Shown here piece by piece: positions 1 to 64,000 of a DNA stretch of 64,000 nt. The DNA is taken from assembly GCF_030717995.2 (NCBI RefSeq), contig NZ_CP157743.1, positions 2,878,501 to 2,942,500 on the forward strand. The letters are read 5' to 3'. The translations under genes were made by a program, and so were the position numbers. The DNA comes from Methylomarinum sp. Ch1-1. GTDB lineage: Bacteria; Pseudomonadota; Gammaproteobacteria; Methylococcales; Methylomonadaceae. Under the pieces are notes generated by a model, which did no database searches, was not told the DNA's origin, and saw only the letters and a program-made list of their open reading frames with translations. The first letter of the stretch is position 1; the number at the start of each line of letters is the position of its first letter.

Positions 1-136
1 GATGCCGCCCTGAGCGCCTTCTCGGTCTTCTTTACGCAAAGCCCGTCTTTTCTGGACTATCAGCAGCGAATGCAAAAGCTTCACAATCGAAACAATGCGC
101 AATCAATTTTTGGTGTCCATCAAATTCCTTCGACTA

Positions 137-988
137 GGGGCTGTTGCCGTTTTGTAACTTACCCTTGAATTTCAATAATTCCGCCTCATAACTTGTTTAT
201 TTTGAGCCAAAAACAAGCAAACTATGCCGCGACAAATGTTTACGGATGAACACTGGGGAAAATTGAAGATGATTATGTTGAAAATGGGGATATATGACAA
301 ACCCTTTCTTCGGCAAACAACCGAAGGGATTTTTTATCGTTTGCGCGTAGGTTGTCCCTGGCGAGATCTACCCAGTGCCTTTGGTAACTGGAATGCTGTT
401 TATAAACGCTTCAATGAATGGTCTCGTAAAGAAAAACTGATGGGTATTTTTAACGAACTGATAGTTGAGCCTGACTTGGAATGGGAATTTATTGATGGAA
501 GTATTGTGAAAGCTCATCAGCATAGTAGCGGTGCGGCCTATGGGCAAGAATCGGCGATTGGTAAATCTGTTGCGGGTAATACAACCAAAATTCATATGGC
601 TGTTGATGCCTGTGGTCTTCCCATCCACTTTACAGTGACGGGTGGCGAAGTTCATGATTGTAAAGAAGCGCCAACCTTGGTCGCTGAACTGCCTAAAGCT
701 GACTATATCGTTGCTGACAAAGGCTATGACAGTGAACCACTACGTGTTCAGATTCAAGACAAAGGAACTGTTCCTGTCATTCCAAGAAAAAAGAATTCAA
801 ACGTAGGGAATGATGATATGGATTGGTGTCTCTACAAATATCGTCACCTCGTTGAAAATGTGTTTGCAAGACTGAAACATTTCAGAGCTATTGCTACACG
901 ATATGACAAGCTCAAACGAAATTTTGAAGCTTCTGTGGCCTTGGCTTGCGCTTTTTTATGGTTACCTATGTGAAACGGCAACAGCCCC
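137..988 (+). mobile_element. IS5-family (IS427-like) insertion sequence, 852 bp
   Basis: The ends are near-perfect inverted repeats (GGGGCTGTTGCCGTTT at the left; its complement at the right, bases 973-988). They are flanked by a TA target duplication (135-136 and 989-990). The length, the ends and the single 249-residue transposase fit small IS5-family elements of the IS427 type. It sits inside another transposase gene, whose frame is restored exactly when the element and one TA are removed. Confidence 0.93.
224..973 (+). CDS. IS5-family transposase
   Basis: The protein has 249 residues with an RNase-H-like DDE core: D in FIDGSIVKAHQHS, D in IVADKGYDSE, and E in LVENVFARLKHFRAIATRY. The N-terminal part (DEHWGKL, CPWRDLPSAFGNW) is the helix-turn-helix-like region typical of IS427-type IS5 transposases. 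The frame is intact and not split into the two overlapping frames used by many relatives, so the element may still be active. It would act on the 16-bp ends at 137 and 988. Confidence 0.93.
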   Translation: MPRQMFTDEHWGKLKMIMLKMGIYDKPFLRQTTEGIFYRLRVGCPWRDLPSAFGNWNAVYKRFNEWSRKEKLMGIFNELIVEPDLEWEFIDGSIVKAHQHSSGAAYGQESAIGKSVAGNTTKIHMAVDACGLPIHFTVTGGEVHDCKEAPTLVAELPKADYIVADKGYDSEPLRVQIQDKGTVPVIPRKKNSNVGNDDMDWCLYKYRHLVENVFARLKHFRAIATRYDKLKRNFEASVALACAFLWLPM

Positions 989-2073
989 TAGCCAAATCGG
1001 CAACCTGCTGGATCCGATTGCACCGGAAACACTCTATCCGGTGTTGGCCGAGGTGGGTGACCAGCTTTACACGCAGGGTTGTCTGAAGCCGTTCATGAGT
1101 GTTGGCGGCACCTTGTTGGTGGCGATGGACGGCACCGATTCCTTCAGCTCGGAAAAGATTTCCTGTCCGTGCTGTACTCAACAAACGCTGAAAAACGGCC
1201 AAACCTTATACCGTCACACCGTCGTGACACCGGTGATTGTCGCCCCCGGGCAAAGCCGCGTGGTGCCTTTGCCGCCGGAATTTGTTCGCGTCCAAGACGG
1301 CGTCGACAAACAAGACTGCGAATTGGCGGCGGCCAAGCGCTGGCTCACCACGTGGGGTGCTCATTACGCTCCTCGAGGCATCACCGTGCTGGGCGATGAT
1401 TTGTATTGTCACCAGCCGTTTTGTGAGGCCGTGCGTGCGCAGCACCTGGATTTTCTGTTCGTCTGCAAGCCTGATTCCCATGCGTTATTGTACGAATGGC
1501 TCGACGATTTTACCCGGACCGGCGAGGTCCAAACGCTCGAAAAAAGCCGTTGGAACGGCAAACAACGCCTGACCGAACGCTACCGTTATCTCAATCAAGT
1601 CCCGCTCCGCAACAGCGACGATGCGTTAATGGTCAATTGGTGCGAAGTGACGATCCTCAATGCCAAACAAGAAGTGGTCTACCGTAATGCCTGGGCGACA
1701 TCACACACCCTCGACGAACACAATGTGATCGACATGGTCGCTGCAGGCCGCGCCCGCTGGAAAATAGAGAACGAAAACAACAATGTCCTCAAGAATCACG
1801 GCTATCATTTCGAGCATAACTTTGCCCACGGCAAGCAGCATTTGTCCAACTTCTTGGCGACCCTCAACTTATTGGCTTTCCTCGCTCATACCGCGCTTGA
1901 ATGGTTGGACGAGGCTTACCGGGCCGTCCGCCATGCGGCGCCCTCCAGGCGCACTTTCTTCGAACAATTCCGAACCTTGCTTCAGTTCATGCCTTTTGAT
2001 AATTGGCAGCATCTGATGCGGTTCATGCTATATGGTGAAAATCTAATACCCAGGAAAACGTAAGGTTTTAAAT

Positions 2074-2085
2074 TGGGAATTGCTG
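2074..2085. repeat. Right terminal repeat of the interrupted transposon
   Basis: The 12 bases TGGGAATTGCTG lie 10 bp past the stop of the transposase gene. The same 12 bases form the perfect terminal repeats of the MITEs at 6311-6479 and 52581-54287. I infer that this is the right end of the parent transposon and that those MITEs are its non-autonomous derivatives. The left end lies outside the window. Confidence 0.6.
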
Positions 2086-2383
2086 TCATAAGACTCTCGC
2101 GAGCATTTCAAATAACTTAACCAATTCGGATCATGGAAAATATTTGAACCAAAGCATTAGATAGTTACGAGTGTATGAAATTACTCTAAAGCAGCCACTG
2201 AGAAATCATTTATTAACAATCGGTTGAACATCAGGTTTCGGCCATCAAGAGTCATTAACAGAGTCAAATATTTCGATAACTGAGCGTCAGGTAACTGCTG
2301 ATTTTGAGTCATTTACGCAGAAACAAAAAATTACTGTCAAGTCATAGTCGATAGAGCAGTGATAAAATTCCCCCAAAGAAAAA
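2086..2383. other. Non-coding stretch, nothing recognised
   Basis: About 300 AT-rich bases between the transposon end and the hcr terminator. I see no open frame of useful length, no clear palindrome and no RNA gene. Confidence 0.5.
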
Positions 2384-2426
2384 CAAAAGCCAAACAGTCA
2401 AAAACGTTTAGGTCTGTCGGCTTTTG
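2384..2426 (-). terminator. Rho-independent terminator of hcp-hcr
   Basis: On the minus strand CAAAAGCCGACAG pairs with CTGTTTGGCTTTTG across a 16-base loop, followed by TTTTTC. It lies just past the hcr stop, where the two-gene transcript should end. Confidence 0.75.
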
Positions 2427-2445
2427 ATGGAAAGGGTATGATTTT

Positions 2446-3474
2446 TTATCCAAATTTTTCAGAATAAATTTTCTGTTCATCGATTCCCTGTGAGATCGCG
2501 ACCTGTCTAGCCGCCGAGATCATTAGTGGTGGACCGCATAAATAGAGGTCATAACCGTCGGGCTTATCAGATAAAGACTGTTGTAAGGCATCGGCAGGCG
2601 TGCCGCGGAAGCCGTTGCTCCAGGCCTCTGCCGGTTTCCATACGCAAAGGGTCACGGTCAGACTGGGTAATTGTTGCTGTAGTTTTTCCAGTTCCTCGGT
2701 GCAAAACAATTCGTTTTCCTGGTTGACACCGAATAGTAGATGAATAGCTCTGTCCTCGCCCCATTCCGCCATACGCCGCAGGATAGAAAGGAAAGGTGCC
2801 AGGCCGGTACCGCCTGCGATAAAAATGGCTGGGCTAAAACTATCGGCTTGCAAACCAAAGGCGCCATTGGGGCCGTACACGTTGAGTATCTGTCCCGGTT
2901 GAGCTTGTTGGTTGAGGTAGTCGGAAAATTTGCCTTCCGGTTGCAGCCGAATCAAAAACTCCAATTCGCCATGCCAATTACCGGTATTAGCCAGGGAATA
3001 AGCCCTGCGAATGTCCGTGCCGGGGATTTCCAGCTCCATGCACTGGCCCGGCTCGAATTCCACGGCCAAGCCGGCTTCATCCTCAATCAGTTGCAACTTT
3101 AACCGCACCGTGCGTTCGGCGATCTTTTCCAAATGGATGATCGTCGCCTGTCGCATGTTTTGTTTGCCAAAACGGATATGAGCGTAATCGTAAGGCGCAC
3201 TGATATGCAAATCCTGTTTCGGATAAGTTCGGCATAACAGTACCTCACCTTTAGCTACTGCCTCATTGGACAACACGGTATTGTTGAATTGGCCCAAAAC
3301 GTATTGTCCACTATCGCAGTGACCGACACAGGCGCCACAGCCACCGTCCCGGCACAGGGACGGCAACTTGATCTCTACTTGTTCGGCAGCACTCACTACG
3401 TCGCAATCGTCGCTACAACCAAAGCTTAATTCATGTCCATCCCGCGTCGTTACTTTAATTTGATGTTCTGACAT
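2446..3474 (-). CDS. hcr: NADH-dependent 2Fe-2S/FAD reductase, likely Hcp reductase
   Basis: A 342-residue electron-transfer protein. The N-terminal ferredoxin domain (about 1-95) carries plant-type 2Fe-2S ligands C41, C46, C49 and C81 (CRDGGCGACV). An FAD domain follows (RRAYSLAN), then an NAD domain (GGTGLAPFLSIL). This domain order is that of oxygenase reductases such as MmoC and BenC, whereas enteric Hcr has its ferredoxin domain at the C-terminus. It lies 15 bp downstream of hcp, so I infer that it feeds electrons from NADH to Hcp. An aromatic or methane oxygenase reductase is the alternative, but no oxygenase is nearby. Confidence 0.85.
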   Translation of the reverse strand: MSEHQIKVTTRDGHELSFGCSDDCDVVSAAEQVEIKLPSLCRDGGCGACVGHCDSGQYVLGQFNNTVLSNEAVAKGEVLLCRTYPKQDLHISAPYDYAHIRFGKQNMRQATIIHLEKIAERTVRLKLQLIEDEAGLAVEFEPGQCMELEIPGTDIRRAYSLANTGNWHGELEFLIRLQPEGKFSDYLNQQAQPGQILNVYGPNGAFGLQADSFSPAIFIAGGTGLAPFLSILRRMAEWGEDRAIHLLFGVNQENELFCTEELEKLQQQLPSLTVTLCVWKPAEAWSNGFRGTPADALQQSLSDKPDGYDLYLCGPPLMISAARQVAISQGIDEQKIYSEKFG

Positions 3475-3489
3475 AGTGACGTCCTTGAA

Positions 3490-5154
3490 TTAGGTGGCTG
3501 CGCGCATGGCATCCTGAATATCTTCCGCGGCGTTAGCGGTTGCCTTTAGATCGAACGCTTCGCCGAGTTTGGCCAATAATGCCGGCGTCAAAAACGCGGG
3601 CAAGGTGGGTCCCAAACGAATGCCACGAATACCTAACGACAACAAGGTCAGCAATACCGCAACGGCTTTCTGTTCAAACCAGGAAATCATCAGCGATAGC
3701 GGCAAGTCATTGACGCCGCAATCGAAGGCTTTAGCCAAAGCCCCCGCCACCTGGATAGCAGAATAGGCATCATTGCACTGGCCCATATCCAACAGACGGG
3801 GGATGCCGCCAATATCACCAAATTCATGGGTATTGAAGCGATACTTGCCGCAACCGAGCGTCATGACCACCGTATTGTCGGGAGCTTGTTCCGCGACATC
3901 CGTGAAATAATTACGCCCTGGTGCAGCTCCGTCGCAGCCGCCAACCAAGAAGAAATGTTTGATAGCGCCCGTTTTAACGGCATCGATGACTTTATCCGCC
4001 ACGCTCATCACGGTATCGCGGCCAAAGCCAATGGTAATCTGTTGGCCAACCGTGTCATCCGTAAAACCCGGCAAGGCTTGAGCCGCTTCGATGACCGGGG
4101 AAAAATCGCCATTAGCGATATGTCTCAGCCCCTGCCAACCGACTGGACCGGCGGTAAAAATGCGGTGCCGATAAGCGCTATCGGGTTCAATCAGACAATT
4201 GGAAGTCATCACGATTGGGCCGGGAAACTGGGCGAATTCGTGCTGTTGATTCTGCCAGGCCGTGCCGTAATTGCCGACCAGATGCGGATAGGCTTTCAAT
4301 TTTGGATAGGCATGGGCCGGCAACATTTCGCCGTGGGTGTAGACATTGATACCGGTATCTTTGGTTTGTTCCAGCAACTGTGCCAAATCGTGCATATCGT
4401 GACCGCTAACCAAAATGGACTTGCCCTTAACTGTACCCAGATTGACCGTACTGATTTCCTGAGCGCCGAATTTTCCGGTATTGGCGGCATCCAACATTTC
4501 CATAACTTTATAATTCAACTCGCCTATGCGCAGACACCAAGTCAGTAAGTCATCCGCATTGCTTGGATGTGACGCGATAAAATCCAAGGCATCTTCAAAA
4601 CCGGCATAGATGGCATCATCTCGATAACCGAGCATCAAGGCATGGTAGGCATAAGCCGCTGCGCCTTTGATACCGTATAACAGCATGGCACGCAGACCGA
4701 CGACATCCTCGCCCAATGATTGGACGTCTAAATTGATTGCGGCCAGTCTGGCTTGCGCTAACAGGCCGGGCATATTGGCTGCCGGTTGCCATTTCGCCTG
4801 TTCGGATACCGATTCAAGCGACGCGCAATCAGTCGGGTTAATTGATGCGTATTGCGTCTTGAGTTGATCGCGCCATTGAGCGGTTTCCTTGATCAATTGC
4901 ACGAAGCGATTTGCGTTGAAATTGACGTTGGTCAGTGTTGTAAACAAGCCATACAGAATAAATTCATCGGCTTTGGTTTGAGGCTGGCCGGCTTGTCTCA
5001 TACGCTTCGCAAACTGGGCGATTCCTTGCAGGCCGTAAATCATCAAGTCCTGCAGATCGGCAGTTGTTTCATCCTTACCGCAAACGCCTTTGACCTCATG
5101 GCAGCCGTTACCGTTCTCAGAACGAGTGGTTTGTTCGCATTGATAACAGAACAT
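3490..5154 (-). CDS. hcp: Hybrid cluster protein (hydroxylamine reductase / NO reductase)
   Basis: The 554-residue protein has the N-terminal cysteine set of the class typified by E. coli Hcp: C3, C6, C18 and C25 in MFCYQCEQT and [15 protein letters not shown]. Later Cys motifs ([27 protein letters not shown]) fit the ligands of the hybrid Fe-S-O cluster. Members of the family reduce NO or hydroxylamine and limit nitrosative stress in the cytoplasm. It is the first gene of a two-gene unit with hcr. An AGGAGA ribosome-binding site lies just upstream, and an FNR/Dnr-type box is placed as in class II activation. Confidence 0.95.
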
Positions 5155-5198
5155 AGTGTCTCCTGGTGCTGGAATAAATGTTTAAAGTGGTTGCAAGA

Positions 5199-5238
5199 AT
5201 AATGTGCCTACCGTTAAAGTGTCCTTGACTTAAATCAA
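5199..5238 (-). promoter_or_regulatory. FNR/Dnr-type box and -10 of the hcp promoter
   Basis: TTGAC-TTAA-ATCAA at 5225-5238 (TTGATTTAAGTCAA on the minus strand) is a near-consensus FNR/Dnr palindrome. CATTAT on the minus strand at 5199-5204 is a plausible -10 about 39 bases from the box centre, the spacing of class II FNR-activated promoters. The box also lies only 10 bases before the start codon of the divergent regulator gene, so the regulator may control itself there. Confidence 0.75.
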
Positions 5239-5248
5239 GTGGGTTTTT

Positions 5249-5938
5249 ATGCCAAATAGGATCAAGCAACAGTTAGGTAAGCATTATTTGTTCAGTATTC
5301 TGGATGACGATCAATTCATTCAAATTCTGTCAGGTGTTCAAAGGCTTGAACTGACAGAAAACGAGCACGTATTTCATTTTGGCGATGTAGCTCGATATTT
5401 TTACTTGCTCGATGACGGACAAATTCAACTGTACCGGCTATCGCCGATGGGCGAGGAAAAGGTGATAGAGATAATTCAACCGGGGCAAAGCTTTGCCGAG
5501 GCCGTGATGTTTTTTAAAATCAACAGTTACCCGGTCAGCGCCAAAGCCGTATTAAACAGTCAACTGTGGCGAATCGATATGAAGCAGTTTTTGAGCCTGC
5601 TGCAAGAGTCAAACGAACTCTGTTTGAGAATGTTGGGAGGTATGAGCAAACGACTGCATGCGGCGATTCAAGACATTGAACAACTGACCCTGCAAAATGC
5701 CAGCATGCGCGTGATTCAACTCTTGTTACAAGCGGCGCCAGAGGGCATCGGCAATCAGTACAGCCTAGATTTGGAAACTCCAAAACAAGTATTGGCTTCA
5801 CGACTCTCGGTAAGACCAGAGACATTTTCCCGCATCCTGCAACAACTCAGTCGCAAGGAGTTAATTTCGGTACAAGGTAAAACCATACTCATTTTGGATT
5901 TCAAATCCCTGCAAAAAGAACTGAATTTTGTTCAATAA
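5249..5938 (+). CDS. Crp/Fnr-family regulator, Dnr-like NO sensor
   Basis: A 229-residue protein with an N-terminal cyclic-nucleotide-binding-like beta-barrel (about 10-125), a long dimer helix, and a C-terminal winged helix (KQVLASRLSVRPETFSRILQQL is the recognition region, about 172-193). It lacks the N-terminal cysteine cluster of FNR, so it is not an iron-sulfur FNR. The Dnr/Nnr type, which senses NO through haem, fits better. It diverges from hcp-hcr across an FNR/Dnr box and probably activates them under NO stress. Confidence 0.88.
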   Translation: MPNRIKQQLGKHYLFSILDDDQFIQILSGVQRLELTENEHVFHFGDVARYFYLLDDGQIQLYRLSPMGEEKVIEIIQPGQSFAEAVMFFKINSYPVSAKAVLNSQLWRIDMKQFLSLLQESNELCLRMLGGMSKRLHAAIQDIEQLTLQNASMRVIQLLLQAAPEGIGNQYSLDLETPKQVLASRLSVRPETFSRILQQLSRKELISVQGKTILILDFKSLQKELNFVQ

Positions 5939-6172
5939 TCGTGCTTGCTGTGAATTTGAAAGCGACAATTTCATGATGTCAGGTTACTGACGCTTACACT
6001 TATTCAAAATTCTATACACCGAAAGTCTCTCAGGATAGCTAAAAGTTGCCTCTCACTATCCAAACTTAATGACAGCTCATTGATGTAGTGCCGACATAGT
6101 TGATTGCCATAGGCGAACGGCAGCTTGGGGTCGGACCTGATGTTCAGCTGATCTAAAATGAAATTGTAACTA
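5939..6172. other. Intergenic region with a possible gene remnant
   Basis: Non-coding between the regulator and the nested repeats. On the minus strand about 50 codons ending near 6010 stay open (LPFAYGNQLCRHYINEL then SERQLLAILRDF), and the frame would continue across the repeat if that were removed. I recognise no family, and it may be chance. Confidence 0.3.
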
Positions 6173-6223
6173 TTCAGTATCTTTCAGGGTTTAGGGAGTA
6201 GACCATTGATTTCTCGGGACGCG

Positions 6224-6292
6224 TTCACCCAGCACCTAAATACCCTAGGTTATTGGCTATGATTAATAATCTTCGTTAATTTAGGTGCTGGG
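6224..6292. repeat. 69-bp palindromic element, copy 1
   Basis: It runs from TTCACCCAGCACCTAAAT to ATTTAGGTGCTGGG, with perfect 15-base inverted arms and a 37-base core. Repeat A at 28182-28324 shows the empty site: GGGACGCG joins TGAATAC directly there. No target duplication longer than one ambiguous T is visible. The core is inverted relative to copy 2 at 23854. Confidence 0.85.
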
Positions 6293-6310
6293 TGAATACA
6301 TCCATGTAAG

Positions 6311-6479
6311 CAGCAATTCCCATCAGTTTGAGTATTTTTGCGGTGTTTAGGGCATGGGGTGTGTCTGTCGAGGAGCGCCGTAAACCCATCCCTGGGGGCT
6401 TGACGGCAGCATCCTTGCTGCCGACATCCTCGCCAAACACACCCCATGCCCTTTTTGAACGCCAAAGTGGGAATTGCTG
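6311..6479. mobile_element. 169-bp MITE with 9-bp target duplication
   Basis: It has perfect 12-base terminal repeats (CAGCAATTCCCA...TGGGAATTGCTG) and the duplication CCATGTAAG at 6302-6310 and 6480-6488. Inside are long imperfect arms (CATGGGGTGTGTCTGTCGAG against its partner) and a hairpin module GGCTTGACGGCAGC. The empty site is visible in repeat A copy 2 (junction at 28255/28256). It encodes nothing. The ends match the transposon end at 2074-2085, which suggests that transposase moved it. Confidence 0.85.
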
Positions 6480-6624
6480 CCATGTAAGCTCTGGCTGCAA
6501 CGTCCTGTTGCAGACAGCCCGATAAATCAATAATTTACTCCCTCTGATAAAATACGCTGAATAATATACGCCTTAACATAGACGTAAACGAGTGTTTTCG
6601 TGCCTTGGACTTCCCCCTAAAATC

Positions 6625-7188
6625 TTATAGACGCCGAAATACATGGTCCAGACTCCAGCGTCCAGCGCCTCTGAACAACAACGGTAAAAACATGATTAGA
6701 TAGAGCAGCGGAAGTTTATAGTTACCGAAACCTTTGCTGGAGATCGCGTAGCCACGCCACAGTTCGGACAGTGAACTCCATTCGGCCGGCCAATGTACGG
6801 TCTCGATCGCTACGATGGTTAAAACCATCAGCGATAAGGTGATGATTCGCGTCCCCAAGCCTAGCAGCAAAGCTATCGCGCCGATTAGTTCCAGCCAGGT
6901 TCCCATGAACCAGAGTGCATCGGTAGACAACAAACCGAACGGAAAAGGGAAGTTCAATTGGGCGAACCAGTTTTCGCCGTTCAGCTTCATCATTCCAGCC
7001 TCCCAGAATTCATAAGCCAGGATGAGCCGCAACAATAAAGGCGGTAATTGATCGGCATGCCGCTCCAACCAAGCGGTTACCCGACTATAGAAAGCGATGA
7101 GCGGGTTCTTTTTGATGGCACCGCAAAATTCAGCTAAAGAAACTGTATTTTGTCGAGTGGATAAGGTTTTAGTGTATTTGTCAGACAT
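6625..7188 (-). CDS. DoxX-family membrane protein, HvfD-like
   Basis: The 187-residue protein has four predicted membrane helices and the DoxX look (LLLRLILAYEFWEAGMMKLN, LELIGAIALLLGLGTRI). It is the last gene of the hvfA-B-C order and overlaps hvfC by 8 bp, so it is translationally coupled. DoxX proteins commonly end MNIO-linked RiPP operons, where a membrane or redox role in maturation or copper handling is presumed but not settled. Confidence 0.85.
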   Translation of the reverse strand: MSDKYTKTLSTRQNTVSLAEFCGAIKKNPLIAFYSRVTAWLERHADQLPPLLLRLILAYEFWEAGMMKLNGENWFAQLNFPFPFGLLSTDALWFMGTWLELIGAIALLLGLGTRIITLSLMVLTIVAIETVHWPAEWSSLSELWRGYAISSKGFGNYKLPLLYLIMFLPLLFRGAGRWSLDHVFRRL

Positions 7189-7993
7189 TGAGGGCTCCTA
7201 CAATGATGTTTTGGTTATGCAGTCGTTTCAGTGTGTCGGCGCCATGAGTCAACAGGCTGTCCCGGTCATGCTGATTAATATCGTTCTGCAGCAAAGTAAG
7301 GGCTTTTCGACCGGACAATATTTGTTGTTTAAGCAGTTCGATCAAGCGAGCGGTAGCGGCATTGACCTCGATAAACTGAGGATTTAACTCCGGGTCTCTC
7401 AGGCCGATCAGGATAACGGTTTCGCGAGGATACGGCTTTCGCTGGCGTTGCCACGAAGACCAAGGCGACGTGATGGCATTGATGCGATGCACCGGATAAT
7501 GGTAATACAGTAGATGCAAGACCGGGTTGAGAATGGGGACCTGCTCCAGTGGATCGGTCATCGCGATAAGGGGCGGCATCTGATCTTCAGGCGTCGTTTC
7601 CAAGAGCAATTCCATCCATTCGTAATGCGCCAATTCGATAATAAATTCGGGAAGTTCCGGTTCGGCCTTTCCGTTTACCAGAAAGTCGACGAATTCATCC
7701 GGAATTTCCCGGTATAAAGGCGATTGGCAACGGTGGCTGCGAATAAAAGCCTCTACCAATTGGCGCCATAGCGATGGACCCAACAAATCATGAGTAATAG
7801 GGAAACAATGCCGTAAGCTGCCGTCGATTTTGTTGTGCAGTAATGTGGCGTAAACACCGATTCCCACCGGCAATGTCGCTGGAAAGGGTTCATTTCTCAA
7901 CGGATCCCGCAAATAATTGGCGAATTGCCATTGATAAGCCTGAAAGTGGGAGGGCTGCGCTTGGTTTGTTGATATCTTTTTCGTTGCGGTCAT
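7181..7993 (-). CDS. HvfC/BufC-family partner protein (DUF2063)
   Basis: A 270-residue protein with the N-terminal DUF2063 pattern (FQAYQWQFANYLRDP, GIGVYATLLHNKIDGSL, FPITHDLLG). In MNIO RiPP systems this protein binds the precursor leader and delivers it to the MNIO enzyme. It follows hvfB by 9 bp and overlaps the DoxX gene, so the three are one transcript. No catalytic motif is expected. Confidence 0.9.
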   Translation of the reverse strand: MTATKKISTNQAQPSHFQAYQWQFANYLRDPLRNEPFPATLPVGIGVYATLLHNKIDGSLRHCFPITHDLLGPSLWRQLVEAFIRSHRCQSPLYREIPDEFVDFLVNGKAEPELPEFIIELAHYEWMELLLETTPEDQMPPLIAMTDPLEQVPILNPVLHLLYYHYPVHRINAITSPWSSWQRQRKPYPRETVILIGLRDPELNPQFIEVNAATARLIELLKQQILSGRKALTLLQNDINQHDRDSLLTHGADTLKRLHNQNIIVGALNV

Positions 7994-8002
7994 GGTTTCG
8001 TC

Positions 8003-8851
8003 CTAGGCGCTTTTTGCCAGCTTTGTTAGTAGCCATCGGTTTTGCAGGTTACTAATGCGCCCGACTTCATTCACTAAATCATTCAATGGCGGAATATTGA
8101 AGTCCCTTTCCAAGAGTGTCGGGAATAGGCCGAAATTGTCGTAAGCCAATTCCAATAAACGCCAAACTGGATTGATCACGTCCTGTCCGTGGGTGTCGAT
8201 GATCAGGTCGGTTGAATCGCGGTCGTGTCCGGCGACATGGCCGTAGACAATTCGCTCCCCCGGCAAGCCCGACAAGAACATAGCCGCGTCATAACCATGA
8301 TTGACGCTATTGACATAGATATTGTTAACGTCCAGGTGAAGCCAACAATCGGCTTCGTCGAGTACGGCGCGAATAAAACTCAATTCATCCATCTCGGAAA
8401 TTGGCGCTTGAACATAGTAAGAAGCATTTTCCAGAGCGATGGGGCGCTCTAGTATGTCCTGTGTGCGGCGTACACGTTCCGCTACATAATGCACGGCTTC
8501 TTCGGTAAAAGGAATCGGCAGCAAGTCGTACAAATGTCCTTCGGCTGCGCAATAGCTGAGATGTTCTGTATAGAGACGAATCTGATGTTCATCCATAAAA
8601 CGTTTAAGGCGTATTAAAAACGCCTCATCCAATGGGTCGGGACCGCCAATGTTCAATGACAGACCATGGGCGACCATCGGATAGCGTTCGCTGAACCAGC
8701 GAAAATCACGGGCTCTTTTTCCGCCCAAATCGAGATAGTTTTCAGGCGAGATTTCAAAAAAATCGATCACGGGCGAAGGCTCGGCCATCAACGGAAACAT
8801 CAGTTCCCGCCGAAGGCCAAGTCCGGCCCCGTCCAGGTTGAGCTTGCTCAT
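8003..8851 (-). CDS. MNIO-family RiPP-modifying enzyme (DUF692, HvfB-like)
   Basis: A 282-residue TIM-barrel protein of the multinuclear non-haem iron oxidative (DUF692) family. Motifs of the metal site are present in order: EISPENYLD, HGLSLNIGGPDPLD, YTEHLSYC, ENASYY, LDVNNIYVNSVNHG, GHVAGHD, DTHG and LERDFNIPPL. Members oxidise Cys residues of a precursor peptide, giving oxazolone/thioamide groups in HvfA-type peptides. The Cys-rich precursor lies 15 bp upstream, so the substrate is almost certainly that peptide. Confidence 0.93.
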   Translation of the reverse strand: MSKLNLDGAGLGLRRELMFPLMAEPSPVIDFFEISPENYLDLGGKRARDFRWFSERYPMVAHGLSLNIGGPDPLDEAFLIRLKRFMDEHQIRLYTEHLSYCAAEGHLYDLLPIPFTEEAVHYVAERVRRTQDILERPIALENASYYVQAPISEMDELSFIRAVLDEADCWLHLDVNNIYVNSVNHGYDAAMFLSGLPGERIVYGHVAGHDRDSTDLIIDTHGQDVINPVWRLLELAYDNFGLFPTLLERDFNIPPLNDLVNEVGRISNLQNRWLLTKLAKSA

Positions 8852-8866
8852 GACGGGACCTTTCTG

Positions 8867-9190
8867 TTATTGCTCGGAGTCAGGCGCAGTCATGCTGCCG
8901 CTGCAACCGCCTTCCTTCATCTTGCCGGCCCCGCATTTACCTTCGCTGCATTTGCCTTCTTTCATCTTTTCCATGCTGCCGCTGCAACCGCCTTCCTTCA
9001 TTTTGCCTGCTCCACATTTACCTTCGCCGCATTTACCTTCGCGGCCCTTAGAACCCGCTTCCGCCAGTTGCATGGAATGGTCGATTTTCTGCATCGCGAA
9101 TGGATTTTCATCAGCCTGTACTGCGTGGCCGCTCAATAACGAAATCGCAGCAACGCCGCTCAATGAAGCAATCAATTTATTTTTTTTCAT
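8867..9190 (-). CDS. HvfA-type Cys-rich RiPP metallophore precursor
   Basis: A 107-residue precursor. The start at 9190 (MKKNKLIASL) is chosen over an upstream in-frame ATG because GGAGA lies 6 bases before it. A signal peptide (about 1-25, ending near VQADE) is followed by a core with six cysteines in EGKC/EGGC motifs. The last 55 residues are a tandem duplication: EGKCGEGKCGAGKMKEGGCS and EGKCSEGKCGAGKMKEGGCS. In the characterised Haemophilus HvfA, EGKC cysteines become oxazolone/thioamide groups that bind copper, so this product is probably an exported copper-binding peptide. Confidence 0.92.
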   Translation of the reverse strand: MKKNKLIASLSGVAAISLLSGHAVQADENPFAMQKIDHSMQLAEAGSKGREGKCGEGKCGAGKMKEGGCSGSMEKMKEGKCSEGKCGAGKMKEGGCSGSMTAPDSEQ

Positions 9191-9383
9191 GTTTGTCTCC
9201 GAATTTTGGTTGAATTGCAAGAAAATCGACCCGTTAAATTATCCGGATCGGTTCAAAAACTTGCACTGTTAAGTCGGAAAGACTTCTTAAACCTTACAAA
9301 ATAAATTTGAAAGTGAGAGATATATTTTTGCCGACGATTTTTCAATCGTTGAGGCCGAATCTTTTCGCTCATGGATCGAATAT

Positions 9384-9880
9384 TCATCCTCGATTGCCGT
9401 TAACATAAGCCGCGGTCAGTTCGTGCGCCGGGGCTTCGAAAACCTGTTGGCAGCGGCCGAATTCGATCAGGCAACCGGCCTGGTCTTTAAGCCAGAATAG
9501 CCCGGCATAATTGGCGATGCGGCGGGCCCTGTGCCAGATTATGGGTGACGATCACGATGGTGTAGCGCCCGCTGAGGCGCAGAATCAAATCCTCCACGAC
9601 CCCGGAGGAAATCGGGTCCAGCGCGCTGCAGGGTTCGTCCATCAATAACGCCTTCGGTCTCAACGCCAACGCCCGGGCAATGTAGAGGCGCTGTTGCTGG
9701 CCGCCGGATAAGGCCTGCGCCGGCGAGTCCAGCCTGTCTTTGACTTCCTCCCACAAGCCGACGTCCCGGAGTACCTCCTCAACCCGCCGGTTCAGATCGG
9801 CTTGCCTGCGCAGGCCGTGTTCGCGCAGCGGCAACTCGATGTTGCGGCGGATCGATAACGGAAGCGGAGCGATGCTCGCC
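9384..9880 (-). pseudogene. pstB: Phosphate ABC transporter ATPase remnant (pstB)
   Basis: The C-terminal half of an ABC ATPase remains: signature LSGGQQQRLYIARALA, Walker B ALLMDEPCSALDP and the H-loop VTHNL. The order and the PLREHG stretch fit PstB. The Walker A part is missing. A frameshift near 9527 follows THNLAQ; in another frame the rest continues as ARRIANYAGLFWLKDQAG to a TGA at 9384-9386. The upstream end is joined out of frame to a permease fragment, so an internal deletion fused the two genes. Not functional. Confidence 0.82.
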
Positions 9881-10169
9881 CATCGCATACGCCATTTCCA
9901 GGGCGATGTTGGCGGTCAGCGCCACGGTTATCATCAAGGCTAATATCAAAATCGCCGATAACAGACTGACGCCCGGCGGCTGCAGGCGGCCGATCAGCGG
10001 CGCCAGGGTCGTCAGCCCCCAAAAGCCGTAAACCACCGAAGGGATACCGGCCAACAACTCGATCAAACGGCGGTAGGCGGCGGCCAACCAAGGACGGGCA
10101 TAGTAACGGCTGAACAACGCCGAGGCGATACCCAGTGGTGTTGCCAGCAGCGCACCCAGGCTGGACAAC
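9881..10169 (-). pseudogene. Phosphate ABC transporter permease remnant (pstC/pstA type)
   Basis: About 95 residues of a binding-protein-dependent permease: SSLGALLATPLGIASALF, ELLAGIPSVVYGFWGL and the end MITVALTANIALEMAYAMGE, running straight into pstB sequence out of frame. The EAA-loop region (LIELLAGIPSVVYG) fits PstC or PstA. Both ends are lost. The 140 bases upstream (10170-10310) hold only a short unrecognised open stretch. Confidence 0.75.
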
Positions 10170-10310
10170 AACAGTTACGACCGCATGTTGTCCATCGGCT
10201 TGGATCGGGTTGAAAGATATTGGTGTTCACACCTATATGGTGTCGGATGATTGCGGCGAACCTTACATGGAGTTTCTCCGCACGTTGCGATCAATTTTCC
10301 GTGGATGAAA

Positions 10311-10935
10311 TCAAGGATGTTGAAAAGGGGACGGGCGGTGGCGACTGTCGGGATCGATCACACTCAGCAATTGATCGACGATAATTTGTAAATCTAAGCG
10401 GTCGGGTTGCATTTTATTAAACAGACGTAAACCGAAAATCCCCGTCACCAAGAATTGGGCCAATGCTTCAGGATTTTGCTTGGAGGCGAGCCGGCCTTGC
10501 CGTTGCGCTTCGGATAACACTTGCTGTAGTTCCCGTCGTACCTCGGTAAACATGCGTTGCAATCGGGCATTGATTTCAGCATCCTGCACGGGTATTTCCG
10601 ACAACGTGTTGATCAATAAACAGCCTTTGCGATCGGGATCGTTGCAGGATTCTTGCACCAGCTGTTCGAAAAACGCGCGCAAACGCTGCAGCGGATCATC
10701 ATCGCTGTGTAACACGTTGAACAGGGATTTTTTCAAATTAGCGAAATAAGCATCCAGCGACGCCAAAAAAAGCCCCCGCTTGTCGCCAAAAGCGGCGTAC
10801 GTACAGACTGCCAGGCTGGAGGCCGGTGGCATTTACCAGGTTTTTGATCGAGGTTGCCGTATAACCTCTTAGCCAAAAGACATCGATCGCCTGTTGCAGA
10901 ACGTGGTCGCGGTCGAATGCAATGGGTCTGGCCAT
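10311..10935 (-). pseudogene. TetR-family repressor gene broken by a 4-bp duplication
   Basis: The N-terminal helix-turn-helix is clear (RDHVLQQAIDVFWLRGYTATSIKNLVNATGLQPGSLY). The frame then breaks at GTACGTAC (10797-10804), a tandem duplication of 4 bases. Removing one copy gives GSLYAAFGDKRGLFLASLDAYF and a normal ligand-binding domain to the stop at 10311. The full protein would be about 200 residues. It diverges from the 11055-12492 genes and has two matching palindromic operators between. As read, only a truncated DNA-binding domain would be made. Confidence 0.85.
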
Positions 10936-10962
10936 ACTAATATCTCGTCGTTTAAAACTTAA

Positions 10963-10984
10963 TTATTGAACAATTGTTCAATAA
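10963..10984. promoter_or_regulatory. Perfect 22-bp palindromic operator
   Basis: A perfect palindrome centred on GAACAATTGTTC, with TTATT and AATAA ends, in the gap between the divergent tetR remnant and the SRPBCC gene. The size and position fit a TetR-dimer operator. Confidence 0.75.
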
Positions 10985-11002
10985 AAGCTATGCTGATTTT
11001 GA

Positions 11003-11024
11003 TTGTTGAACAATCATTCAATAA
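11003..11024. promoter_or_regulatory. Second, imperfect copy of the operator
   Basis: This 22-mer matches the palindrome at 10963-10984 except for a few bases (GTTGAACAATCATTCAATAA), 40 bases away centre to centre. Two operators about four helical turns apart suggest cooperative repression of both directions. Confidence 0.7.
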
Positions 11025-11054
11025 AACTGCATCTTCAATTTTAGGGAGGACACT

Positions 11055-11486
11055 ATGCCGCAATGTTATCAATCCATCGTCGTCGAGGCGCCTATCGAAC
11101 AAGTTTGGGATACCCTGAAGGATTTTCACGATATGTCCTGGGCCGATAATGTCATTCAATCCTGCGTCGCTGTTGGCGTTTCAGGCGGGACCGAAGTCGG
11201 CGCCAAGCGCGTCCTGAATGATGTTTTCCACGAAACGCTGCTCGAATGCAATAATGACGATTATCGCATCCGTTATTCCATCGACGACGGACCGTCGCCG
11301 GTATCGTCCGACGAAGTGCAGAATTATGTTGGTCAGATCCAGCTCAAACCGATAACCCTGTCGGGTTCGACTTTCGTCGAATGGAGCTCCAGATGGGAGT
11401 CGACCTCCGAGGAAGCGCGCGATTTTTGCCATCAAATCTATATCGCCCTGCTGAGGGCTCTGGCCGAACGGATGGCGGGGCTATGA
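11055..11486 (+). CDS. SRPBCC-fold protein (polyketide cyclase/dehydrase type)
   Basis: A 143-residue protein with the START/SRPBCC pattern: SIVVEAPIEQVWDTLKDFHD at the start, a beta-sheet core, and a long C-terminal helix (FCHQIYIALLRALAERMAG). These small helix-grip proteins bind lipids or aromatic compounds; the ligand is unknown. A GGGAGGA ribosome-binding site precedes the start. It overlaps the next gene by ATGA and is the first gene of the set facing the broken tetR. Confidence 0.85.
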   Translation: MPQCYQSIVVEAPIEQVWDTLKDFHDMSWADNVIQSCVAVGVSGGTEVGAKRVLNDVFHETLLECNNDDYRIRYSIDDGPSPVSSDEVQNYVGQIQLKPITLSGSTFVEWSSRWESTSEEARDFCHQIYIALLRALAERMAGL

Positions 11487-11887
11487 ATGCTCAGGCTCGT
11501 TTGCAATGGTCATTGTTTTTCATGCGTGTCAGCATCTTTGTCGTGATGTTGATGTGGACTTTGGACAAGTTCATCAACCCCGAACATGCGGCTAAGGTCT
11601 ACCAGAAATTCTATTGGCTGGGTGGATTTAACGATACGGTCATAGCGCTGATCGGCGCTGCCGAACTGATTATTTTACTAGGGTTCTTGCTCGGCCTTTA
11701 TAAACGTTTTTGCTATGGCGCCGTATTGCTTTTCCACGCCGTTTCGACCCTATCATCGTTCCGGCAATATCTGGCGCCGTTCGAAGGCCCGAATTTATTG
11801 TTTTTTGCCGCCTGGCCGATGTTGGCCGGTTGCTTGATGCTTTATTTGATGCGCGATGAAGATAATTTTATGACAGTGAAACGTTAA
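11483..11887 (+). CDS. DoxX-like small membrane protein
   Basis: A 134-residue protein with four hydrophobic segments (FFMRVSIFVVMLMW, DTVIALIGAAELIILLGFLL, the GAVLLFHAVSTL region, LLFFAAWPMLAGCLMLYLM). The start at 11483 is used because it overlaps the upstream stop (ATGA). An upstream in-frame ATG would put the protein inside the SRPBCC gene. It resembles DoxX-like proteins. Its place between an SRPBCC and a redoxin suggests a membrane stress role, not proven. Confidence 0.75.
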   Translation: MNAQARLQWSLFFMRVSIFVVMLMWTLDKFINPEHAAKVYQKFYWLGGFNDTVIALIGAAELIILLGFLLGLYKRFCYGAVLLFHAVSTLSSFRQYLAPFEGPNLLFFAAWPMLAGCLMLYLMRDEDNFMTVKR

Positions 11888-11910
11888 GCTTACAAAGCAA
11901 AGGACTCGCC

Positions 11911-12492
11911 ATGCACGTCTCAACAAAGACATCGAAGCAAGAACAAAGCAAATCTTATCAAATTGGCCATTTAATTACCGAACTCAGCCTGCCTGCCATC
12001 GACGGTAGCCGTTTCAATCTAAAACAAATCCAAGGCAAACGTTATCTGCTGTCATTCATGCGCTTTGCCGCTTGCCCGTTTTGCCAATTGAGGATTCATG
12101 AACTGATCAGCCGTTGGCAAGAGTTAAGCGATGATTTCACCGTCATTGCCGTGTTCGATTCGCCGCTGAGCAACTTGCAAAAACAGGCCGGCAAGCAGTC
12201 GACGCCCTTCCCGATACTGGCGGACGAGTATTCGAAATATTACGATAAATTCGCCATTCGACGGTCGTTGACGGGAACACTGAAGGCAATGTTGTTCAGG
12301 ATGCCGATGTTATTGAATGCCATGTTCGTCAAAGGCTATTTCCCTTCTTCCATTAAAGGCGAAATGACGACGATGCCAGCCGATATTCTGGTCGATGAAC
12401 AGGGAATGATCGTAGAAATTTATCACGGTAAGGACAGTGGCGATCATTTGTCGTTCGAGCGAATCAAGGTTTTCGCCAGCGGCGTTAATTGA
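11911..12492 (+). CDS. AhpC/TSA-family redoxin
   Basis: A 193-residue thioredoxin-fold protein: the core KRYLLSFMRFAACPFCQLRI has C-x-x-C (CPFC) at the peroxidatic position, then AVFDSPLSNLQKQ and MPADILVDEQGMIVEIYHG. It is likely a thiol peroxidase or disulfide reductase of the cytoplasm. It follows the DoxX-like gene by 23 bp and belongs to the tetR-controlled set. Confidence 0.85.
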   Translation: MHVSTKTSKQEQSKSYQIGHLITELSLPAIDGSRFNLKQIQGKRYLLSFMRFAACPFCQLRIHELISRWQELSDDFTVIAVFDSPLSNLQKQAGKQSTPFPILADEYSKYYDKFAIRRSLTGTLKAMLFRMPMLLNAMFVKGYFPSSIKGEMTTMPADILVDEQGMIVEIYHGKDSGDHLSFERIKVFASGVN

Positions 12493-12784
12493 CAACTATC
12501 GGTCCGGTAACTTGTGTATCGTGCTTTCGCTAGGTCGCCAGTCCGCAGCCCGCAGATAGCCCTATGGAATGCGAGGCGTCGGAGATACGAACATCCCCGG
12601 ATTCCGCTGCGCTGCATCCGGGCTACGGCCTGTAAGTATTGTCTCGATTCAGCGACCAACAGGCATCGACAATCGATTTAATTGGAGTGACTATGATGTT
12701 AGCAACTAGCCAGGGTAGGGAGCCGTTTCGGCCCCGATCAACTTTTACCGACATGGATTTAGCCTTATCGAAGGAGGGTGGGCA

Positions 12785-14932
12785 ATGAAACTGTCAAAAT
12801 GGCTGTTGTTATTGTTGATCGCGGGCGCCGTCGCGGCTTTTTTCGCCTTCGACCTGCAACAGTATCTAACCCTGGATACGTTAAAGGCCCGACAGGCCGA
12901 TATCGAATCCTTTCGTAGCGCAAATAAGGTCTTAGCTATTGCAATCTACGCTCTACTCTATATCGCCGTTACCGGTCTATCGCTGCCCGGCGCGGCGGTA
13001 TTGACGCTGGCCGGCGGCGCCGTATTCGGTCTGCTGTGGGGAACCTTGATCGTCTCCTTCGCCTCGACCATCGGCGCGACACTGGCGTTCCTGGCCGCGC
13101 GCTTCGTGTTTCGGGACGCCGTCAGGGCGCGCTTCGAAAAACGATTGCAAGCGATCGACGAAGGCGTCGCCCGTGACGGCGCCTTTTATTTATTCACCTT
13201 GCGATTGGTGCCGCTGTTTCCGTTTTTCGTGATCAATCTGGCGATGGGATTGACGGCGATTCGCACCTGGACCTTTTATTGGGTCAGCCAGGTCGGTATG
13301 TTGGCGGGTACGGTCGTTTACGTCAATGCCGGCACGCAACTGGCGCAGATCGATTCGCTGTCCGACATTCTGTCGCCGGCCTTGTTGGGCTCTTTCGTGC
13401 TGTTGGGGTTGTTTCCGTTATTGGCGAAAAAAATCGTCGAGGCGGCGCGCCGTCTGAAAGTCTATCGGGGATGGCGCAAACCCAAAGCTTACGACAACAA
13501 CCTGATCGTCATCGGCGCCGGTTCCGGCGGTTTGGTGACCGCCTATATCGCCGCGGCGGTCAAGGCCAAGGTGACGCTGATCGAAAAACACAAGATGGGG
13601 GGCGATTGCCTGAACACCGGCTGCGTGCCGTCCAAAGCGCTGATCCGTTCGGCCAAGTGGCTGTCGCATCTCAAACGCCATGAGGAATTCGGCATCAAGC
13701 AGGCCCAGGCCGATGTCGATTTCGCCGCTGTGATGGAGCGGGTGCAGACTGTTATTAAAACCGTCGAACCGCATGATTCGATCGAGCGTTATAGCGAACT
13801 CGGCGTCGAGGTCGTGACCGGCGAGGCTAAAATTCTGTCTCCCTGGGAAGTGAAGGTCACCACGGCGCAGGGCGTGAAGACCCTGACCACCCGGGCCATC
13901 GTCATCGCCGCCGGGGCACGCCCGTTCGTGCCGCCAATTCCGGGGCTCGATAAAATTGACTACCTGACTTCGGATAATGTCTGGAATCTGCGCGAGCTCC
14001 CAAAGCGCCTGTTGGTCCTGGGCGGCGGACCGATCGGCAGCGAGTTGACGCAAAGTTTCGCCCGTTTGGGCAGTCGCGTCACTCAAGTGGAAATGGCGCC
14101 GCGCATCATGGGCCGCGAAGACCCCGAAGTATCCGAGGCGGTCATGAAGCGATTCAGCAAGGAAGGCGTCGATGTGCGGGTGGAACACACGGCCAAGGCG
14201 TTCATCATAGAAAACGGTGAAAAAATCCTGCTGGCTGAACACGAAGAACAAACGGTCAAGATCCCGTTCGACCAGGTCTTGGTCGCGATAGGGCGCGCAC
14301 CCAATGTGACCGGCTATGGCATCGAGGAACTGGGAATAGCGTTGTCGCCACGTAAGACCATCGCCACCGACCCGTTCCAACGCACCAATTATCCCAATAT
14401 CTATGCGGTCGGCGATGTTGCAGGGCCATATCAATTCACCCATACCGCCGCCCATCAGGCCTGGTATGCCGCGGTCAACGCCCTGTTCGGCCGCTTCAAG
14501 AAATTCCGCACCGATTATTCGGTGATTCCGTGGTCGACTTTCACCGATCCGGAAGTCGCGCGTGTCGGGCTTAACGAACAGGACGCCAAGCAGCAAGGCA
14601 TTGCCTATGAAGTCGTGTCCTACGGCATCGACGATCTGGACCGGGCGATCGCCGACGGCGAGGCGCACGGTTTCGTGAAGATATTGACCAAGCCTGGCAA
14701 GGACAAGATTCTAGGGGTCACCATCGTCGGAGAACACGCCGGCGATTTGATCGCCGAATTCGTGCTGGCAATGAAACACGGTATTGGCCTGAACAAGGTG
14801 TTGGGGACGATACATATCTATCCGACCCTGGCCGAGGCCAACAAATACGCGGCCGGCGTTTGGAAGAAAGCGCATGCGCCGGAAGGTTTGTTGCGCTGGG
14901 TAGCCCGTTATCATCGCTGGCGCAGAAGATAA
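12785..14932 (+). CDS. TVP38/DedA-type membrane domain fused to a disulfide reductase
   Basis: The 715-residue fusion begins with about 225 residues of a SNARE-associated (TVP38/TMEM64) membrane domain (ALLYIAVTGLSLPGAAVLTL, FTLRLVPLFPFFVINLAMG). From about residue 236 it is a pyridine-nucleotide-disulfide oxidoreductase: NNLIVIGAGSGGLVTAY, redox-active GGDCLNTGCVPSK, NAD motif LVLGGGPIGSEL, YAVGDVAG, and the dimer-interface motif GTIHIYPTLAEA. It resembles mercuric reductase but lacks the terminal Cys pair and the MerA heavy-metal domain, so mercury is not shown. This fusion occurs in other proteobacteria and has no firm assigned substrate. GGAGGG lies just before the start. Confidence 0.9.
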   Translation: MKLSKWLLLLLIAGAVAAFFAFDLQQYLTLDTLKARQADIESFRSANKVLAIAIYALLYIAVTGLSLPGAAVLTLAGGAVFGLLWGTLIVSFASTIGATLAFLAARFVFRDAVRARFEKRLQAIDEGVARDGAFYLFTLRLVPLFPFFVINLAMGLTAIRTWTFYWVSQVGMLAGTVVYVNAGTQLAQIDSLSDILSPALLGSFVLLGLFPLLAKKIVEAARRLKVYRGWRKPKAYDNNLIVIGAGSGGLVTAYIAAAVKAKVTLIEKHKMGGDCLNTGCVPSKALIRSAKWLSHLKRHEEFGIKQAQADVDFAAVMERVQTVIKTVEPHDSIERYSELGVEVVTGEAKILSPWEVKVTTAQGVKTLTTRAIVIAAGARPFVPPIPGLDKIDYLTSDNVWNLRELPKRLLVLGGGPIGSELTQSFARLGSRVTQVEMAPRIMGREDPEVSEAVMKRFSKEGVDVRVEHTAKAFIIENGEKILLAEHEEQTVKIPFDQVLVAIGRAPNVTGYGIEELGIALSPRKTIATDPFQRTNYPNIYAVGDVAGPYQFTHTAAHQAWYAAVNALFGRFKKFRTDYSVIPWSTFTDPEVARVGLNEQDAKQQGIAYEVVSYGIDDLDRAIADGEAHGFVKILTKPGKDKILGVTIVGEHAGDLIAEFVLAMKHGIGLNKVLGTIHIYPTLAEANKYAAGVWKKAHAPEGLLRWVARYHRWRRR

Positions 14933-14945
14933 GTTTACAAATATC

Positions 14946-15383
14946 ATGACAATACGGCTGAAAGCGTTCGTCTATGCCTGCGCTTTTACCGCCTTGAGCG
15001 GATTTCTTTTCTACACCAGCGGAAGCGATTTATTTAACAGTCTGCGCATTGCCATGGACGGCCTCAAGACCGAAGGCCGGGTCGTTACGGTGGATCGTGT
15101 TTATCGGTCCGGTCAGGATAACTTTTATCTGGAGATTCGATTCAGCGACCATCGGGGCAAAAGCCATCGATTCAAAAACCGGCATCCTTATAGTTATTTG
15201 TTTGCCCCCGAAGCCGACGATAGGGTGACTGTGCGATATTGGCGTAACGATACTCGTATCGCGATGCTGTCAACCGTATGGGAATCATTTTTTGGCCCCT
15301 TGTTGAGTCTTCTCATGGCTGTTTTTTTTAGTTGGATGGCGGTCGAGGAGTATAAAAAAGTACTGACCGGAAAAGACAGGTAA
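14946..15383 (+). CDS. DUF3592-type membrane protein
   Basis: A 145-residue protein with an N-terminal hydrophobic helix (KAFVYACAFTALSGFLFY), a beta-rich middle (EGRVVTVDRVY, YLEIRFSDHRGKSHRF, DRVTVRYWRNDTRIAML), and a C-terminal helix (SFFGPLLSLLMAVFFSWMAV). This is the DUF3592 layout, a family of unknown function. It lies 13 bp after the fusion gene. Confidence 0.75.
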   Translation: MTIRLKAFVYACAFTALSGFLFYTSGSDLFNSLRIAMDGLKTEGRVVTVDRVYRSGQDNFYLEIRFSDHRGKSHRFKNRHPYSYLFAPEADDRVTVRYWRNDTRIAMLSTVWESFFGPLLSLLMAVFFSWMAVEEYKKVLTGKDR

Positions 15384-15418
15384 ACGCCGAGAATATCAAT
15401 AGTCAAAAGGAGTAAGAA

Positions 15419-16258
15419 ATGGCGGAAAAAAAATGTCCACCGACTGGCGCACCACCCTGGATGGCGACGTTTGCCGATATGGTGACGTTGTTAATGGCTT
15501 TTTTTGTTTTATTGCTGTCGTTTTCGTCGATGGATGTCAAGCATTTCAAGGAAATGGCCCAATCGATCCAGGATGCATTCGGAGTGCAAAAGGTGGTTAA
15601 GGTCACCGAAGTGCCGATGGGGACCAGTATCATCGCTCAGCATTTTTCGCCGGCGGTAACGGAACCGACGCCGCTGGCGGAGGTGAAGCAAAGCGTCGCG
15701 CAAAACCTCGATACAGAAACGCCGCAAGACAGAGACGCCAGACTGAAAGACTTGCGCTTGCAGGTCGACGAGCTGAAAAAACTGATCGTCGAAGCCAAAA
15801 GACAGGAAATAGAGGACGCGGCGGAGCAAATTCGCAAGGCGCTAGCCGAGGAAATCGAATCCGGCTTGGTTACAGTCGAGACTCGTGATCTAGATATCAT
15901 CATCCGCATCAACGAAACCGGTTCGTTTTCTTCCGGCAGCGCCGAATTGAAGGCGGGGTTTTCTCCGGTGATGAAAAAAATAAGTGCTTCGATAAAGAGA
16001 CTGTCCGGCAAGATTTTAGTAGGCGGCCATACCGACGACATACCGATCGAAACCGATTACTACCGCTCTAATTGGGAACTCTCGGCTTCCCGGGCGGTGA
16101 CTGTCGCACATCACTTATTGCAGGATCCACTCATCGACCCGGTCCGCGTCGAGGTTGAAGGACACGCCGATACTCAACCGCTAGCGCCGAATAATACAGC
16201 CGCAAACAGAGCGAAAAACCGGCGGGTTGAAATCATTCTGGCGCAAGACATCGAGTAA
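15419..16258 (+). CDS. MotB/PomB-type OmpA-like protein
   Basis: A 279-residue protein with a single N-terminal helix carrying the ion-channel motif (MATFADMVTLLMAFFVLLLS, with D20 as the conserved ion-binding Asp), a coiled-coil-rich linker (RLKDLRLQVDELKKLIVEAK), and a C-terminal OmpA peptidoglycan-binding domain (GGHTDDIP, SNWELSASRAV, VEGHADTQPL, NRAKNRRVEI). It is the stator B subunit type of sodium-driven motors. No MotA/PomA gene is next to it, which is unusual, so it may pair with a distant partner or serve another energised complex. AAGGAG lies 7 bases upstream. Confidence 0.88.
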   Translation: MAEKKCPPTGAPPWMATFADMVTLLMAFFVLLLSFSSMDVKHFKEMAQSIQDAFGVQKVVKVTEVPMGTSIIAQHFSPAVTEPTPLAEVKQSVAQNLDTETPQDRDARLKDLRLQVDELKKLIVEAKRQEIEDAAEQIRKALAEEIESGLVTVETRDLDIIIRINETGSFSSGSAELKAGFSPVMKKISASIKRLSGKILVGGHTDDIPIETDYYRSNWELSASRAVTVAHHLLQDPLIDPVRVEVEGHADTQPLAPNNTAANRAKNRRVEIILAQDIE

Positions 16259-16366
16259 CGACTTGGCATCCTGGCTTGGCTGAAAACAGGACTTGAGCAT
16301 AAATCTTTTTCTCAGTGTAAGTATTGGAGAACTAGCGCGACGTATAGACAAGATAGGTTGATTGAG

Positions 16367-16406
16367 GCATCTCTGGCATTCGTTTTTCAACGAATGCCAG
16401 AGATGC
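16367..16406. repeat. Perfect 18-bp-stem hairpin
   Basis: GCATCTCTGGCATTCGTT pairs perfectly with AACGAATGCCAGAGATGC around TTTC. No T-run follows on either strand, so it is not a standard terminator; it could still stop or stabilise the motB transcript. Confidence 0.75.
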
Positions 16407-16574
16407 GGTAACCGTAATGCTTGAATGGATGGCGGGAAGCCGGCGCTCATGGACGAGCAACCTTGCAAGCGGAGTTTTCATGATGCTTGTGAGCGACTTC
16501 CCTATACAGCCAACGGCTTGCTCAACAATCCAAATTGCAATGCTAATACTTTTGCTAACAATAACTTCCCGATA

Positions 16575-16758
16575 GGGTTCCCATGCTCTGCGCTCATCGT
16601 TATACATAAGTCTCGTCATACCCGCTGGGATGCGGGTATCCAGGGTCAAGGATGATAGCCCGAATACATCCATGTAGCCTGGATTCCGGCAATCCCTGCC
16701 GGAATGACATGGATAACATAAAGATGTGTATAACGATGAGTGCTCTGCGTGGGAACCC
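16575..16758. repeat. Nested palindromic repeat with matched arms
   Basis: GGGTTCCCATGCTCTGC and CTCATCGTTATACA at the left are mirrored at the right (TGTATAACGATGAG, then GCTCTGCGTGGGAACCC). The arms enclose the modules GAATACATCCATGTAG and a CCGGCAATCCCTGCCGG hairpin. It looks like one mobile repeat inserted in another. The GAATACATCC module is shared with the targets of the 69-bp palindromes. Confidence 0.6.
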
Positions 16759-16879
16759 GGCTAGGGACGCTCCAGCGTCCCGAACCGCAGAGCGGTTCAG
16801 ACTTCATTCCCACGCAGAGCGGGAACGATGGAGGGACCTTGGAAGTTATTTACGACCATATCCTTAGAGGAGATCCACC

Positions 16880-18520
16880 ATGTCGACCGCCGCCGAATTA
16901 CTCGTCAAATGTTTGGAAAACGAAGGCGTTGAATATATCTTTGGCATTCCCGGCGAGGAAAACTTGCATGTGATGGACGCCTTGAGGGACAGCAAGATTC
17001 GCTTCATCACGGTGCGCCACGAACAAGGAGCGGCGTTCATGGCCGACGTATACGGCCGCCTGACCGGCAACGCCGGCGTCTGCCTGGCGACGCTCGGTCC
17101 CGGCGCCACCAACCTGATCACCGGTTTCGCCGACGCCAACATGGACCGGGCGCCGATCGTCGCCATCGCAGGCCAGGGCGCGACGACCCGCTTGCACAAG
17201 GAAAGCCATCAGGTGCTCGATTTGGTGAGTCTGTTCAAGCCGATATCCCATTACAGTGCAATGGCGATGGAAGCGGAAAACATTCCGGAAATCACCCGTA
17301 AGGCTTTTCAGGAAGCGCAGGGACATAACCCCGGCGGCGCCTTTATTTGTCTGCCGGAAAATATAGCCGGGCAAACGCTCGATCAGGCTCAGGAGGCGTT
17401 GTCAGTCAATCGCTCGTTCCTGCCCAAGCCGACCGAAGCCAGCATCACACAGGCCGTGCAGTTGATTTCCAAGGCCGAGGCGCCGATCATTCTGGCCGGC
17501 AATGGCGTGATTCGCAATCGGGCTTGTCAGGACCTGATGCAATTCGCCGAGCGCCTGAATATTCCGGTTTCACAAACCTTCATGGCCAAGGGCGTCATTC
17601 CTTTTTCCCATGCTCTGTCACTCGGCACGATCGGCCTGCAGGCGCACGATTATGTCGCCTGCGGCTTCGAGCAAGCCGACCTGGTGATTTGCATCGGCTT
17701 CGACATGGTGGAATATCATCCGTATTTATGGCATCCCCGCCGCGATAAAAAAATCGTCCACATTCATAACACCCCCGCCGAGATCGACGCCCATTATGGG
17801 GTTTCCGCCGACGTGGTCGGCGACATTGCGCTGGCGTTGCGCGATATCGCCGAGTATGTGCGGCCGAAATCCCACCATAACGGCGACGACTTGAAGCGGA
17901 CCATCGTCAGCGAACTGGATGCCTATGCGCAGGACGCCGGCTTTCCGCTCAAGCCGCAACGCATCCTCGCCGATACCCGGGCGATGTTGGACGATGAGGA
18001 TATTCTGATTTCCGATGTCGGCGCCCACAAGATGTGGATTGCCCGCCTGTTCCGCTGCGAGGCGCCGAACACCTGCATTATCTCCAACGGATTTGCGTCG
18101 ATGGGCATCGGTGTGCCTGGCGCAATCGCCGCTAAATTGGTGCATCCTGAGCGCAAGGTGTTGACCATCACCGGTGACGCCGGTTTCATGATGAATTCGC
18201 AGGAAATCGAAACCGCGCTGCGTTATCAAATCCCGATCGTGATCATGATCTGGAATGATGGTGAATACGGCCTGATCAAGTGGCATCAGCAACGCCGTTT
18301 CGGCCGCACCGGTTTCATCGAGTTCAACAATCCGGATTTCGTCAAATACGCCGAGGCCTTCGGCGCTAAAGGCTATCGGGTCAATGCGGCCGACCAGTTG
18401 CTGCCGACGCTGAAACAGGCGTTCGCCGACGACACCGTCGTCGTCATCGACGTGCCGGTGGATTATTCGGAAAACATGCGCTTGACCGAAAAACTCGGCA
18501 AGTTATTGAGTCAGTCTTGA
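16880..18520 (+). CDS. Acetolactate synthase-like ThDP enzyme (catabolic type)
   Basis: A 546-residue ThDP-dependent enzyme with three domains: catalytic Glu in TVRHEQGAAFMADVYGRLTG, the Pyr-domain motif GPGATNLITGFADANMDRAP, and the ThDP motif GDAGFMMNSQEIETA to IVIMIWND. It resembles AlsS, which condenses two pyruvates to acetolactate. No small regulatory subunit is adjacent, in line with the catabolic class. It leads a tight five-gene run ending in malic enzyme, which makes pyruvate. A related ThDP carboligase or decarboxylase is possible. Confidence 0.88.
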   Translation: MSTAAELLVKCLENEGVEYIFGIPGEENLHVMDALRDSKIRFITVRHEQGAAFMADVYGRLTGNAGVCLATLGPGATNLITGFADANMDRAPIVAIAGQGATTRLHKESHQVLDLVSLFKPISHYSAMAMEAENIPEITRKAFQEAQGHNPGGAFICLPENIAGQTLDQAQEALSVNRSFLPKPTEASITQAVQLISKAEAPIILAGNGVIRNRACQDLMQFAERLNIPVSQTFMAKGVIPFSHALSLGTIGLQAHDYVACGFEQADLVICIGFDMVEYHPYLWHPRRDKKIVHIHNTPAEIDAHYGVSADVVGDIALALRDIAEYVRPKSHHNGDDLKRTIVSELDAYAQDAGFPLKPQRILADTRAMLDDEDILISDVGAHKMWIARLFRCEAPNTCIISNGFASMGIGVPGAIAAKLVHPERKVLTITGDAGFMMNSQEIETALRYQIPIVIMIWNDGEYGLIKWHQQRRFGRTGFIEFNNPDFVKYAEAFGAKGYRVNAADQLLPTLKQAFADDTVVVIDVPVDYSENMRLTEKLGKLLSQS

Positions 18521-18534
18521 ATTGGGAGGTTTTC

Positions 18535-19968
18535 ATGCATTTTTCTGTTAAAGTGCCGGGCGCAGATCAAGCGGGCATCCTCGAAGTCAAATCGCCGTAC
18601 AGCGGCGACGTCGTCGGAACCGTCGCCAGCGTCGATTCGGCCGGTGTCGAACAGGCGCTGAACACCAGTTTCTCGCTTTATCAAAAACGCAATCAGTGGT
18701 TGCCGGCCGCCCGGCGCGCCGCCATCCTGGAACGGATGGCGACGTTGATGGAGCAACGCGCCGAACAGTTGATTGCCGCAGCGGTCGCCGAAGGCGGCAA
18801 GCCCTACCGGGATACCCAGGCCGAACTCATGCGGGCGATCGACGGCGTCAAGAATTGTCGGGAATGCCTGCGCTCGGAAAGCGGTCGGGAAGTACCGATG
18901 CAGCTCAACGCCGCCTCGGCCGGACGCCTGGCATTCACCCATCGCGAACCGATCGGTCCGGTGGTGGCGATCAGCGCGTTCAATCATCCGCTCAATTTGA
19001 TCGTGCATCAAATCGGTCCGGCGATTGCCGCCGGCTGTCCGGTCATCGTCAAGCCGGCCGAAAAAACCCCGCTGTCCGCCTTTCTGCTGGTCGATCTGCT
19101 GCGCGAAGCGGGTTTACCCGAAGCCTGGTGCCAACCGCTGGTGACCGAAAATTTGACAGTCGCCGAAGCCCTGGCGACCGATTCCCGGGTCGCCTTTCTC
19201 AGTTTCATCGGCAGCGCCGAGGTCGGTTGGCGGTTACGCTCGAAGTTGGCGCCGGGAACACGTTGCGCGTTGGAACATGGCGGCGCGGCGCCGGTCATCG
19301 TCGCGGATGACGCCGACCTCGACGCCATGTTGCCGTTGTTGCTGAAGGGCGCTTTTTATCATGCCGGGCAAGTCTGCGTCTCGGTGCAACGGATTTTCGC
19401 TCAGCGCCCCATCGCCAGGGATCTGGCCGAAAGATTGGCGCACGGCGCCGGCGAATTGCGGGTCGGCGACCCGGCTAATGCCGACACCGATGTCGGTCCG
19501 TTGATTCGGCCCGAGGCGGTCGAACGCATCGACGCCTGGGTCAATCAAGCGCTGGAGGCGGGCGCCGACTGCCTGACCGGTGGCAAGAGAATGTCGGAAG
19601 TCCTCTATCCGCCAACAGTGTTGTTCGATCCCGATACGGCCAGCCGGGTGAGCCGGGAGGAAATCTTCGGCCCTGTGGTCTGCATTTATCCCTACGATAC
19701 CCTCGACGAAGCAATCAGCCGAGCCAATGACACACCGTTCGCCTTTCAGGCGGCGGTCATGACGCGCGATATCGATACAGCCCTGTATGCATACCATCAT
19801 TTGCAAGCATCGAGCGTGATGCTCAACGACCACACCGCGTTTCGCGTGGACTGGATGCCGTTCGCCGGCCTCAAGCAATCCGGTTACGGCGTTGGCGGCA
19901 TTCCCTATACCTTCAGGGAGATGCAGAACGAAAAAATGCTGGTGTTTCATTCCGCCGCGTTGCGATGA
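18535..19968 (+). CDS. NAD(P)-dependent aldehyde dehydrogenase
   Basis: The start at 18535 follows GGGAGG at 18523-18529; an earlier in-frame start would overlap the previous stop. The 477-residue protein has the family landmarks: GPVVAISAFNHPLNL, IVKPAEKTPLSA, the catalytic Glu in ALEHGGAAPVIV, the catalytic Cys in HAGQVCVSVQRI, and EEIFGPVV. The substrate is not evident. Its place after an acetolactate synthase-like gene suggests oxidation of a small aldehyde made by the same pathway. Confidence 0.9.
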   Translation: MHFSVKVPGADQAGILEVKSPYSGDVVGTVASVDSAGVEQALNTSFSLYQKRNQWLPAARRAAILERMATLMEQRAEQLIAAAVAEGGKPYRDTQAELMRAIDGVKNCRECLRSESGREVPMQLNAASAGRLAFTHREPIGPVVAISAFNHPLNLIVHQIGPAIAAGCPVIVKPAEKTPLSAFLLVDLLREAGLPEAWCQPLVTENLTVAEALATDSRVAFLSFIGSAEVGWRLRSKLAPGTRCALEHGGAAPVIVADDADLDAMLPLLLKGAFYHAGQVCVSVQRIFAQRPIARDLAERLAHGAGELRVGDPANADTDVGPLIRPEAVERIDAWVNQALEAGADCLTGGKRMSEVLYPPTVLFDPDTASRVSREEIFGPVVCIYPYDTLDEAISRANDTPFAFQAAVMTRDIDTALYAYHHLQASSVMLNDHTAFRVDWMPFAGLKQSGYGVGGIPYTFREMQNEKMLVFHSAALR

Positions 19969-19987
19969 ACATGAGGAGGAGAGAGCG

Positions 19988-20956
19988 ATGAAGCTGTTAA
20001 AACCCTTTACGATGCTTTACCTGCTGTTGTGGCTGAGCGGCTGCTCGGCGCAAAGCAAAAACGGTTTCGATCTGACCGGGGCCCTGGTTCCGGCCGACCA
20101 CATTCTGAGCGGCGGCCCGGTCAAGGACGGCATTCCGGCCATCGACAACCCGACGTTTATCGAGCCTTCCCAGGCCGATTATTTAAAAGAATCTTCGCCG
20201 GTGTTGGGCATGACCTACCATGGTGAAGCCAGGGCGTATCCGATCAATATTCTCAACTGGCATGAAATCGTCAACGACCGCTTCGGCGACGAACCGGTCG
20301 TGATCACGTTTTGTCCGTTATGCGGCAGCGGCATGGCGTTTTCCGCCCGCATCGATGGCGAGCCGCACACATTCGGCGTCTCCGGGCTGCTATATAACAG
20401 CGACGTATTGCTATACGACCGTCAAACCGAGTCGCTATGGTCGCAGCTGATGACGCAGGCGGTTTCGGGACCGCACAAAGGCAAACAGTTACACCCCTTG
20501 CCGGTATTGCACACCACCTGGCAAGATTGGTTAAGCCGTCATCCCGATACCCGGGTGCTGTCGACCGATACCGGTTATCGCCGCGCTTATCGGCACAGCC
20601 CCTACCAGGCCTATCTGGACAGTCCGCGGCTGATGTTTCCGGTCGTCACCGCGGTCAGCAAGCGTTACCATCCCAAGGAAGCGGTGCTGGGCGTCGAAAT
20701 CAAGGGGGTCTACAAGGCCTATCCGTTCATCGAACTGGAGCAGAGCCCGAGCAAATTCAGCGATAGTGTCGGCGGCCACGAGATCATCATCCGTTATGAT
20801 TCCGAACACCGAATCGCCGAGGCGTTCGATGCCTCCGGCAAGCCGCTGCCGGCCGTCAGAACCTTCTGGTTCGCCTGGTATTCTTTCCATCTGGACACCG
20901 CCGTTTATGTCGCGCCGAAAAAATCCAGCGCATTGATACTCAGGAGCTCACGATGA
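19988..20956 (+). CDS. DUF3179-family lipoprotein
   Basis: The start is at 19988 (MKLLKPFTMLYLLLWLSGC), a lipoprotein signal peptide with lipobox LSGC. The mature 300 residues carry the DUF3179 core: PINILNWHEIVND, VVITFCPLCGSGMAF, FGVSGLLYNSDVLLYDR and ESLWSQLMTQAVSGP. The CPLC pair and conserved Trp/Asp suggest metal or redox binding, but the function is unknown. The stop overlaps the next start (ATGA). Confidence 0.88.
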   Translation: MKLLKPFTMLYLLLWLSGCSAQSKNGFDLTGALVPADHILSGGPVKDGIPAIDNPTFIEPSQADYLKESSPVLGMTYHGEARAYPINILNWHEIVNDRFGDEPVVITFCPLCGSGMAFSARIDGEPHTFGVSGLLYNSDVLLYDRQTESLWSQLMTQAVSGPHKGKQLHPLPVLHTTWQDWLSRHPDTRVLSTDTGYRRAYRHSPYQAYLDSPRLMFPVVTAVSKRYHPKEAVLGVEIKGVYKAYPFIELEQSPSKFSDSVGGHEIIIRYDSEHRIAEAFDASGKPLPAVRTFWFAWYSFHLDTAVYVAPKKSSALILRSSR

Positions 20957-22029
20957 TTCCCACCGAACCGATAGGCAGCATTCCCAGACCACCGCAATTG
21001 CTGGCGGTGTTACAACGTTACCGCGTCGGCGAGGCCTCGCCTGCGGAATTGGCCGAGGCGTACGACCAGGCTTTGCAGGATACCGTGCGGCGCTTCGAGG
21101 ACACCGGTTCGCCGATCATCAGCGACGGTGAACAACGCAAAAGCAGTTTTCTGAGTTATCCGCTGGAGGGCCTCGATAACATTGTCGCCGACGGCCTGAT
21201 GATTGAGTTCGACGACGGTCATAGCCGGCAGTTGCCCCGCTTGACCGGAGGACCGTTCCATTATCGCCAGTACGCGGTCAAATACCTGCAGTCGGCCATG
21301 TATTATGCAAGCGTTCCGGTCAAGCAGGCGGTGATATCCGCTTCCGCGCTAAGCCTGCTGTACCCCGAGCACGGACTGGCCGGATATAGTCGCGAGCAAT
21401 TCCTGGACGACTTGGTGAGGGAAGTGGCAGGCGATATCCGCCTATGTCTCGCCGCCGGCGCGCATAAGGTGCAAATCGATTTCACCGAGGGCCGGCTGGC
21501 GATAAAACTCGATCCCAGCAAGGCGCTGCTGCGGCAATTCATAGCCTTGAACAATCGGGTGCTGGAGCAATTTCCCCCGGAACAGAGGGCGCGCATCGGG
21601 GTGCATACATGCCCCGGCGGCGATCATGACGCCACCCACAGCGGCGATGTCGACTACACCGCGTTGCTGCCGGATTTGTTCCGCCTCAAGGCGGGAAATT
21701 TCTACCTGCAACTGGCCAGTGAACAAGATCCCTGCCGGGTGCTGGAAACCGTCGCCCGTTGTATAAAACCCGATCAACGCGTTTTTATCGGTGTCGTCGA
21801 TGTGCTCGACAATACCATCGAAACGCCGAAGCTGGTGTGCGACCGCATCTTGCTGGCAAGCCAGTATATCGCGCCGGAGCAGCTGGGGACCACCGACGAT
21901 TGCGGTTTTTCGCCGTTCGAGGACGACACGTCGACAGGCCGAGACCTCGCTTTCGCGAAGATCCGGGCCCGCGTGCAGGGCACGCGAATGGCGGCGGAAC
22001 GTCTGAAGCTACAGAAGCGGGTGGCGTGA
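20953..22029 (+). CDS. MetE-like cobalamin-independent methyltransferase domain protein
   Basis: A 358-residue stand-alone protein like the C-terminal catalytic barrel of methionine synthase: start PTEPIGSIPRPPQLL, ISDGEQRKSSF, and zinc-site candidates in IGVHTCPGGDHDATHSG and TTDDCGFSPF. It lacks the N-terminal MetE domain, as do archaeal MetE-like enzymes and homologues acting on other thiols. The acceptor is unknown. It is translationally coupled to both neighbours. Confidence 0.87.
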   Translation: MIPTEPIGSIPRPPQLLAVLQRYRVGEASPAELAEAYDQALQDTVRRFEDTGSPIISDGEQRKSSFLSYPLEGLDNIVADGLMIEFDDGHSRQLPRLTGGPFHYRQYAVKYLQSAMYYASVPVKQAVISASALSLLYPEHGLAGYSREQFLDDLVREVAGDIRLCLAAGAHKVQIDFTEGRLAIKLDPSKALLRQFIALNNRVLEQFPPEQRARIGVHTCPGGDHDATHSGDVDYTALLPDLFRLKAGNFYLQLASEQDPCRVLETVARCIKPDQRVFIGVVDVLDNTIETPKLVCDRILLASQYIAPEQLGTTDDCGFSPFEDDTSTGRDLAFAKIRARVQGTRMAAERLKLQKRVA

Positions 22030-23658
22030 ATGGCGAATTCCCGACCGCCCGCCGGCCTGACTGGATTGGCCTTGCTGAACAACAGCCAATACAACAAATC
22101 GACCGCCTTCACCGAAGACGAACGCGAACGCTTTAAATTACGTGGTCTATTGCCGGCCGCGGTCAGTTCCCAGCGGCTACAGACTGAACTAATCATGGAG
22201 AATCTCAGGCGCAAGGCTTACGACATCGAGCGCTATATCTTGTTGATGGCGCTGCAGCAGCGTAACGAACGCTTGTTTTACCGAGTGTTGCTGGAATATA
22301 TCGAAGAAATCATGCCGCTCGTCTATACCCCGACCGTGGGCCAGGCCTGCCGGGAATTTGCCCATATTTTCAGGCAGCCGCGCGGTTTTTATATCACGCC
22401 GACCGACCGCGGCGACATCTTCGATATTCTGGATAATTGGCCGGAGCGGGATGTGCGCATGATCGTCGTGACCGATGGCGAGCGCATTCTCGGTCTCGGC
22501 GACCTGGGCGCGAACGGCATGGGCATCCCGATCGGCAAGCTGGCCTTATACACCGCGTTCGCCGGCATTCCGCCGGCGCAATGTCTACCGGTGATGCTTG
22601 ATGTCGGCACCGATAATCAGATGTTGCGAGAGGACCCTTTATACCTTGGAACCCGGCAACCCCGACTGCGTGGCGCCGACTATCTGGCTCTGGTCGATGA
22701 ATTCGTCGCCGCGGTGCAACTCAGATATCCGCGCGCCTTGATTCAGTTCGAGGATTTTCTGACGCCCAATGCTTATACGTTATTGAACCGGTATCGGAAC
22801 AAGGCGCTATGCTTCAACGATGATATTCAGGGAACCGCCGCCGTGGCCCTGGCCGGGGTATTTGCGGCTTGCCGAACCACCGGAAAGGCCTTTGAGACGT
22901 TGAAAATACTGTTCTTAGGGGCCGGGTCGGCCGCGACCGGTATCGGCGATTTAGTACAGTTCGCGTTGGTTGCGGCCGGCTTGACGCCGGATCAGGCGCG
23001 CAAGCGTCTATGGTTCGCCGATGTCGACGGTTTATTGGTGGCTGGCCGCGAGGGCTTGGCGCCGCACAACCGCCCTTATGCGCACGATGCGTCGCCGGCC
23101 GGCGTCATCGAAGCGATCGAACGTATCAAACCCCAAGTATTAATCGGCGCAACCGGCTCGCCGGGCGCCTTCGGCGAGCGGATTATCCGGACCATGGCGA
23201 GTATCAATGAACGGCCGGTGATCTTCGCCTTGTCGAATCCGACCGAGCGGGCCGAATGCAGCGCCGAACAGGCTTATCGTTGGAGCGAGGGAAGAGCCTT
23301 ATTCGCCAGCGGCAGCCCGTTCGCGCCTGTCCTGATGAACGGAAAAACGCTGAAACCGGGGCAGGGCAACAATGCCTATATCTTTCCCGGCATCGGCCTG
23401 GGTGCGCTGGCTTGCCAAGCCACTCGCATCAGCGATGAAATGTTCCTGAAGGCCGCCGAAGTGCTGGCCGACAGTGTCGCCGACGACGATTTGCGTCAGG
23501 GAAGCTTGTATCCACCGTTGTCGCAACTCAGGGAGGTTTCGCTGAAAATCGCTGCCGCTGTCGCGGAAGTCGCTTATAGGCAAGGCCTGGCTAAAGCGGC
23601 TGACCGGGATATCCGGATAGAAACGATCCGAGCCATGATGTATGACCCCGTCTATTGA
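22030..23658 (+). CDS. maeA: NAD-dependent malic enzyme
   Basis: A 542-residue enzyme of the large (SfcA/MaeA) type: catalytic Tyr in [53 protein letters not shown], the dinucleotide motif [14 protein letters not shown], and [12 protein letters not shown]. It decarboxylates malate to pyruvate, which would feed the acetolactate synthase at the head of this operon. It begins directly at the previous stop. The gene symbol rests on family length and motifs, not on cofactor proof. Confidence 0.92.
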
Positions 23659-23821
23659 GCGAGCGCCTCATGCCACGAGGGCATCAGTCGCAATTCTCTG
23701 CGTAAGCCGGCTGCGATAAGCGTAAGGAGTCGTTGTAACCGACGACTAATAGTCGATTCACAAGGAATCGCTATAGCTTAGGAGCATGCACAAAATAGCT
23801 TCTCGAAACCGTAAGCTTTGT

Positions 23822-24046
23822 GGAGGTTCGGTAACTCGCTTGACAGGACGCCGTTCACCCAGCACCTAAATAAACGAAGATGATTTATCGCAGCCATTAT
23901 CCTATGGAATTTAGGTGCTGGGTGAATACATCCGTGGCAGCTAACAGCTCCTGCTTACCGCTGCACTTACACGTCCTTGTGCGGTGTAGGCTTGACGGCG
24001 GCTATCCCTGCCGCCGACACCTGTCAAACGAGCCACCGAACCCCCT
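23822..24046. repeat. Structured repeat with long outer stem and hairpin module
   Basis: Outer arms (GGAGGTTCGGTAACTCGCTT at 23822 and its partner ending near 24046) pair with a few mismatches. Inside are a 69-bp palindrome and the module GGCTTGACGGCGGC-TATC-CCTGCCGCCGACA. The 169-bp MITE has the same layout with a different outer-stem sequence. It fills most of the gap between malic enzyme and the next gene; no gene is seen here. Confidence 0.65.
23854..23922. repeat. 69-bp palindromic element, copy 2
   Basis: It has the same 15-base perfect arms as copy 1, and the length is again exactly 69. The core (AACGAAGATGATTTATCGCA) is homologous to the reverse complement of the core of copy 1. It is flanked by ...GACGCCG and TGAATACATCC, as at the other sites. 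Confidence 0.85.
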
Positions 24047-24118
24047 TCCTACTTGAAGAAGTTACTTCATGCTCGTTCCTTAGTTACCAAAGTCGTCATT
24101 AATTAACGGGAGAATGCC

Positions 24119-24652
24119 ATGAAATGTCTTTACTATCTGAGTCCCACCATCGCCAGTGTCAGCAAGATTACCGATGATCTACATAAGGCCGGTATCGACG
24201 ACTGGTTCATTCATGTGATGAGCAAGGATGAAACCGGGTTGACAACAAACAAGATCCATTCGAGCAACTATCTCGAGCAACTGGATATCCTTCGTTTCGG
24301 CATCATCGGCGCGATCGGCGGTTTTGTCGTGGGATTATTGGCTGCGTATTGGTTTTATTCGGCCAAGCCTTTCGGCCCGGACGTATCGGTCGGCGCCTAT
24401 TATGCGATCGTTGTGTTTTTTTCATTGTTTGGCGCATGGGAAGGCGGCCTGACCGGAATTGCCACGGAAAATAAAAAGATTTCACAATTTCACGACGACC
24501 TGGAGAACGGTAAAAACCTTGTCTTGATCTATGCCAAAAAGGACGCCGAGAGCGTCATAGGGAAGATCATGTCGAGGCAACACCCGGAAGCGGAACTCGC
24601 TGCTATTGACAGCAGTTTTTACAATCCCTTGACAAGACTGAAACGGATCTGA
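24119..24652 (+). CDS. Small membrane protein of unknown function
   Basis: A 177-residue protein with a cytoplasmic N-terminal alpha/beta stretch (LYYLSPTIASVSKITDDL, GIDDWFIHVMSKDE), two central helices (GIIGAIGGFVVGLLAAYWF and AYYAIVVFFSLFGAWEGGL) and a charged C-terminal tail (ENGKNLVLIYAKKDAESVIG). The layout recalls general-stress proteins with a glycine-rich double helix. GGGAGA lies before the start. No partner genes are coupled to it. Confidence 0.75.
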   Translation: MKCLYYLSPTIASVSKITDDLHKAGIDDWFIHVMSKDETGLTTNKIHSSNYLEQLDILRFGIIGAIGGFVVGLLAAYWFYSAKPFGPDVSVGAYYAIVVFFSLFGAWEGGLTGIATENKKISQFHDDLENGKNLVLIYAKKDAESVIGKIMSRQHPEAELAAIDSSFYNPLTRLKRI

Positions 24653-24894
24653 ATCCTGGGTGTGAAACCGCTTGTTTACAAGGGGCGTATCGTTTCCGCG
24701 CTCGGCGTAGAAATGCACGCCGGGTCGTGCTGCGTCACGCACGGAGGAACGGTGCATGCGGGTTCCCCGATGCGCTAGATCAGGATCGCGGTAAGCCCTA
24801 CCTACATTAACAAAATATGAGGTTGTACGCTCATCGGCGCCGCCGGTCGGGTCGCCTTTGGTAATGATGATTGAACCGGAATGAGTTGAAAATT

Positions 24895-24942
24895 ATGTTG
24901 AAGAGAGTGTGTGCTAACCGGTCAACAGGCGTTGTCCTAGTT
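24895..24942 (+). pseudogene. Severed signal-peptide codons of the lipoprotein hydrolase
   Basis: ATG at 24895 opens 16 codons (MLKRVCANRSTGVVLV) and then meets the insertion sequence. Joined to 26931, with one AGTT copy removed, the frame continues NIILAMLLSACGSSRS, giving a complete lipoprotein signal peptide. This is the true start of the gene whose body is at 26946-28169. Confidence 0.85.
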
Positions 24943-25122
24943 AGTGCCTGACCGAAAATTGATTATCCCTAAAATAATCAATGGGATATAATGAATTCCG
25001 GGAAATGAGTTTGCAGCCCAAAATCACGATTGTTGCGTTGCTCAATCCGTAAGGTACTGATTTTAGGTGAGCGCCGCCATAAAAATTTACGAAAACCAGA
25101 AATCTTCGTCCGTTGAAATCCT

Positions 25123-26737
25123 ATGCGCACCGTCAAGAATCCGCAAATGAGCCTCGGTCAGGTCGATATTGCCGACATCGAGATTAACCTCAAATCCAGA
25201 GACGACATCCCGCAACTGCTGCTAGGGTTGCAGTACATCTATACCACGCCCGAACTGCGCGACCGTGTGTTCGCCATCCTCGAGCAGGTTATCCCCTACC
25301 GAAGCGGTCAGGGCCTTAGCGAAGCAGAGCGTCAGCAACCCGCTGACCCAGGGCGCGGTCGGCCCGGCCTGGAACAATGGAAAATTCTAGTGCTGGGCGT
25401 TTTGCGTCTGGGCCTGAATACCGACTACGACCGCATCCATGAACTGGCCAACCACCACAATACCATTCGACAGATGCTGGGCCATAGCGACTGGTGTGAC
25501 GACACGAAGTATTCTCTCCAGCGCATCAAAGACAATCTAAGGCTGTTCACCCCGGAACTGTTCGATCAAATCAACCAGGAAGTGGTCAGAGCCGGCCATG
25601 CCCTGGTAAAAAAAAAGCCAAACGCTGGGCCAACCGTCCGCAGTGACTCGACTGCCGCCGCGACGGTCGACCACAGCGATAAACTGAGAGGGCGGTGCGA
25701 TTCCTTTGTGGTCGAAACCGACGTCCATTTTCCGACCGACATCAACCTGCTGTATGATGCGATCCGCAAAGCCATTGAAGAGAGTCATACGCTGGCGAAA
25801 CACTATGACCTGCCGGACTGGCGCCAATACCGGCACAACATCCGGCGACTCAAACAACAGTACCGAAGAGCTCAACAGCTCAAACGCTCCACCAGCCAGG
25901 ATGAAAACAAACAAGCCGTACGGGAACAAGCCATCCAACAGGCTCATCAGACCTACCTGGACCTGGCGAGCGCCTACCTGGGCAAATCCGAGCGCACCTT
26001 AAAACAAGCCCTGGACCGTGGCGCCCTGGCCGATGAAACGCAGCCGTTGCAATCCTACCAGGCCTATGCCCGCCTGCTGCTGGACCAAATTGAGCGCCGC
26101 GTCATACGCAGCGAAACCATCCCTCATGCCGAAAAGATCTTCTCCGTGTTTGAACCGCACACCGAATGGATCAGCAAAGGCAAAGCTTCCGCTCCTGCTC
26201 ACGCTCCTTACCTACATCCCTGTAGGCAAAGCAGGCGTCCCGGTTGAGTTGGGTTTAAGGGTCTGCGTGATGGAGGACCACCATCGCTTCGTTCTTCACC
26301 ACCTAGTGATGGAAAAGCAAACCGATGACAAAGTCGCCGTCGACATGGTCACCGAAACGCGCCGGCGCTTCCCCGAACTGACCGTGACCAGCTTCGACAA
26401 AGGCTTTCACAGCCCGGCTAACCAAAAGGAACTGAAAAATCATCTGGAACAGGTGATTCTGCCCAAAAAAGGCCGACTCAGCGCCGCGGATCAAGCGCGG
26501 GAAGGCAGCAATGCTTTTAAACAACTACGCCACCAACACTCCGCCGTGGAATCGGCCATCAATGCCCTGGAGCATAACGGCTTGGATATCTGCCCCGACC
26601 ACGGCCTCGATGGCTTCAAACGCTATGTCGCACTGGCGGTCGTCTCGCGCAATATCAAACGGTTGGGCGCCATCCTGCGTCAGCAGGCGCAGGCGAAAGA
26701 AAAACGCAAGCGCGGCCCCTACCAACAAGCGGCCTGA
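25123..26737 (+). pseudogene. DDE transposase disrupted by a 46-bp insertion
   Basis: The first part (25123 to about 26186) reads through TVRSDSTAAATVDHSDKL (first Asp). The frame resumes from about 26233 with AGVPVELGLRVCVMEDHHRF, TVTSFDKGFHSPANQ (second Asp) and HSAVESAINALEHNGLD (Glu). Between them 46 extra bases break the frame: a 38-base insert plus an 8-base duplication GGCAAAGC. Without the insert the protein reads WISKGKAGVPVELG. The family is unclassified or ISNCY-like. The element needs a transposase supplied from elsewhere. Confidence 0.85.
26187..26224. other. 38-bp insertion flanked by 8-bp direct repeats
   Basis: The insert begins TTCCGCTCCTGCTCACGCTC and is flanked by GGCAAAGC at 26179-26186 and 26225-26232, like a target duplication. 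It has no inverted ends and no coding content. It is what breaks the transposase frame. Confidence 0.7.
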
Positions 26738-26945
26738 ACAATACCATCGGAGCGAGAAAAGGCTCACTACAGGATAGTTGCGCCCGCAGACCGGTGAATG
26801 GCCCGCTAATGAAGAAATCAGACGAGACAGCGATGGATTTTTTCCGGAAAATGGCCTGGGTTGATCAAAATGAGTGTGGCAAAAGTTGGGTATCGGTTGA
26901 AAAAAAGGCTTTTTCTGTCAGACACTAGTTAATATCATTCTGGCA

Positions 26946-28169
26946 ATGCTATTGTCGGCGTGCGGCTCCTCCCGTTCGCTGGTCGAAGCTCCCAATCTCT
27001 TCGCCTATGCCAAACCTTATCCGTCCGAGAGTGTTGCGCCTGTTCATCGAACATCGTCGGCCGGGCTTTTATTTGTCACCGACAGACAGCAGGCGTCATC
27101 CGGGCAGGACGCGCTGTCCTATGGTAACAAACGGTCGTCCTCGATGGCTTTCGGCAGGTTAATAATTGAATTCGGCGAGGGGTTGACATGGGAGGGACTG
27201 GTCAAGGCCAGCAGTTCAGCTGACCGTGAAAAGGCCATTTCTCTGAAGCCGGCTGACCCGGAAGAGATAGTGCGCTTTCCGGATACGCCATTGCCTTTTT
27301 CGTTTAAGGGTGGGGTGATAAAAATTTTACCGGATGCGGAGGCGGCCTATCAAAAAGCGATTGTGACCCTGCAAGCTACGCTGCGGAGGCGTCTTACTGC
27401 AATCAAAAACAAAGAAGTCATTGTCTTCGTGCATGGCTTTAACACGGATTTCAACGAGGCCGCTCTAAGCATGGCCGAGCTTTGGCACTTTACCGGCCGT
27501 CTAGGCTTACCGCTGTTTTATTCCTGGCCCGCGGCCAGCGGCGGCCCTTTCGGTTATTTCACCGATCGTGAATCGGGCGAGTTCAGCATCTATCATCTCA
27601 AGGAAACGCTACGAATACTGGCCGCCGTGCCGGAGCTCGAACGCATCCACATCATCGCCCACAGCCGCGGCACCGATATCACGACGAGCGCCTTGCGTGA
27701 GCTGGTGATCGAAGTCAGGGCCGCCGGACACGACCCGCGTACCGTTCTAAAAATAGAAAACCTCATTCTGGCGGCGCCGGATCTGGATTTTGACGTGGTC
27801 AGACAGCGTTTGATGGCGGAAAAGTTTGGACCCGCTATCGGGCAGATAACCGTCTATATGAATCCTTCAGATGAGGCCCTGGGTATTTCCCAGTTACTGA
27901 TGTCCGGTCTGCGCTTCGGTAAACTGGCGCATAACAATCTGGAGCCAATCGATCGGAAAATCTTCTCTCGGATGAGGAACGTGAATTTTATCGATGTAGA
28001 AGGAATAAGCAGTTTTATCGGCCACGGATATTACCGTAAACATCCGGGGGTTTTATCCGATATCGCGATCGTGATCCGCGAGCGTTTGCGTCCGGGCGAG
28101 AAGGGCCGTCCGCTGATTCATGATCAAATCAATTTCTGGACGCTGCCAGTAATGTATCCCATTCAGTAA
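26946..28169 (+). CDS. DUF900-type alpha/beta hydrolase, lipoprotein severed from its start
   Basis: The 407 residues from the internal ATG hold an alpha/beta hydrolase of the DUF900 type: strand and oxyanion region EVIVFVHGFNTDFNEAA, nucleophile elbow IHIIAHSRGTDI (Ser), and ILAAPDLDFDV with a possible acid. A C-terminal His lies in FIGHGYYRKHP. The lipobox LLSAC at the front belongs to a signal peptide whose first 21 codons start at 24895, beyond the insertion sequence. From the internal ATG the product lacks the positive start of the signal peptide and would probably stay in the cytoplasm, if made at all. Confidence 0.85.
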   Translation: MLLSACGSSRSLVEAPNLFAYAKPYPSESVAPVHRTSSAGLLFVTDRQQASSGQDALSYGNKRSSSMAFGRLIIEFGEGLTWEGLVKASSSADREKAISLKPADPEEIVRFPDTPLPFSFKGGVIKILPDAEAAYQKAIVTLQATLRRRLTAIKNKEVIVFVHGFNTDFNEAALSMAELWHFTGRLGLPLFYSWPAASGGPFGYFTDRESGEFSIYHLKETLRILAAVPELERIHIIAHSRGTDITTSALRELVIEVRAAGHDPRTVLKIENLILAAPDLDFDVVRQRLMAEKFGPAIGQITVYMNPSDEALGISQLLMSGLRFGKLAHNNLEPIDRKIFSRMRNVNFIDVEGISSFIGHGYYRKHPGVLSDIAIVIRERLRPGEKGRPLIHDQINFWTLPVMYPIQ

Positions 28170-28181
28170 AAAAGTTTGTTA

Positions 28182-28324
28182 TTCAGCGTATTTTTATCAG
28201 AGGGAGTAGGCTATTGATTTATCGGGCTGTCTGCAACAGGACGTTGCAGTCAGAGCTTACATGGAAGTATTCACGCGTCCCGAGAAATCAATGGTCTACT
28301 CCCTAAACCCTGAAAGATACTGAA
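28182..28324. mobile_element. Repeat A copy 2: empty 143-bp MITE
   Basis: The reverse complement of the outer parts of 6173-6561. It is flanked by TA on both sides (28180-28181 and 28325-28326). Here GGGACGCG joins TGAATAC (28273/28274) and CCATGTAAG joins CTCTG (28255/28256) on the minus strand, so it is the empty site for both elements nested in copy 1. The whole element folds as a long imperfect hairpin. Confidence 0.85.
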
Positions 28325-28330
28325 TAGTTA

Positions 28331-30200
28331 GTGCGGCCAGGCAAGGTCGTTTATTCCAGCGGGCGAGAATCCCGTCCCAGAAGGCCGGTCAGCCACTGGG
28401 TAGAGTCTTTGGGTCGGCGGGGGTAACCCCAAAGATTAAGCACAAAGCAACTCAAGACAACAGGCCGTAAGCGAAAGCTGAAGTGATTGAGCCTCGAAAG
28501 CAGAGACAAGAGAGGGATGACGTAGTTAACTATGCGGAAATCAACACAGAGTGAGGCGTCATGACAAGTCTTACTCTGCCTCTCCGGGGTCGAAGAGCAT
28601 GGCATGTTGGACACCGGGAATAAACGGCAACCTGGGAGAACCTATCAGGCCTCACAAGGAAGCGAGTATGTCGGACAAGCGATCATAAAGTAAGAAAGAC
28701 AAATGCCTATAGGTAGTCGGATAACGGTGTAGTACCGATGAACGCGGGTAATGCTGCGGGAGGGAAGACCGTTACATTAAGAAACAACGTTAAGGAGACA
28801 TACCGAACGTGCCCAGAAACGAAGAAACGGTAACCACGAAACTGCAACGTATAGCGGAGAAAGCCCGTAACGAACCGAACTGTCAGTTCACCAGCTTGTT
28901 TCATCTGATGACAGTGGAAATGTTATGGGGATGCTTTGACGCGCTGAGGAATCATGCTGCGTCAGGTATTGATGGAGTCACCAAGCAACAGTACGAGAAC
29001 AACTTACTGGAAAACCTTCAGCAGCTAGTTGGTAAACTGCACCGAATGGCCTACATACCCCAACCGGTGCAACGGGTTTACATCCCAAGCCCGGGACTGA
29101 TAAGTTAAGGCCCTTAGGGATACCGGCGCTGGAAGACAAACTGGTGCAAGCCGGGCTGGTCAAAATCTTACAGGCTATCTATGAGCAAGACTTTATAGAC
29201 GACTCGTATGGATTCAGGCCGGGTAAAGCTGTCATGATGCGCTGCGAGCGTTAAGCCAAACAGTCGAAAATCGACCGATAAACCACATTGTGGAAGCCGA
29301 TATAAAGGCTTTTTCGATACGGTTGACCAAGAGCAGCTGATGACTTTTCTCGCGCATCGTATCGCCGACAAACGCGTATTGCGCTACATCAAACGCTTCT
29401 TGAAAGCGGGTATCGTCGAAGACGGACAGTTTAAAGCCAGTGAAACAGGTACGCCGCAAGGTGGCGTGATATCGCCCTTGCTAGCTAATCTCTATTTGCA
29501 CTACAGCCTAGACTTGTGGATGACCCGCAAGTTTGCGAAAAGCTGCGGTGGAGTCGCCCGAATGATACGCTATGCGGACGACTTTGTCGTCTGCTTCCAG
29601 CAGGAAGCGGATGCCAAACGATTCCGGAACGAGCTAGAAGCACGGCTCGCCCTGTTTGAGCTGACGTTAGCACCGGAGAAAACGCAATGCATTGAATTTG
29701 GCCCGTTAGCGGTCAAACGTGCGAGAGCGCGTGGCGAAAAGGCGGCGACCTTTGATTTTCTGGGGTTTACCCATTACTGTTCACGGACGCGAGACGGAAA
29801 ACGCTTTCGGATGAAGCGGAAGACGATCGGTAAACGCCTAACGGCGAAGCTGAAAGCCTACCGTGCATGGCTTAAGGCAAACCGAAACCTGCCGACCGCC
29901 GAAATACTCAAGCGAACCGCCCGCAAACTGCGAGGCCATTACGGCTACTATGGCGTCACCGATAACAGTCGAGGAATAAACCTGTACTTTTATCAAGTGC
30001 AACGCATTCTACACAAATGGCTGAATCGGCGAGGTCGGAGAAACTGCTGTAGTTGGGCAAAGTTTGCTCTATTGTTAGCGCGTTTTCCACTGCCGAAACC
30101 TAAAATCTTGGTGAATCTATTCTGAATCCGTGAATAGGGTTCTTAATGAGGAGCCGTGTGCGTAAATAGCGCAAGCACGGTTCTGTGAGGGGCTTGGTAA
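28331..30200 (+). mobile_element. Group II intron with decayed maturase
   Basis: It starts with GTGCGGCCAGG (GUGYG consensus), with a structured leader of about 470 bases before the reverse transcriptase frame. A domain V hairpin lies at 30151-30183 (GAGCCGTGTGCG, a GTAAA-type turn, GCACGGTTC), followed by the GTGAGGGG sequence. The 3' end is placed only roughly, near 30195-30205. The 5' exon is the tail of repeat A, five bases past its TA. Insertion next to a long hairpin recalls introns that use stem-loops as targets. Confidence 0.82.
28809..30125 (+). pseudogene. ltrA: Group II intron reverse transcriptase/maturase with three frameshifts
   Basis: Reverse-transcriptase blocks are present in order over three frames: GIDGVTKQQYE, KLRPLGIPALEDKLVQ, DSYGFRPG, HIVEADIK, GTPQGGVISPLLANLYLHY and catalytic MIRYADDFVVCF. 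A maturase X domain follows (LRGHYGYYGVTDNSRGINLY to FPLPKPKILVNLF). Single-base deletions lie near 29097, 29228 and 29307. There is no C-terminal HNH endonuclease domain. About 440 residues would be encoded if repaired. Not functional as read. Confidence 0.88.
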
Positions 30201-30205
30201 CAATT

Positions 30206-30559
30206 GATGAAATAACAAACTATTTGCAATCACGTAGTAGCCGCGTGCGGCGGGGCGTTCCAGAGAAGCATGGCAAGTACGATGTTATTTGGTCGAAAGA
30301 AACCGGTCTACTCAACCAAAAGTTTAAACATTTGTACATAATCACTCGGAAAAACACTCAATAATATGATGACCGGATGTCGACTGACCTTACGCTATTC
30401 CCGAGGGAAGTAGTGCTGTGCGACTAGCCGTATAAAATATATAAAAACTACGCACATGCCAGGAATACTATTTAATTGTAAGGAACGCCGTATTGGTTCG
30501 ACTTATACTGGAAGCAAAGGGACAAGACGCTTTAAGACAATGCTTCAAGGGGGAACGAT
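30206..30559. other. Non-coding stretch, nothing recognised
   Basis: About 350 bases between the intron and the invertase gene. I see no gene or clear repeat. A GGGGG run before the GTG start at 30560 is the only evident signal. Confidence 0.5.
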
Positions 30560-31960
30560 GTGATTGATGCAAAGATCATAGATGCTGCATGGCGTGAGCT
30601 AAAACAATCGGTGGTTTACTTCCGGGGTAATCCGGTAGGGACGGTAGCCGCCCGCGACCCGAGTGCTGCCGAACTCAATTACAGTCAGTGTTTCACGCGC
30701 GATTTTGCAGTCTCTGCACTGGCGTTTTTAATGCGCGGCGAAACGGACATCGTTCGTAATTTCCTGACGGTACTGGTTAAATTGCAGAGCAGGGAAAAGC
30801 AGATGAACTGTTTCAAAGCCGGTCGAGGGCTTATGCCTGCCAGTTTTACCGTGCAGCAAAGCAAAAACGGCGAGGAACTGGTTCCGGATTTTGGAGAGCG
30901 CGCCATCGCGCGGGTGGCCCCGGTCGATTCCGGTTTCTGGTGGCTCATTTTACTGCGTGCCTACGTACAGGCAAGCGGGGATGTCGATCTGGCTAGGAAG
31001 GCTGAATTTCAACAGGCGATAAAAATGATTGTCGAGCTGAGCTTGGTGGCGCGTTTCGATATGTATCCCACCCTCCTGGTTCCCGACGGCGGCTATATGA
31101 TCGATCGGCGCATGGGTGTTTATGGTTATCCCCTTGATATCCAGTCCTTGTTTTTTACCGCGTTATCTGCGGCGCAGGAATTGCTCGTAGGCGACGAAAC
31201 TTGCCTGGCGGCTGTCGCCGACCGACTGGCTCATCTGGCCTATCATATCAGGCGTTATTACTGGTTGGATCTGCGTCGCTTGAATGCTATCTATCGGTAC
31301 AAGGTAGAGGAATACGGGCAAAACATTGTCAATGAGTTCAATATTTATCCGGAAACCATCCCCCCGGCGCTGGTGGATTGGATGCCCTCTAAAGGCGGCT
31401 ACTTCGCCGGCAATCTGGGGCCGGCGCGAATGGATTTTCGGTATTTCGCTCAAGGTAATCTATTGGCGGTGGTATCGTCCCTGGCAACGGCGGAACAATC
31501 CCAGAGCATCATGGATCTGATAGCGCAACGCTGGGATGACCTGATCGGACAAATGCCGCTAAAGCTCTGTTTCCCCGCGCTGGAGGGGCGGGATTGGGCG
31601 ATCGTCACCGGCAGTGACCCAAAGAACAGTCCGTGGTCTTATCATAATGGCGGCAGTTGGCCGTTCCTGTTGTGGTTATTGGCCGCAGCGGCGCAGATGA
31701 CAGGCCGGACCGAATTGGCGAAACGCGCGCTCGAAACAGCTGCCGACAGGCTCATGGTTGAAGATTGGTCCGAATACTTCGATGGCCGGGAAGGGCGTCT
31801 GTTAGGAAAGGAAGCAAGACGATTCCAGAGCTGGACAGTGGCGGGATTCCTGTCGGCGCAACAACTGCTCGCAAATCCGACGCATTTGAATCTCCTGCGC
31901 TACGACGAGAAAGCCTTGCAAGGTTGCATTCAGCCGACAGAAGGCGGAGGCGGGAACTGA
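30560..31960 (+). CDS. GH100 neutral/alkaline invertase
   Basis: A 466-residue protein with the alpha/alpha-barrel motifs of glycoside hydrolase family 100: AELNYSQCFTRDFAVSALAF (acid region), VAPVDSGFWWLILLRAYVQ, MGVYGYPLDIQSLFFTA, NEFNIYPETIP, and ALEGRDWAIVTGSDPKNSPW then SYHNGGSWPFLLWLLAAA. The family hydrolyses sucrose to glucose and fructose in the cytoplasm. The start is a GTG at 30560, since the nearby ATG meets TGA at once. It precedes the hexose-phosphate genes gnd-zwf-pgi, which could use the released sugars after phosphorylation. Confidence 0.9.
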   Translation: MIDAKIIDAAWRELKQSVVYFRGNPVGTVAARDPSAAELNYSQCFTRDFAVSALAFLMRGETDIVRNFLTVLVKLQSREKQMNCFKAGRGLMPASFTVQQSKNGEELVPDFGERAIARVAPVDSGFWWLILLRAYVQASGDVDLARKAEFQQAIKMIVELSLVARFDMYPTLLVPDGGYMIDRRMGVYGYPLDIQSLFFTALSAAQELLVGDETCLAAVADRLAHLAYHIRRYYWLDLRRLNAIYRYKVEEYGQNIVNEFNIYPETIPPALVDWMPSKGGYFAGNLGPARMDFRYFAQGNLLAVVSSLATAEQSQSIMDLIAQRWDDLIGQMPLKLCFPALEGRDWAIVTGSDPKNSPWSYHNGGSWPFLLWLLAAAAQMTGRTELAKRALETAADRLMVEDWSEYFDGREGRLLGKEARRFQSWTVAGFLSAQQLLANPTHLNLLRYDEKALQGCIQPTEGGGGN

Positions 31961-32352
31961 TTCTGGAATTTCCCTCCTGCCTTTTTTAGCGGGTGGAGAG
32001 GGGCTTTGTTTAACCTAAAAACATCAGTTGAGCACGGATTTTGTGGAAAATCTGGGCGTGGAAGACAAAGAATCGCTCGACGATAATGGCCGTAGTCCTT
32101 ATCTAGAGCTATTCTGCTGAATTCCGCGTTCAGATTTCTTCACAAAACCGTGAAGCGGGTTTGAATCACCCCATAGGTGAATCAGAGGAAATGAAGTTAA
32201 ATTTATCAGTCAATGCCTTATTACGCTACGTAGCATTCGACTGATGTTTTTAGGTTTAATCAGGCTATGTAAGGACTTCCCATAAGCTACGACCCATTAT
32301 CGTTGCAACACTAAACGATAAATTTCGATTACTCAGAACTGGAGACACACCG
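31961..32352. other. Intergenic region, probable gnd-zwf-pgi promoter
   Basis: About 390 bases without a gene. The AT-rich half near 32200-32330 is the likely promoter region of gnd, but no box is convincing enough to name. GGAGA precedes the gnd start. Confidence 0.4.
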
Positions 32353-33342
32353 ATGAAAATAGCCATGATAGGTTTGGGAAAGATGGGCGCGAACATGACC
32401 CGGCGATTGCTCAAGAGCGGTCATGAAGTCGTCGTCTATGATCTTAATCCGGACAATGTCGCGCATTTGGTCGAGGAAGGCGCAGAGGGCGCTGCTTCGC
32501 TTGAGGAGTTGGCAAGCCGACTGCCGGCGCCGCGCGCCGTGTGGATGATGGTTCCTGCGGGCGACATCGTCGAACAAACCGTGACGGCGTTGGCCAAGCT
32601 TCTGGAGTCTAGCGATATCCTCATCGATGGCGGCAATTCTTATTTCAAGGATGACGTGCGCCGGGCCGAGCTCCTGAAAGAGCGTGGCATTCACTATCTG
32701 GATGTAGGCACCAGCGGCGGCACCTGGGGTATCGAGCGAGGCTATTCGTTGATGATCGGCGGCGAACAAGGCCCGGTGCAACGGCTCGAACCGATCTTCG
32801 CGGCCTTGGCGCCGGGACGGGGCGATATACCGCCTACCCCGAACCGGGATAATTCGGTTAGCACCGCTGAATTGGGTTACCTACACTGCGGCCCGGTAGG
32901 CTCCGGCCATTTCGTCAAGATGGTGCACAATGGCATTGAATACGGCCTGATGCAGGCTTATGCGGAAGGTTTCGACATTTTGCGCGGCGCAGCTTCCGAG
33001 TCGCTACCCGAGGCTTACCGGTACCACTTTGAAAGCGGCGAAATCGCCGAACTGTGGCGGCGCGGCAGCGTGATCGGCTCATGGCTGCTGGACCTGACGG
33101 CGCAAGCCCTGGCCGAAGACCCCGAACTGTCGAATTACAGCGGCTATGTCACCGATTCCGGCGAAGGCCGTTGGACAGTACAGGCAGCCGTCGAAGAAGC
33201 GGTATCCGCCGACGTGTTGACGGCAGCGCTTTACGCTCGTTTTCGCTCGCGTCAGGAGCATACCTTCGGTGAAAAAATGCTGTCGGCGATGCGCCGGCAA
33301 TTCGGCGGCCATGTAGAAGCCAAACAGGCGGGTACATCATGA
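32353..33342 (+). CDS. gnd: 6-phosphogluconate dehydrogenase, short NAD-type
   Basis: A 329-residue enzyme with the Rossmann motif [49 protein letters not shown], the catalytic Lys region [20 protein letters not shown], and a C-terminal helical domain. The length fits the short form (GndA/YqeC type), often NAD-preferring, rather than the 470-residue form. It oxidises 6-phosphogluconate to ribulose 5-phosphate, CO2 and NAD(P)H. The end overlaps zwf by 4 bases, so the two are coupled. Confidence 0.95.
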
Positions 33343-34907
33343 CTATCAACATTGAAGCAGTCGCCGAAAATACCAGTGAATCCTCGGTCACTCAAGCCGA
33401 GCCGAGTGTGATCGTCATTTTCGGCGCCAGCGGCGATTTAACGCAGCGAAAACTGATGCCGGCTTTGTGTCATCTAGCCCATCAAGGTGGGCTATCCGCC
33501 AAATCGCTGATCATCGGCGTGGATCGTGAACCGATGAGTGACGAACAATTTCGGGTGACGATGCAAACGGCCGTGCGCAAGGCCAAAGGCGAGCATTTAT
33601 TCGATGCCGGAGACTGGTGTCAATTCGCCGAAAAATTACATTATTTTGCCGGGAACTTGAAAGACCCGGACTGTTATTCGGGGCTTGCGGCCCGTATCCA
33701 GGCGTTGAACGGCAGTCTCGGCAACCGACTCTATTATTGCGCCACGCCGCCGATACTGGCCAGTTCGATTGTTGGCGGCTTGGGTCAAGCCGGACTGCAT
33801 CGCGAGACAGCGGGTTGGGCCAGAATCATCATCGAGAAACCTTTCGGACATGATCTAGCCTCCGCGCAAGACTTGAGTGAGACGGTTGCAAAGGTGTTTT
33901 CGGAACATCAGATCTATCGGATCGACCATTACCTGGGTAAAGAAACGGTGCAGAATATCCTGTTTTTCCGCTTCGGCAATGCGCTGTTCGAACCGGTGTG
34001 GAATCGGCAGCATATCGAGTATATCGAAATCACCGCCGCGGAAACCTTGGGCGTAGGCCATCGCGGCGGCTACTACGAAGAGGCCGGCGCCCTGCGCGAT
34101 ATGGTCACCAACCATTTGATGCAATTACTGGCGCTGATCGCGATGGAGCCACCCATTGCCTTCGACGCCGACGCCGTGCGGGATGCGAAAATTCTGCTCT
34201 GGAAAACCATTAAACCGATGACCGCAAAGGAAGTCGCTGAGAAAACCGTGCGAGGACGATACGGCTCCGGTCTGATCGAAGGCAATGAAGTGCCGGGTTA
34301 TCGGCAGGAACCCGGGGTTACCGCCGAGTCACACACCGAAACCTATGTCGCCGCCGAATTTCGGATCGAAAACTGGCGCTGGGCCAGGGTACCGTTTTAT
34401 CTTCGCACCGGCAAGCGTTTGGCGCGCGGTGTCACCGAATTAACCGTGCACTTCAAGCGGCCGCCGCAACCCTTGTTCGCAGACAAGGCAGAGCTGATCG
34501 AGCCCAATGTCATCGCTTTGCGCATCCATCCCAACGAAGGCATCGATATCGGCTTCGACGCCAAACAACCGGGCGCTGACATGAAAACCGCTCATGTACG
34601 GATGGACTTCAGCTATCAGCAAGCCTTCGAACAACGCATTCCAGAAGCCTACGAGACGCTGTTGCTGGACGCGCTCTGCGGTGACGCGACGTTGTTCACC
34701 CGCAGCGATGGTGTCGAGGCGCAATGGCGCTTGATCGACCCGATTCTCGAAGCCTGGCGCAAACAGCCCTCCGGGGACATACCCAGCTATACAGCCGGCA
34801 GCGAGGGGCCTGCGGTTGCCGATGAACTATTGGCGCGTAACGGCCATCGTTGGCGGCGATTAACCACGCAACCCGACGGCACTGATCAAACAGGAAAGGA
34901 ACAATAA
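33339..34907 (+). CDS. zwf: Glucose-6-phosphate 1-dehydrogenase
   Basis: A 522-residue enzyme with the nucleotide motif [18 protein letters not shown], the substrate signature [19 protein letters not shown], and later [19 protein letters not shown] and [16 protein letters not shown]. It oxidises glucose 6-phosphate to 6-phosphogluconolactone. Placed between gnd and pgi, it forms the oxidative branch that can run as a cycle of formaldehyde oxidation in ribulose monophosphate methylotrophs. No lactonase gene is adjacent. Confidence 0.97.
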
Positions 34908-34909
34908 CC

Positions 34910-36559
34910 ATGACTCACGATTCAAATTTCCTGCCGCTGACTCAGCGACCCGCCTGGAAAGCCTTGCACACTCACAGCGAGCAAGTCAAAGACACGCATT
35001 TACGCGAGCTTTTCGCCGCCGATCCTAAGCGCGGCGAGCGCCTGGTCATCGAAATTCCGGACCTTTATCTGGATTATTCGAAAAATCGCATCACCGATGA
35101 AACCCTGCGTCTACTGATCCGGTTGGCTAATGAATGTCAGTTGCGCGAACGCATCGAGTCCATGTTTAACGGCGAAGCCATCAACAGCACCGAAGGACGC
35201 GCCGCACTGCATACCGCATTACGAGCGCCGGAAGGCGCGCGTATTATGCTTGACGGCGTGAACGTGGTGGCCGAAGTACATGCTGTGCTCGACCGCATGA
35301 GCGTGTTTGCCGAGCAGTTGAGAAACAGGCAATGGCTGGGACACACCGGCAAGCCCATCGTCAATATCGTCAATATCGGTATCGGCGGTTCCGATCTGGG
35401 GCCCGTGATGGCTTATGAAGCACTTAAATCTTACAGTCAGCGCAATCTGACGCTGCGCTTCGTTTCCAACGTCGATGGCACGGACTTCGTCGAAGCTACC
35501 CGTGACCTCGATCCTGAACAGACCCTGTTCATCGTTTGCTCGAAAACCTTCACTACACTGGAAACCCTGACCAATGCCCGTGCCGCCCGCAACTGGTGTC
35601 TGCAAAAGCTTGGCGACGAACAGGCCATCAGCCGGCATTTCGTCGCGGTCTCGACCAATGCTGAGGAAGTCAAGAAATTCGGCATCGATACCGATAACAT
35701 GTTCGGTTTCTGGGATTGGGACGGCGGACGTTATTCGATGGATTCGGCCATCGGCCTGTCGACCATGATCGCGGTCGGGCCGAATCATTTTCGGGCGATG
35801 CTGGAAGGCTTTCATGCCATGGACGAGCATTTTCGGCATACGCCGTTCGAGCGCAACATGCCGGTCATCATGGCTTTGCTGAAACTCTGGTACAACAATT
35901 TCCTCGACGCCCAGTCGGTGGCGGTGTTTCCGTATTGCCAATATTTGAAGCGCTTCCCGGCCTATTTGCAACAATTGACCATGGAAAGCAACGGCAAGCA
36001 TGTCACGCTGGAGGGCGCCAACGTCGATTATCAAACCGCGCCGATCTATTGGGGCGAGCCGGGCACCAACGGCCAACACTCGTTTTTCCAGTTGCTGCAC
36101 CAGGGTACCCGCCTGATTCCCTGCGATTTCATCGGATTCTATAAGAGCTTGAATCCGCTGGGTGATCAACACGATCTGTTGATGGCCAATTGCTTCGCGC
36201 AGACCGAGGCGCTGGCCTTCGGCAAGACGGAGGCCGAAGTCAAGGCCGAGGGTACGCCCGACTGGCTGGCGCCGCACCGTAGCTTCGAAGGAAACCGCCC
36301 CAGCAATACCTTGCTTCTGGACCGGTTGACACCCAGAACGCTGGGTTTGCTGGTCGCGCTCTTTGAACACAGTGTCTTCACCCAAGGCGTGATTTGGAAT
36401 ATCGACTCATTCGATCAGTGGGGCGTCGAATTGGGAAAGGCGCTGGCCAAGAAAACCGCCGGCGAACTCAAAGGCGCGGATGAACCACAACTCGACCATG
36501 ACAGTTCAACCAATACGCTGATCCGGCGTTATCGCCGGTTTAACAGAGGGCAATCATGA
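34910..36559 (+). CDS. pgi: Glucose-6-phosphate isomerase
   Basis: A 549-residue enzyme with the family motifs [72 protein letters not shown] and [14 protein letters not shown]. It interconverts glucose 6-phosphate and fructose 6-phosphate, closing the cycle with zwf and gnd. It begins 2 bases after the zwf stop region, with AAGGA before the start. Confidence 0.97.
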
Positions 36560-36735
36560 ATGTCGGTGATAACCCCTCAGTGCCAGCGGATTATCAGTGG
36601 CTATCCGGATTCTCGGCGCGGCCCTCCGCCGGGTTGCCGCGCCGGAAACAATGCCAACGCGTTCCCAGGAGGGTTTCGGCTATGGGCGAACGCAACACAA
36701 ACATCAAACAATCGGTTAGGAAAAAGCAGACACCC

Positions 36736-36893
36736 ATGAAAACTGGAATGATCGGCCTTGGAAGAATGGGCGCCAATAGGGTGCAACGGCGCCGCGACAT
36801 GATGAAGAGGGACAGGCATTCTCGCGCAGGTCCTGAACGGGGTGAAGGCAGCCCTGTTGTCCGGATTTATGACATCCCGAGGACTTCACGATG
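36736..36893 (+). pseudogene. Chimeric fossil of gnd and dehalogenase gene starts
   Basis: The frame opens MKTGMIGLGRMGANRVQRR, matching the N-terminus of gnd upstream ([19 protein letters not shown]). It continues DRHSRAGPERGEGSPVVRIY, which aligns with DGHSIAYAEQGEGSPVVLIH of the hydrolase at 39234. So the start of a second gnd and the start of a second dehalogenase-like gene are joined in one short remnant. No catalytic part remains. Confidence 0.65.
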
Positions 36894-37598
36894 ACATTAA
36901 CATTGACCTTATCGCTGGCTCTTGCCGCGGGCCTGTCGATTCCGGTGGGCGCCTTGATTTCTTCAAGCGTTTCGCTGAGGTCGATCTGCTTGCAACATGA
37001 CTTAGATAGCTTCGTGTCATACTTTGGCGGCGGAGCTTTGCTCGCTGCGATAGCGCTTGTCCTATTGCCTTACGGCATCGAGTATGTCTCGGTGCTTTCT
37101 GCCTCATTCGCCTTCTTGATGGGAGGTCTCGTATTCTGGCAACTCGATTCACGGCTAAAACGCTCGGGCAGTACTGCGTCACAATTCATCGGCATGTTAC
37201 TGGACTTTATTCCGGAAGCCTTGCTTCTCGGTGCAGCCGCCGCAACCGGCTCTGATATCGTCTATCTGCTTGCCCTAATGATCGCGTTGCAAAACATGCC
37301 GGAGGGCTTTGCCGCCTATCATGAGATGCATGACAGCGGAATGTCGCATGGGTGGCTGTGGCTGCTTTTCCTTGTCATCCCTTTGACGGGTCCGCTTGCG
37401 GCGTGGCTAGGTTTTTTCCGGTTATCGACAAGCAACGAAACGCTGGGCGTACTGATGCTTTTTTGTAGCGGAGGCATTCTCTATTTGATTTTTGACGACA
37501 TTGCACCCCGTGCGCACCTGAAACACCATGACTTTCCTGCTATCGGCGCTGTCTCCGGGTTCCTGCTGGGTCTGGTGGGAACGATGTTAATTCACTAA
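36891..37598 (+). CDS. ZIP-family metal transporter
   Basis: A 235-residue protein with seven to eight hydrophobic helices and the ZIP signature helices: QFIGMLLDFIPEALLLGAA and MIALQNMPEGFAAYHEMHD (the usual HNxPEG is QNMPEG here). ZIP proteins import zinc, iron or manganese across the inner membrane. The His-to-Gln change at the first metal position may alter the substrate. The start overlaps the end of the fossil frame. Confidence 0.82.
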   Translation: MTLTLTLSLALAAGLSIPVGALISSSVSLRSICLQHDLDSFVSYFGGGALLAAIALVLLPYGIEYVSVLSASFAFLMGGLVFWQLDSRLKRSGSTASQFIGMLLDFIPEALLLGAAAATGSDIVYLLALMIALQNMPEGFAAYHEMHDSGMSHGWLWLLFLVIPLTGPLAAWLGFFRLSTSNETLGVLMLFCSGGILYLIFDDIAPRAHLKHHDFPAIGAVSGFLLGLVGTMLIH

Positions 37599-37820
37599 AC
37601 GGATGGACGCCATTCACGCTTATGGGCATGGGCATTACAAGACGCTGGATCAATATCGGTTTCAGCCGCCGCCATTCGACCACTTCTAATGCGGCGGTAG
37701 TCCTCTCGGCAGCGAAATATAGGTAAGGTGGATTCCTTGCCTACCGGGATGTAGTTAATGAGTTCGACGGACACATCGAGAAGTAAGCTATAAAACAACC
37801 ACCCAAAATAGGATTAAACA

Positions 37821-38513
37821 ATGAACACATCCAGAGCCGACATTGCCTTCCTGTTCGACGTGGACAACACGCTGCTCGACAACGACCACGTCATCGCCGA
37901 ACTGGAATGCCACCTCGAACGCGAAGTGGGCGCCGAACGCGCGCAGCACTACTGGCGCCTCTTCGAGCAACTGCGAACCGAGCTGGGCTATGCCGATTAT
38001 CTGGGCGCCCTGCAGCGCTATCGCGGCGAGTATCCGCGCGATCCCGGTATTCTCACTGTCTCCCGCTTTTTGCTCAACTATCCCTTTGCCGACCGTCTCT
38101 TTCCCCATGCGCTTGAGGTCATCGCGCACGTCAAGCAATGGGGGTCGGCGGCTCTCCTCACCGACGGTGATGTAGTCTTCCAGCCGCACAAGGTGGACCG
38201 CTCCGGACTGTCTGAAGCGGTGGCCGGTAAAGTCTTGATTTATTTGCATAAGGAAAAGGAACTCGACGATGTCGCCGAGCGCTGCCCGGCTGAACATTAC
38301 ATACTGGTCGAGGACAAACTGCGCCTGCTCACTTCTGTAAAAAAAAGCTGGGGTTCGCAGGTCACCACTGTCTTCGTGCGGCAGGGTCATTACGCGCTGG
38401 ATCCAAAGATTCTGGCTGCCTACCCCGCCGCAGACCTGAGTCTTGAGCGCATTGGCGATTTGCTTCAATACGACTTGGCGCAATTGCTGAAGCATCGGCA
38501 ATCGGTCGAATAG
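37821..38513 (+). CDS. HAD-superfamily hydrolase
   Basis: A 230-residue protein with the HAD motif I FLFDVDNTLLDNDHVI (nucleophile Asp and acid Asp), motif II AALLTDGD, and a later VEDKLRLLTSVKKSWG (motif IV region). The helical cap (HLEREVGAERAQHYWRLFEQ) suits small phosphorylated substrates. It is distinct from the type II haloacid dehalogenase at 51837. The substrate is unknown. Confidence 0.85.
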   Translation: MNTSRADIAFLFDVDNTLLDNDHVIAELECHLEREVGAERAQHYWRLFEQLRTELGYADYLGALQRYRGEYPRDPGILTVSRFLLNYPFADRLFPHALEVIAHVKQWGSAALLTDGDVVFQPHKVDRSGLSEAVAGKVLIYLHKEKELDDVAERCPAEHYILVEDKLRLLTSVKKSWGSQVTTVFVRQGHYALDPKILAAYPAADLSLERIGDLLQYDLAQLLKHRQSVE

Positions 38514-38567
38514 CCACTTTGCCCGTGTGTATCAACTCAATTAATCACAAAATATCTGGGAGGAATG

Positions 38568-39083
38568 ATGAACACAAAAAAAATGACCGCTGGCGAGAAG
38601 TTTCCGACAATGACTTGGAATGCCGTTTCCGGCGAACGCGTGGTTCCGGCGGATGGGTCGGGCTGGCGAGTTCTCATCGTCTATCGAGGACAACATTGCC
38701 CACTCTGCAAGGCGTACCTGAACACGCTCAACGAGATGCTCGAAGACTTCCGGGCCATGAATATCGCCGTATCGACCGTTTCAGCCGATAGCAAGGAAAA
38801 GGCCGAGGCTGAAGTGGCCGAATGCGGCTGGAAATTTCCGGTCGGTTACGACCTGTCCGTCGATCAGATGCGCGAGCTCGGCCTTTACATCTCGGACCCG
38901 CGCTCGCCAGAGGAGACCGACCGGCCGTTTGCGGAGCCGGGGCTGTTCGTGATTAATCCGGAGGGCAACGCGCAGATCATCGACATCTCCAACGCGCCGT
39001 TCGCCCGCCCCGACTTGAAGTCGCTCTTGAAGGGGCTTCAGTTCGTGATGAGTAAGGACTACCCGATCAGGGGACGTGCATAG
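38568..39083 (+). CDS. Peroxiredoxin-like redoxin
   Basis: A 171-residue thioredoxin-fold protein: WRVLIVYRGQHCPLCKAYLN with a CPLC redox pair, STVSADSKEKAEAE, FPVGYDLSVDQMRELGLYIS and EPGLFVINPEGNAQIIDIS. The second of two adjacent ATGs (38568) is chosen for its spacing from GGGAGG. It lies 151 bp upstream of the dehalogenase-like gene on the same strand. That gap holds about 45 open codons of unknown meaning ending at the TAA before 39234. Confidence 0.85.
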   Translation: MNTKKMTAGEKFPTMTWNAVSGERVVPADGSGWRVLIVYRGQHCPLCKAYLNTLNEMLEDFRAMNIAVSTVSADSKEKAEAEVAECGWKFPVGYDLSVDQMRELGLYISDPRSPEETDRPFAEPGLFVINPEGNAQIIDISNAPFARPDLKSLLKGLQFVMSKDYPIRGRA

Positions 39084-39233
39084 CTGGCACCAGACTCAGT
39101 GCATTCAATACAACGCGCGGCCAGTGGCTTTTGCCGATGAATTGTTGTCCTGGATGCGCTACAGGAAGCGAGATTCACCTGCCGAAAGCTGGCTCAACCC
39201 GTTCATCAATAACGAATCTAAAGAGGAGCATTA

Positions 39234-40067
39234 ATGATCATGAAACAATCCAAGCATCACATTATCAAAATCGATGGACACAGCATCGCTTACGCTGAAC
39301 AGGGCGAGGGCAGTCCGGTCGTCCTGATTCATGGCATCCCGACATCAAATCTGTTGTGGCGGAAGGTAATGCCGGAATTGGCCAAAACACACCAGGTGTT
39401 TGCGCCCGATCTGCTGAATTACGGAAAATCGGATAAACCGGTGGAGGCCAACGTCTCCATTGAAGCGCAGAGCCGCCTGATCGTGAAGTTTATGGATGAA
39501 CTCGGCATCAAGTCCGCCGACATCGTGGCGCATGATATAGGCGGAGGGGTCGCACAACTTATCGCGGTCAATTATCCTGAAAGAGTTCGAAAGCTGGTCT
39601 TGATCGATGCGGTCTGTTTTGATTCCTGGCCGATTCCGGAGTTCATACCGCTGCAGAAAACGGGTGCTGAGGAGAACATGAGCCTCGAAGCCTTCCTGAC
39701 AATGATGCGCGGATTCATGCCGCAAGGCGTCTACAACAAAGCAGCGATGACCGATGAAGTTGTCGACCTATATCTTGCGCCGTGGTCGTCCGAAGCCGGC
39801 AAAAAGGCCTTATTTCGCAATTTTCGGCGATTGAACCCGGAGTACACCCAAGCGATTGCCGGCGACCTTAGGCATCTGCCCCATGAAACGCTCATTATGT
39901 GGGCAGAGAATGACATCTTTCAAAAACCGGCCTACGCAAGCCAGCTTCAGCAGACGATTCCAAACGCCAAGCTGATCTGGATCAAGGACGCCGGGCATTG
40001 GCTGATGGAGGAAAAGCCGGAACAGATAAGCGGCCACCTGATCGCTTTCCTTGACGGGGTTAATTAA
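39234..40067 (+). CDS. Haloalkane dehalogenase-like alpha/beta hydrolase
   Basis: A 277-residue hydrolase. The oxyanion stretch is LIHGIPTSNLLW. The nucleophile elbow reads VAHDIGGG with Asp101, as in dehalogenases and not esterases. D227 (WAENDIFQKPAY) and H255 (IKDAGHWLMEEKP) complete the triad. The expected reaction is hydrolytic removal of a halide, though C-C hydrolases and epoxide hydrolases share the fold. The last two codons and the stop (VN*) come from the end of the Tn3-family transposon at 40056. Before the insertion the gene would have ended DGK* (GGGAAATGA, now at 51761). Confidence 0.85.
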   Translation: MIMKQSKHHIIKIDGHSIAYAEQGEGSPVVLIHGIPTSNLLWRKVMPELAKTHQVFAPDLLNYGKSDKPVEANVSIEAQSRLIVKFMDELGIKSADIVAHDIGGGVAQLIAVNYPERVRKLVLIDAVCFDSWPIPEFIPLQKTGAEENMSLEAFLTMMRGFMPQGVYNKAAMTDEVVDLYLAPWSSEAGKKALFRNFRRLNPEYTQAIAGDLRHLPHETLIMWAENDIFQKPAYASQLQQTIPNAKLIWIKDAGHWLMEEKPEQISGHLIAFLDGVN

Positions 40068-40093
40068 CCAAAAGAACGATTTGTCCCGGCACT
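40056..40093 (+). repeat. Left terminal inverted repeat of the Tn3-family transposon
   Basis: It begins GGGGTTAATTAACCAAAAGA and ends CCGGCACT. It matches the right end with one or two mismatches. It supplies the new stop codon of the upstream dehalogenase-like gene. About 290 further bases before the first transposon gene hold no gene. Confidence 0.9.
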
Positions 40094-40388
40094 CCACCGA
40101 AACCTTTGGTATTACTGGCTTGCAGCCGAAAAATCGATTTCAAGTTGGCCGATTGATTTATCTCTGAATTCGCTGTCATCCTTTGGCGTTCTTGCGTTGC
40201 GCTCCTAACGTATGATATAAGTTGATCCCATTCGTCATGTGCGGTTCCGACACCCCGGAATGGCGCGACGTTGAACGAACCGGCACGGAGCTAGGTGAAT
40301 GAGCTTCGGAACCGGCTCAAGATTCCCTGCTCGACTCAGAGCCAATATCGGGTAATGCCCAGTCACCATTGAACTAAGGAAGCGTTTC

Positions 40389-41663
40389 ATGAAGGCACGC
40401 CATTTCTGTCAAGGCTTGTTCGTTTTGTTTTTCGGGCTCTATTTAGCGGCCTGCACACCCAGTGCGACGCGAGTCAATTCCCCAAACACCGTTTCTATTG
40501 TGCAACCCGTCGTAGTTCCCGGATTTGACGAGCCGCTGATTTATCTCAATGCAGCGACGGCAGATTTGATTCCCCTGGTAAAACCGGAAACCCGGCCTGG
40601 GGCGACTGACTTGGAACGCTTGTCCCAATACCAGCGACTCAACCGCAATACGCCCTGGGCAGCTTCCATCCAATTGAATTTAGGATTGGCCTATTACCGC
40701 AACGGTTACTTTAGCCAAACCTTCGCCGCCTTCGAAAAGGCGTGGACACTCAGCAAAGACCATAAGGAATCCGAAGCGAAAGCCTTAGCCGACCGCGCTT
40801 TCAGCGAACTCATCCGCATGCATGCCCGCTTGGGCCATGCGGACCGGGTGGAAAGCTTATTAGCCTCCATCAAAGGCCGCGCGTTTACCGGCCCGGCCAC
40901 CGCCGCGGTCGCCGGGGCTGAAGAAGGCCTGTGGATGATGCGCAACCATCCGGGAATCACCTATTTATGCGGTCCCAAGGCGCTGTACTCCGTGCTCAAA
41001 TGGCAACAACCCGATGCCGAAGGGCTGCAAGTGCTCGATGCTTACCGCTCTGGCGTTAACGGTGTTAATTTGCTTGAACTGGGCCAATTGGCGGAACAAG
41101 CCCACATGCCTTACCGGACGGTCTACCGTAATGCCGGGCAAAGTATTCCGGTGCCGTCCGTGATCCATTGGAACGTTAACCATTACGCCGCCATCGTCGA
41201 GAAGCAAGGCGATCTGTACCATATCCAAGACCCGACTTTCGGCCAAGATCTCTGGTTTAGCGCCGATGCGATCAACGCCCAAGCCAGCGGCTATTTTTTA
41301 GTGCCGGATAGCGGCATCGAGTTAGGCGCTGATTGGCAACCGGTCACCATAGCCCAAGCCGAGAGCGTCTACGGCCAGGGCTATACGGCCAGCAGCGACC
41401 CTAACCGCACCACTACTTGCGACGTCAAAAAATCCAAACAACCGTGCAACAGCATTGATCAACCGGATGGGAAGGTCGGCATGGCCTATTACGACGTCCA
41501 TACCATGTTGGTCAGCCTGAATATCACCGACACGCCGATCCGCTATACGCCGGCGCTGGGCGCTCCATTCGCTTCACCTTCACCTACAATCAACGCGAAG
41601 CCAACCAGCCGGCCAACTTTACGTTCGGCAACCTGGGACCCAAATGGACTCACAATTGGTTAA
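40389..41663 (+). pseudogene. Rhs locus part 1: lipoprotein with C39-like peptidase domain
   Basis: The frame opens with a lipoprotein signal peptide (lipobox LAAC, Cys22). It has a TPR-like pair of helices (about 88-150) and then a C39-type papain-like domain: C194 in YLCGPKALYSVL, H265 in IHWNVNHYAAIV, and D281 in YHIQDPTFGQ. A frameshift near 41570 cuts it off from the Rhs core: the next frame gives RFTFTYNQREANQPANFTFG and so on without a gap. The intact gene was one long protein: lipoprotein anchor, peptidase, YD repeats, toxin tip. The peptidase may release the toxin or process the Rhs shell. Confidence 0.8.
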
Positions 41664-43617
41664 CTTACATCCAAGACGTGCCGACCAATCCGTCCGCTGT
41701 CGTCAATCGTATCGCGGCCGGCGGCGGCGCCGTCGATTACGCTAACTACAACGCGGCGACCGGCGAATTCCAGAAAGGCGTTTCGGACAATGCCCGGCTC
41801 TACCGGATTTCCGCCGATCCGATCGTTTACGAACGGCGTCTGTCCAATGGCGCCAAAGAAATCTACAGTTTCAGCGACGGCGCCGTCAGCGGTGTGCGCC
41901 GGGTGTTCTTAACGCAAAAAATCGATCCGCAAGGCCATGCCGTCCAGTTAACCTACGACGCACAATTGCGCCTGACCGGCATTACCGATGCCTTGGGACA
42001 AACGACTGTTTTGTCTTATGAGCATTTCGCTAATACCAAGTTAATCACCCGAGTCACCGACCCGTTCGGCCGGGAAGCGATCATCGATTACGATAATAAC
42101 GGCCGTTTAGCCAGCATTACCGACCCAGTTGGAATCGTGTCGGCCTTCGGCTATGATAGCGGCGACTTCATCAACGTCATGACCACGCCCTATGGCGATA
42201 CCCGATTCGCTTACAGCGGCAACGGTACATCCAGAACCTTGATCGTCACCGATCCCTACGGCGAACAAGAACGCATCGAATACGGTCAATCGTTAGGCAT
42301 TCCGCGATACGTTTCCGACCAACCCCGCGGTGACATTAAAACGCTCAATAATTATCACCATTACCGCAACACCGCCTACTGGGACAAGCAAACCTATAAA
42401 GACTACGGACGGAACCTGTCCAAAGCGGAAGTTTCCCATTGGCTGCACACGCCGGACAGCAAAACCAGCGGCCTGTTGGAAACCTTTAAAAAACCCCTGG
42501 AGCACCGGGTGTGGTTCAACTACCCGGGGCAAACTTCCGCTATAACGGAACACAATATCTACCAGGAAAACCCTTCGCGTCTCGGCCGCGTGTTGGACGA
42601 CGGCAGCTCGCAAATCTTCATCCGCGAATTCAACGCCTTTGGCAAACCCACGCTGGAAAAAGCCCGTTAGGCCATGTCACCCGCTATCTCTACGCCGACA
42701 ACCAAATCGATCCGGTGAAAATCGTCAAATGGCGTAACGGCAGCGAAGAAACCGTGGCTGAATTCGAATGGAACGACCACCACAACCTGGTCCGTGCCAC
42801 CGACGGTTTAGGCCATAGCACCACCTTTACCTACAATGCCGCCGGGCAAATACTGACCCGCCGCAATGCCTTGGGCCATGTCACCCGCTACGAATATGAC
42901 GCGCTGGGCTATCGGGTCAAGGTGAGCTATCCGAGCGGCAAAACCGAACAATACGCTTACGACGACAGCGGCCGCGTCGTCGCCTACACCGATACCGGCG
43001 GCCACACCCGCACGCAAGCCTACGACGACTTGAATCGGCTGCTCAGCGTGAGTTATGACGACGGCACCGCGGTGGAATACACCTGGGACAAGCTGGACTT
43101 GGTCAAAATACGCGACCGCCTCGGCCGCGAAACCCATTACACGTATGACGCCCTGCGCCGCAAAATCAGCGAAAAAGATCATCTGGGCCGGGAAACCACT
43201 TATGCCTACGACGCCAGCGACCGGCTACTCTCCGTAACCGATCCGTTAGACCAGACGACCCACTACGAATACGACATCCAAGGCCGCAAAACCGCCATGA
43301 TCGATGCCGAAGGCCATAAAACCCGTTACGTTTACGAACAAAGCACGAGCCGTTTAGCCCGTGTGATCGACGCCGACCAGGGCGCGAGCGACTTCGACTA
43401 TGACCGTTCCAACCGCCTGGTGGCTGTGACCGACCCGAACGGCCATGCCACCCAATATCTATTGGACGAAGTCGGCAATACCTTGCAAACCGACAGTCCG
43501 GACAGCGGCTTGACCGCCTATACCTATAACGTGCTCGGCCAAGCGGTGCAAAAACCGACGCCCGCGGCAGCGTCAGCCATACCATTACGACGCCTTGAAC
43601 CGCCTGACCGAGGTTAA
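41580..43617 (+). pseudogene. Rhs locus part 2: YD-repeat core
   Basis: Two frames joined by a frameshift near 42665 encode repeated YD motifs: LTYDAQLRLTGITDALGQT, YEYDALGYRVKVSYPSGKT, YAYDDSGRVVAYTDTGG and YTYDALRRKISEKDHLGRE. Such repeats build the hollow beta-shell of Rhs/TcC proteins. A third break near 43575 leads to the next frame at the motif YHYDALNRL. Each break is a one-base change, so the original frame is easy to follow. The base composition is GC-rich, unlike the toxin tip. Confidence 0.85.
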
Positions 43618-45673
43618 CTATGCCGATAGCGGCTACGACCTGCGCTGGTATTACGACGGCGACAACTACGGCGACTCCGTAAGCACCGAACTGCGTCAAA
43701 CCGCGCTCGGTAAACGCACCGGAATGAGCGATCCGACCGGCCAAACCCAATGGTTGTACAATCGTTACGGCGACATCGAACGCCAGGATACCGGCTTGAG
43801 CGCTTTGGGCGGCAAAACCTTCAGCCAACAATTCGCCTACGACTACCGCTACGAACCGGGCCAAGGACTGTTGACTCAACACGTTTACCCGAACGGCCAA
43901 GTCTTCGACTTCCAATACGACAACCATGGCCGGGTCGAAAGCATAGGCAGCACGGCGGGCGGCGGCAAAACGCCGGTCGTTTCCGGCGTCAGCTACCATC
44001 CGGTCGCGGCCGACGGCATCGCCGCCTTCCAATATGGCAACGGTATCCATTACCAACGCCAGGTGGATGGACTCGGAAGGCTTACCGAGCTGAACCTGAG
44101 TGGCCAACAAACGGTATTCCACCGGCAATGGCAGTACACGCCGGCATCCGACGTGGCGGCTATCGGCGATCTGCTCGATCCCTTGCAAAACCGCACTTAC
44201 CAATACGACGCCTTGCATCGCCTAAGCCAAGCGGCCGGACCGTTTCCGAATGCGTATCAATACGACGCCAACGGCAACCGCACCGTCCGCAATACCGAAA
44301 ACTACGGCATCGATGCCCACAGTAACCGGCTACAATCTATCTCCGATAGCGGGCTGAATACCGCCTTGAGCTACGATGCCGCCGGCAACCTGATCGAAAA
44401 AACCGCTGGTAGCGCCGGATACGCCTATCAATACGATCCGCACAACCGCTTGGCGAGCATCGCCGGCGGCCAAGGCCAAATTGCCAGCTATCAATACAAC
44501 GGTCTCGGCCAACGCGTGGTCAAACAAAGCGCCGAGGGCGCCGAATACAGCCTGTACGATCTGCAAGGCCGGCGCATCGCCCAACTGAGCGGCAGCGGCG
44601 AACTGCTGCACAATACCCTGTATTGGCAAGGACAGCCGCTGGCGCAGTACCGGACCGATCGCGAAGGCGTCTACCGTTTTCTTTCCAAGAAACCGCACCG
44701 GGATGCCGAACTGCGTGTCGACATCAACACCCGGCGCATCCGTCTGCTCCGCATCGACGGCAGTTTGCTGGACACCGTCATCGACGCCGCCTTATGGCAG
44801 ATCGATACCACCGGCGCAGGCACGGTCTACCATTTCGCCATCGGTCAAGGCGCAAACCAAGAACTTAAAGGCTGGATACGCCTGCCCGACGACGGCAAAG
44901 GCTTCGCCCATATCATGGACAAAACTCAGGGCCATCCCCAGGAATACCGGCTGGACGAAAGCGAGCGCAGCTTAAACGCCTATTATTACCACCTCGACCA
45001 CATCGGAACGCCGCAAGTCATCACCGACCAAGCGCAAAACATCGTCTGGCAAGCGAGTTACGCGCCGTTCGGACAAACCGCGATCACCACCGAAACCATC
45101 GACAACGACTTGCGCTTTCCGGGGCAGTATTACGATCGGGAGTCGGGCTTGTATTACAACTGGAACCGGTATTATGATCCCAATATTGGACGATACATTA
45201 CCTCCGACCCGATTGGGCTTGAGGGTGGGCTGAATACTTATGCCTATGTTTATAACAATCCGCTTAGATATACCGATCCTCAGGGGTTAGTTGCAGGTGA
45301 TGCTGCGGCTGTAGCTCTCTGTCTTGCCAATCCAGTTGCTTGTGCGGCAGCTGGGGTGAGTGTTGCTTGTATCCTGAATCCAAGTTGTCGGGATGCTTTG
45401 CAGCGTGGAGTTCAGGCTTGTGCGAATGCTATGCACAACGAGGCTGATGATTCTAGCGATTCTCAAGATAAATATTTGGGCAAAAGTGACGAGAAAAAAC
45501 TCAAAGATATATTGGCTGAAGAGGGAGAAACGATAGAGGATTTAAAGACTCCAGGTGGGAAAGGGGCAGGAGGATATGACTTATATGTCAAACCAAATGG
45601 AGATATTGTTGTTAAGCCAAAAGGTGGATCGGGGCCAGGAGAGCCTACTGGGTTTAATGTCAACAATTTGTAG
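43595..45673 (+). pseudogene. Rhs locus part 3: core end and C-terminal toxin tip
   Basis: The frame continues YD repeats and ends the shell with the conserved Rhs core motif (NWNRYYDPNIGRYITSDPIG, then YTDPQGL). After it come about 125 residues of tip: a hydrophobic Ala-rich stretch (ANPVACAAAGVSVACILNPS) and a hydrophilic end (DLYVKPNGDIVVKPKGGSGP) resembling polymorphic toxin type 33 tips. From about 45290 the DNA becomes clearly AT-richer, as in swapped toxin tips. The toxic activity is not known to me. It is followed 6 bases later by the immunity candidate. Confidence 0.82.
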
Positions 45674-45679
45674 AAAATT

Positions 45680-46060
45680 ATGGAAGAATTTTATTTGAAT
45701 CTAATTGGTTCTGGGTTTTCAGATGAATACATAAGCCTTAAGTATCAAGAGGATATTGTTTTTCACAAAAAAGGTGATGTATGGCGCTCTCGCACAGGTG
45801 AATTATATGCGAGTAATTTTTTTAAATACCGTATTAAAGTTGTTTATGAAATTGGTTTTTTAGTAGCTATAGATCACCTTATTGAAAATATTGATAACGA
45901 TCAGAACCTTAAAAACCTTGTGTTTAATAGCTCTCAACTTGAGGTTCAAATTTCAATCTCGCTAGATGAGAATATTAGGGTGCCCCATTTTCATATGACG
46001 CCAAGTCAAATGTTATATTTTGCTAATATTGGAGCTGAATTAGACTTACATATTTCTTAA
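45680..46060 (+). CDS. Candidate immunity protein for the Rhs toxin
   Basis: A 126-residue, AT-rich open frame that starts 6 bases after the toxin stop. It has no recognised domain: MEEFYLNLIGSGFSDEYISL, a middle helix (VVYEIGFLVAIDHLIENIDN) and a beta-rich end. Position, size and low GC are the usual signs of a cognate immunity gene, and that is the only basis for the call. It is intact, while the toxin gene is frameshifted upstream. Confidence 0.65.
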   Translation: MEEFYLNLIGSGFSDEYISLKYQEDIVFHKKGDVWRSRTGELYASNFFKYRIKVVYEIGFLVAIDHLIENIDNDQNLKNLVFNSSQLEVQISISLDENIRVPHFHMTPSQMLYFANIGAELDLHIS

Positions 46061-46251
46061 CTGCTGGGAAGATGGATACGGCCATACGGCGTATGAATCG
46101 CACGGTGGTGTGTTGTAGGGTTCGGATTCCAGACAAAACCCTTAGCCTTGTCCGCCGCCTGCGTAGCGCCGGGTTCCGCCTTTTCGGCTTGCGATGTCGC
46201 CGGCTTATCGCCCTTGGGTTGCTTTCGCGTCTGCCCCGGATTCAAAATCAA
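46057..46251 (-). CDS. Possible small protein downstream of tnpR
   Basis: A 64-codon minus-strand frame beginning at a TTG (ILNPGQTRKQPKGDKP) with a Pro/Ala/Lys-rich middle and an end HTPYGRIHLPSS. It lies past the tnpR stop, in the same direction, within the transposon. No family is recognised and it could be chance. Confidence 0.25.
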   Translation of the reverse strand: MILNPGQTRKQPKGDKPATSQAEKAEPGATQAADKAKGFVWNPNPTTHHRAIHTPYGRIHLPSS

Positions 46252-46282
46252 CCTGTTTGCATACAGCTTTACGAAGGAATCC

Positions 46283-46855
46283 TTACGTCTCTGATTCCTG
46301 CCGGTTCTTTTTCTTCGCGGACAGAATACGATAGACCGTAGCCTCGCCGATGTTCAATTGGCGGGCGATTTTGCTTTTGGTCAATCTGCTATCGGCAAGA
46401 CGCACGACTTCTTCCCGCAACGCATCGTCCAACGGTTTACGGCCTTTATACTTGCCGGCGGCCTTGGCCTAGCGACGCCTTCCGTTGCCGTTCCAGCATC
46501 ATTTCCCGCTCGAACTGGGCAACGCCGCCTAAAACGGTCAGCATTAATTTGCCGGTCGGCGTCTGGGTGTCCATACCCAGATTCAAAATCCTGAGACCAA
46601 CCGCTTTTTGTTCCAGCGTGTTAATAATCGTCATGAGGTCAGCGACCGACCGGGCAAGCCGGTCGAGTTTGGTGGCCACCAGTACATCGCCTTCCCGCGC
46701 AAAGTCCAAGGCCGCTTCGAGCTGTATGCGAACCGCGACAGACGATACTTGCTCCTGAAATATTTTTGGCACTGAACGGCTTCGAGTTCCCAGAGCTGCG
46801 CTTCGAGGCCGGCAATTTGATCGATGGTCGAGGTTCTGGCGTATCCGATGATCAT
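46283..46855 (-). pseudogene. tnpR: Tn3-type serine resolvase with two compensating frameshifts
   Basis: It starts MIIGYARTSTIDQIAGLEAQ (with catalytic Ser9 in YARTST), shifts near 46770, continues ALDFAREGDVLVATKLDRLA and FEREMMLERQRKA, and shifts again near 46475 into the DNA-binding tail KYKGRKPLDDALREEVVRLA to SKIARQLNIGEATVYRILSA. The total length (190 codons) fits TnpR. It resolves cointegrates at res. As read it is broken. Confidence 0.88.
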
Positions 46856-46874
46856 TTTCTATCAAATGAATTTT

Positions 46875-46985
46875 TAATGTTGTGATAGACTGTCGATCAT
46901 AAAGTAAAATGCTGTCTATTGATAGACTTTTCGGTTCGACTCCCAATCGATCACTAGACCTTGATCTATTGATAGGCATCATTTG
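46875..46985. promoter_or_regulatory. Res-like resolution site between tnpR and tnpA
   Basis: Dyad-like elements recur between the divergent recombinase genes: TGATAGACTGTCGATCA (46881-46897), TGTCTATTGATAGACTTT (46912-46929) and GATCTATTGATAGGCATC (46963-46980). Three spaced sites of this kind are expected for resolvase binding, and divergent promoters should lie here too. Confidence 0.55.
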
Positions 46986-48709
46986 TCAAAATCCTGTTTC
47001 AGAAGCAACTGTGATCGACATAAGATGCCTTGTCATAGCAATCGCCGGCAATCCTACAAAACACATGGCACGACTGAACATATTGACCCAGGACGAAATC
47101 AACGCGCTTTATTCGATACCCAAGCTCGATGATGAAGAGCGGTCATTTCTGTTCTCCCTCGATGCAGACGATAGAGCCGTCCTCGATAGCCTCGAAAACA
47201 ACACCGCCCGTAAAGTCGACTATGTCTTGCAGCTAGGCTATTACCGAGCCGTCAATTATTTCTTCCTGTTCAGTTTTCAACGGGTGAAAGCGGATACGGC
47301 TTTTATTATGCAACTGTATTTTCCGGGAGAGCCCTTTCCTAAAAAACAGGTATCGAAAAATCACCATTACCGGAACCGTTGCGAACTGATGCGTAAATTC
47401 GGTTTGAAAGAGGCCGATGCCGGCTTTCAGACCCAATTGCTCAAAGAGGCCAAAGGCTTGGTCAAACGCCACGCGCTGGCAAAATTTGTGTTGGAAGGCT
47501 TGCTGGTCTACTGCCAACAACAGAATGTAATCCGGCCGGCGTATTCGACTTTCCAGGATATCGTTTCGACCGCGCTTCAGGAAGAGCGCAACCGTTTAGT
47601 CAATAAGCTGTACACCGATGCCGATAAAGCACTTCGCGCGCAATTGGATAAGCTTTTACAAAACGACGAGCTGTTTTATAACCTCACCTTACTGAAAAAG
47701 GATCAGAAGAATTTCAGCACCACGGAAATCAAGAATAGCGTGGCCAAACAACAATTGATCGTCGACATTTATCAACAGTCCCGGCTTCTGATGCCAAAAC
47801 TGGGGTTGTCGGAACAGAATATTATCTACTATGCGAATCTAGCGGAATTCTACACCATCCAGAAACTTAGGCGGATTAGCGATAAAAACCTGACCCGGCT
47901 GTATTTGCTTTGCTACGTGCATCGCCGCTTTCTTAAAATCAACGATTCTCTGGTGACCAGCCTCATCCAGAAGATGAACAAATATGCCGATGACGCCGAC
48001 GATTATCAACGCTCAAAAATTGAGCTGCTGGAAAACGTCGATACAAAACTGAGAAATCAGGCTTGCCAAGTGTTAGCCATTAATATCGATAGCCGCATTC
48101 CCGATGAACAAGTGAGAGCCAAAGCCTTCGAGGTGGTTCCACAGGCCGATTACAGACAGTTCCTGGATGATTTTAAAAGCCCAATCTGGATCGGGATTTT
48201 ATCGCTGGCAATACTACACACAACAAGCCTTGACCATTAAGAAGAATATTCGGCCCTTATTCAAGGTGCTGGAGTTTTCTTGCACGAATGAGGGATTGAC
48301 GCAGGCCATTGCTTTTTAAGAAAACATCTGAGCACGGGCCAATCTTTTCGGGATTATCCCTATCAAGAGGCGCCCCTGAACTTTTTTCCCCAATCGCTAA
48401 AAAAGCTTCTCACCCTCAAAGTAAAAACCGACGCTCAAAAAGTCGTCAAGCGGGTCGATGGCGACCGCTACGAATGCATGGTTTACCACCAGATCAAGCA
48501 AGGTATAGCCAACAACACGGTCTTCATCAAAGACAGCATCAACTATCGTACCCTGGACGATGAGCTGATAGACGCGGAACATTGGGCCGAGCACAAGGAT
48601 GAAATTTTAAAACAGCTCAATATGCCTTTGTTGTCGATGGATATTGCTACCTTGCTGGACGAACTCGAAAAAAACCTGAAACCCAAATACGACTTGGTCA
48701 ATCAGCATA

Positions 48710-50275
48710 CTGAAGTTTCCTAAAAACGCCTCAAGCCACCATGCGTAACAACACCGCGACCAGCGAATTTTTCATGGGATTGGTGGGTTTATGGCAAAGC
48801 CTATCAAAATCTTCACTCAGTGAGGCTTCGGCGATGAGGCGCCGGACATCGGAAAAGGCGAAACTCGTCCGCCCCTTGACCTTGTGCCGACGTTGCGGAT
48901 CCGCTTTGATGCGATCGGCGTACATCCAGGTGACCGTGGTGGCCATCATACAGAAATGCAGGTGGTTTATCACGGCCTGGGCATTCCGGCTCTGGCATTT
49001 TTGACTGCCAATGTCTTGCTTGAGTTCTTTAAAGCCGGACTCGATCTTCCAGCGAGCGCCATAATATTCGATGACCTGGGTGACCGACAAGTCGAGATCG
49101 GTCGTAAACAAGGCGACCCACTGGGTTTTACGAAACACCCACACGACCTTGATGGGGCATTTTAAGGTCTTCAGCATGACGGTTTTCTCAACCGCCAGTA
49201 CTTCGCGTACTTTGCCATACAGGTTAACCTGATAGGCAGCAGTTTGCTGCCGGAGCGCGTGCGCTCGGTCGGTCACGGTCCCCAGACGCTGGCCGTATTT
49301 ACGGGGGGCGTCCGCGTGTCTTGGCATCGGCGGACCGGGCGTCGGGGAGCGCATAGAGCACCTGGTTGCTGCGCAATCGGGATAACAGGTGAAAACGTTC
49401 GCCTACCGTTTGGCGCACCGGCTTCCATAACCCCTGATTCCCAAACCAGCTGTCGGTGACCGCCAGCATTGGTGTCGAAGCAAAGTGACCGGCGACGGCG
49501 ATTAGCAATTCCGCCGCTTGCGTGAGTTTGCTTTGAAACGGCGCGACTTGGCCTTTGATTTTGGCGGTTTCCTTTTGTTCGGCGATCATGTGACGGGGTA
49601 AGTAAAAACGAAAGCCCAAAAACAAACAGGCCCAACGACCTTTGACCTGCTTCAGTAAGCCGATCGACACCACATTTTGCGCCCAGGGGTAACGGCTTTG
49701 ATTCGCTTTGGCGGCATGATCGAAAATCGACGCGCAGCCGAAAATGTGTTGACCCACTTTGAGGTTGATAAAATCGTCCAAGCCAATCAATAAGCGGCCA
49801 TCGGTCGTGGGGGACGGAATCAATCCCCACAGCGTCGTCCAAAGCCTTTCCCAGGGCAGTGTCGACGAAGCCATGAAGGTATAGAACCGCTTTTGCTTAA
49901 TCTCGATCCCGAACAAAGTCTCCAAGGCCCGCCATAAATTAGACGACATCGATGAGGTAAACGGAACAATCACGGCGAGCAGCGTGTAGACAAACAAAGA
50001 AGCTCGCTCCCGTCCCAGATCAGTCTCGGAAAAATGGGCTTGGAGAGGGCGGAGAAGATCGCGTAAAATGAACATGAATGAGGCCCTTTTGTTTGTGTAA
50101 TCAATGATTTAGAAACCAATATTATACTACAAAAGGCGACCTCATTCACCCATAAGCTATTGTTTTTAATGAGATTCGGCATAGCCTAACAATCAATATT
50201 AGAGCCAGCTAATGTTTAAGCTGAATATTAGCATTATCTGATATTCCTTGCCCTCAAAAAATTGGGAAACTTCAG
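48710..50275 (-). mobile_element. IS4-type insertion sequence, 1566 bp
   Basis: The ends are CTGAAGTTTCC and its complement, flanked by the 8-bp duplication TCAGCATA (48702-48709 and 50276-50283). Taking it out with one duplication copy rejoins tnpA in frame. It carries one transposase gene with a frameshift. Confidence 0.9.
48731..50075 (-). pseudogene. IS4-family transposase with one frameshift
   Basis: The N-terminal frame (MFILRDLLRPLQAHFSE) carries LLIGLDDFINLK (first Asp) and MLAVTDSWFGNQGLW (second Asp). It ends at RSADAKTRGRPP, where a run of six G (49305-49310 on the plus strand) appears to hold one extra base. The second frame continues RKYGQRLGTVTDRAHALRQ and holds the IS4 signature YYGARWKIESGFKELKQDIG (Y-R-E-K with the catalytic Glu). 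A programmed slip is possible but unproven. Confidence 0.85.
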
Positions 50276-51717
50276 TCAGCATATTCATGCCGGCGAAAAT
50301 ACCAGCCTAAAAATTCAGCACAATAAGCAAGGCGACAGCGTCAAATGGACGCTGCCGTATACCCGGCTCGATGACGGCGTTAACAACCCCTTCTACGAAA
50401 AGCTTCATGTTTGCAGTATTGCCGATATTCTCAAGTTTTCAGCGGAAAACACGGGGTTTCTAAAATCATTTTCGCACCTTCAACCCAAATACGCGAAATC
50501 GTTCCCCGATTCCGAAGTCATTCATGCCTGCATTATCGCCAACGCGACGGGGACGGAAACCAAAAAGATGAAAGCGATTAGCGATATAAAAGAACAAGAC
50601 CTGGATCGGGTGAATAAGAACCATATTCGCTATCAAACCCTCGCGACAGCCAATGATGTCATCATGAATCATACGGCCAAATTGCCCATTTTTTCGGAGT
50701 ACAACTTGTCCGATTATGGCGTTCACGCCAGTGTTGACGGTCAAAAGTTCGCAACGAAATACAATACAATCAAATCGCGGTATTCGAAGAAATATTTTGG
50801 CATGTTGCAAGGCGTGGTCTTATTCTCACTAAACGCCAATCATCTACCGCTTTGTCTTAAGGTCATCGGCGCCAATCAGCATGAAAGCCATTTCTTGTTG
50901 GATATTGTCGAAAGCAATACTTCGGATGTTGAAATTACGGCTGTTTCCGGCGATATGCACAGCATCAATCGCGTCAACTTCGCCCTGATGTATCTGTTCG
51001 GTTACCGGTTTATGCCGCGCTTTACTCTGTTGCGGGACAAATCCGAGCATGATCTGGTGTGCTTCGATGAGATCGAGCACTATGCCAAACAAATTATCAA
51101 ACCCAGCAAAAAGGTTAATAAAGCCCTGATTATCAAGGAGTGGGATAAGGTCTTGAGAATACTGGCTTCACTGACCACTAAAAAGACGACACAAAGCCAG
51201 ATCGTCAGCAAATTATCCTCTTATAAAAAGCTGAACCCGACCTTGAAAGCGCTGATCGCCTTCGATGAAATCATCAAGACCGATTATTTGCTGGATTATA
51301 TCGACAACAAAGAAGTACGCGAGGTTGTGCAAGGTTCATTGAATCGCGGCGAATCCTATCACCAATTAAGCGCGACCATTGCCAAAGTCAGCGGCGGCCG
51401 GATGCTCAATGGAAAGACTGAAATTGAACTCGACATCAATGCCGAATCCATCCGGCTCATTGCCAACGCGGTGATTTTTTACAATGCAACTATTTTGTCG
51501 GCACTTTATCAGCATTATCAAACCTCGGACCCAAGCAAAGCGAAGGAAATACTGCGTTTTTCACCCGTCGCCTGGCAGCACATCAACTTCATCGGCAAAT
51601 ATGAATTTTACAACCAGGGAAGTCTTCTTAATATTCAAGAGGTTATCAAAAAAACTGATTGGGGATTCTGAAATCGATTTTTCGGCTACAAGCCAGTGAT
51701 ACCAAGGGTTTCAGCGA

Positions 51718-51755
51718 GGTGCCGGGATAAATCGTTCTTTTGGTTAATTAACCCC
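51718..51755 (-). repeat. Right terminal inverted repeat of the Tn3-family transposon
   Basis: On the minus strand it begins GGGGTTAATTAACCAAAAGA and ends CCGGCACC. It is followed outward by the TTGAC duplication at 51756-51760 and then by the original 3' end of the dehalogenase-like gene (GGGAAATGA at 51761-51769). Confidence 0.9.
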
Positions 51756-51836
51756 TTGACGGGAAATGATTCAAGGAACGGATGGGATGCGTAAGCCGTA
51801 AAGCACACAAGGGTAGAACCACCGGGAGCCAAAATT

Positions 51837-52505
51837 ATGACGAAATTACTTATCAATGGCATTGTCTTCGACATGTACGGGACGGTTGTCGATGTTGGGG
51901 CGGTCGCCAAAGCCTGTAAAGAGGTGGCGCCCGATCCGATCGCTTTTAACAAGCAGTGGCGAGCCAAGCAGCTTGAGTACACGTTTTTGCGGGTGCTGAT
52001 GGAGCAATACCGGGATTTCTGGCAAGTGACCGGGGAAGCGCTTGAGTTTGCTGTAGAGCGCTTCGGCTTGCAAATGACCACCGGGCAACGGCAACGGCTG
52101 ATGGAGGCCTGGCTGCTTCCCAGTCCGTACCCCGATGTCGCAGCGGCTCTGCCTCGACTGAAGGAAAAATACTCATTGGCGGTATTGTCCAACGGAACTC
52201 CGGAAATGCTTAGTAGCGGCTTGGAGCGAACCGGGCTCCGGCCACACTTTCAGTGGGTGCTCAGCGCAGATGCAGTGAAACTTTATAAGCCTTCACCCAA
52301 GGTCTATCAGCTTGCGCTACAGCAAACGGGACTTCCAAAAGAGGAGGTCCTTTTCGTCTCCTCGAACTCCTGGGATGCGCTGGGCGCTAAAAGCTTCGGC
52401 TTCAAAGTCTGCTGGATCAATCGGACCGGTGCGCCATTCGATGCCTTGGGCCCCAGGCCGGATCTGGTTGTCAAGAACTTCGATGAGCTGACGAATGTCC
52501 TGTGA
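51837..52505 (+). CDS. Type II haloacid dehalogenase
   Basis: A 222-residue protein with the signatures of L-2-haloacid dehalogenase: D12 in GIVFDMYGTVVD (nucleophile), R43 in QWRAKQLEYTFL (halide site), S119-N120 in AVLSNGTPEM, K152 in LYKPSPKVY, and the diagnostic VSSNSWDALGAKSFGFKVCW. It hydrolyses 2-haloacids to 2-hydroxyacids. Before the Tn3-family transposon arrived, its start lay about 70 bp after the stop of the haloalkane dehalogenase-like gene on the same strand, so the two were probably an operon. Confidence 0.92.
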   Translation: MTKLLINGIVFDMYGTVVDVGAVAKACKEVAPDPIAFNKQWRAKQLEYTFLRVLMEQYRDFWQVTGEALEFAVERFGLQMTTGQRQRLMEAWLLPSPYPDVAAALPRLKEKYSLAVLSNGTPEMLSSGLERTGLRPHFQWVLSADAVKLYKPSPKVYQLALQQTGLPKEEVLFVSSNSWDALGAKSFGFKVCWINRTGAPFDALGPRPDLVVKNFDELTNVL

Positions 52506-52650
52506 AAATGAAAAAGGCAAGGTTCAATGCCATCCTCCAGCTTGTCGACAAATCCACGTTGTCGAGCTGAGGGTCGATAACAGCAATTCCCATCAGTTTG
52601 AGTATTTTTGCGGGGTTTAGGGCACAGGGTGTGTCTGTCGAGGAGCGCCG

Positions 52651-52719
52651 TTCACCCAGCACCTAAATTATGCTGGAATGTAAAATATAGTCCAGTAGCC
52701 ATGGAATTTAGGTGCTGGG
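52651..52719. repeat. 69-bp palindromic element, copy 3
   Basis: The same arms and length as copies 1 and 2; the core differs (GCTGGAATGTAAAATATAGT). The MITE at 6311-6479 is its empty site: GCGCCG joins TAAACCC there, while here the 69 bases lie between them. The boundaries equal those deduced for copy 1. Confidence 0.88.
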
Positions 52720-52889
52720 TAAACCCATCCCTGGGGGCTTGACGGCAGCATCCTTGCTGCCGACATCCTCGCCAAACACACCCCATGCCCTTTTTGAACG
52801 CCAAAGTGATGATATGGACTCCTCTCCACCCTCTAACGGTGTCACAATACACCTACTAACAACTTAAACAGAACAAAGAGGAGTTCGAG

Positions 52890-53903
52890 ATGAATCTTAA
52901 CGTAGTGGGTTTAGATATTGCAAAACTAGTGTTTCATATGTTCATGATGCAAGACGGCAAAGCAAAGAAAAAGAAATTGAAACGGTCGGAACTGTTGGCC
53001 TTTGTGGCTCAGATGCCGGTGAGCGTGATCGCGATGGAAGCCTGCGGCGGCGCTCATCATTGGGCCCGGGCATTTCAGGCCCTGGGCCACGAAGTAGTGC
53101 TGTTGAATACTCGCTTCGTGAAGGCATTCGTGGTTGGCAATAAAAACGATTACAACGACGCCGAGGCGATTTACACGGCGGCCTGCCAGCCGAACAAACG
53201 CAGCGTGGCGATCAAAGGCATTGAGCAGCAAGACTTAGCCATGCTGCAAGGTGTCCGGCGAGGTAAGGTGGACGAACGCACGGCCTTGGTCAATCAAATG
53301 CGCGGTTATCTGGCTGAACGAGGCATCGTGCTGCCGCGTAGCGTGAATCAGTTCAGAAAACAACTGCCCAGTATTCTGGAGGACGGGGAAAATGACCTCA
53401 GCACGCTGAGCCGGAAGCTGTTTGCCGAGCAGTATCAAGCGCTGAAAGCCTTGGACGAAGCGATCCGGGCTCTGGACCGGGAAATTACGGCAGTATGCCA
53501 AAACAATGCCTTAGCCCGACGATTGCTTGACATACCGGGTATCGGTCCTTTGACCGCCATTTTGGCCACGGCTGACGTCGGCGATGGCAAGGGTTATGAT
53601 TCGAGCCGAGATTACGCGGCCAGCTTGGGCGTGGTGCCAAGGCAGCACAGCAGCGGCGATAAGCAGGTATTACTGGGCATCAGTAAACGCGGCAACCGCC
53701 AATTGCGCACATCCTTGATTCACGGGGCAAGAGCGGTGCTGAAATACTGCGGTGACAAGAGCGACCCCTTGAGCCTGTGGCTCAAAGGCTTGATTGAACG
53801 GCGAGGCTTCAACAAAGCGGCCGTGGCTTTGGCCAACAAGAACGCCCGGATCATTTGGGCGCTGGCAACGCGTGGCGGCGATTACGTGCCACAAATGGCC
53901 TAA
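52890..53903 (+). CDS. IS110-family DEDD transposase (IS1111 group)
   Basis: An intact 337-residue recombinase. The DEDD RuvC-like domain has D in VVGLDIAKLVFHMF, E in VIAMEACGGAHHWARAF, and two Asp in NKNDYNDAEAIYTA. The C-terminal Tnp domain has LLDIPGIGPLTAILATAD and the serine-containing YAASLGVVPRQHSSGDKQVL. These enzymes use a structured RNA from the element to choose target and donor DNA. GAGGAG precedes the start. Confidence 0.95.
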   Translation: MNLNVVGLDIAKLVFHMFMMQDGKAKKKKLKRSELLAFVAQMPVSVIAMEACGGAHHWARAFQALGHEVVLLNTRFVKAFVVGNKNDYNDAEAIYTAACQPNKRSVAIKGIEQQDLAMLQGVRRGKVDERTALVNQMRGYLAERGIVLPRSVNQFRKQLPSILEDGENDLSTLSRKLFAEQYQALKALDEAIRALDREITAVCQNNALARRLLDIPGIGPLTAILATADVGDGKGYDSSRDYAASLGVVPRQHSSGDKQVLLGISKRGNRQLRTSLIHGARAVLKYCGDKSDPLSLWLKGLIERRGFNKAAVALANKNARIIWALATRGGDYVPQMA

Positions 53904-54257
53904 GCCGATGAAAACCGGGTTATCCACCCTTTGCCCACAAGCTCCGAGCACGATTGAAGGGCTCTACGCATGTGGACAAAGCGTGGATAACCCTAACAAC
54001 ACTGTAGTAAACGAGTTCAACCAAATTGCGGAGGCAAGACTCTCAAAGTGATGACATTCAACAGGTCAGACCGGCGCTTTTAAAATCCGTTATTCCCGAA
54101 GATTCCTTGAAATCGGCAAAGTGATAGAGATAAAAGCGCGCGGATAGCTTCATCAGGGCCCGAAGGTCGATAAATACCTTCATCAAGAGGCCGAATATAT
54201 GGCGGCAATCTCGATCTCTGTTGGAAACATCATTTTTGAACAATCTTGGCTTGCAAT
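53904..54257 (+). ncRNA. Candidate bridge RNA region of the IS1111-type element
   Basis: In IS1111 elements the long non-coding end is downstream of the transposase gene and is where the bridge RNA is expected. Here a stem of up to 22 pairs is seen: GGGTTATCCACCCTTTGCCC at 53918-53937 against the complement of 53973-53994, with about three mismatches and a 33-base loop. The exact RNA ends are not visible. No ORF of note lies in the region. Confidence 0.5.
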
Positions 54258-54360
54258 TGGAGAGGAGTCCATATATGGGAATTGCTGGGGTCGATAGGGC
54301 TGATCAACTGCCGTTCAATCAAACAAAGACTGTCTCGTTAACTACACAATGGAGGAATCA

Positions 54361-55917
54361 ATGACTTATCAAGAAACCATGAATCCGGTCGATCAGCCGG
54401 TGATCGAGCGATTGCCGCAAACCAGTCCGGCGGACGCGTTCAATCAGGAGCTGGTTCGCAACGTTCATCCTTCGGACTGGGTGAACCCGAAACCGGCCGG
54501 GCGATACAATTTGGTCGTCATCGGAGCCGGCACTGCCGGCTTGGTCACCGCGGTCGGCGCGGCGGGACTAGGGGCCAGAGTCGCGTTGATCGAACGCAGT
54601 CTGATGGGCGGCGACTGTCTGAATGTCGGTTGCGTGCCGTCCAAGGGCGTCATCAGCGCGGCAAGGGTCGCGGCAGCCGTGCGCAATGCACGCGAGTTTG
54701 GTGTCGAAGTGCCTGACGGGATGAATGTGAACTTCGCCGCCGCCATGCAGCGGATGCGACGATTGCGGGCCAGTATCAGCCTGAATGATTCGGCGTCACG
54801 ATTTCGTGATCTCGGTATCGATGTCTATTTCGGGCAGGCGCGCTTTGTGGATTCCAGCACTGTTAACGTGGACGGCAGCCATCTTCACTTCAAGCGGGCG
54901 GTGATCGCAACCGGTGCGCGCGCCGCGGCGCCGCCGATTCCGGGTTTGGATGCCGTTGACTATCTGACCAATGAAACGTTGTTCTCGCTGACCGAGTTGC
55001 CCGCACGATTCGGCGTCATTGGCGCTGGACCGATCGGCTGCGAAATGGCCCAGGCGTTCGCACAGCTGGGTTCCGAAGTCTTCCTGGTGGAGGCGACGCA
55101 TGGCATCCTGCCGCGCGAAGATCGTGACGCGGCCGGGATCGTGCAACAGGCGATCACACGATCCGGCGTCAAGTTGCTTTGCTGCGGCAAGAAACTGGAG
55201 ATCAAGCACGATGGCGGCATTCGGCTCGTCGTCGAATCGCACGGCCAGGGCTATGACGAGCCGATCGACAAACTGTTGGTAGCCGTCGGCCGGGCGCCCA
55301 ACGTCGAAAATCTGAACCTGGAAGACGTAGGCGTTGATTACGACAACAAGGGCGTTAAGGTCAATGAACGCATGCAAACGACGAACTCCCGGATTTACGC
55401 CGCCGGAGACATTTGTTCGCCGTTTCAGTTCACGCACGCGGCCGATTTCATGGCGCGCATCGTGATTCAAAACGCGCTGTTCAAGGGTCGCAAGAAGTCC
55501 ACGTCGCTGGTGATGCCCTGGTGCACCTACACGTCACCAGAGATTGCCCACGTCGGGCTCTACGAGCATCAAGCCCAGGAACAGGGAATCGAAGTTGACA
55601 CCTTCGTGCAGGCATTCAGCGATGTCGACCGCGCGATCCTGGACGGAGAAGACGAAGGCTTCGTGAAAATCCACGTCAGGAAAGGGACTGACAAGATCAT
55701 CGGCGCCACCCTCGTCGCGGGCCATGCGGGCGACATGATTTCCGAGATCACCCTGGCCATGACTCACGGCCTGGGACTGAAGCAGATCGGCAGCACGATT
55801 CACCCGTACCCGACCCAGGCCGAGGCGATCCGCAAACTGGGCGATCAATTCAATCGCACGCGCATGACACCCCTTGTGAAGTGGCTCTTCAACAAGTGGC
55901 TGGCCCGGACCCGTTGA
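54361..55917 (+). CDS. Mercuric reductase-like FAD disulfide oxidoreductase
   Basis: The start at 54361 follows GGAGG at 54351-54355. The 518-residue enzyme has a 50-residue N-terminal extension (VIERLPQTSPADAFNQELVR) and then the FAD motif LVVIGAGTAGLVTAVGAAG, redox Cys pair GGDCLNVGCVPSKG, NAD motif FGVIGAGPIGCEMA, YAAGDICSPFQFTH, and the interface GSTIHPYPTQAEAIRK. It lacks the MerA C-terminal Cys pair. It is a paralogue of the reductase half of the 12785 fusion. The substrate is unknown. Confidence 0.88.
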   Translation: MTYQETMNPVDQPVIERLPQTSPADAFNQELVRNVHPSDWVNPKPAGRYNLVVIGAGTAGLVTAVGAAGLGARVALIERSLMGGDCLNVGCVPSKGVISAARVAAAVRNAREFGVEVPDGMNVNFAAAMQRMRRLRASISLNDSASRFRDLGIDVYFGQARFVDSSTVNVDGSHLHFKRAVIATGARAAAPPIPGLDAVDYLTNETLFSLTELPARFGVIGAGPIGCEMAQAFAQLGSEVFLVEATHGILPREDRDAAGIVQQAITRSGVKLLCCGKKLEIKHDGGIRLVVESHGQGYDEPIDKLLVAVGRAPNVENLNLEDVGVDYDNKGVKVNERMQTTNSRIYAAGDICSPFQFTHAADFMARIVIQNALFKGRKKSTSLVMPWCTYTSPEIAHVGLYEHQAQEQGIEVDTFVQAFSDVDRAILDGEDEGFVKIHVRKGTDKIIGATLVAGHAGDMISEITLAMTHGLGLKQIGSTIHPYPTQAEAIRKLGDQFNRTRMTPLVKWLFNKWLARTR

Positions 55918-56304
55918 TGGCCCAAGCCCGCAGTCGTTATCCGCTCTTCGGCTCTCGGAACCCGCATTCAATGCCCGGGCTTATCAAGACATGCCGGAGA
56001 TTCGGAACCTTTATTGGAGTGGAGCAGCTTCTGGCGGCAACGACAGAAGAGAGGCAAGCGGGATTTCTTGTGAATGAAAACAGTCGTGTAAAATGAGCGT
56101 CCGCACTAACTATTCAGCGCCTACAGCTGTACTGTTTGGACTCGCTCTGGATTGGCAATATTCGCTGTGGGAGCGACGCCTACGTTGCGACACGCGACGA
56201 GGAGGGCAGGGCGTCGCTGCCGTCGAGGATCTTGATGCTTTTGCTGTCCTGCAGACGGACTCGGATCGTGATGGCAATCTCCCGTCATCGTTTCGTTTGC
56301 GTGT
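55918..56304. other. Intergenic region, mostly unassigned
   Basis: No gene seen between the reductase and the convergent CysB-like gene. It contains CCGCACTAACTATTCAG (about 56101-56117), the reverse complement of the junction between repeat A and the group II intron at 28320-28336. Confidence 0.45.
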
Positions 56305-57207
56305 CTATTGAAAGTTGATGTCCTCGGCGGCTTCCAACAATTCTTCGATAAAATGACGGCCGTAAGCGGGTAGATAGTTTTGCCGCAAATAGGCGATTTT
56401 GGTCACCGAGCTTGGAATAAGACTGGACAAATTGCGAACCACTAAATCGGCATCGGCAACCGCATCGTAAGCCATTTCGGCGATCAAGCCGACCCCCAGA
56501 CCCAGCCGCACATAGGTCTTGATGACATCGGTATCGGCGGCCGCGAGCACCACATCCAAGGTCAAGCCAGAGTTCTCGAAGGCTTTTTCGATATTGGAGC
56601 GGCCGGTAAAACCGAACGAATAGGTCAGAACCGGACACGAAGCCAGCCGCTCCAATGTCAGTTCTCCGCTCGCCAAAGGGTGCTGTTTCGGCATTACGAC
56701 GGCATGATGCCACTCGTAACAAGGTTTGACGACCAGCGTTCCATCCTCGGACACCTTTTCGGTGCAAATGGCCAGATCGGCCTCGCCGTTGTGCAGAAAA
56801 TCGATCAGGTGCTCGGGCGAGGATTGTACGATATAGACTTTGACTTTGGGGTATTTGTCGCGGAATCGCCGAATCGGCTTTGGCAGGAAATATTTGGCTT
56901 GGGTATGCGTGGTCGCGATGTGCAGGATGCCGGTGTCGCCGTTTTTATATTCGGACGCGATCGACAGGATGTTTTTTTTGGCCTGCTGCATGGTCTGCGT
57001 TTGGGCCAACACCTTTTGCCCCAAAGGCGTCAATCCTGTCAACTTCTTGCCATGCCGGGTCAGCAGCGGCGAACCCAGTTCCTCCTCGAACAATTGTAAT
57101 TGGCGGCTGACTGCCGATTGTACGACATGCATGCGGTCGGCGGCTTTCGACAGATTGAAGCCGTTTTCGTAAAGCACCCGCAATAATTCAATTTGGTTCA
57201 TATTCAT
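56305..57207 (-). CDS. LysR-family regulator, CysB-like
   Basis: A 300-residue regulator with an N-terminal winged helix (MNQIELLRVLYENGFNLSKAADRMHVVQSAVSRQL) and a substrate domain with the CysB-type pattern (IATTHTQAKYFLPKPI, VYIVQSSPEHLIDFL, GEADLAICTE). CysB binds acetylserine and activates sulfur-assimilation genes, so it may govern the serine acetyltransferase-encapsulin-desulfurase cluster at 60873-64000. The start at 57207 is preferred, since longer frames extend into the promoter. It is divergent from the EAL gene. Confidence 0.88.
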   Translation of the reverse strand: MNMNQIELLRVLYENGFNLSKAADRMHVVQSAVSRQLQLFEEELGSPLLTRHGKKLTGLTPLGQKVLAQTQTMQQAKKNILSIASEYKNGDTGILHIATTHTQAKYFLPKPIRRFRDKYPKVKVYIVQSSPEHLIDFLHNGEADLAICTEKVSEDGTLVVKPCYEWHHAVVMPKQHPLASGELTLERLASCPVLTYSFGFTGRSNIEKAFENSGLTLDVVLAAADTDVIKTYVRLGLGVGLIAEMAYDAVADADLVVRNLSSLIPSSVTKIAYLRQNYLPAYGRHFIEELLEAAEDINFQ

Positions 57208-57413
57208 GATGATTGACATTCCTTTTGTTAGGCGACCGGGAAACAACCGTGACGGATGCATTATCTAAATTTTAGAATTAAAAATCTAATTATATCGTTT
57301 TTAGAAAAGTATTGAATTCGCTAAGCTACAGCCATGCAATGAAGATTGCCATCATGAGCATTGTCTGAAGGAGCGGGTGATGTTGTCCTCCTCAAAAATA
57401 AGGATATCTTTCC

Positions 57414-57439
57414 GGCGGAGCCTATGCTCCGCCTTTTTT
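57414..57439 (+). terminator. Strong terminator in the leader of the EAL gene
   Basis: GGCGGAGC-CTAT-GCTCCGCC followed by six T, on the plus strand, 42 bases before the EAL start. No annotated gene ends here, so a short RNA or an attenuated leader of about 100-150 bases must end at it. TTGAAT (57311) and TGCAAT (57334), 17 bases apart, are a possible promoter. Confidence 0.8.
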
Positions 57440-57480
57440 AAACCTGAAGCGCAAATCCAATAAACGACAAGGAGCGAAAA

Positions 57481-58350
57481 ATGCCTTTACAACAACTGGT
57501 CGAATATTTCAATGATCGCTTGGAGTGGGAGCATCGTACCCATTTCCGCCCTTTTTTCTTGAAACAGGGCGCCGTTCATGGCCTATTCGGTCCCATTCGG
57601 ATCGGAACCCATTTGGAGCCGGTCCGGGAAACGCTGGATCCTGAACGAATCCTAGGTTATGCCGCGGGCTTGCAGGTCACGACTGCCGAAATACCGCATC
57701 TTCAGAGTCATGAGCTGGAGCTGATTCTGTCGCTGCCCAACAGGCGAGCATTCGGCGCGGATTCGATCGTCGAATTCGATCGCCTGGCTCGCACTGTGCA
57801 CATGCTCAATTTTCTGCCGCATTCGCATGAGCCGGTTTTCCTGCAATTGGAGGTCGATCCCCGGCACATCCTCGGCGTCAAAAAAGACCACGGCGCTTAT
57901 TTCAAGGAAGTCATCGCCAAATGCGGCCTGGAGACCGGCAATATCGTGATCGCCTTGCGGCTCAGCCCCGTCTATGCGCAATACTACGAAGCGTTGATGG
58001 TCGGACTCGAAAACTACCGGAAACGCGGATACCGCCTGGCCCTGAAGCTTGACTATCCGGCGCTGGGCGGTTCGGCGGTGGCGCTGATAAGCACGCTGTC
58101 TCCGGATTGGGTCGAGGTGTCCGCCAAGGGCTTCGCCGTGATCGAAGACCCGAATTTGTCGCAAAAACTGCAACAGGCGCAAAGGCTGGCGGCTTCGGTC
58201 GGAGCGCGATCCGTATTGTCGGATATCGACGATCAAAAGATCGATAATTTGGCCCGCGATGTCGGTTTTGAATGGGTGGCGGGAAGCTATTACCAAACAC
58301 CCGGTTCGGTCTGGAAGGATGACTCGCCACGTTTGGCGCAAGTTGGTTGA
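57481..58350 (+). CDS. Degenerate EAL-domain protein
   Basis: A 289-residue protein whose barrel pattern matches EAL-domain proteins (FDRLARTVHMLNFLPHSHEP, VFLQLEVDPRHILGV, IALRLSPVYAQYYEAL, LSPDWVEVSAKGFAVI). It lacks a proper EALxR motif and most metal ligands, so it probably does not cleave c-di-GMP. It lies divergent from a CysB-like gene and may act by binding protein or nucleotide. AAGGAG precedes the start. Confidence 0.75.
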   Translation: MPLQQLVEYFNDRLEWEHRTHFRPFFLKQGAVHGLFGPIRIGTHLEPVRETLDPERILGYAAGLQVTTAEIPHLQSHELELILSLPNRRAFGADSIVEFDRLARTVHMLNFLPHSHEPVFLQLEVDPRHILGVKKDHGAYFKEVIAKCGLETGNIVIALRLSPVYAQYYEALMVGLENYRKRGYRLALKLDYPALGGSAVALISTLSPDWVEVSAKGFAVIEDPNLSQKLQQAQRLAASVGARSVLSDIDDQKIDNLARDVGFEWVAGSYYQTPGSVWKDDSPRLAQVG

Positions 58351-58394
58351 ACCCATTTTTATAGAATCAGAGTCAACAAGCATGAGGTGAAGCG

Positions 58395-59024
58395 ATGAAC
58401 AGTAAGATTCTCATAGTGCCCGGCTATCATGGCAGCGGCGAAAATCATTGGCAAACCTGGCTGGAACGGGCCTTGCCCGGGTGCGAGCGCGTCCGTGGCA
58501 TCGATTGGGAACGACCGGAACTGTTCTCTTGGGCCGATGCCATTGATAATCATATTGAGAAAATCGGCCATCGAGTCATTCTGGTCGCGCACAGTTTTGG
58601 CTGTCTGGCCAGCAGTATCGTCGCCTCTCGCCGGCCGGACCAGGTGAATGGACTGATCATGGTGGCGCCGGCATCGCCGCTGCGCTTCTCGCTGCACGGC
58701 TTGATCGAGCATGAATCCGATGCAAGCGCCTCGATCGCTGTTCATCTGCCTCGGCAAAAGCTCGAAACCACGGGTTTGTTAGTGGCGAGTGAGAACGACC
58801 CGTGGCTGAGTTTCGCGCATGCCAAACAACTCAGCCGGTTCTGGGGGCTGGCTTTTTACAATGCCGGTCCGGCGGGCCACATCAACAGCGATTCCGGTCA
58901 TGGCCAATGGCCGTTGATTCGGGAACTCGTCCTGGAATTGCAGGAGAAAACAGCACCTGATTTATCAGGCAGCCAACCACTTTATGCGGCGCGCGCTTTC
59001 GATCATTTGCCGGGAGGGGGATGA
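58395..59024 (+). CDS. RBBP9/YdeN-family serine hydrolase
   Basis: A 209-residue alpha/beta hydrolase: the start ILIVPGYHGSGENHWQTWLE is typical of the family, the nucleophile is in VILVAHSFGCLASSIV (Ser), the acid Asp in LVASENDPWLSF, and the His in GHINSDSGHGQWPL. The physiological ester is unknown. It is 44 bp after the EAL gene and overlaps the next by 4 bases, so the three are one transcript. Confidence 0.87.
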   Translation: MNSKILIVPGYHGSGENHWQTWLERALPGCERVRGIDWERPELFSWADAIDNHIEKIGHRVILVAHSFGCLASSIVASRRPDQVNGLIMVAPASPLRFSLHGLIEHESDASASIAVHLPRQKLETTGLLVASENDPWLSFAHAKQLSRFWGLAFYNAGPAGHINSDSGHGQWPLIRELVLELQEKTAPDLSGSQPLYAARAFDHLPGGG

Positions 59025-59851
59025 TGGCTATTTTTATCGAATTCATCATCGGTGCGCTGCTTGCCCTGTATTTTCACTGGATGCTCAAATACGAGGAAGC
59101 GGCCTTTATCATCTTCGGCGTCGGCGTGCTGCTGTCTCTGGCCACTTATTTGATTCGCGAAGAAATTGTCCGCGCACGGCGCAGTTTGGCGAATTTGCAC
59201 CACAGCGGCTACAAAATCAGCGAAGCCCTCGCGGCCATCGCCGAACCAGCGTGCCGGGAGAAATCACGGGAATTGTTGAAGGACTTCAGGCGCAATCTGG
59301 GCCTGCTCGAACGCGGTTGCCTGTTGTTGAACGAAGCGGAGTTTTATCTGGAAAGCGCGAAAGCGCTGGAGCAGACAAAACACCGTGTCAAAGCGGTCGA
59401 TCCGATGCTGGTCAACTGGGATAGCCGGGGGGCGTTGGTCAATTACTATCAGGCCAATCTGGACGCTTTGGCGCGCGGGGTTCGGATTACCCGTGTGTTC
59501 GTGATAGGCCGCCGGGATTGCCACGATCCGGCGGTACAAAAGGTTTTGCAACGGCAAAGTGACGACGGCGTCGATGTGCGTATCGCGTTTCGCGAGGATT
59601 TGCCGCTGAAAAACGGGGACGGTTTCAATGGTTCGCTGGATTTTGCCGTTTATAACGATAGGGTGGTTGCCGATCGTGAACAGGGTAATCAATACTATTT
59701 CGGTATCAAAACCCACGAGAAGGCGGAAGTCGATAAATACAACCGGCTGTTCGATCTCATCGAGCATCACGCCCATCGCTGGCTGAATGAACCGGACAGC
59801 GAACGTTACCTGAAGCAATTCAGCAACGCGTCGACCGTATCCGGGACTTAA
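59021..59851 (+). CDS. Membrane-anchored protein of unknown function
   Basis: A 276-residue protein with two N-terminal helices (FIEFIIGALLALYFHW and AAFIIFGVGVLLSLATYLI), then a soluble part (LLERGCLLLNEAEFYLESAK; VKAVDPMLVNW; RGVRITRVFVIGRR; GSLDFAVYNDRVVADREQGN) that recalls one half of phospholipase D-like folds without a clear HKD motif. It is coupled to the hydrolase before it. No function can be named. Confidence 0.7.
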   Translation: MMAIFIEFIIGALLALYFHWMLKYEEAAFIIFGVGVLLSLATYLIREEIVRARRSLANLHHSGYKISEALAAIAEPACREKSRELLKDFRRNLGLLERGCLLLNEAEFYLESAKALEQTKHRVKAVDPMLVNWDSRGALVNYYQANLDALARGVRITRVFVIGRRDCHDPAVQKVLQRQSDDGVDVRIAFREDLPLKNGDGFNGSLDFAVYNDRVVADREQGNQYYFGIKTHEKAEVDKYNRLFDLIEHHAHRWLNEPDSERYLKQFSNASTVSGT

Positions 59852-59942
59852 TTCCATGCCGGTCAATGGTCCGCTTGATTCGATCAAACAGTTGCGCGAC
59901 GGGAAAAAACAGCATCTGCGTCAGCGGAGGAGCTGTTTTTCG

Positions 59943-60662
59943 TTATTGAATAAGAAACCACAGTCCAAAACCGGCGATCATCGCGTCTATCAAACAAGTG
60001 AACATCGAAACGGACATTTCAGCCAACCAACGCTTGCCGATCAATGAACCCAAAATCATCACCGGACCGGTTAGTAACCCTACTAGCCACGTATTTGTCG
60101 TGGTCGCGTTCAGGCCCTGATAGGCAAGTAATTTACTGATGTGTACCATGCTCGTACCCAAGGCTTCGGTGCCGATGAAAGCGCCTTTGACCAAGCCGTA
60201 AGACAAATAAAACGGGGCCAGAAAAGGGCCCGCACTGCCAACCAGCGCCGAAACAACCGAAAATGCCGCGCCGATCGGCATAAACCAAGGCGTTTGGAAA
60301 CCGGTCGCCGAATATTTAAACAGATGGCGCCATGCCACCGATGCAATCAAAAACGCCCCCAGAATAGCGGTTAGCTTGCTATCGGGGAGCCGGGCAAACA
60401 GCCAGGCGCCAAGGAATGAACAGGGGATCGCACCGCAGCAAAACCAGAATACGACGACCGGCTGAATGGCTTGGCGGTTCAAAACGACTCGGCTCAAATT
60501 TCCGCACAGTTGAGCAGCCGTATAGATGGAAACGGCTTCCCGGGCGCCAAATACGGAGACCAGCACCGGCAGTAAAATCACGCCGCCGCCTGTTCCTGCT
60601 ACGGCGGCAAGCGTTGAAGCAGCCAGCGCGGCGCTTGCTATCAGAAAAGCGACATCCATCAA
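59943..60662 (-). CDS. TSUP-family (TauE/SafE) anion exporter
   Basis: A 239-residue protein with about eight hydrophobic helices and the family repeats: AAVAGTGGGVILLPVLVSVF and SALVGSAGPFLAPFYLSYGL (two GxGG-like motifs). Members move sulfite, sulfonates or other sulfur anions across the inner membrane. It lies beside the sulfur-storage genes on the same strand, which fits a sulfur role. It ends convergently with the 59021 gene. Confidence 0.88.
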   Translation of the reverse strand: MMDVAFLIASAALAASTLAAVAGTGGGVILLPVLVSVFGAREAVSIYTAAQLCGNLSRVVLNRQAIQPVVVFWFCCGAIPCSFLGAWLFARLPDSKLTAILGAFLIASVAWRHLFKYSATGFQTPWFMPIGAAFSVVSALVGSAGPFLAPFYLSYGLVKGAFIGTEALGTSMVHISKLLAYQGLNATTTNTWLVGLLTGPVMILGSLIGKRWLAEMSVSMFTCLIDAMIAGFGLWFLIQ

Positions 60663-60872
60663 ATGAAGCCGCTACTGGTAGAAACAACCGTCAAACCGTT
60701 TGGCACGAGGGCTGGCGGCTTGTTTGGCGGTCTGGCGCCCTTGTAATCGGAAGCCGTTTGGAAATGATTTGCCAAGGTATTATAGCGTCACGGTTTTTGA
60801 AAGGGTGAAAGAAGCGATGCGTTGGCGTAACGGATTTTACCGCTCTTCCAAACAGCTCATCCGGTAATTTTT

Positions 60873-62669
60873 TCAACTGAAAAAGGTTTTCGTTCCCGCC
60901 AGGCGTTTTAAGGATTCGATCAGAACATTGACCTCCTCATGGGTGTTGTAAAACGCCAATGACGGGCGCACCGTGCTTTCATGGCCGAAATGGCGCAGTA
61001 TCGGTTGCGCGCAGTGATGCCCGGAACGGACTGCGATACCTTCCTGGTTCAGTGCTTTGCCGACGTCCGCGGTGCTGTGTCCTTTCAACACGAACGACAA
61101 GACACTGGTTTTGTCTTGCGCGGCGCCGATCAGACGTAACCCAGGAATGCACTTGAGCAGTTCGGTCGCGTATTCGAGCAGTTCGTGCTCGTAACGGGCA
61201 ACATTCACGATGCCGATGCCTTGAAGGTATTCTAGCGCGGCGCCGAGACCGACTGCGTCGGCGATGTTGCCGGTACCGGCTTCGAAGCGGGCGGGTGCGG
61301 GTTGGTAAACGGTCTTTTCAAACGTGACATCCTCGATCATGTTACCGCCGCCTTGCCACGGCTCCATCGAATTGAGCAGTTCTTCCTTGCCGTACAACAC
61401 GCCGATACCGGTGGGGCCAAATATCTTGTGTCCGGAAAACACCAGCCAATCGCAGTTCAGTTGCTGAACGTCGACGCCGAGATGCGACACCGATTGCGCG
61501 GCATCCAATAAGACCTTTGCGCCGACCTGTTGCGCCATCGCGATCATTTCCTCAGCCGGTGTAATCGTGCCCAAAGCGTTCGAGACATGCGTGAACGAAA
61601 CCAGTTTGGTTTTGGCATTCAGCAGTTTCTGATACTCACTCAAAATGACCTGGCCGCTGTCATCGACCGGAATGACGCGCAGCACCGCGCCGGTTTCCCG
61701 GCAAAGCTGTTGCCACGGCACGATGTTGGCGTGATGTTCGAGCCAACTGATGACGATTTCGTCGCCTTCACCGATATGTTGTCTGCCGTAACTTTGCGCC
61801 ACTAGATTGATAGCTTCGGTGGACCCGCGCACAAACACGATCTCCTTTGGCGATGACGCATTCAGGAAACGTGTGACGATATCGCGAGCTTTTTCATAGG
61901 CATCGGTCGCACGCGCGGCCAGTTCATGGGCAGCACGGTGAATGTTCGAGTTTTCGTAGCTGTAAAACTCGCTCAACCGGTCGATCACGACTTGCGGCTT
62001 TTGTGTCGTCGCGGCATTGTCAAACCATACCAAAGGCCGGCCATTGACTAATTCGCTCAATATCGGAAAGTCACGGCGTATGGCATGGACATCGAATGGC
62101 GGATGAGTCGAACCCAACCCGGCCTCTTGAGCCGCACGGCCCAATTGCGCTACTTCATTGAGAAAATAATAACCACCTACCGACTGTGGCGTTGCCAAAG
62201 TATTTGCCGGAGCCTTCAAATGTTGCGCTAACAAGGTTTTGAGTTCCGCTTGTAACGGCAAACCGCTGGGTTGAAGCGGATGCCGACCGAGTAACGATTG
62301 TTCGGCAGCCGGAATCGGCGGGATCGACTCGTGAGTCGCCGCCGAGCCTGGAATTTTCAAGTCCAAAGCTTGCGTTTCCGAACTGACGGGTGCTTTGGCG
62401 GAACGTTGTAAATAATCGCTGAGTTGTTCCTTGAGATCGGTTTCCAGTGGCAAGCCGCTCGGTTGCAACGAATGACGGCCAATAATCGCTTGCTCCGCTG
62501 CCGGAATCGGCTGAACCGGATTATGCGTGGCAGCCGAGCCCGGTACGCCGAAATCAGCCTCCGAAACCGGCGGGGCGGCGAACAGCGCGTTGGCCCACTG
62601 CGTTAACTGGCTTTCATCGGGTAGGCCTAATGCGCTTGAGTCGATGTTTGTTGAATTATTTGTAGTCAT
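60873..62669 (-). CDS. Cysteine desulfurase cargo of family 2A encapsulin
   Basis: The start at 62669 (MTTNNSTNID) lies inside the end of the shell gene, a 14-base overlap. Residues 1-190 are a low-complexity loading region with two near-copies: GVPGSAATH...PIPAAEQAIIGRH...LQPSGLPLE (41-76) and IPGSAATH...PIPAAEQSLLGRH...LQPSGLPLQ (106-140). From about 192 comes a SufS-type desulfurase: FDNAATTQKPQVV, the PLP Lys in DWLVFSGHKIFGPTGIG, and the active Cys in VRSGHHCAQPIL. It takes sulfur from cysteine; in this system the sulfur is stored inside the shell. Confidence 0.95.
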   Translation of the reverse strand: MTTNNSTNIDSSALGLPDESQLTQWANALFAAPPVSEADFGVPGSAATHNPVQPIPAAEQAIIGRHSLQPSGLPLETDLKEQLSDYLQRSAKAPVSSETQALDLKIPGSAATHESIPPIPAAEQSLLGRHPLQPSGLPLQAELKTLLAQHLKAPANTLATPQSVGGYYFLNEVAQLGRAAQEAGLGSTHPPFDVHAIRRDFPILSELVNGRPLVWFDNAATTQKPQVVIDRLSEFYSYENSNIHRAAHELAARATDAYEKARDIVTRFLNASSPKEIVFVRGSTEAINLVAQSYGRQHIGEGDEIVISWLEHHANIVPWQQLCRETGAVLRVIPVDDSGQVILSEYQKLLNAKTKLVSFTHVSNALGTITPAEEMIAMAQQVGAKVLLDAAQSVSHLGVDVQQLNCDWLVFSGHKIFGPTGIGVLYGKEELLNSMEPWQGGGNMIEDVTFEKTVYQPAPARFEAGTGNIADAVGLGAALEYLQGIGIVNVARYEHELLEYATELLKCIPGLRLIGAAQDKTSVLSFVLKGHSTADVGKALNQEGIAVRSGHHCAQPILRHFGHESTVRPSLAFYNTHEEVNVLIESLKRLAGTKTFFS

Positions 62670-63579
62670 AGTATTGGTCCACGGCAACATTTTCGAGTAC
62701 GCCGATCGCGTCTTCGGTCAAAACGGCCAGCGAACAATAGAGTGATACCAAGTATGAAGCGATGGCTTTATGATTGATGCCCATGAAGCGCACCGACAAG
62801 CCCATGCTCAGTTCGTCGGTCAGGTTGGGTTGATACAGACCGACGACGCCTTGGCGGCTTTCGCCGGTGCGCAGCAGCAGGATGTTGGTCGTTTCATTGG
62901 TGACTTTGAGTTTATCGGTGGGAATCAACGGAATGCCGCGCCAGGTGACGAATTGAGAACCGAATAGGCTTAAGGTCGGCGGCGGTGTGCCGCGGCGGGT
63001 CGCTTCCCGGCCGAAGGCGGCGATTGCGCGCGGATGCGCGAGGAAAAACGCAGGTTCTTTCCACACTTTTGAGATCAATTCGTCAAGGTCGTCAGGGGTC
63101 GGTGCGCCATTACGGGTTTGCACCTTTTGCGAATCGGCGACATTGTTCAGCAAGCCGTATTCGGCGTTGTTGATCAATTCGCTTTCCTGCCTTTCCTTGA
63201 CGGTCTCGATGGTCAGTCGCAACTGTTCGTGAATTTGATTGTGCGGGCTGCTGTATAAATCGGCGACGCGGGTGTGGACATCGAGTACCGTATTCACCGC
63301 GTTCAAACGGTATTCGCGGCCCCATTCCTCGTAATCGACATAGGTTTGCGGCAACACTTTTTCGTCGAGGCTGGAACAATCGACCGCGATACTGGTTTCG
63401 CTCTTGACTTTGTTGACACGGTAGATACCGGCTTCGACCGGCACCCAGGGCAACAGATGAACGAGCCAGCGCGGCGTGATCGTCCCCATCATCGGCACGG
63501 TTTTGGTCGCATTCGACAGCGTACGCGCGGCGACGTCGCCTAGCGCGGTATGGGCTTGATGAATATCGGATTCGGTCAT
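62656..63579 (-). CDS. Family 2A encapsulin shell protein
   Basis: A 307-residue HK97-fold shell protein of the SrpI-like family 2A: TLSNATKTVPMMGTITPRWL at the N-terminal arm, DVHTRVADLYSSPHNQIHEQ, VWKEPAFFLAHPRAIAAFG, GSQFVTWRGIPLIPTDKL and the end VLENVAVDQYYDYK. It self-assembles into a cytoplasmic nanocompartment that holds the cysteine desulfurase encoded next. GGAGA lies 6 bases before the start. The partner order (cysE, shell, cargo) is the usual one. Confidence 0.95.
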   Translation of the reverse strand: MTESDIHQAHTALGDVAARTLSNATKTVPMMGTITPRWLVHLLPWVPVEAGIYRVNKVKSETSIAVDCSSLDEKVLPQTYVDYEEWGREYRLNAVNTVLDVHTRVADLYSSPHNQIHEQLRLTIETVKERQESELINNAEYGLLNNVADSQKVQTRNGAPTPDDLDELISKVWKEPAFFLAHPRAIAAFGREATRRGTPPPTLSLFGSQFVTWRGIPLIPTDKLKVTNETTNILLLRTGESRQGVVGLYQPNLTDELSMGLSVRFMGINHKAIASYLVSLYCSLAVLTEDAIGVLENVAVDQYYDYK

Positions 63580-63605
63580 GATTTATCTCCTGGTTGTTAT
63601 TAAGT

Positions 63606-64000
63606 TCAATTTTGTTGTTGCATGTGTTGTTGCGTGATCACGCTGCCGGGCGGAACGCTTTCGGTCAGCCACACATTGCCGCCGATCGTGGAGCCTTTGC
63701 CGAGGGTGATACGGCCCAGAATGGTGGCGCCCGCATAAATCACCACGTCGTCTTCGACGATGGGATGGCGGAGGTTGCCTTTCACCAGGCTGCCATCCGG
63801 GTTTTTCGGAAAGCGTTTGGCGCCCAAGGTGACGGCCTGATACACGCGGACATGCCGACCGATGACCGCGGTTTCGCCGATCACGACGCCGGTGCCGTGA
63901 TCGATGAAGAAACTTTCGCCGATCGTGGCGCCGGGGTGGATGTCGATGCCGGTGGCGGAATGGGCAATTTCGGCAATCATGCGCGCGGTCAGCGGCGCTC
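63606..64000 (-). CDS. cysE: Serine O-acetyltransferase (C-terminal part, cut by the window edge)
   Basis: About 131 residues of the left-handed beta-helix domain: [60 protein letters not shown] and [17 protein letters not shown]. The catalytic His-Asp pair region (DHGTG) is present. It makes O-acetylserine for cysteine synthesis, which supplies the desulfurase in the encapsulin. The short C-terminus fits the EpsC-like type seen in these clusters. The N-terminal part lies beyond the window. Confidence 0.92.

Follow-up and report, generated by a model that had tools for sequence, protein, structure and literature searches.

Repeat A, at positions 6166-6566 of the analysed stretch of Methylomarinum sp. 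Ch1-1 DNA (64,000 nucleotides, hereafter the window; C2:2878501-2942500 of a 4.77-Mb genome in three contigs), holds two further repeats, which raises the question of how this nest was assembled and in what order. The outer repeat lies on the plus strand and was delimited by its family ends and duplications. Its left end is GTAACTATTCAG (6166-6177); its right end, CTGAATAAT.., starts at 6557 and has degenerate last bases, and the right limit is approximate. Inside it, on the same strand, lie the palindrome P, a 69-bp insert (TTCACCCAGCACCTAAAT...ATTTAGGTGCTGGG; 6224-6292) at CGCG/TGAATAC, and M, a 169-bp MITE with inverted ends CAGCAATTCCCA (6311-6479), flanked by the 9-bp duplication CCATGTAAG on the left (6302-6310) and on the right (6480-6488). 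M itself contains a three-way-junction core (6356-6445; 99.7 bits).

A second copy of A, on the minus strand (28178-28330), carries neither P nor M and has a core of its own (28208-28297, minus strand; 69.4 bits). Compared with this copy, the 69 bases at 6224-6292 split CGCG|TGAATAC of repeat A, and the 169 bases at 6311-6479 are bracketed by CCATGTAAG, which the second copy has once only; both targets, GCG|TGAATAC and the one CCATGTAAG, are unbroken there. The original prediction, which described P and M as nested in A and took the second copy to mark their insertion points, is thus exact to the base, with agreeing sequences and lengths (69 bp and 169 bp). It overlooked, however, that this copy is no clean empty site: a group II intron (28331-30316, plus strand) splits its right end (GTTA/intron/C), and the last base, C, is found at 30317, past the intron. 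The 8-bp duplication AAAAGTTT encloses A and intron together (28170-28177 and 30318-30325, plus strand).

The intron matches RF02005 (127.5 bits) and RF00029 of Rfam, and its reverse transcriptase lacks a single open frame. Two more copies agree with it throughout their first 60 bases and interrupt other A-type elements at this very position; all three entered at CTGAATAGTTA|. By its RNA domains and its insertion 3' of a stem-loop, it is a group II intron, probably of class C type. Bacterial class C introns insert after terminator-like stem-loops (PMC3522654); the three copies likewise share one entry base, which lies at the 3' foot of A-type palindromes, but what they enter is a transposon end. 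Of 15 group-II-like GTGCG starts that follow A, only 3 match the intron at 28331, and such starts cannot all be counted as introns. In four A-type elements (L368, L370, L373 and L374), GTGYGGCC stands between the terminal CTGAATAGTTA and the 8-bp duplication. These eight additional bases agree with the first eight of the intron (one copy reads GTGTGGCC), which would fit a transposase that cut inside the intron when it moved A out of an intron-bearing copy.

Repeat A had been described as flanked by TA and ending in TTCAG. Its copies across the genome instead start with GTAAYTATTCAG and carry the inverse at the other end, forming terminal inverted repeats that begin GTAA, and are bounded by 8-bp duplications (e.g., GGCCTGAC, ATTAAATG and AAACAAAC), which rules out a TA-flanked (Tc1/IS630-like) origin. 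In a sample of about 80 stretches around the first ends listed, covering roughly the first 2.6 Mb of the genome, 49 of the 64 A elements having both ends were surrounded by an 8-bp duplication whose two copies differed at no more than one base. Three resident IS66 elements of 1.7 kb are bounded by the ends of A, each with an 8-bp duplication, and the protein of a resident element is a clear IS66 transposase (PF03050, E 4.5e-41; NF033517). Because the GTAAYTATTCAG ends and 8-bp duplications are common to A and these elements, A is classified, on sequence grounds, as an IS66-type MITE, presumably mobilised in trans by the resident IS66 transposase; this pairing, like that of M below, rests on 12-bp ends. 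A resembles other IS66-family MITEs in its GTAA-starting ends, its 8-bp duplications, the ends it has in common with a resident IS66 transposase element and its lack of coding capacity, but its interior is the folded core, often together with P, rather than a deleted IS66. The copy at 6166 has no recoverable 8-bp duplication because its right-hand terminal bases are lost, and its own arrival by transposition is presumed from the family rather than demonstrated directly. Three A elements (L290, L344 and L349) carry extra hairpin modules at other slots, reaching a total of up to 581 bp; these modules include a tandem block ending in GGCGGCCGCTAGCGATGTCC and a GCAGATTTTGC hairpin module.

M can be assigned in a similar way. 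Its copies have 9-bp duplications, and its 12-bp ends CAGCAATTCCCA recur on a 1.4-kb element (C2:522176-523585) with a duplication of 9-10 bp. The protein of this element is a DDE_Tnp_1 transposase (PF01609, E 1.6e-5) that matches the IS4_2 model weakly (19.3 bits versus a cut-off of 152), and M is accordingly described here as a putative MITE of a DDE_Tnp_1 (IS4-like) element. The likeness to such MITEs lies in the ends shared with the resident 1.4-kb element and in the 9-bp duplications; M differs in that only the ends are common, for its interior is the folded core, and the junction beside the left end varies. This junction between CAGCAATTCCCA and the interior reads CCCAG, CCCATCAG, CCCATGTCATCAG or CCCATCATCAG in different copies (L033, L036, L037, L041 and others), as if M had acquired its interior on several occasions. 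A second M copy in the window (52580-52808, plus strand) is filled with P (52651-52719, plus strand) at a homologous motif (GCGCCG/P/TAAACCCATCC), giving a filled and an empty M within the window.

The copy numbers put the nest far outside what chance would give. Genome searches scored at least 40 copies each of A, P and M, figures that are lower bounds, and the 12-mers at the ends of A and M were found 302 and 243 times, respectively, compared to 0 for the reversed control patterns. Nested MITEs are common here, and a nest alone is nothing unusual: M lies in other A elements at other positions (L324, L349 and L044), A lies in M (L022), M lies inside P (L053), and P lies inside M in the window copy at 52651-52719.

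The order of events follows from how often each site is filled. The P site could be read in 47 sampled A elements, of which 31 are empty and 16 are filled at the same base, and in 12 of the 16 filled elements an 8-bp duplication surrounds the whole A+P composite. Since the duplications enclose the composites, A+P is shown to transpose as one unit and to be a multicopy composite; P therefore probably came to 6166 with A, inherited rather than inserted locally. Among the M copies listed, only the one at 6311-6479 occupies that place in A, and as the remaining M insertions in A occupy different positions, they arose independently of one another. M at 6311-6479 is private to the 6166 copy and was inserted last. 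The proposal that A came first and then received two insertions thus stands for M, which is late and private, and falls for P, which probably did not insert at the 6166 locus.

We put the probability at roughly 70% that the nest is a stack of non-autonomous elements in which A already held P ancestrally, M arrived last and the core docks P. A, an IS66-type MITE with GTAAYTATTCAG ends, would owe its cut-and-paste movement to the resident IS66 transposase; an ancestral A would have gained P at a fixed unpaired bulge (GTRAA) of its folded interior, after which A+P spread together; and M, a MITE of a DDE transposon, then entered the single A copy at 6166, creating the 9-bp duplication. That the second copy instead once held both P and M and lost them by precise deletion has very little to recommend it. 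P does occupy an identical position in 16 of the 47 elements, and replication slippage can delete palindromes. Deletion would, however, lead one to expect most A copies to carry both inner elements at identical positions, as the original prediction pointed out, whereas most sampled copies are empty at both sites (31 of 47 for P), which favours insertion; M is private, no other M copy among those listed being at the same place in A. An unbroken core is found in A-like repeats of other genera, and the 9-bp duplication of M is a sequence found once in the empty copy, so that as regards M the deletion account is already largely refuted. We also sought an empty orthologous locus for the whole nest in relatives and found none usable, because even in the nearest genome identified the flanking gene shows just 49% identity.

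What singles the locus out is the interior that A and M have in common with a third repeat, B. We aligned the interiors of these three and of two more repeats and found one layout: unrelated outer stems, then a linker and a small hairpin, TACRTCCNTGTA (or CCCATCCNTGGG), which GGCTYGA separates from a second hairpin. The loop is RTCCNT in both hairpins, and the first of them has a fixed bulge. In 11 sequences, 26 of 31 core pairs are compensated, and a covariance model was built from this 11-sequence alignment. In 23 copies drawn from 22 distant genomes, pairing holds in 98.0% of 690 cells, a figure raised by the fitting of the alignment to the model, and compensatory changes occur in 27 of 30 pairs; covariation scores 0.924, with far lower values for the controls (0.216 after shuffling, 0.147 or less with slid partners). 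When a GCY/RGC helix around the 5-nt bulge GTRAA is added, 97.1% of cells are still paired, but only one of the three added pairs covaries. The RTCCNT loops are near-invariant in the same 23 copies, and the bulge too hardly varies. Within this model, covariation shows the core as folding into a three-way junction. Across many gammaproteobacterial families, paired positions are free to change yet stay paired and unpaired ones hardly vary, thereby implying recognition of a folded single strand. Within each of two genomes (G149 and G105; L386, L413-L437, L394 and L416-L436), the outer stems diverge strongly from one core copy to another and are still almost perfectly paired.

The entry point of P is exactly the GTRAA bulge. 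P occurs three times in the window, each time in a different repeat (A, B or M) and always in the one fixed core bulge, directly before T(G/A)AAYMC; in repeat B (23830-24019, plus strand) it occupies 23854-23922 (plus strand) within the same motif (GACGCCG/P/TGAATACATCC) and splits the core (core match 23923-24019). Taking our genome and the named relatives together, in which P is also present (including Methylomicrobium and Methylotuvimicrobium), and allowing up to two mismatches, the core motif adjoins 119 of 153 distinct P copies. We infer that P enters by recognising the core bulge. MITEs of unrelated transposase families carry the core as their interior, and the core would be the docking site of P.

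How P moves is less clear from its ends. Its left end TTCA is constant and its right flank varies (TTCA, TGAA, TAAA or TTTA), which resembles insertion without duplication; in repeat B the flanks of P read as a 4-bp direct repeat, making a duplication equally possible there. P is not the end of a larger autonomous element, as solitary P arms proved to be truncated or interrupted copies and no transposase was seen. The constant end (TTCA/TGAA) with a varying flank, the entry beside a T-N-N-A tetranucleotide with no clear duplication, a P relative nested within P at TTTA and the existence of Y1 genes in the genome would all suit transposition by an IS200/IS605-type or RAYT (Y1) transposase. However, among 20 Y1 matches in three genomes none is flanked by P on both sides (a single 8-base P match was seen at three Y1 loci), and the 4-bp direct repeat in B is a further point against. 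No Y1/RAYT gene could thus be put forward as the mobiliser of P or of the core, and we regard this route for P as doubtful. P and the core might also be static parts of one ancestral palindrome, swapped among A, B and M by recombination, given that P nearly always lies in the core motif and that the repeats of this genome are heavily mosaic. Such an origin is unlikely: the 16 filled A elements hold P in both orientations (13 and 3), P also lies outside the core in some copies, A, B and M have outer stems with no relation to each other, and static parts do not account for the P relative within P.

Docking of P at a folded core, as we prefer to read it, leaves the question of whether the fold is one of DNA or of RNA. 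If the core worked as an RNA transcribed from one strand, wobble pairs would be expected to be tolerated on that strand. The non-Watson-Crick cells of the core include 27 G.T and 24 A.C of 1498, with no strand preference, and one pair of the small hairpin accounts for 12 of the 27 G.T cells. Because neither strand shows a wobble bias, a DNA-level structure is preferred, and we infer that the core acts as folded DNA rather than RNA; the absent bias could alternatively come from upkeep of the palindrome by template switching. A functional RNA would have the MITEs spreading CsrA sponges, with the minus-strand hairpins (CANGGANG loops) resembling CsrA/RsmA sites. The selection consensus of CsrA is RUACARGGAUGU, and the minus-strand core loops, TACANGGAYGTA, are close to it. 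We keep this reading, improbable as it is, because these loops look like putative CsrA sites; there are two GGA hairpin loops (the minus strand of RTCCNT), both near-invariant across the 22 genomes. Besides the lack of a wobble excess, it is opposed by the long, near-perfect outer stems, by the mixed orientation of genes around the copies and by the absence of any Rfam match for the repeats of the window or the core. The explanation we favour for the core is a REP-like palindrome of the chromosome, in single-strand DNA or cruciform form.

A covariance-model search found the core in 49 of 274 gammaproteobacterial genomes, representing 43 of 222 genera, often with many copies per genome. It was not found on plasmids, and 2.9 million viral contigs gave one exact-pattern match. 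A literature text search with 12-14-mers for a published sequence of the core or P returned unrelated subjects only. The nearest description found concerns Halothiobacillus neapolitanus, where CGTC-tagged REP dimers are enclosed by a longer palindrome whose linker is 'attcacg' (PMC3733652). The core has a similar linker, and the published palindrome may represent this family as observed in a single species. Like REP palindromes, the core and P are small chromosomal palindromes with many copies. They differ in having no flanking RAYT and no GTAG tag, and the core additionally in its three-way junction, fixed bulge and identical loops, in its occurrence in 49 of the 274 sampled genomes and in its carriage by MITEs. 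As far as tags were compared, GTAG is absent at P and CGTC precedes hairpin 3 on the minus strand of many core copies.

We tentatively propose, with somewhat less than even confidence, that a widespread, uncatalogued gammaproteobacterial family of chromosomal three-way-junction palindromes spreads inside unrelated MITEs, its strictly conserved bulge serving as a structure-guided entry for a second palindrome. If true, palindromes would accumulate inside palindromes through structure-guided insertion. The locus matters because MITEs of two transposase families plus a third repeat have this one interior in common. Whatever recognises the core would, once found, account for a large class of 'unknown repeats'; the filled and empty pairs in the window are ready test sites. 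Two further repeats of the window were noted: a dispersed inverted pair (40041-40142 and 51669-51770; 102 nt, 86% complementary), and a tandem 69-nt repeat (8891-8959 and 8972-9040; 91% alike, 81-nt spacing) that sits in a coding-looking region of the minus strand.
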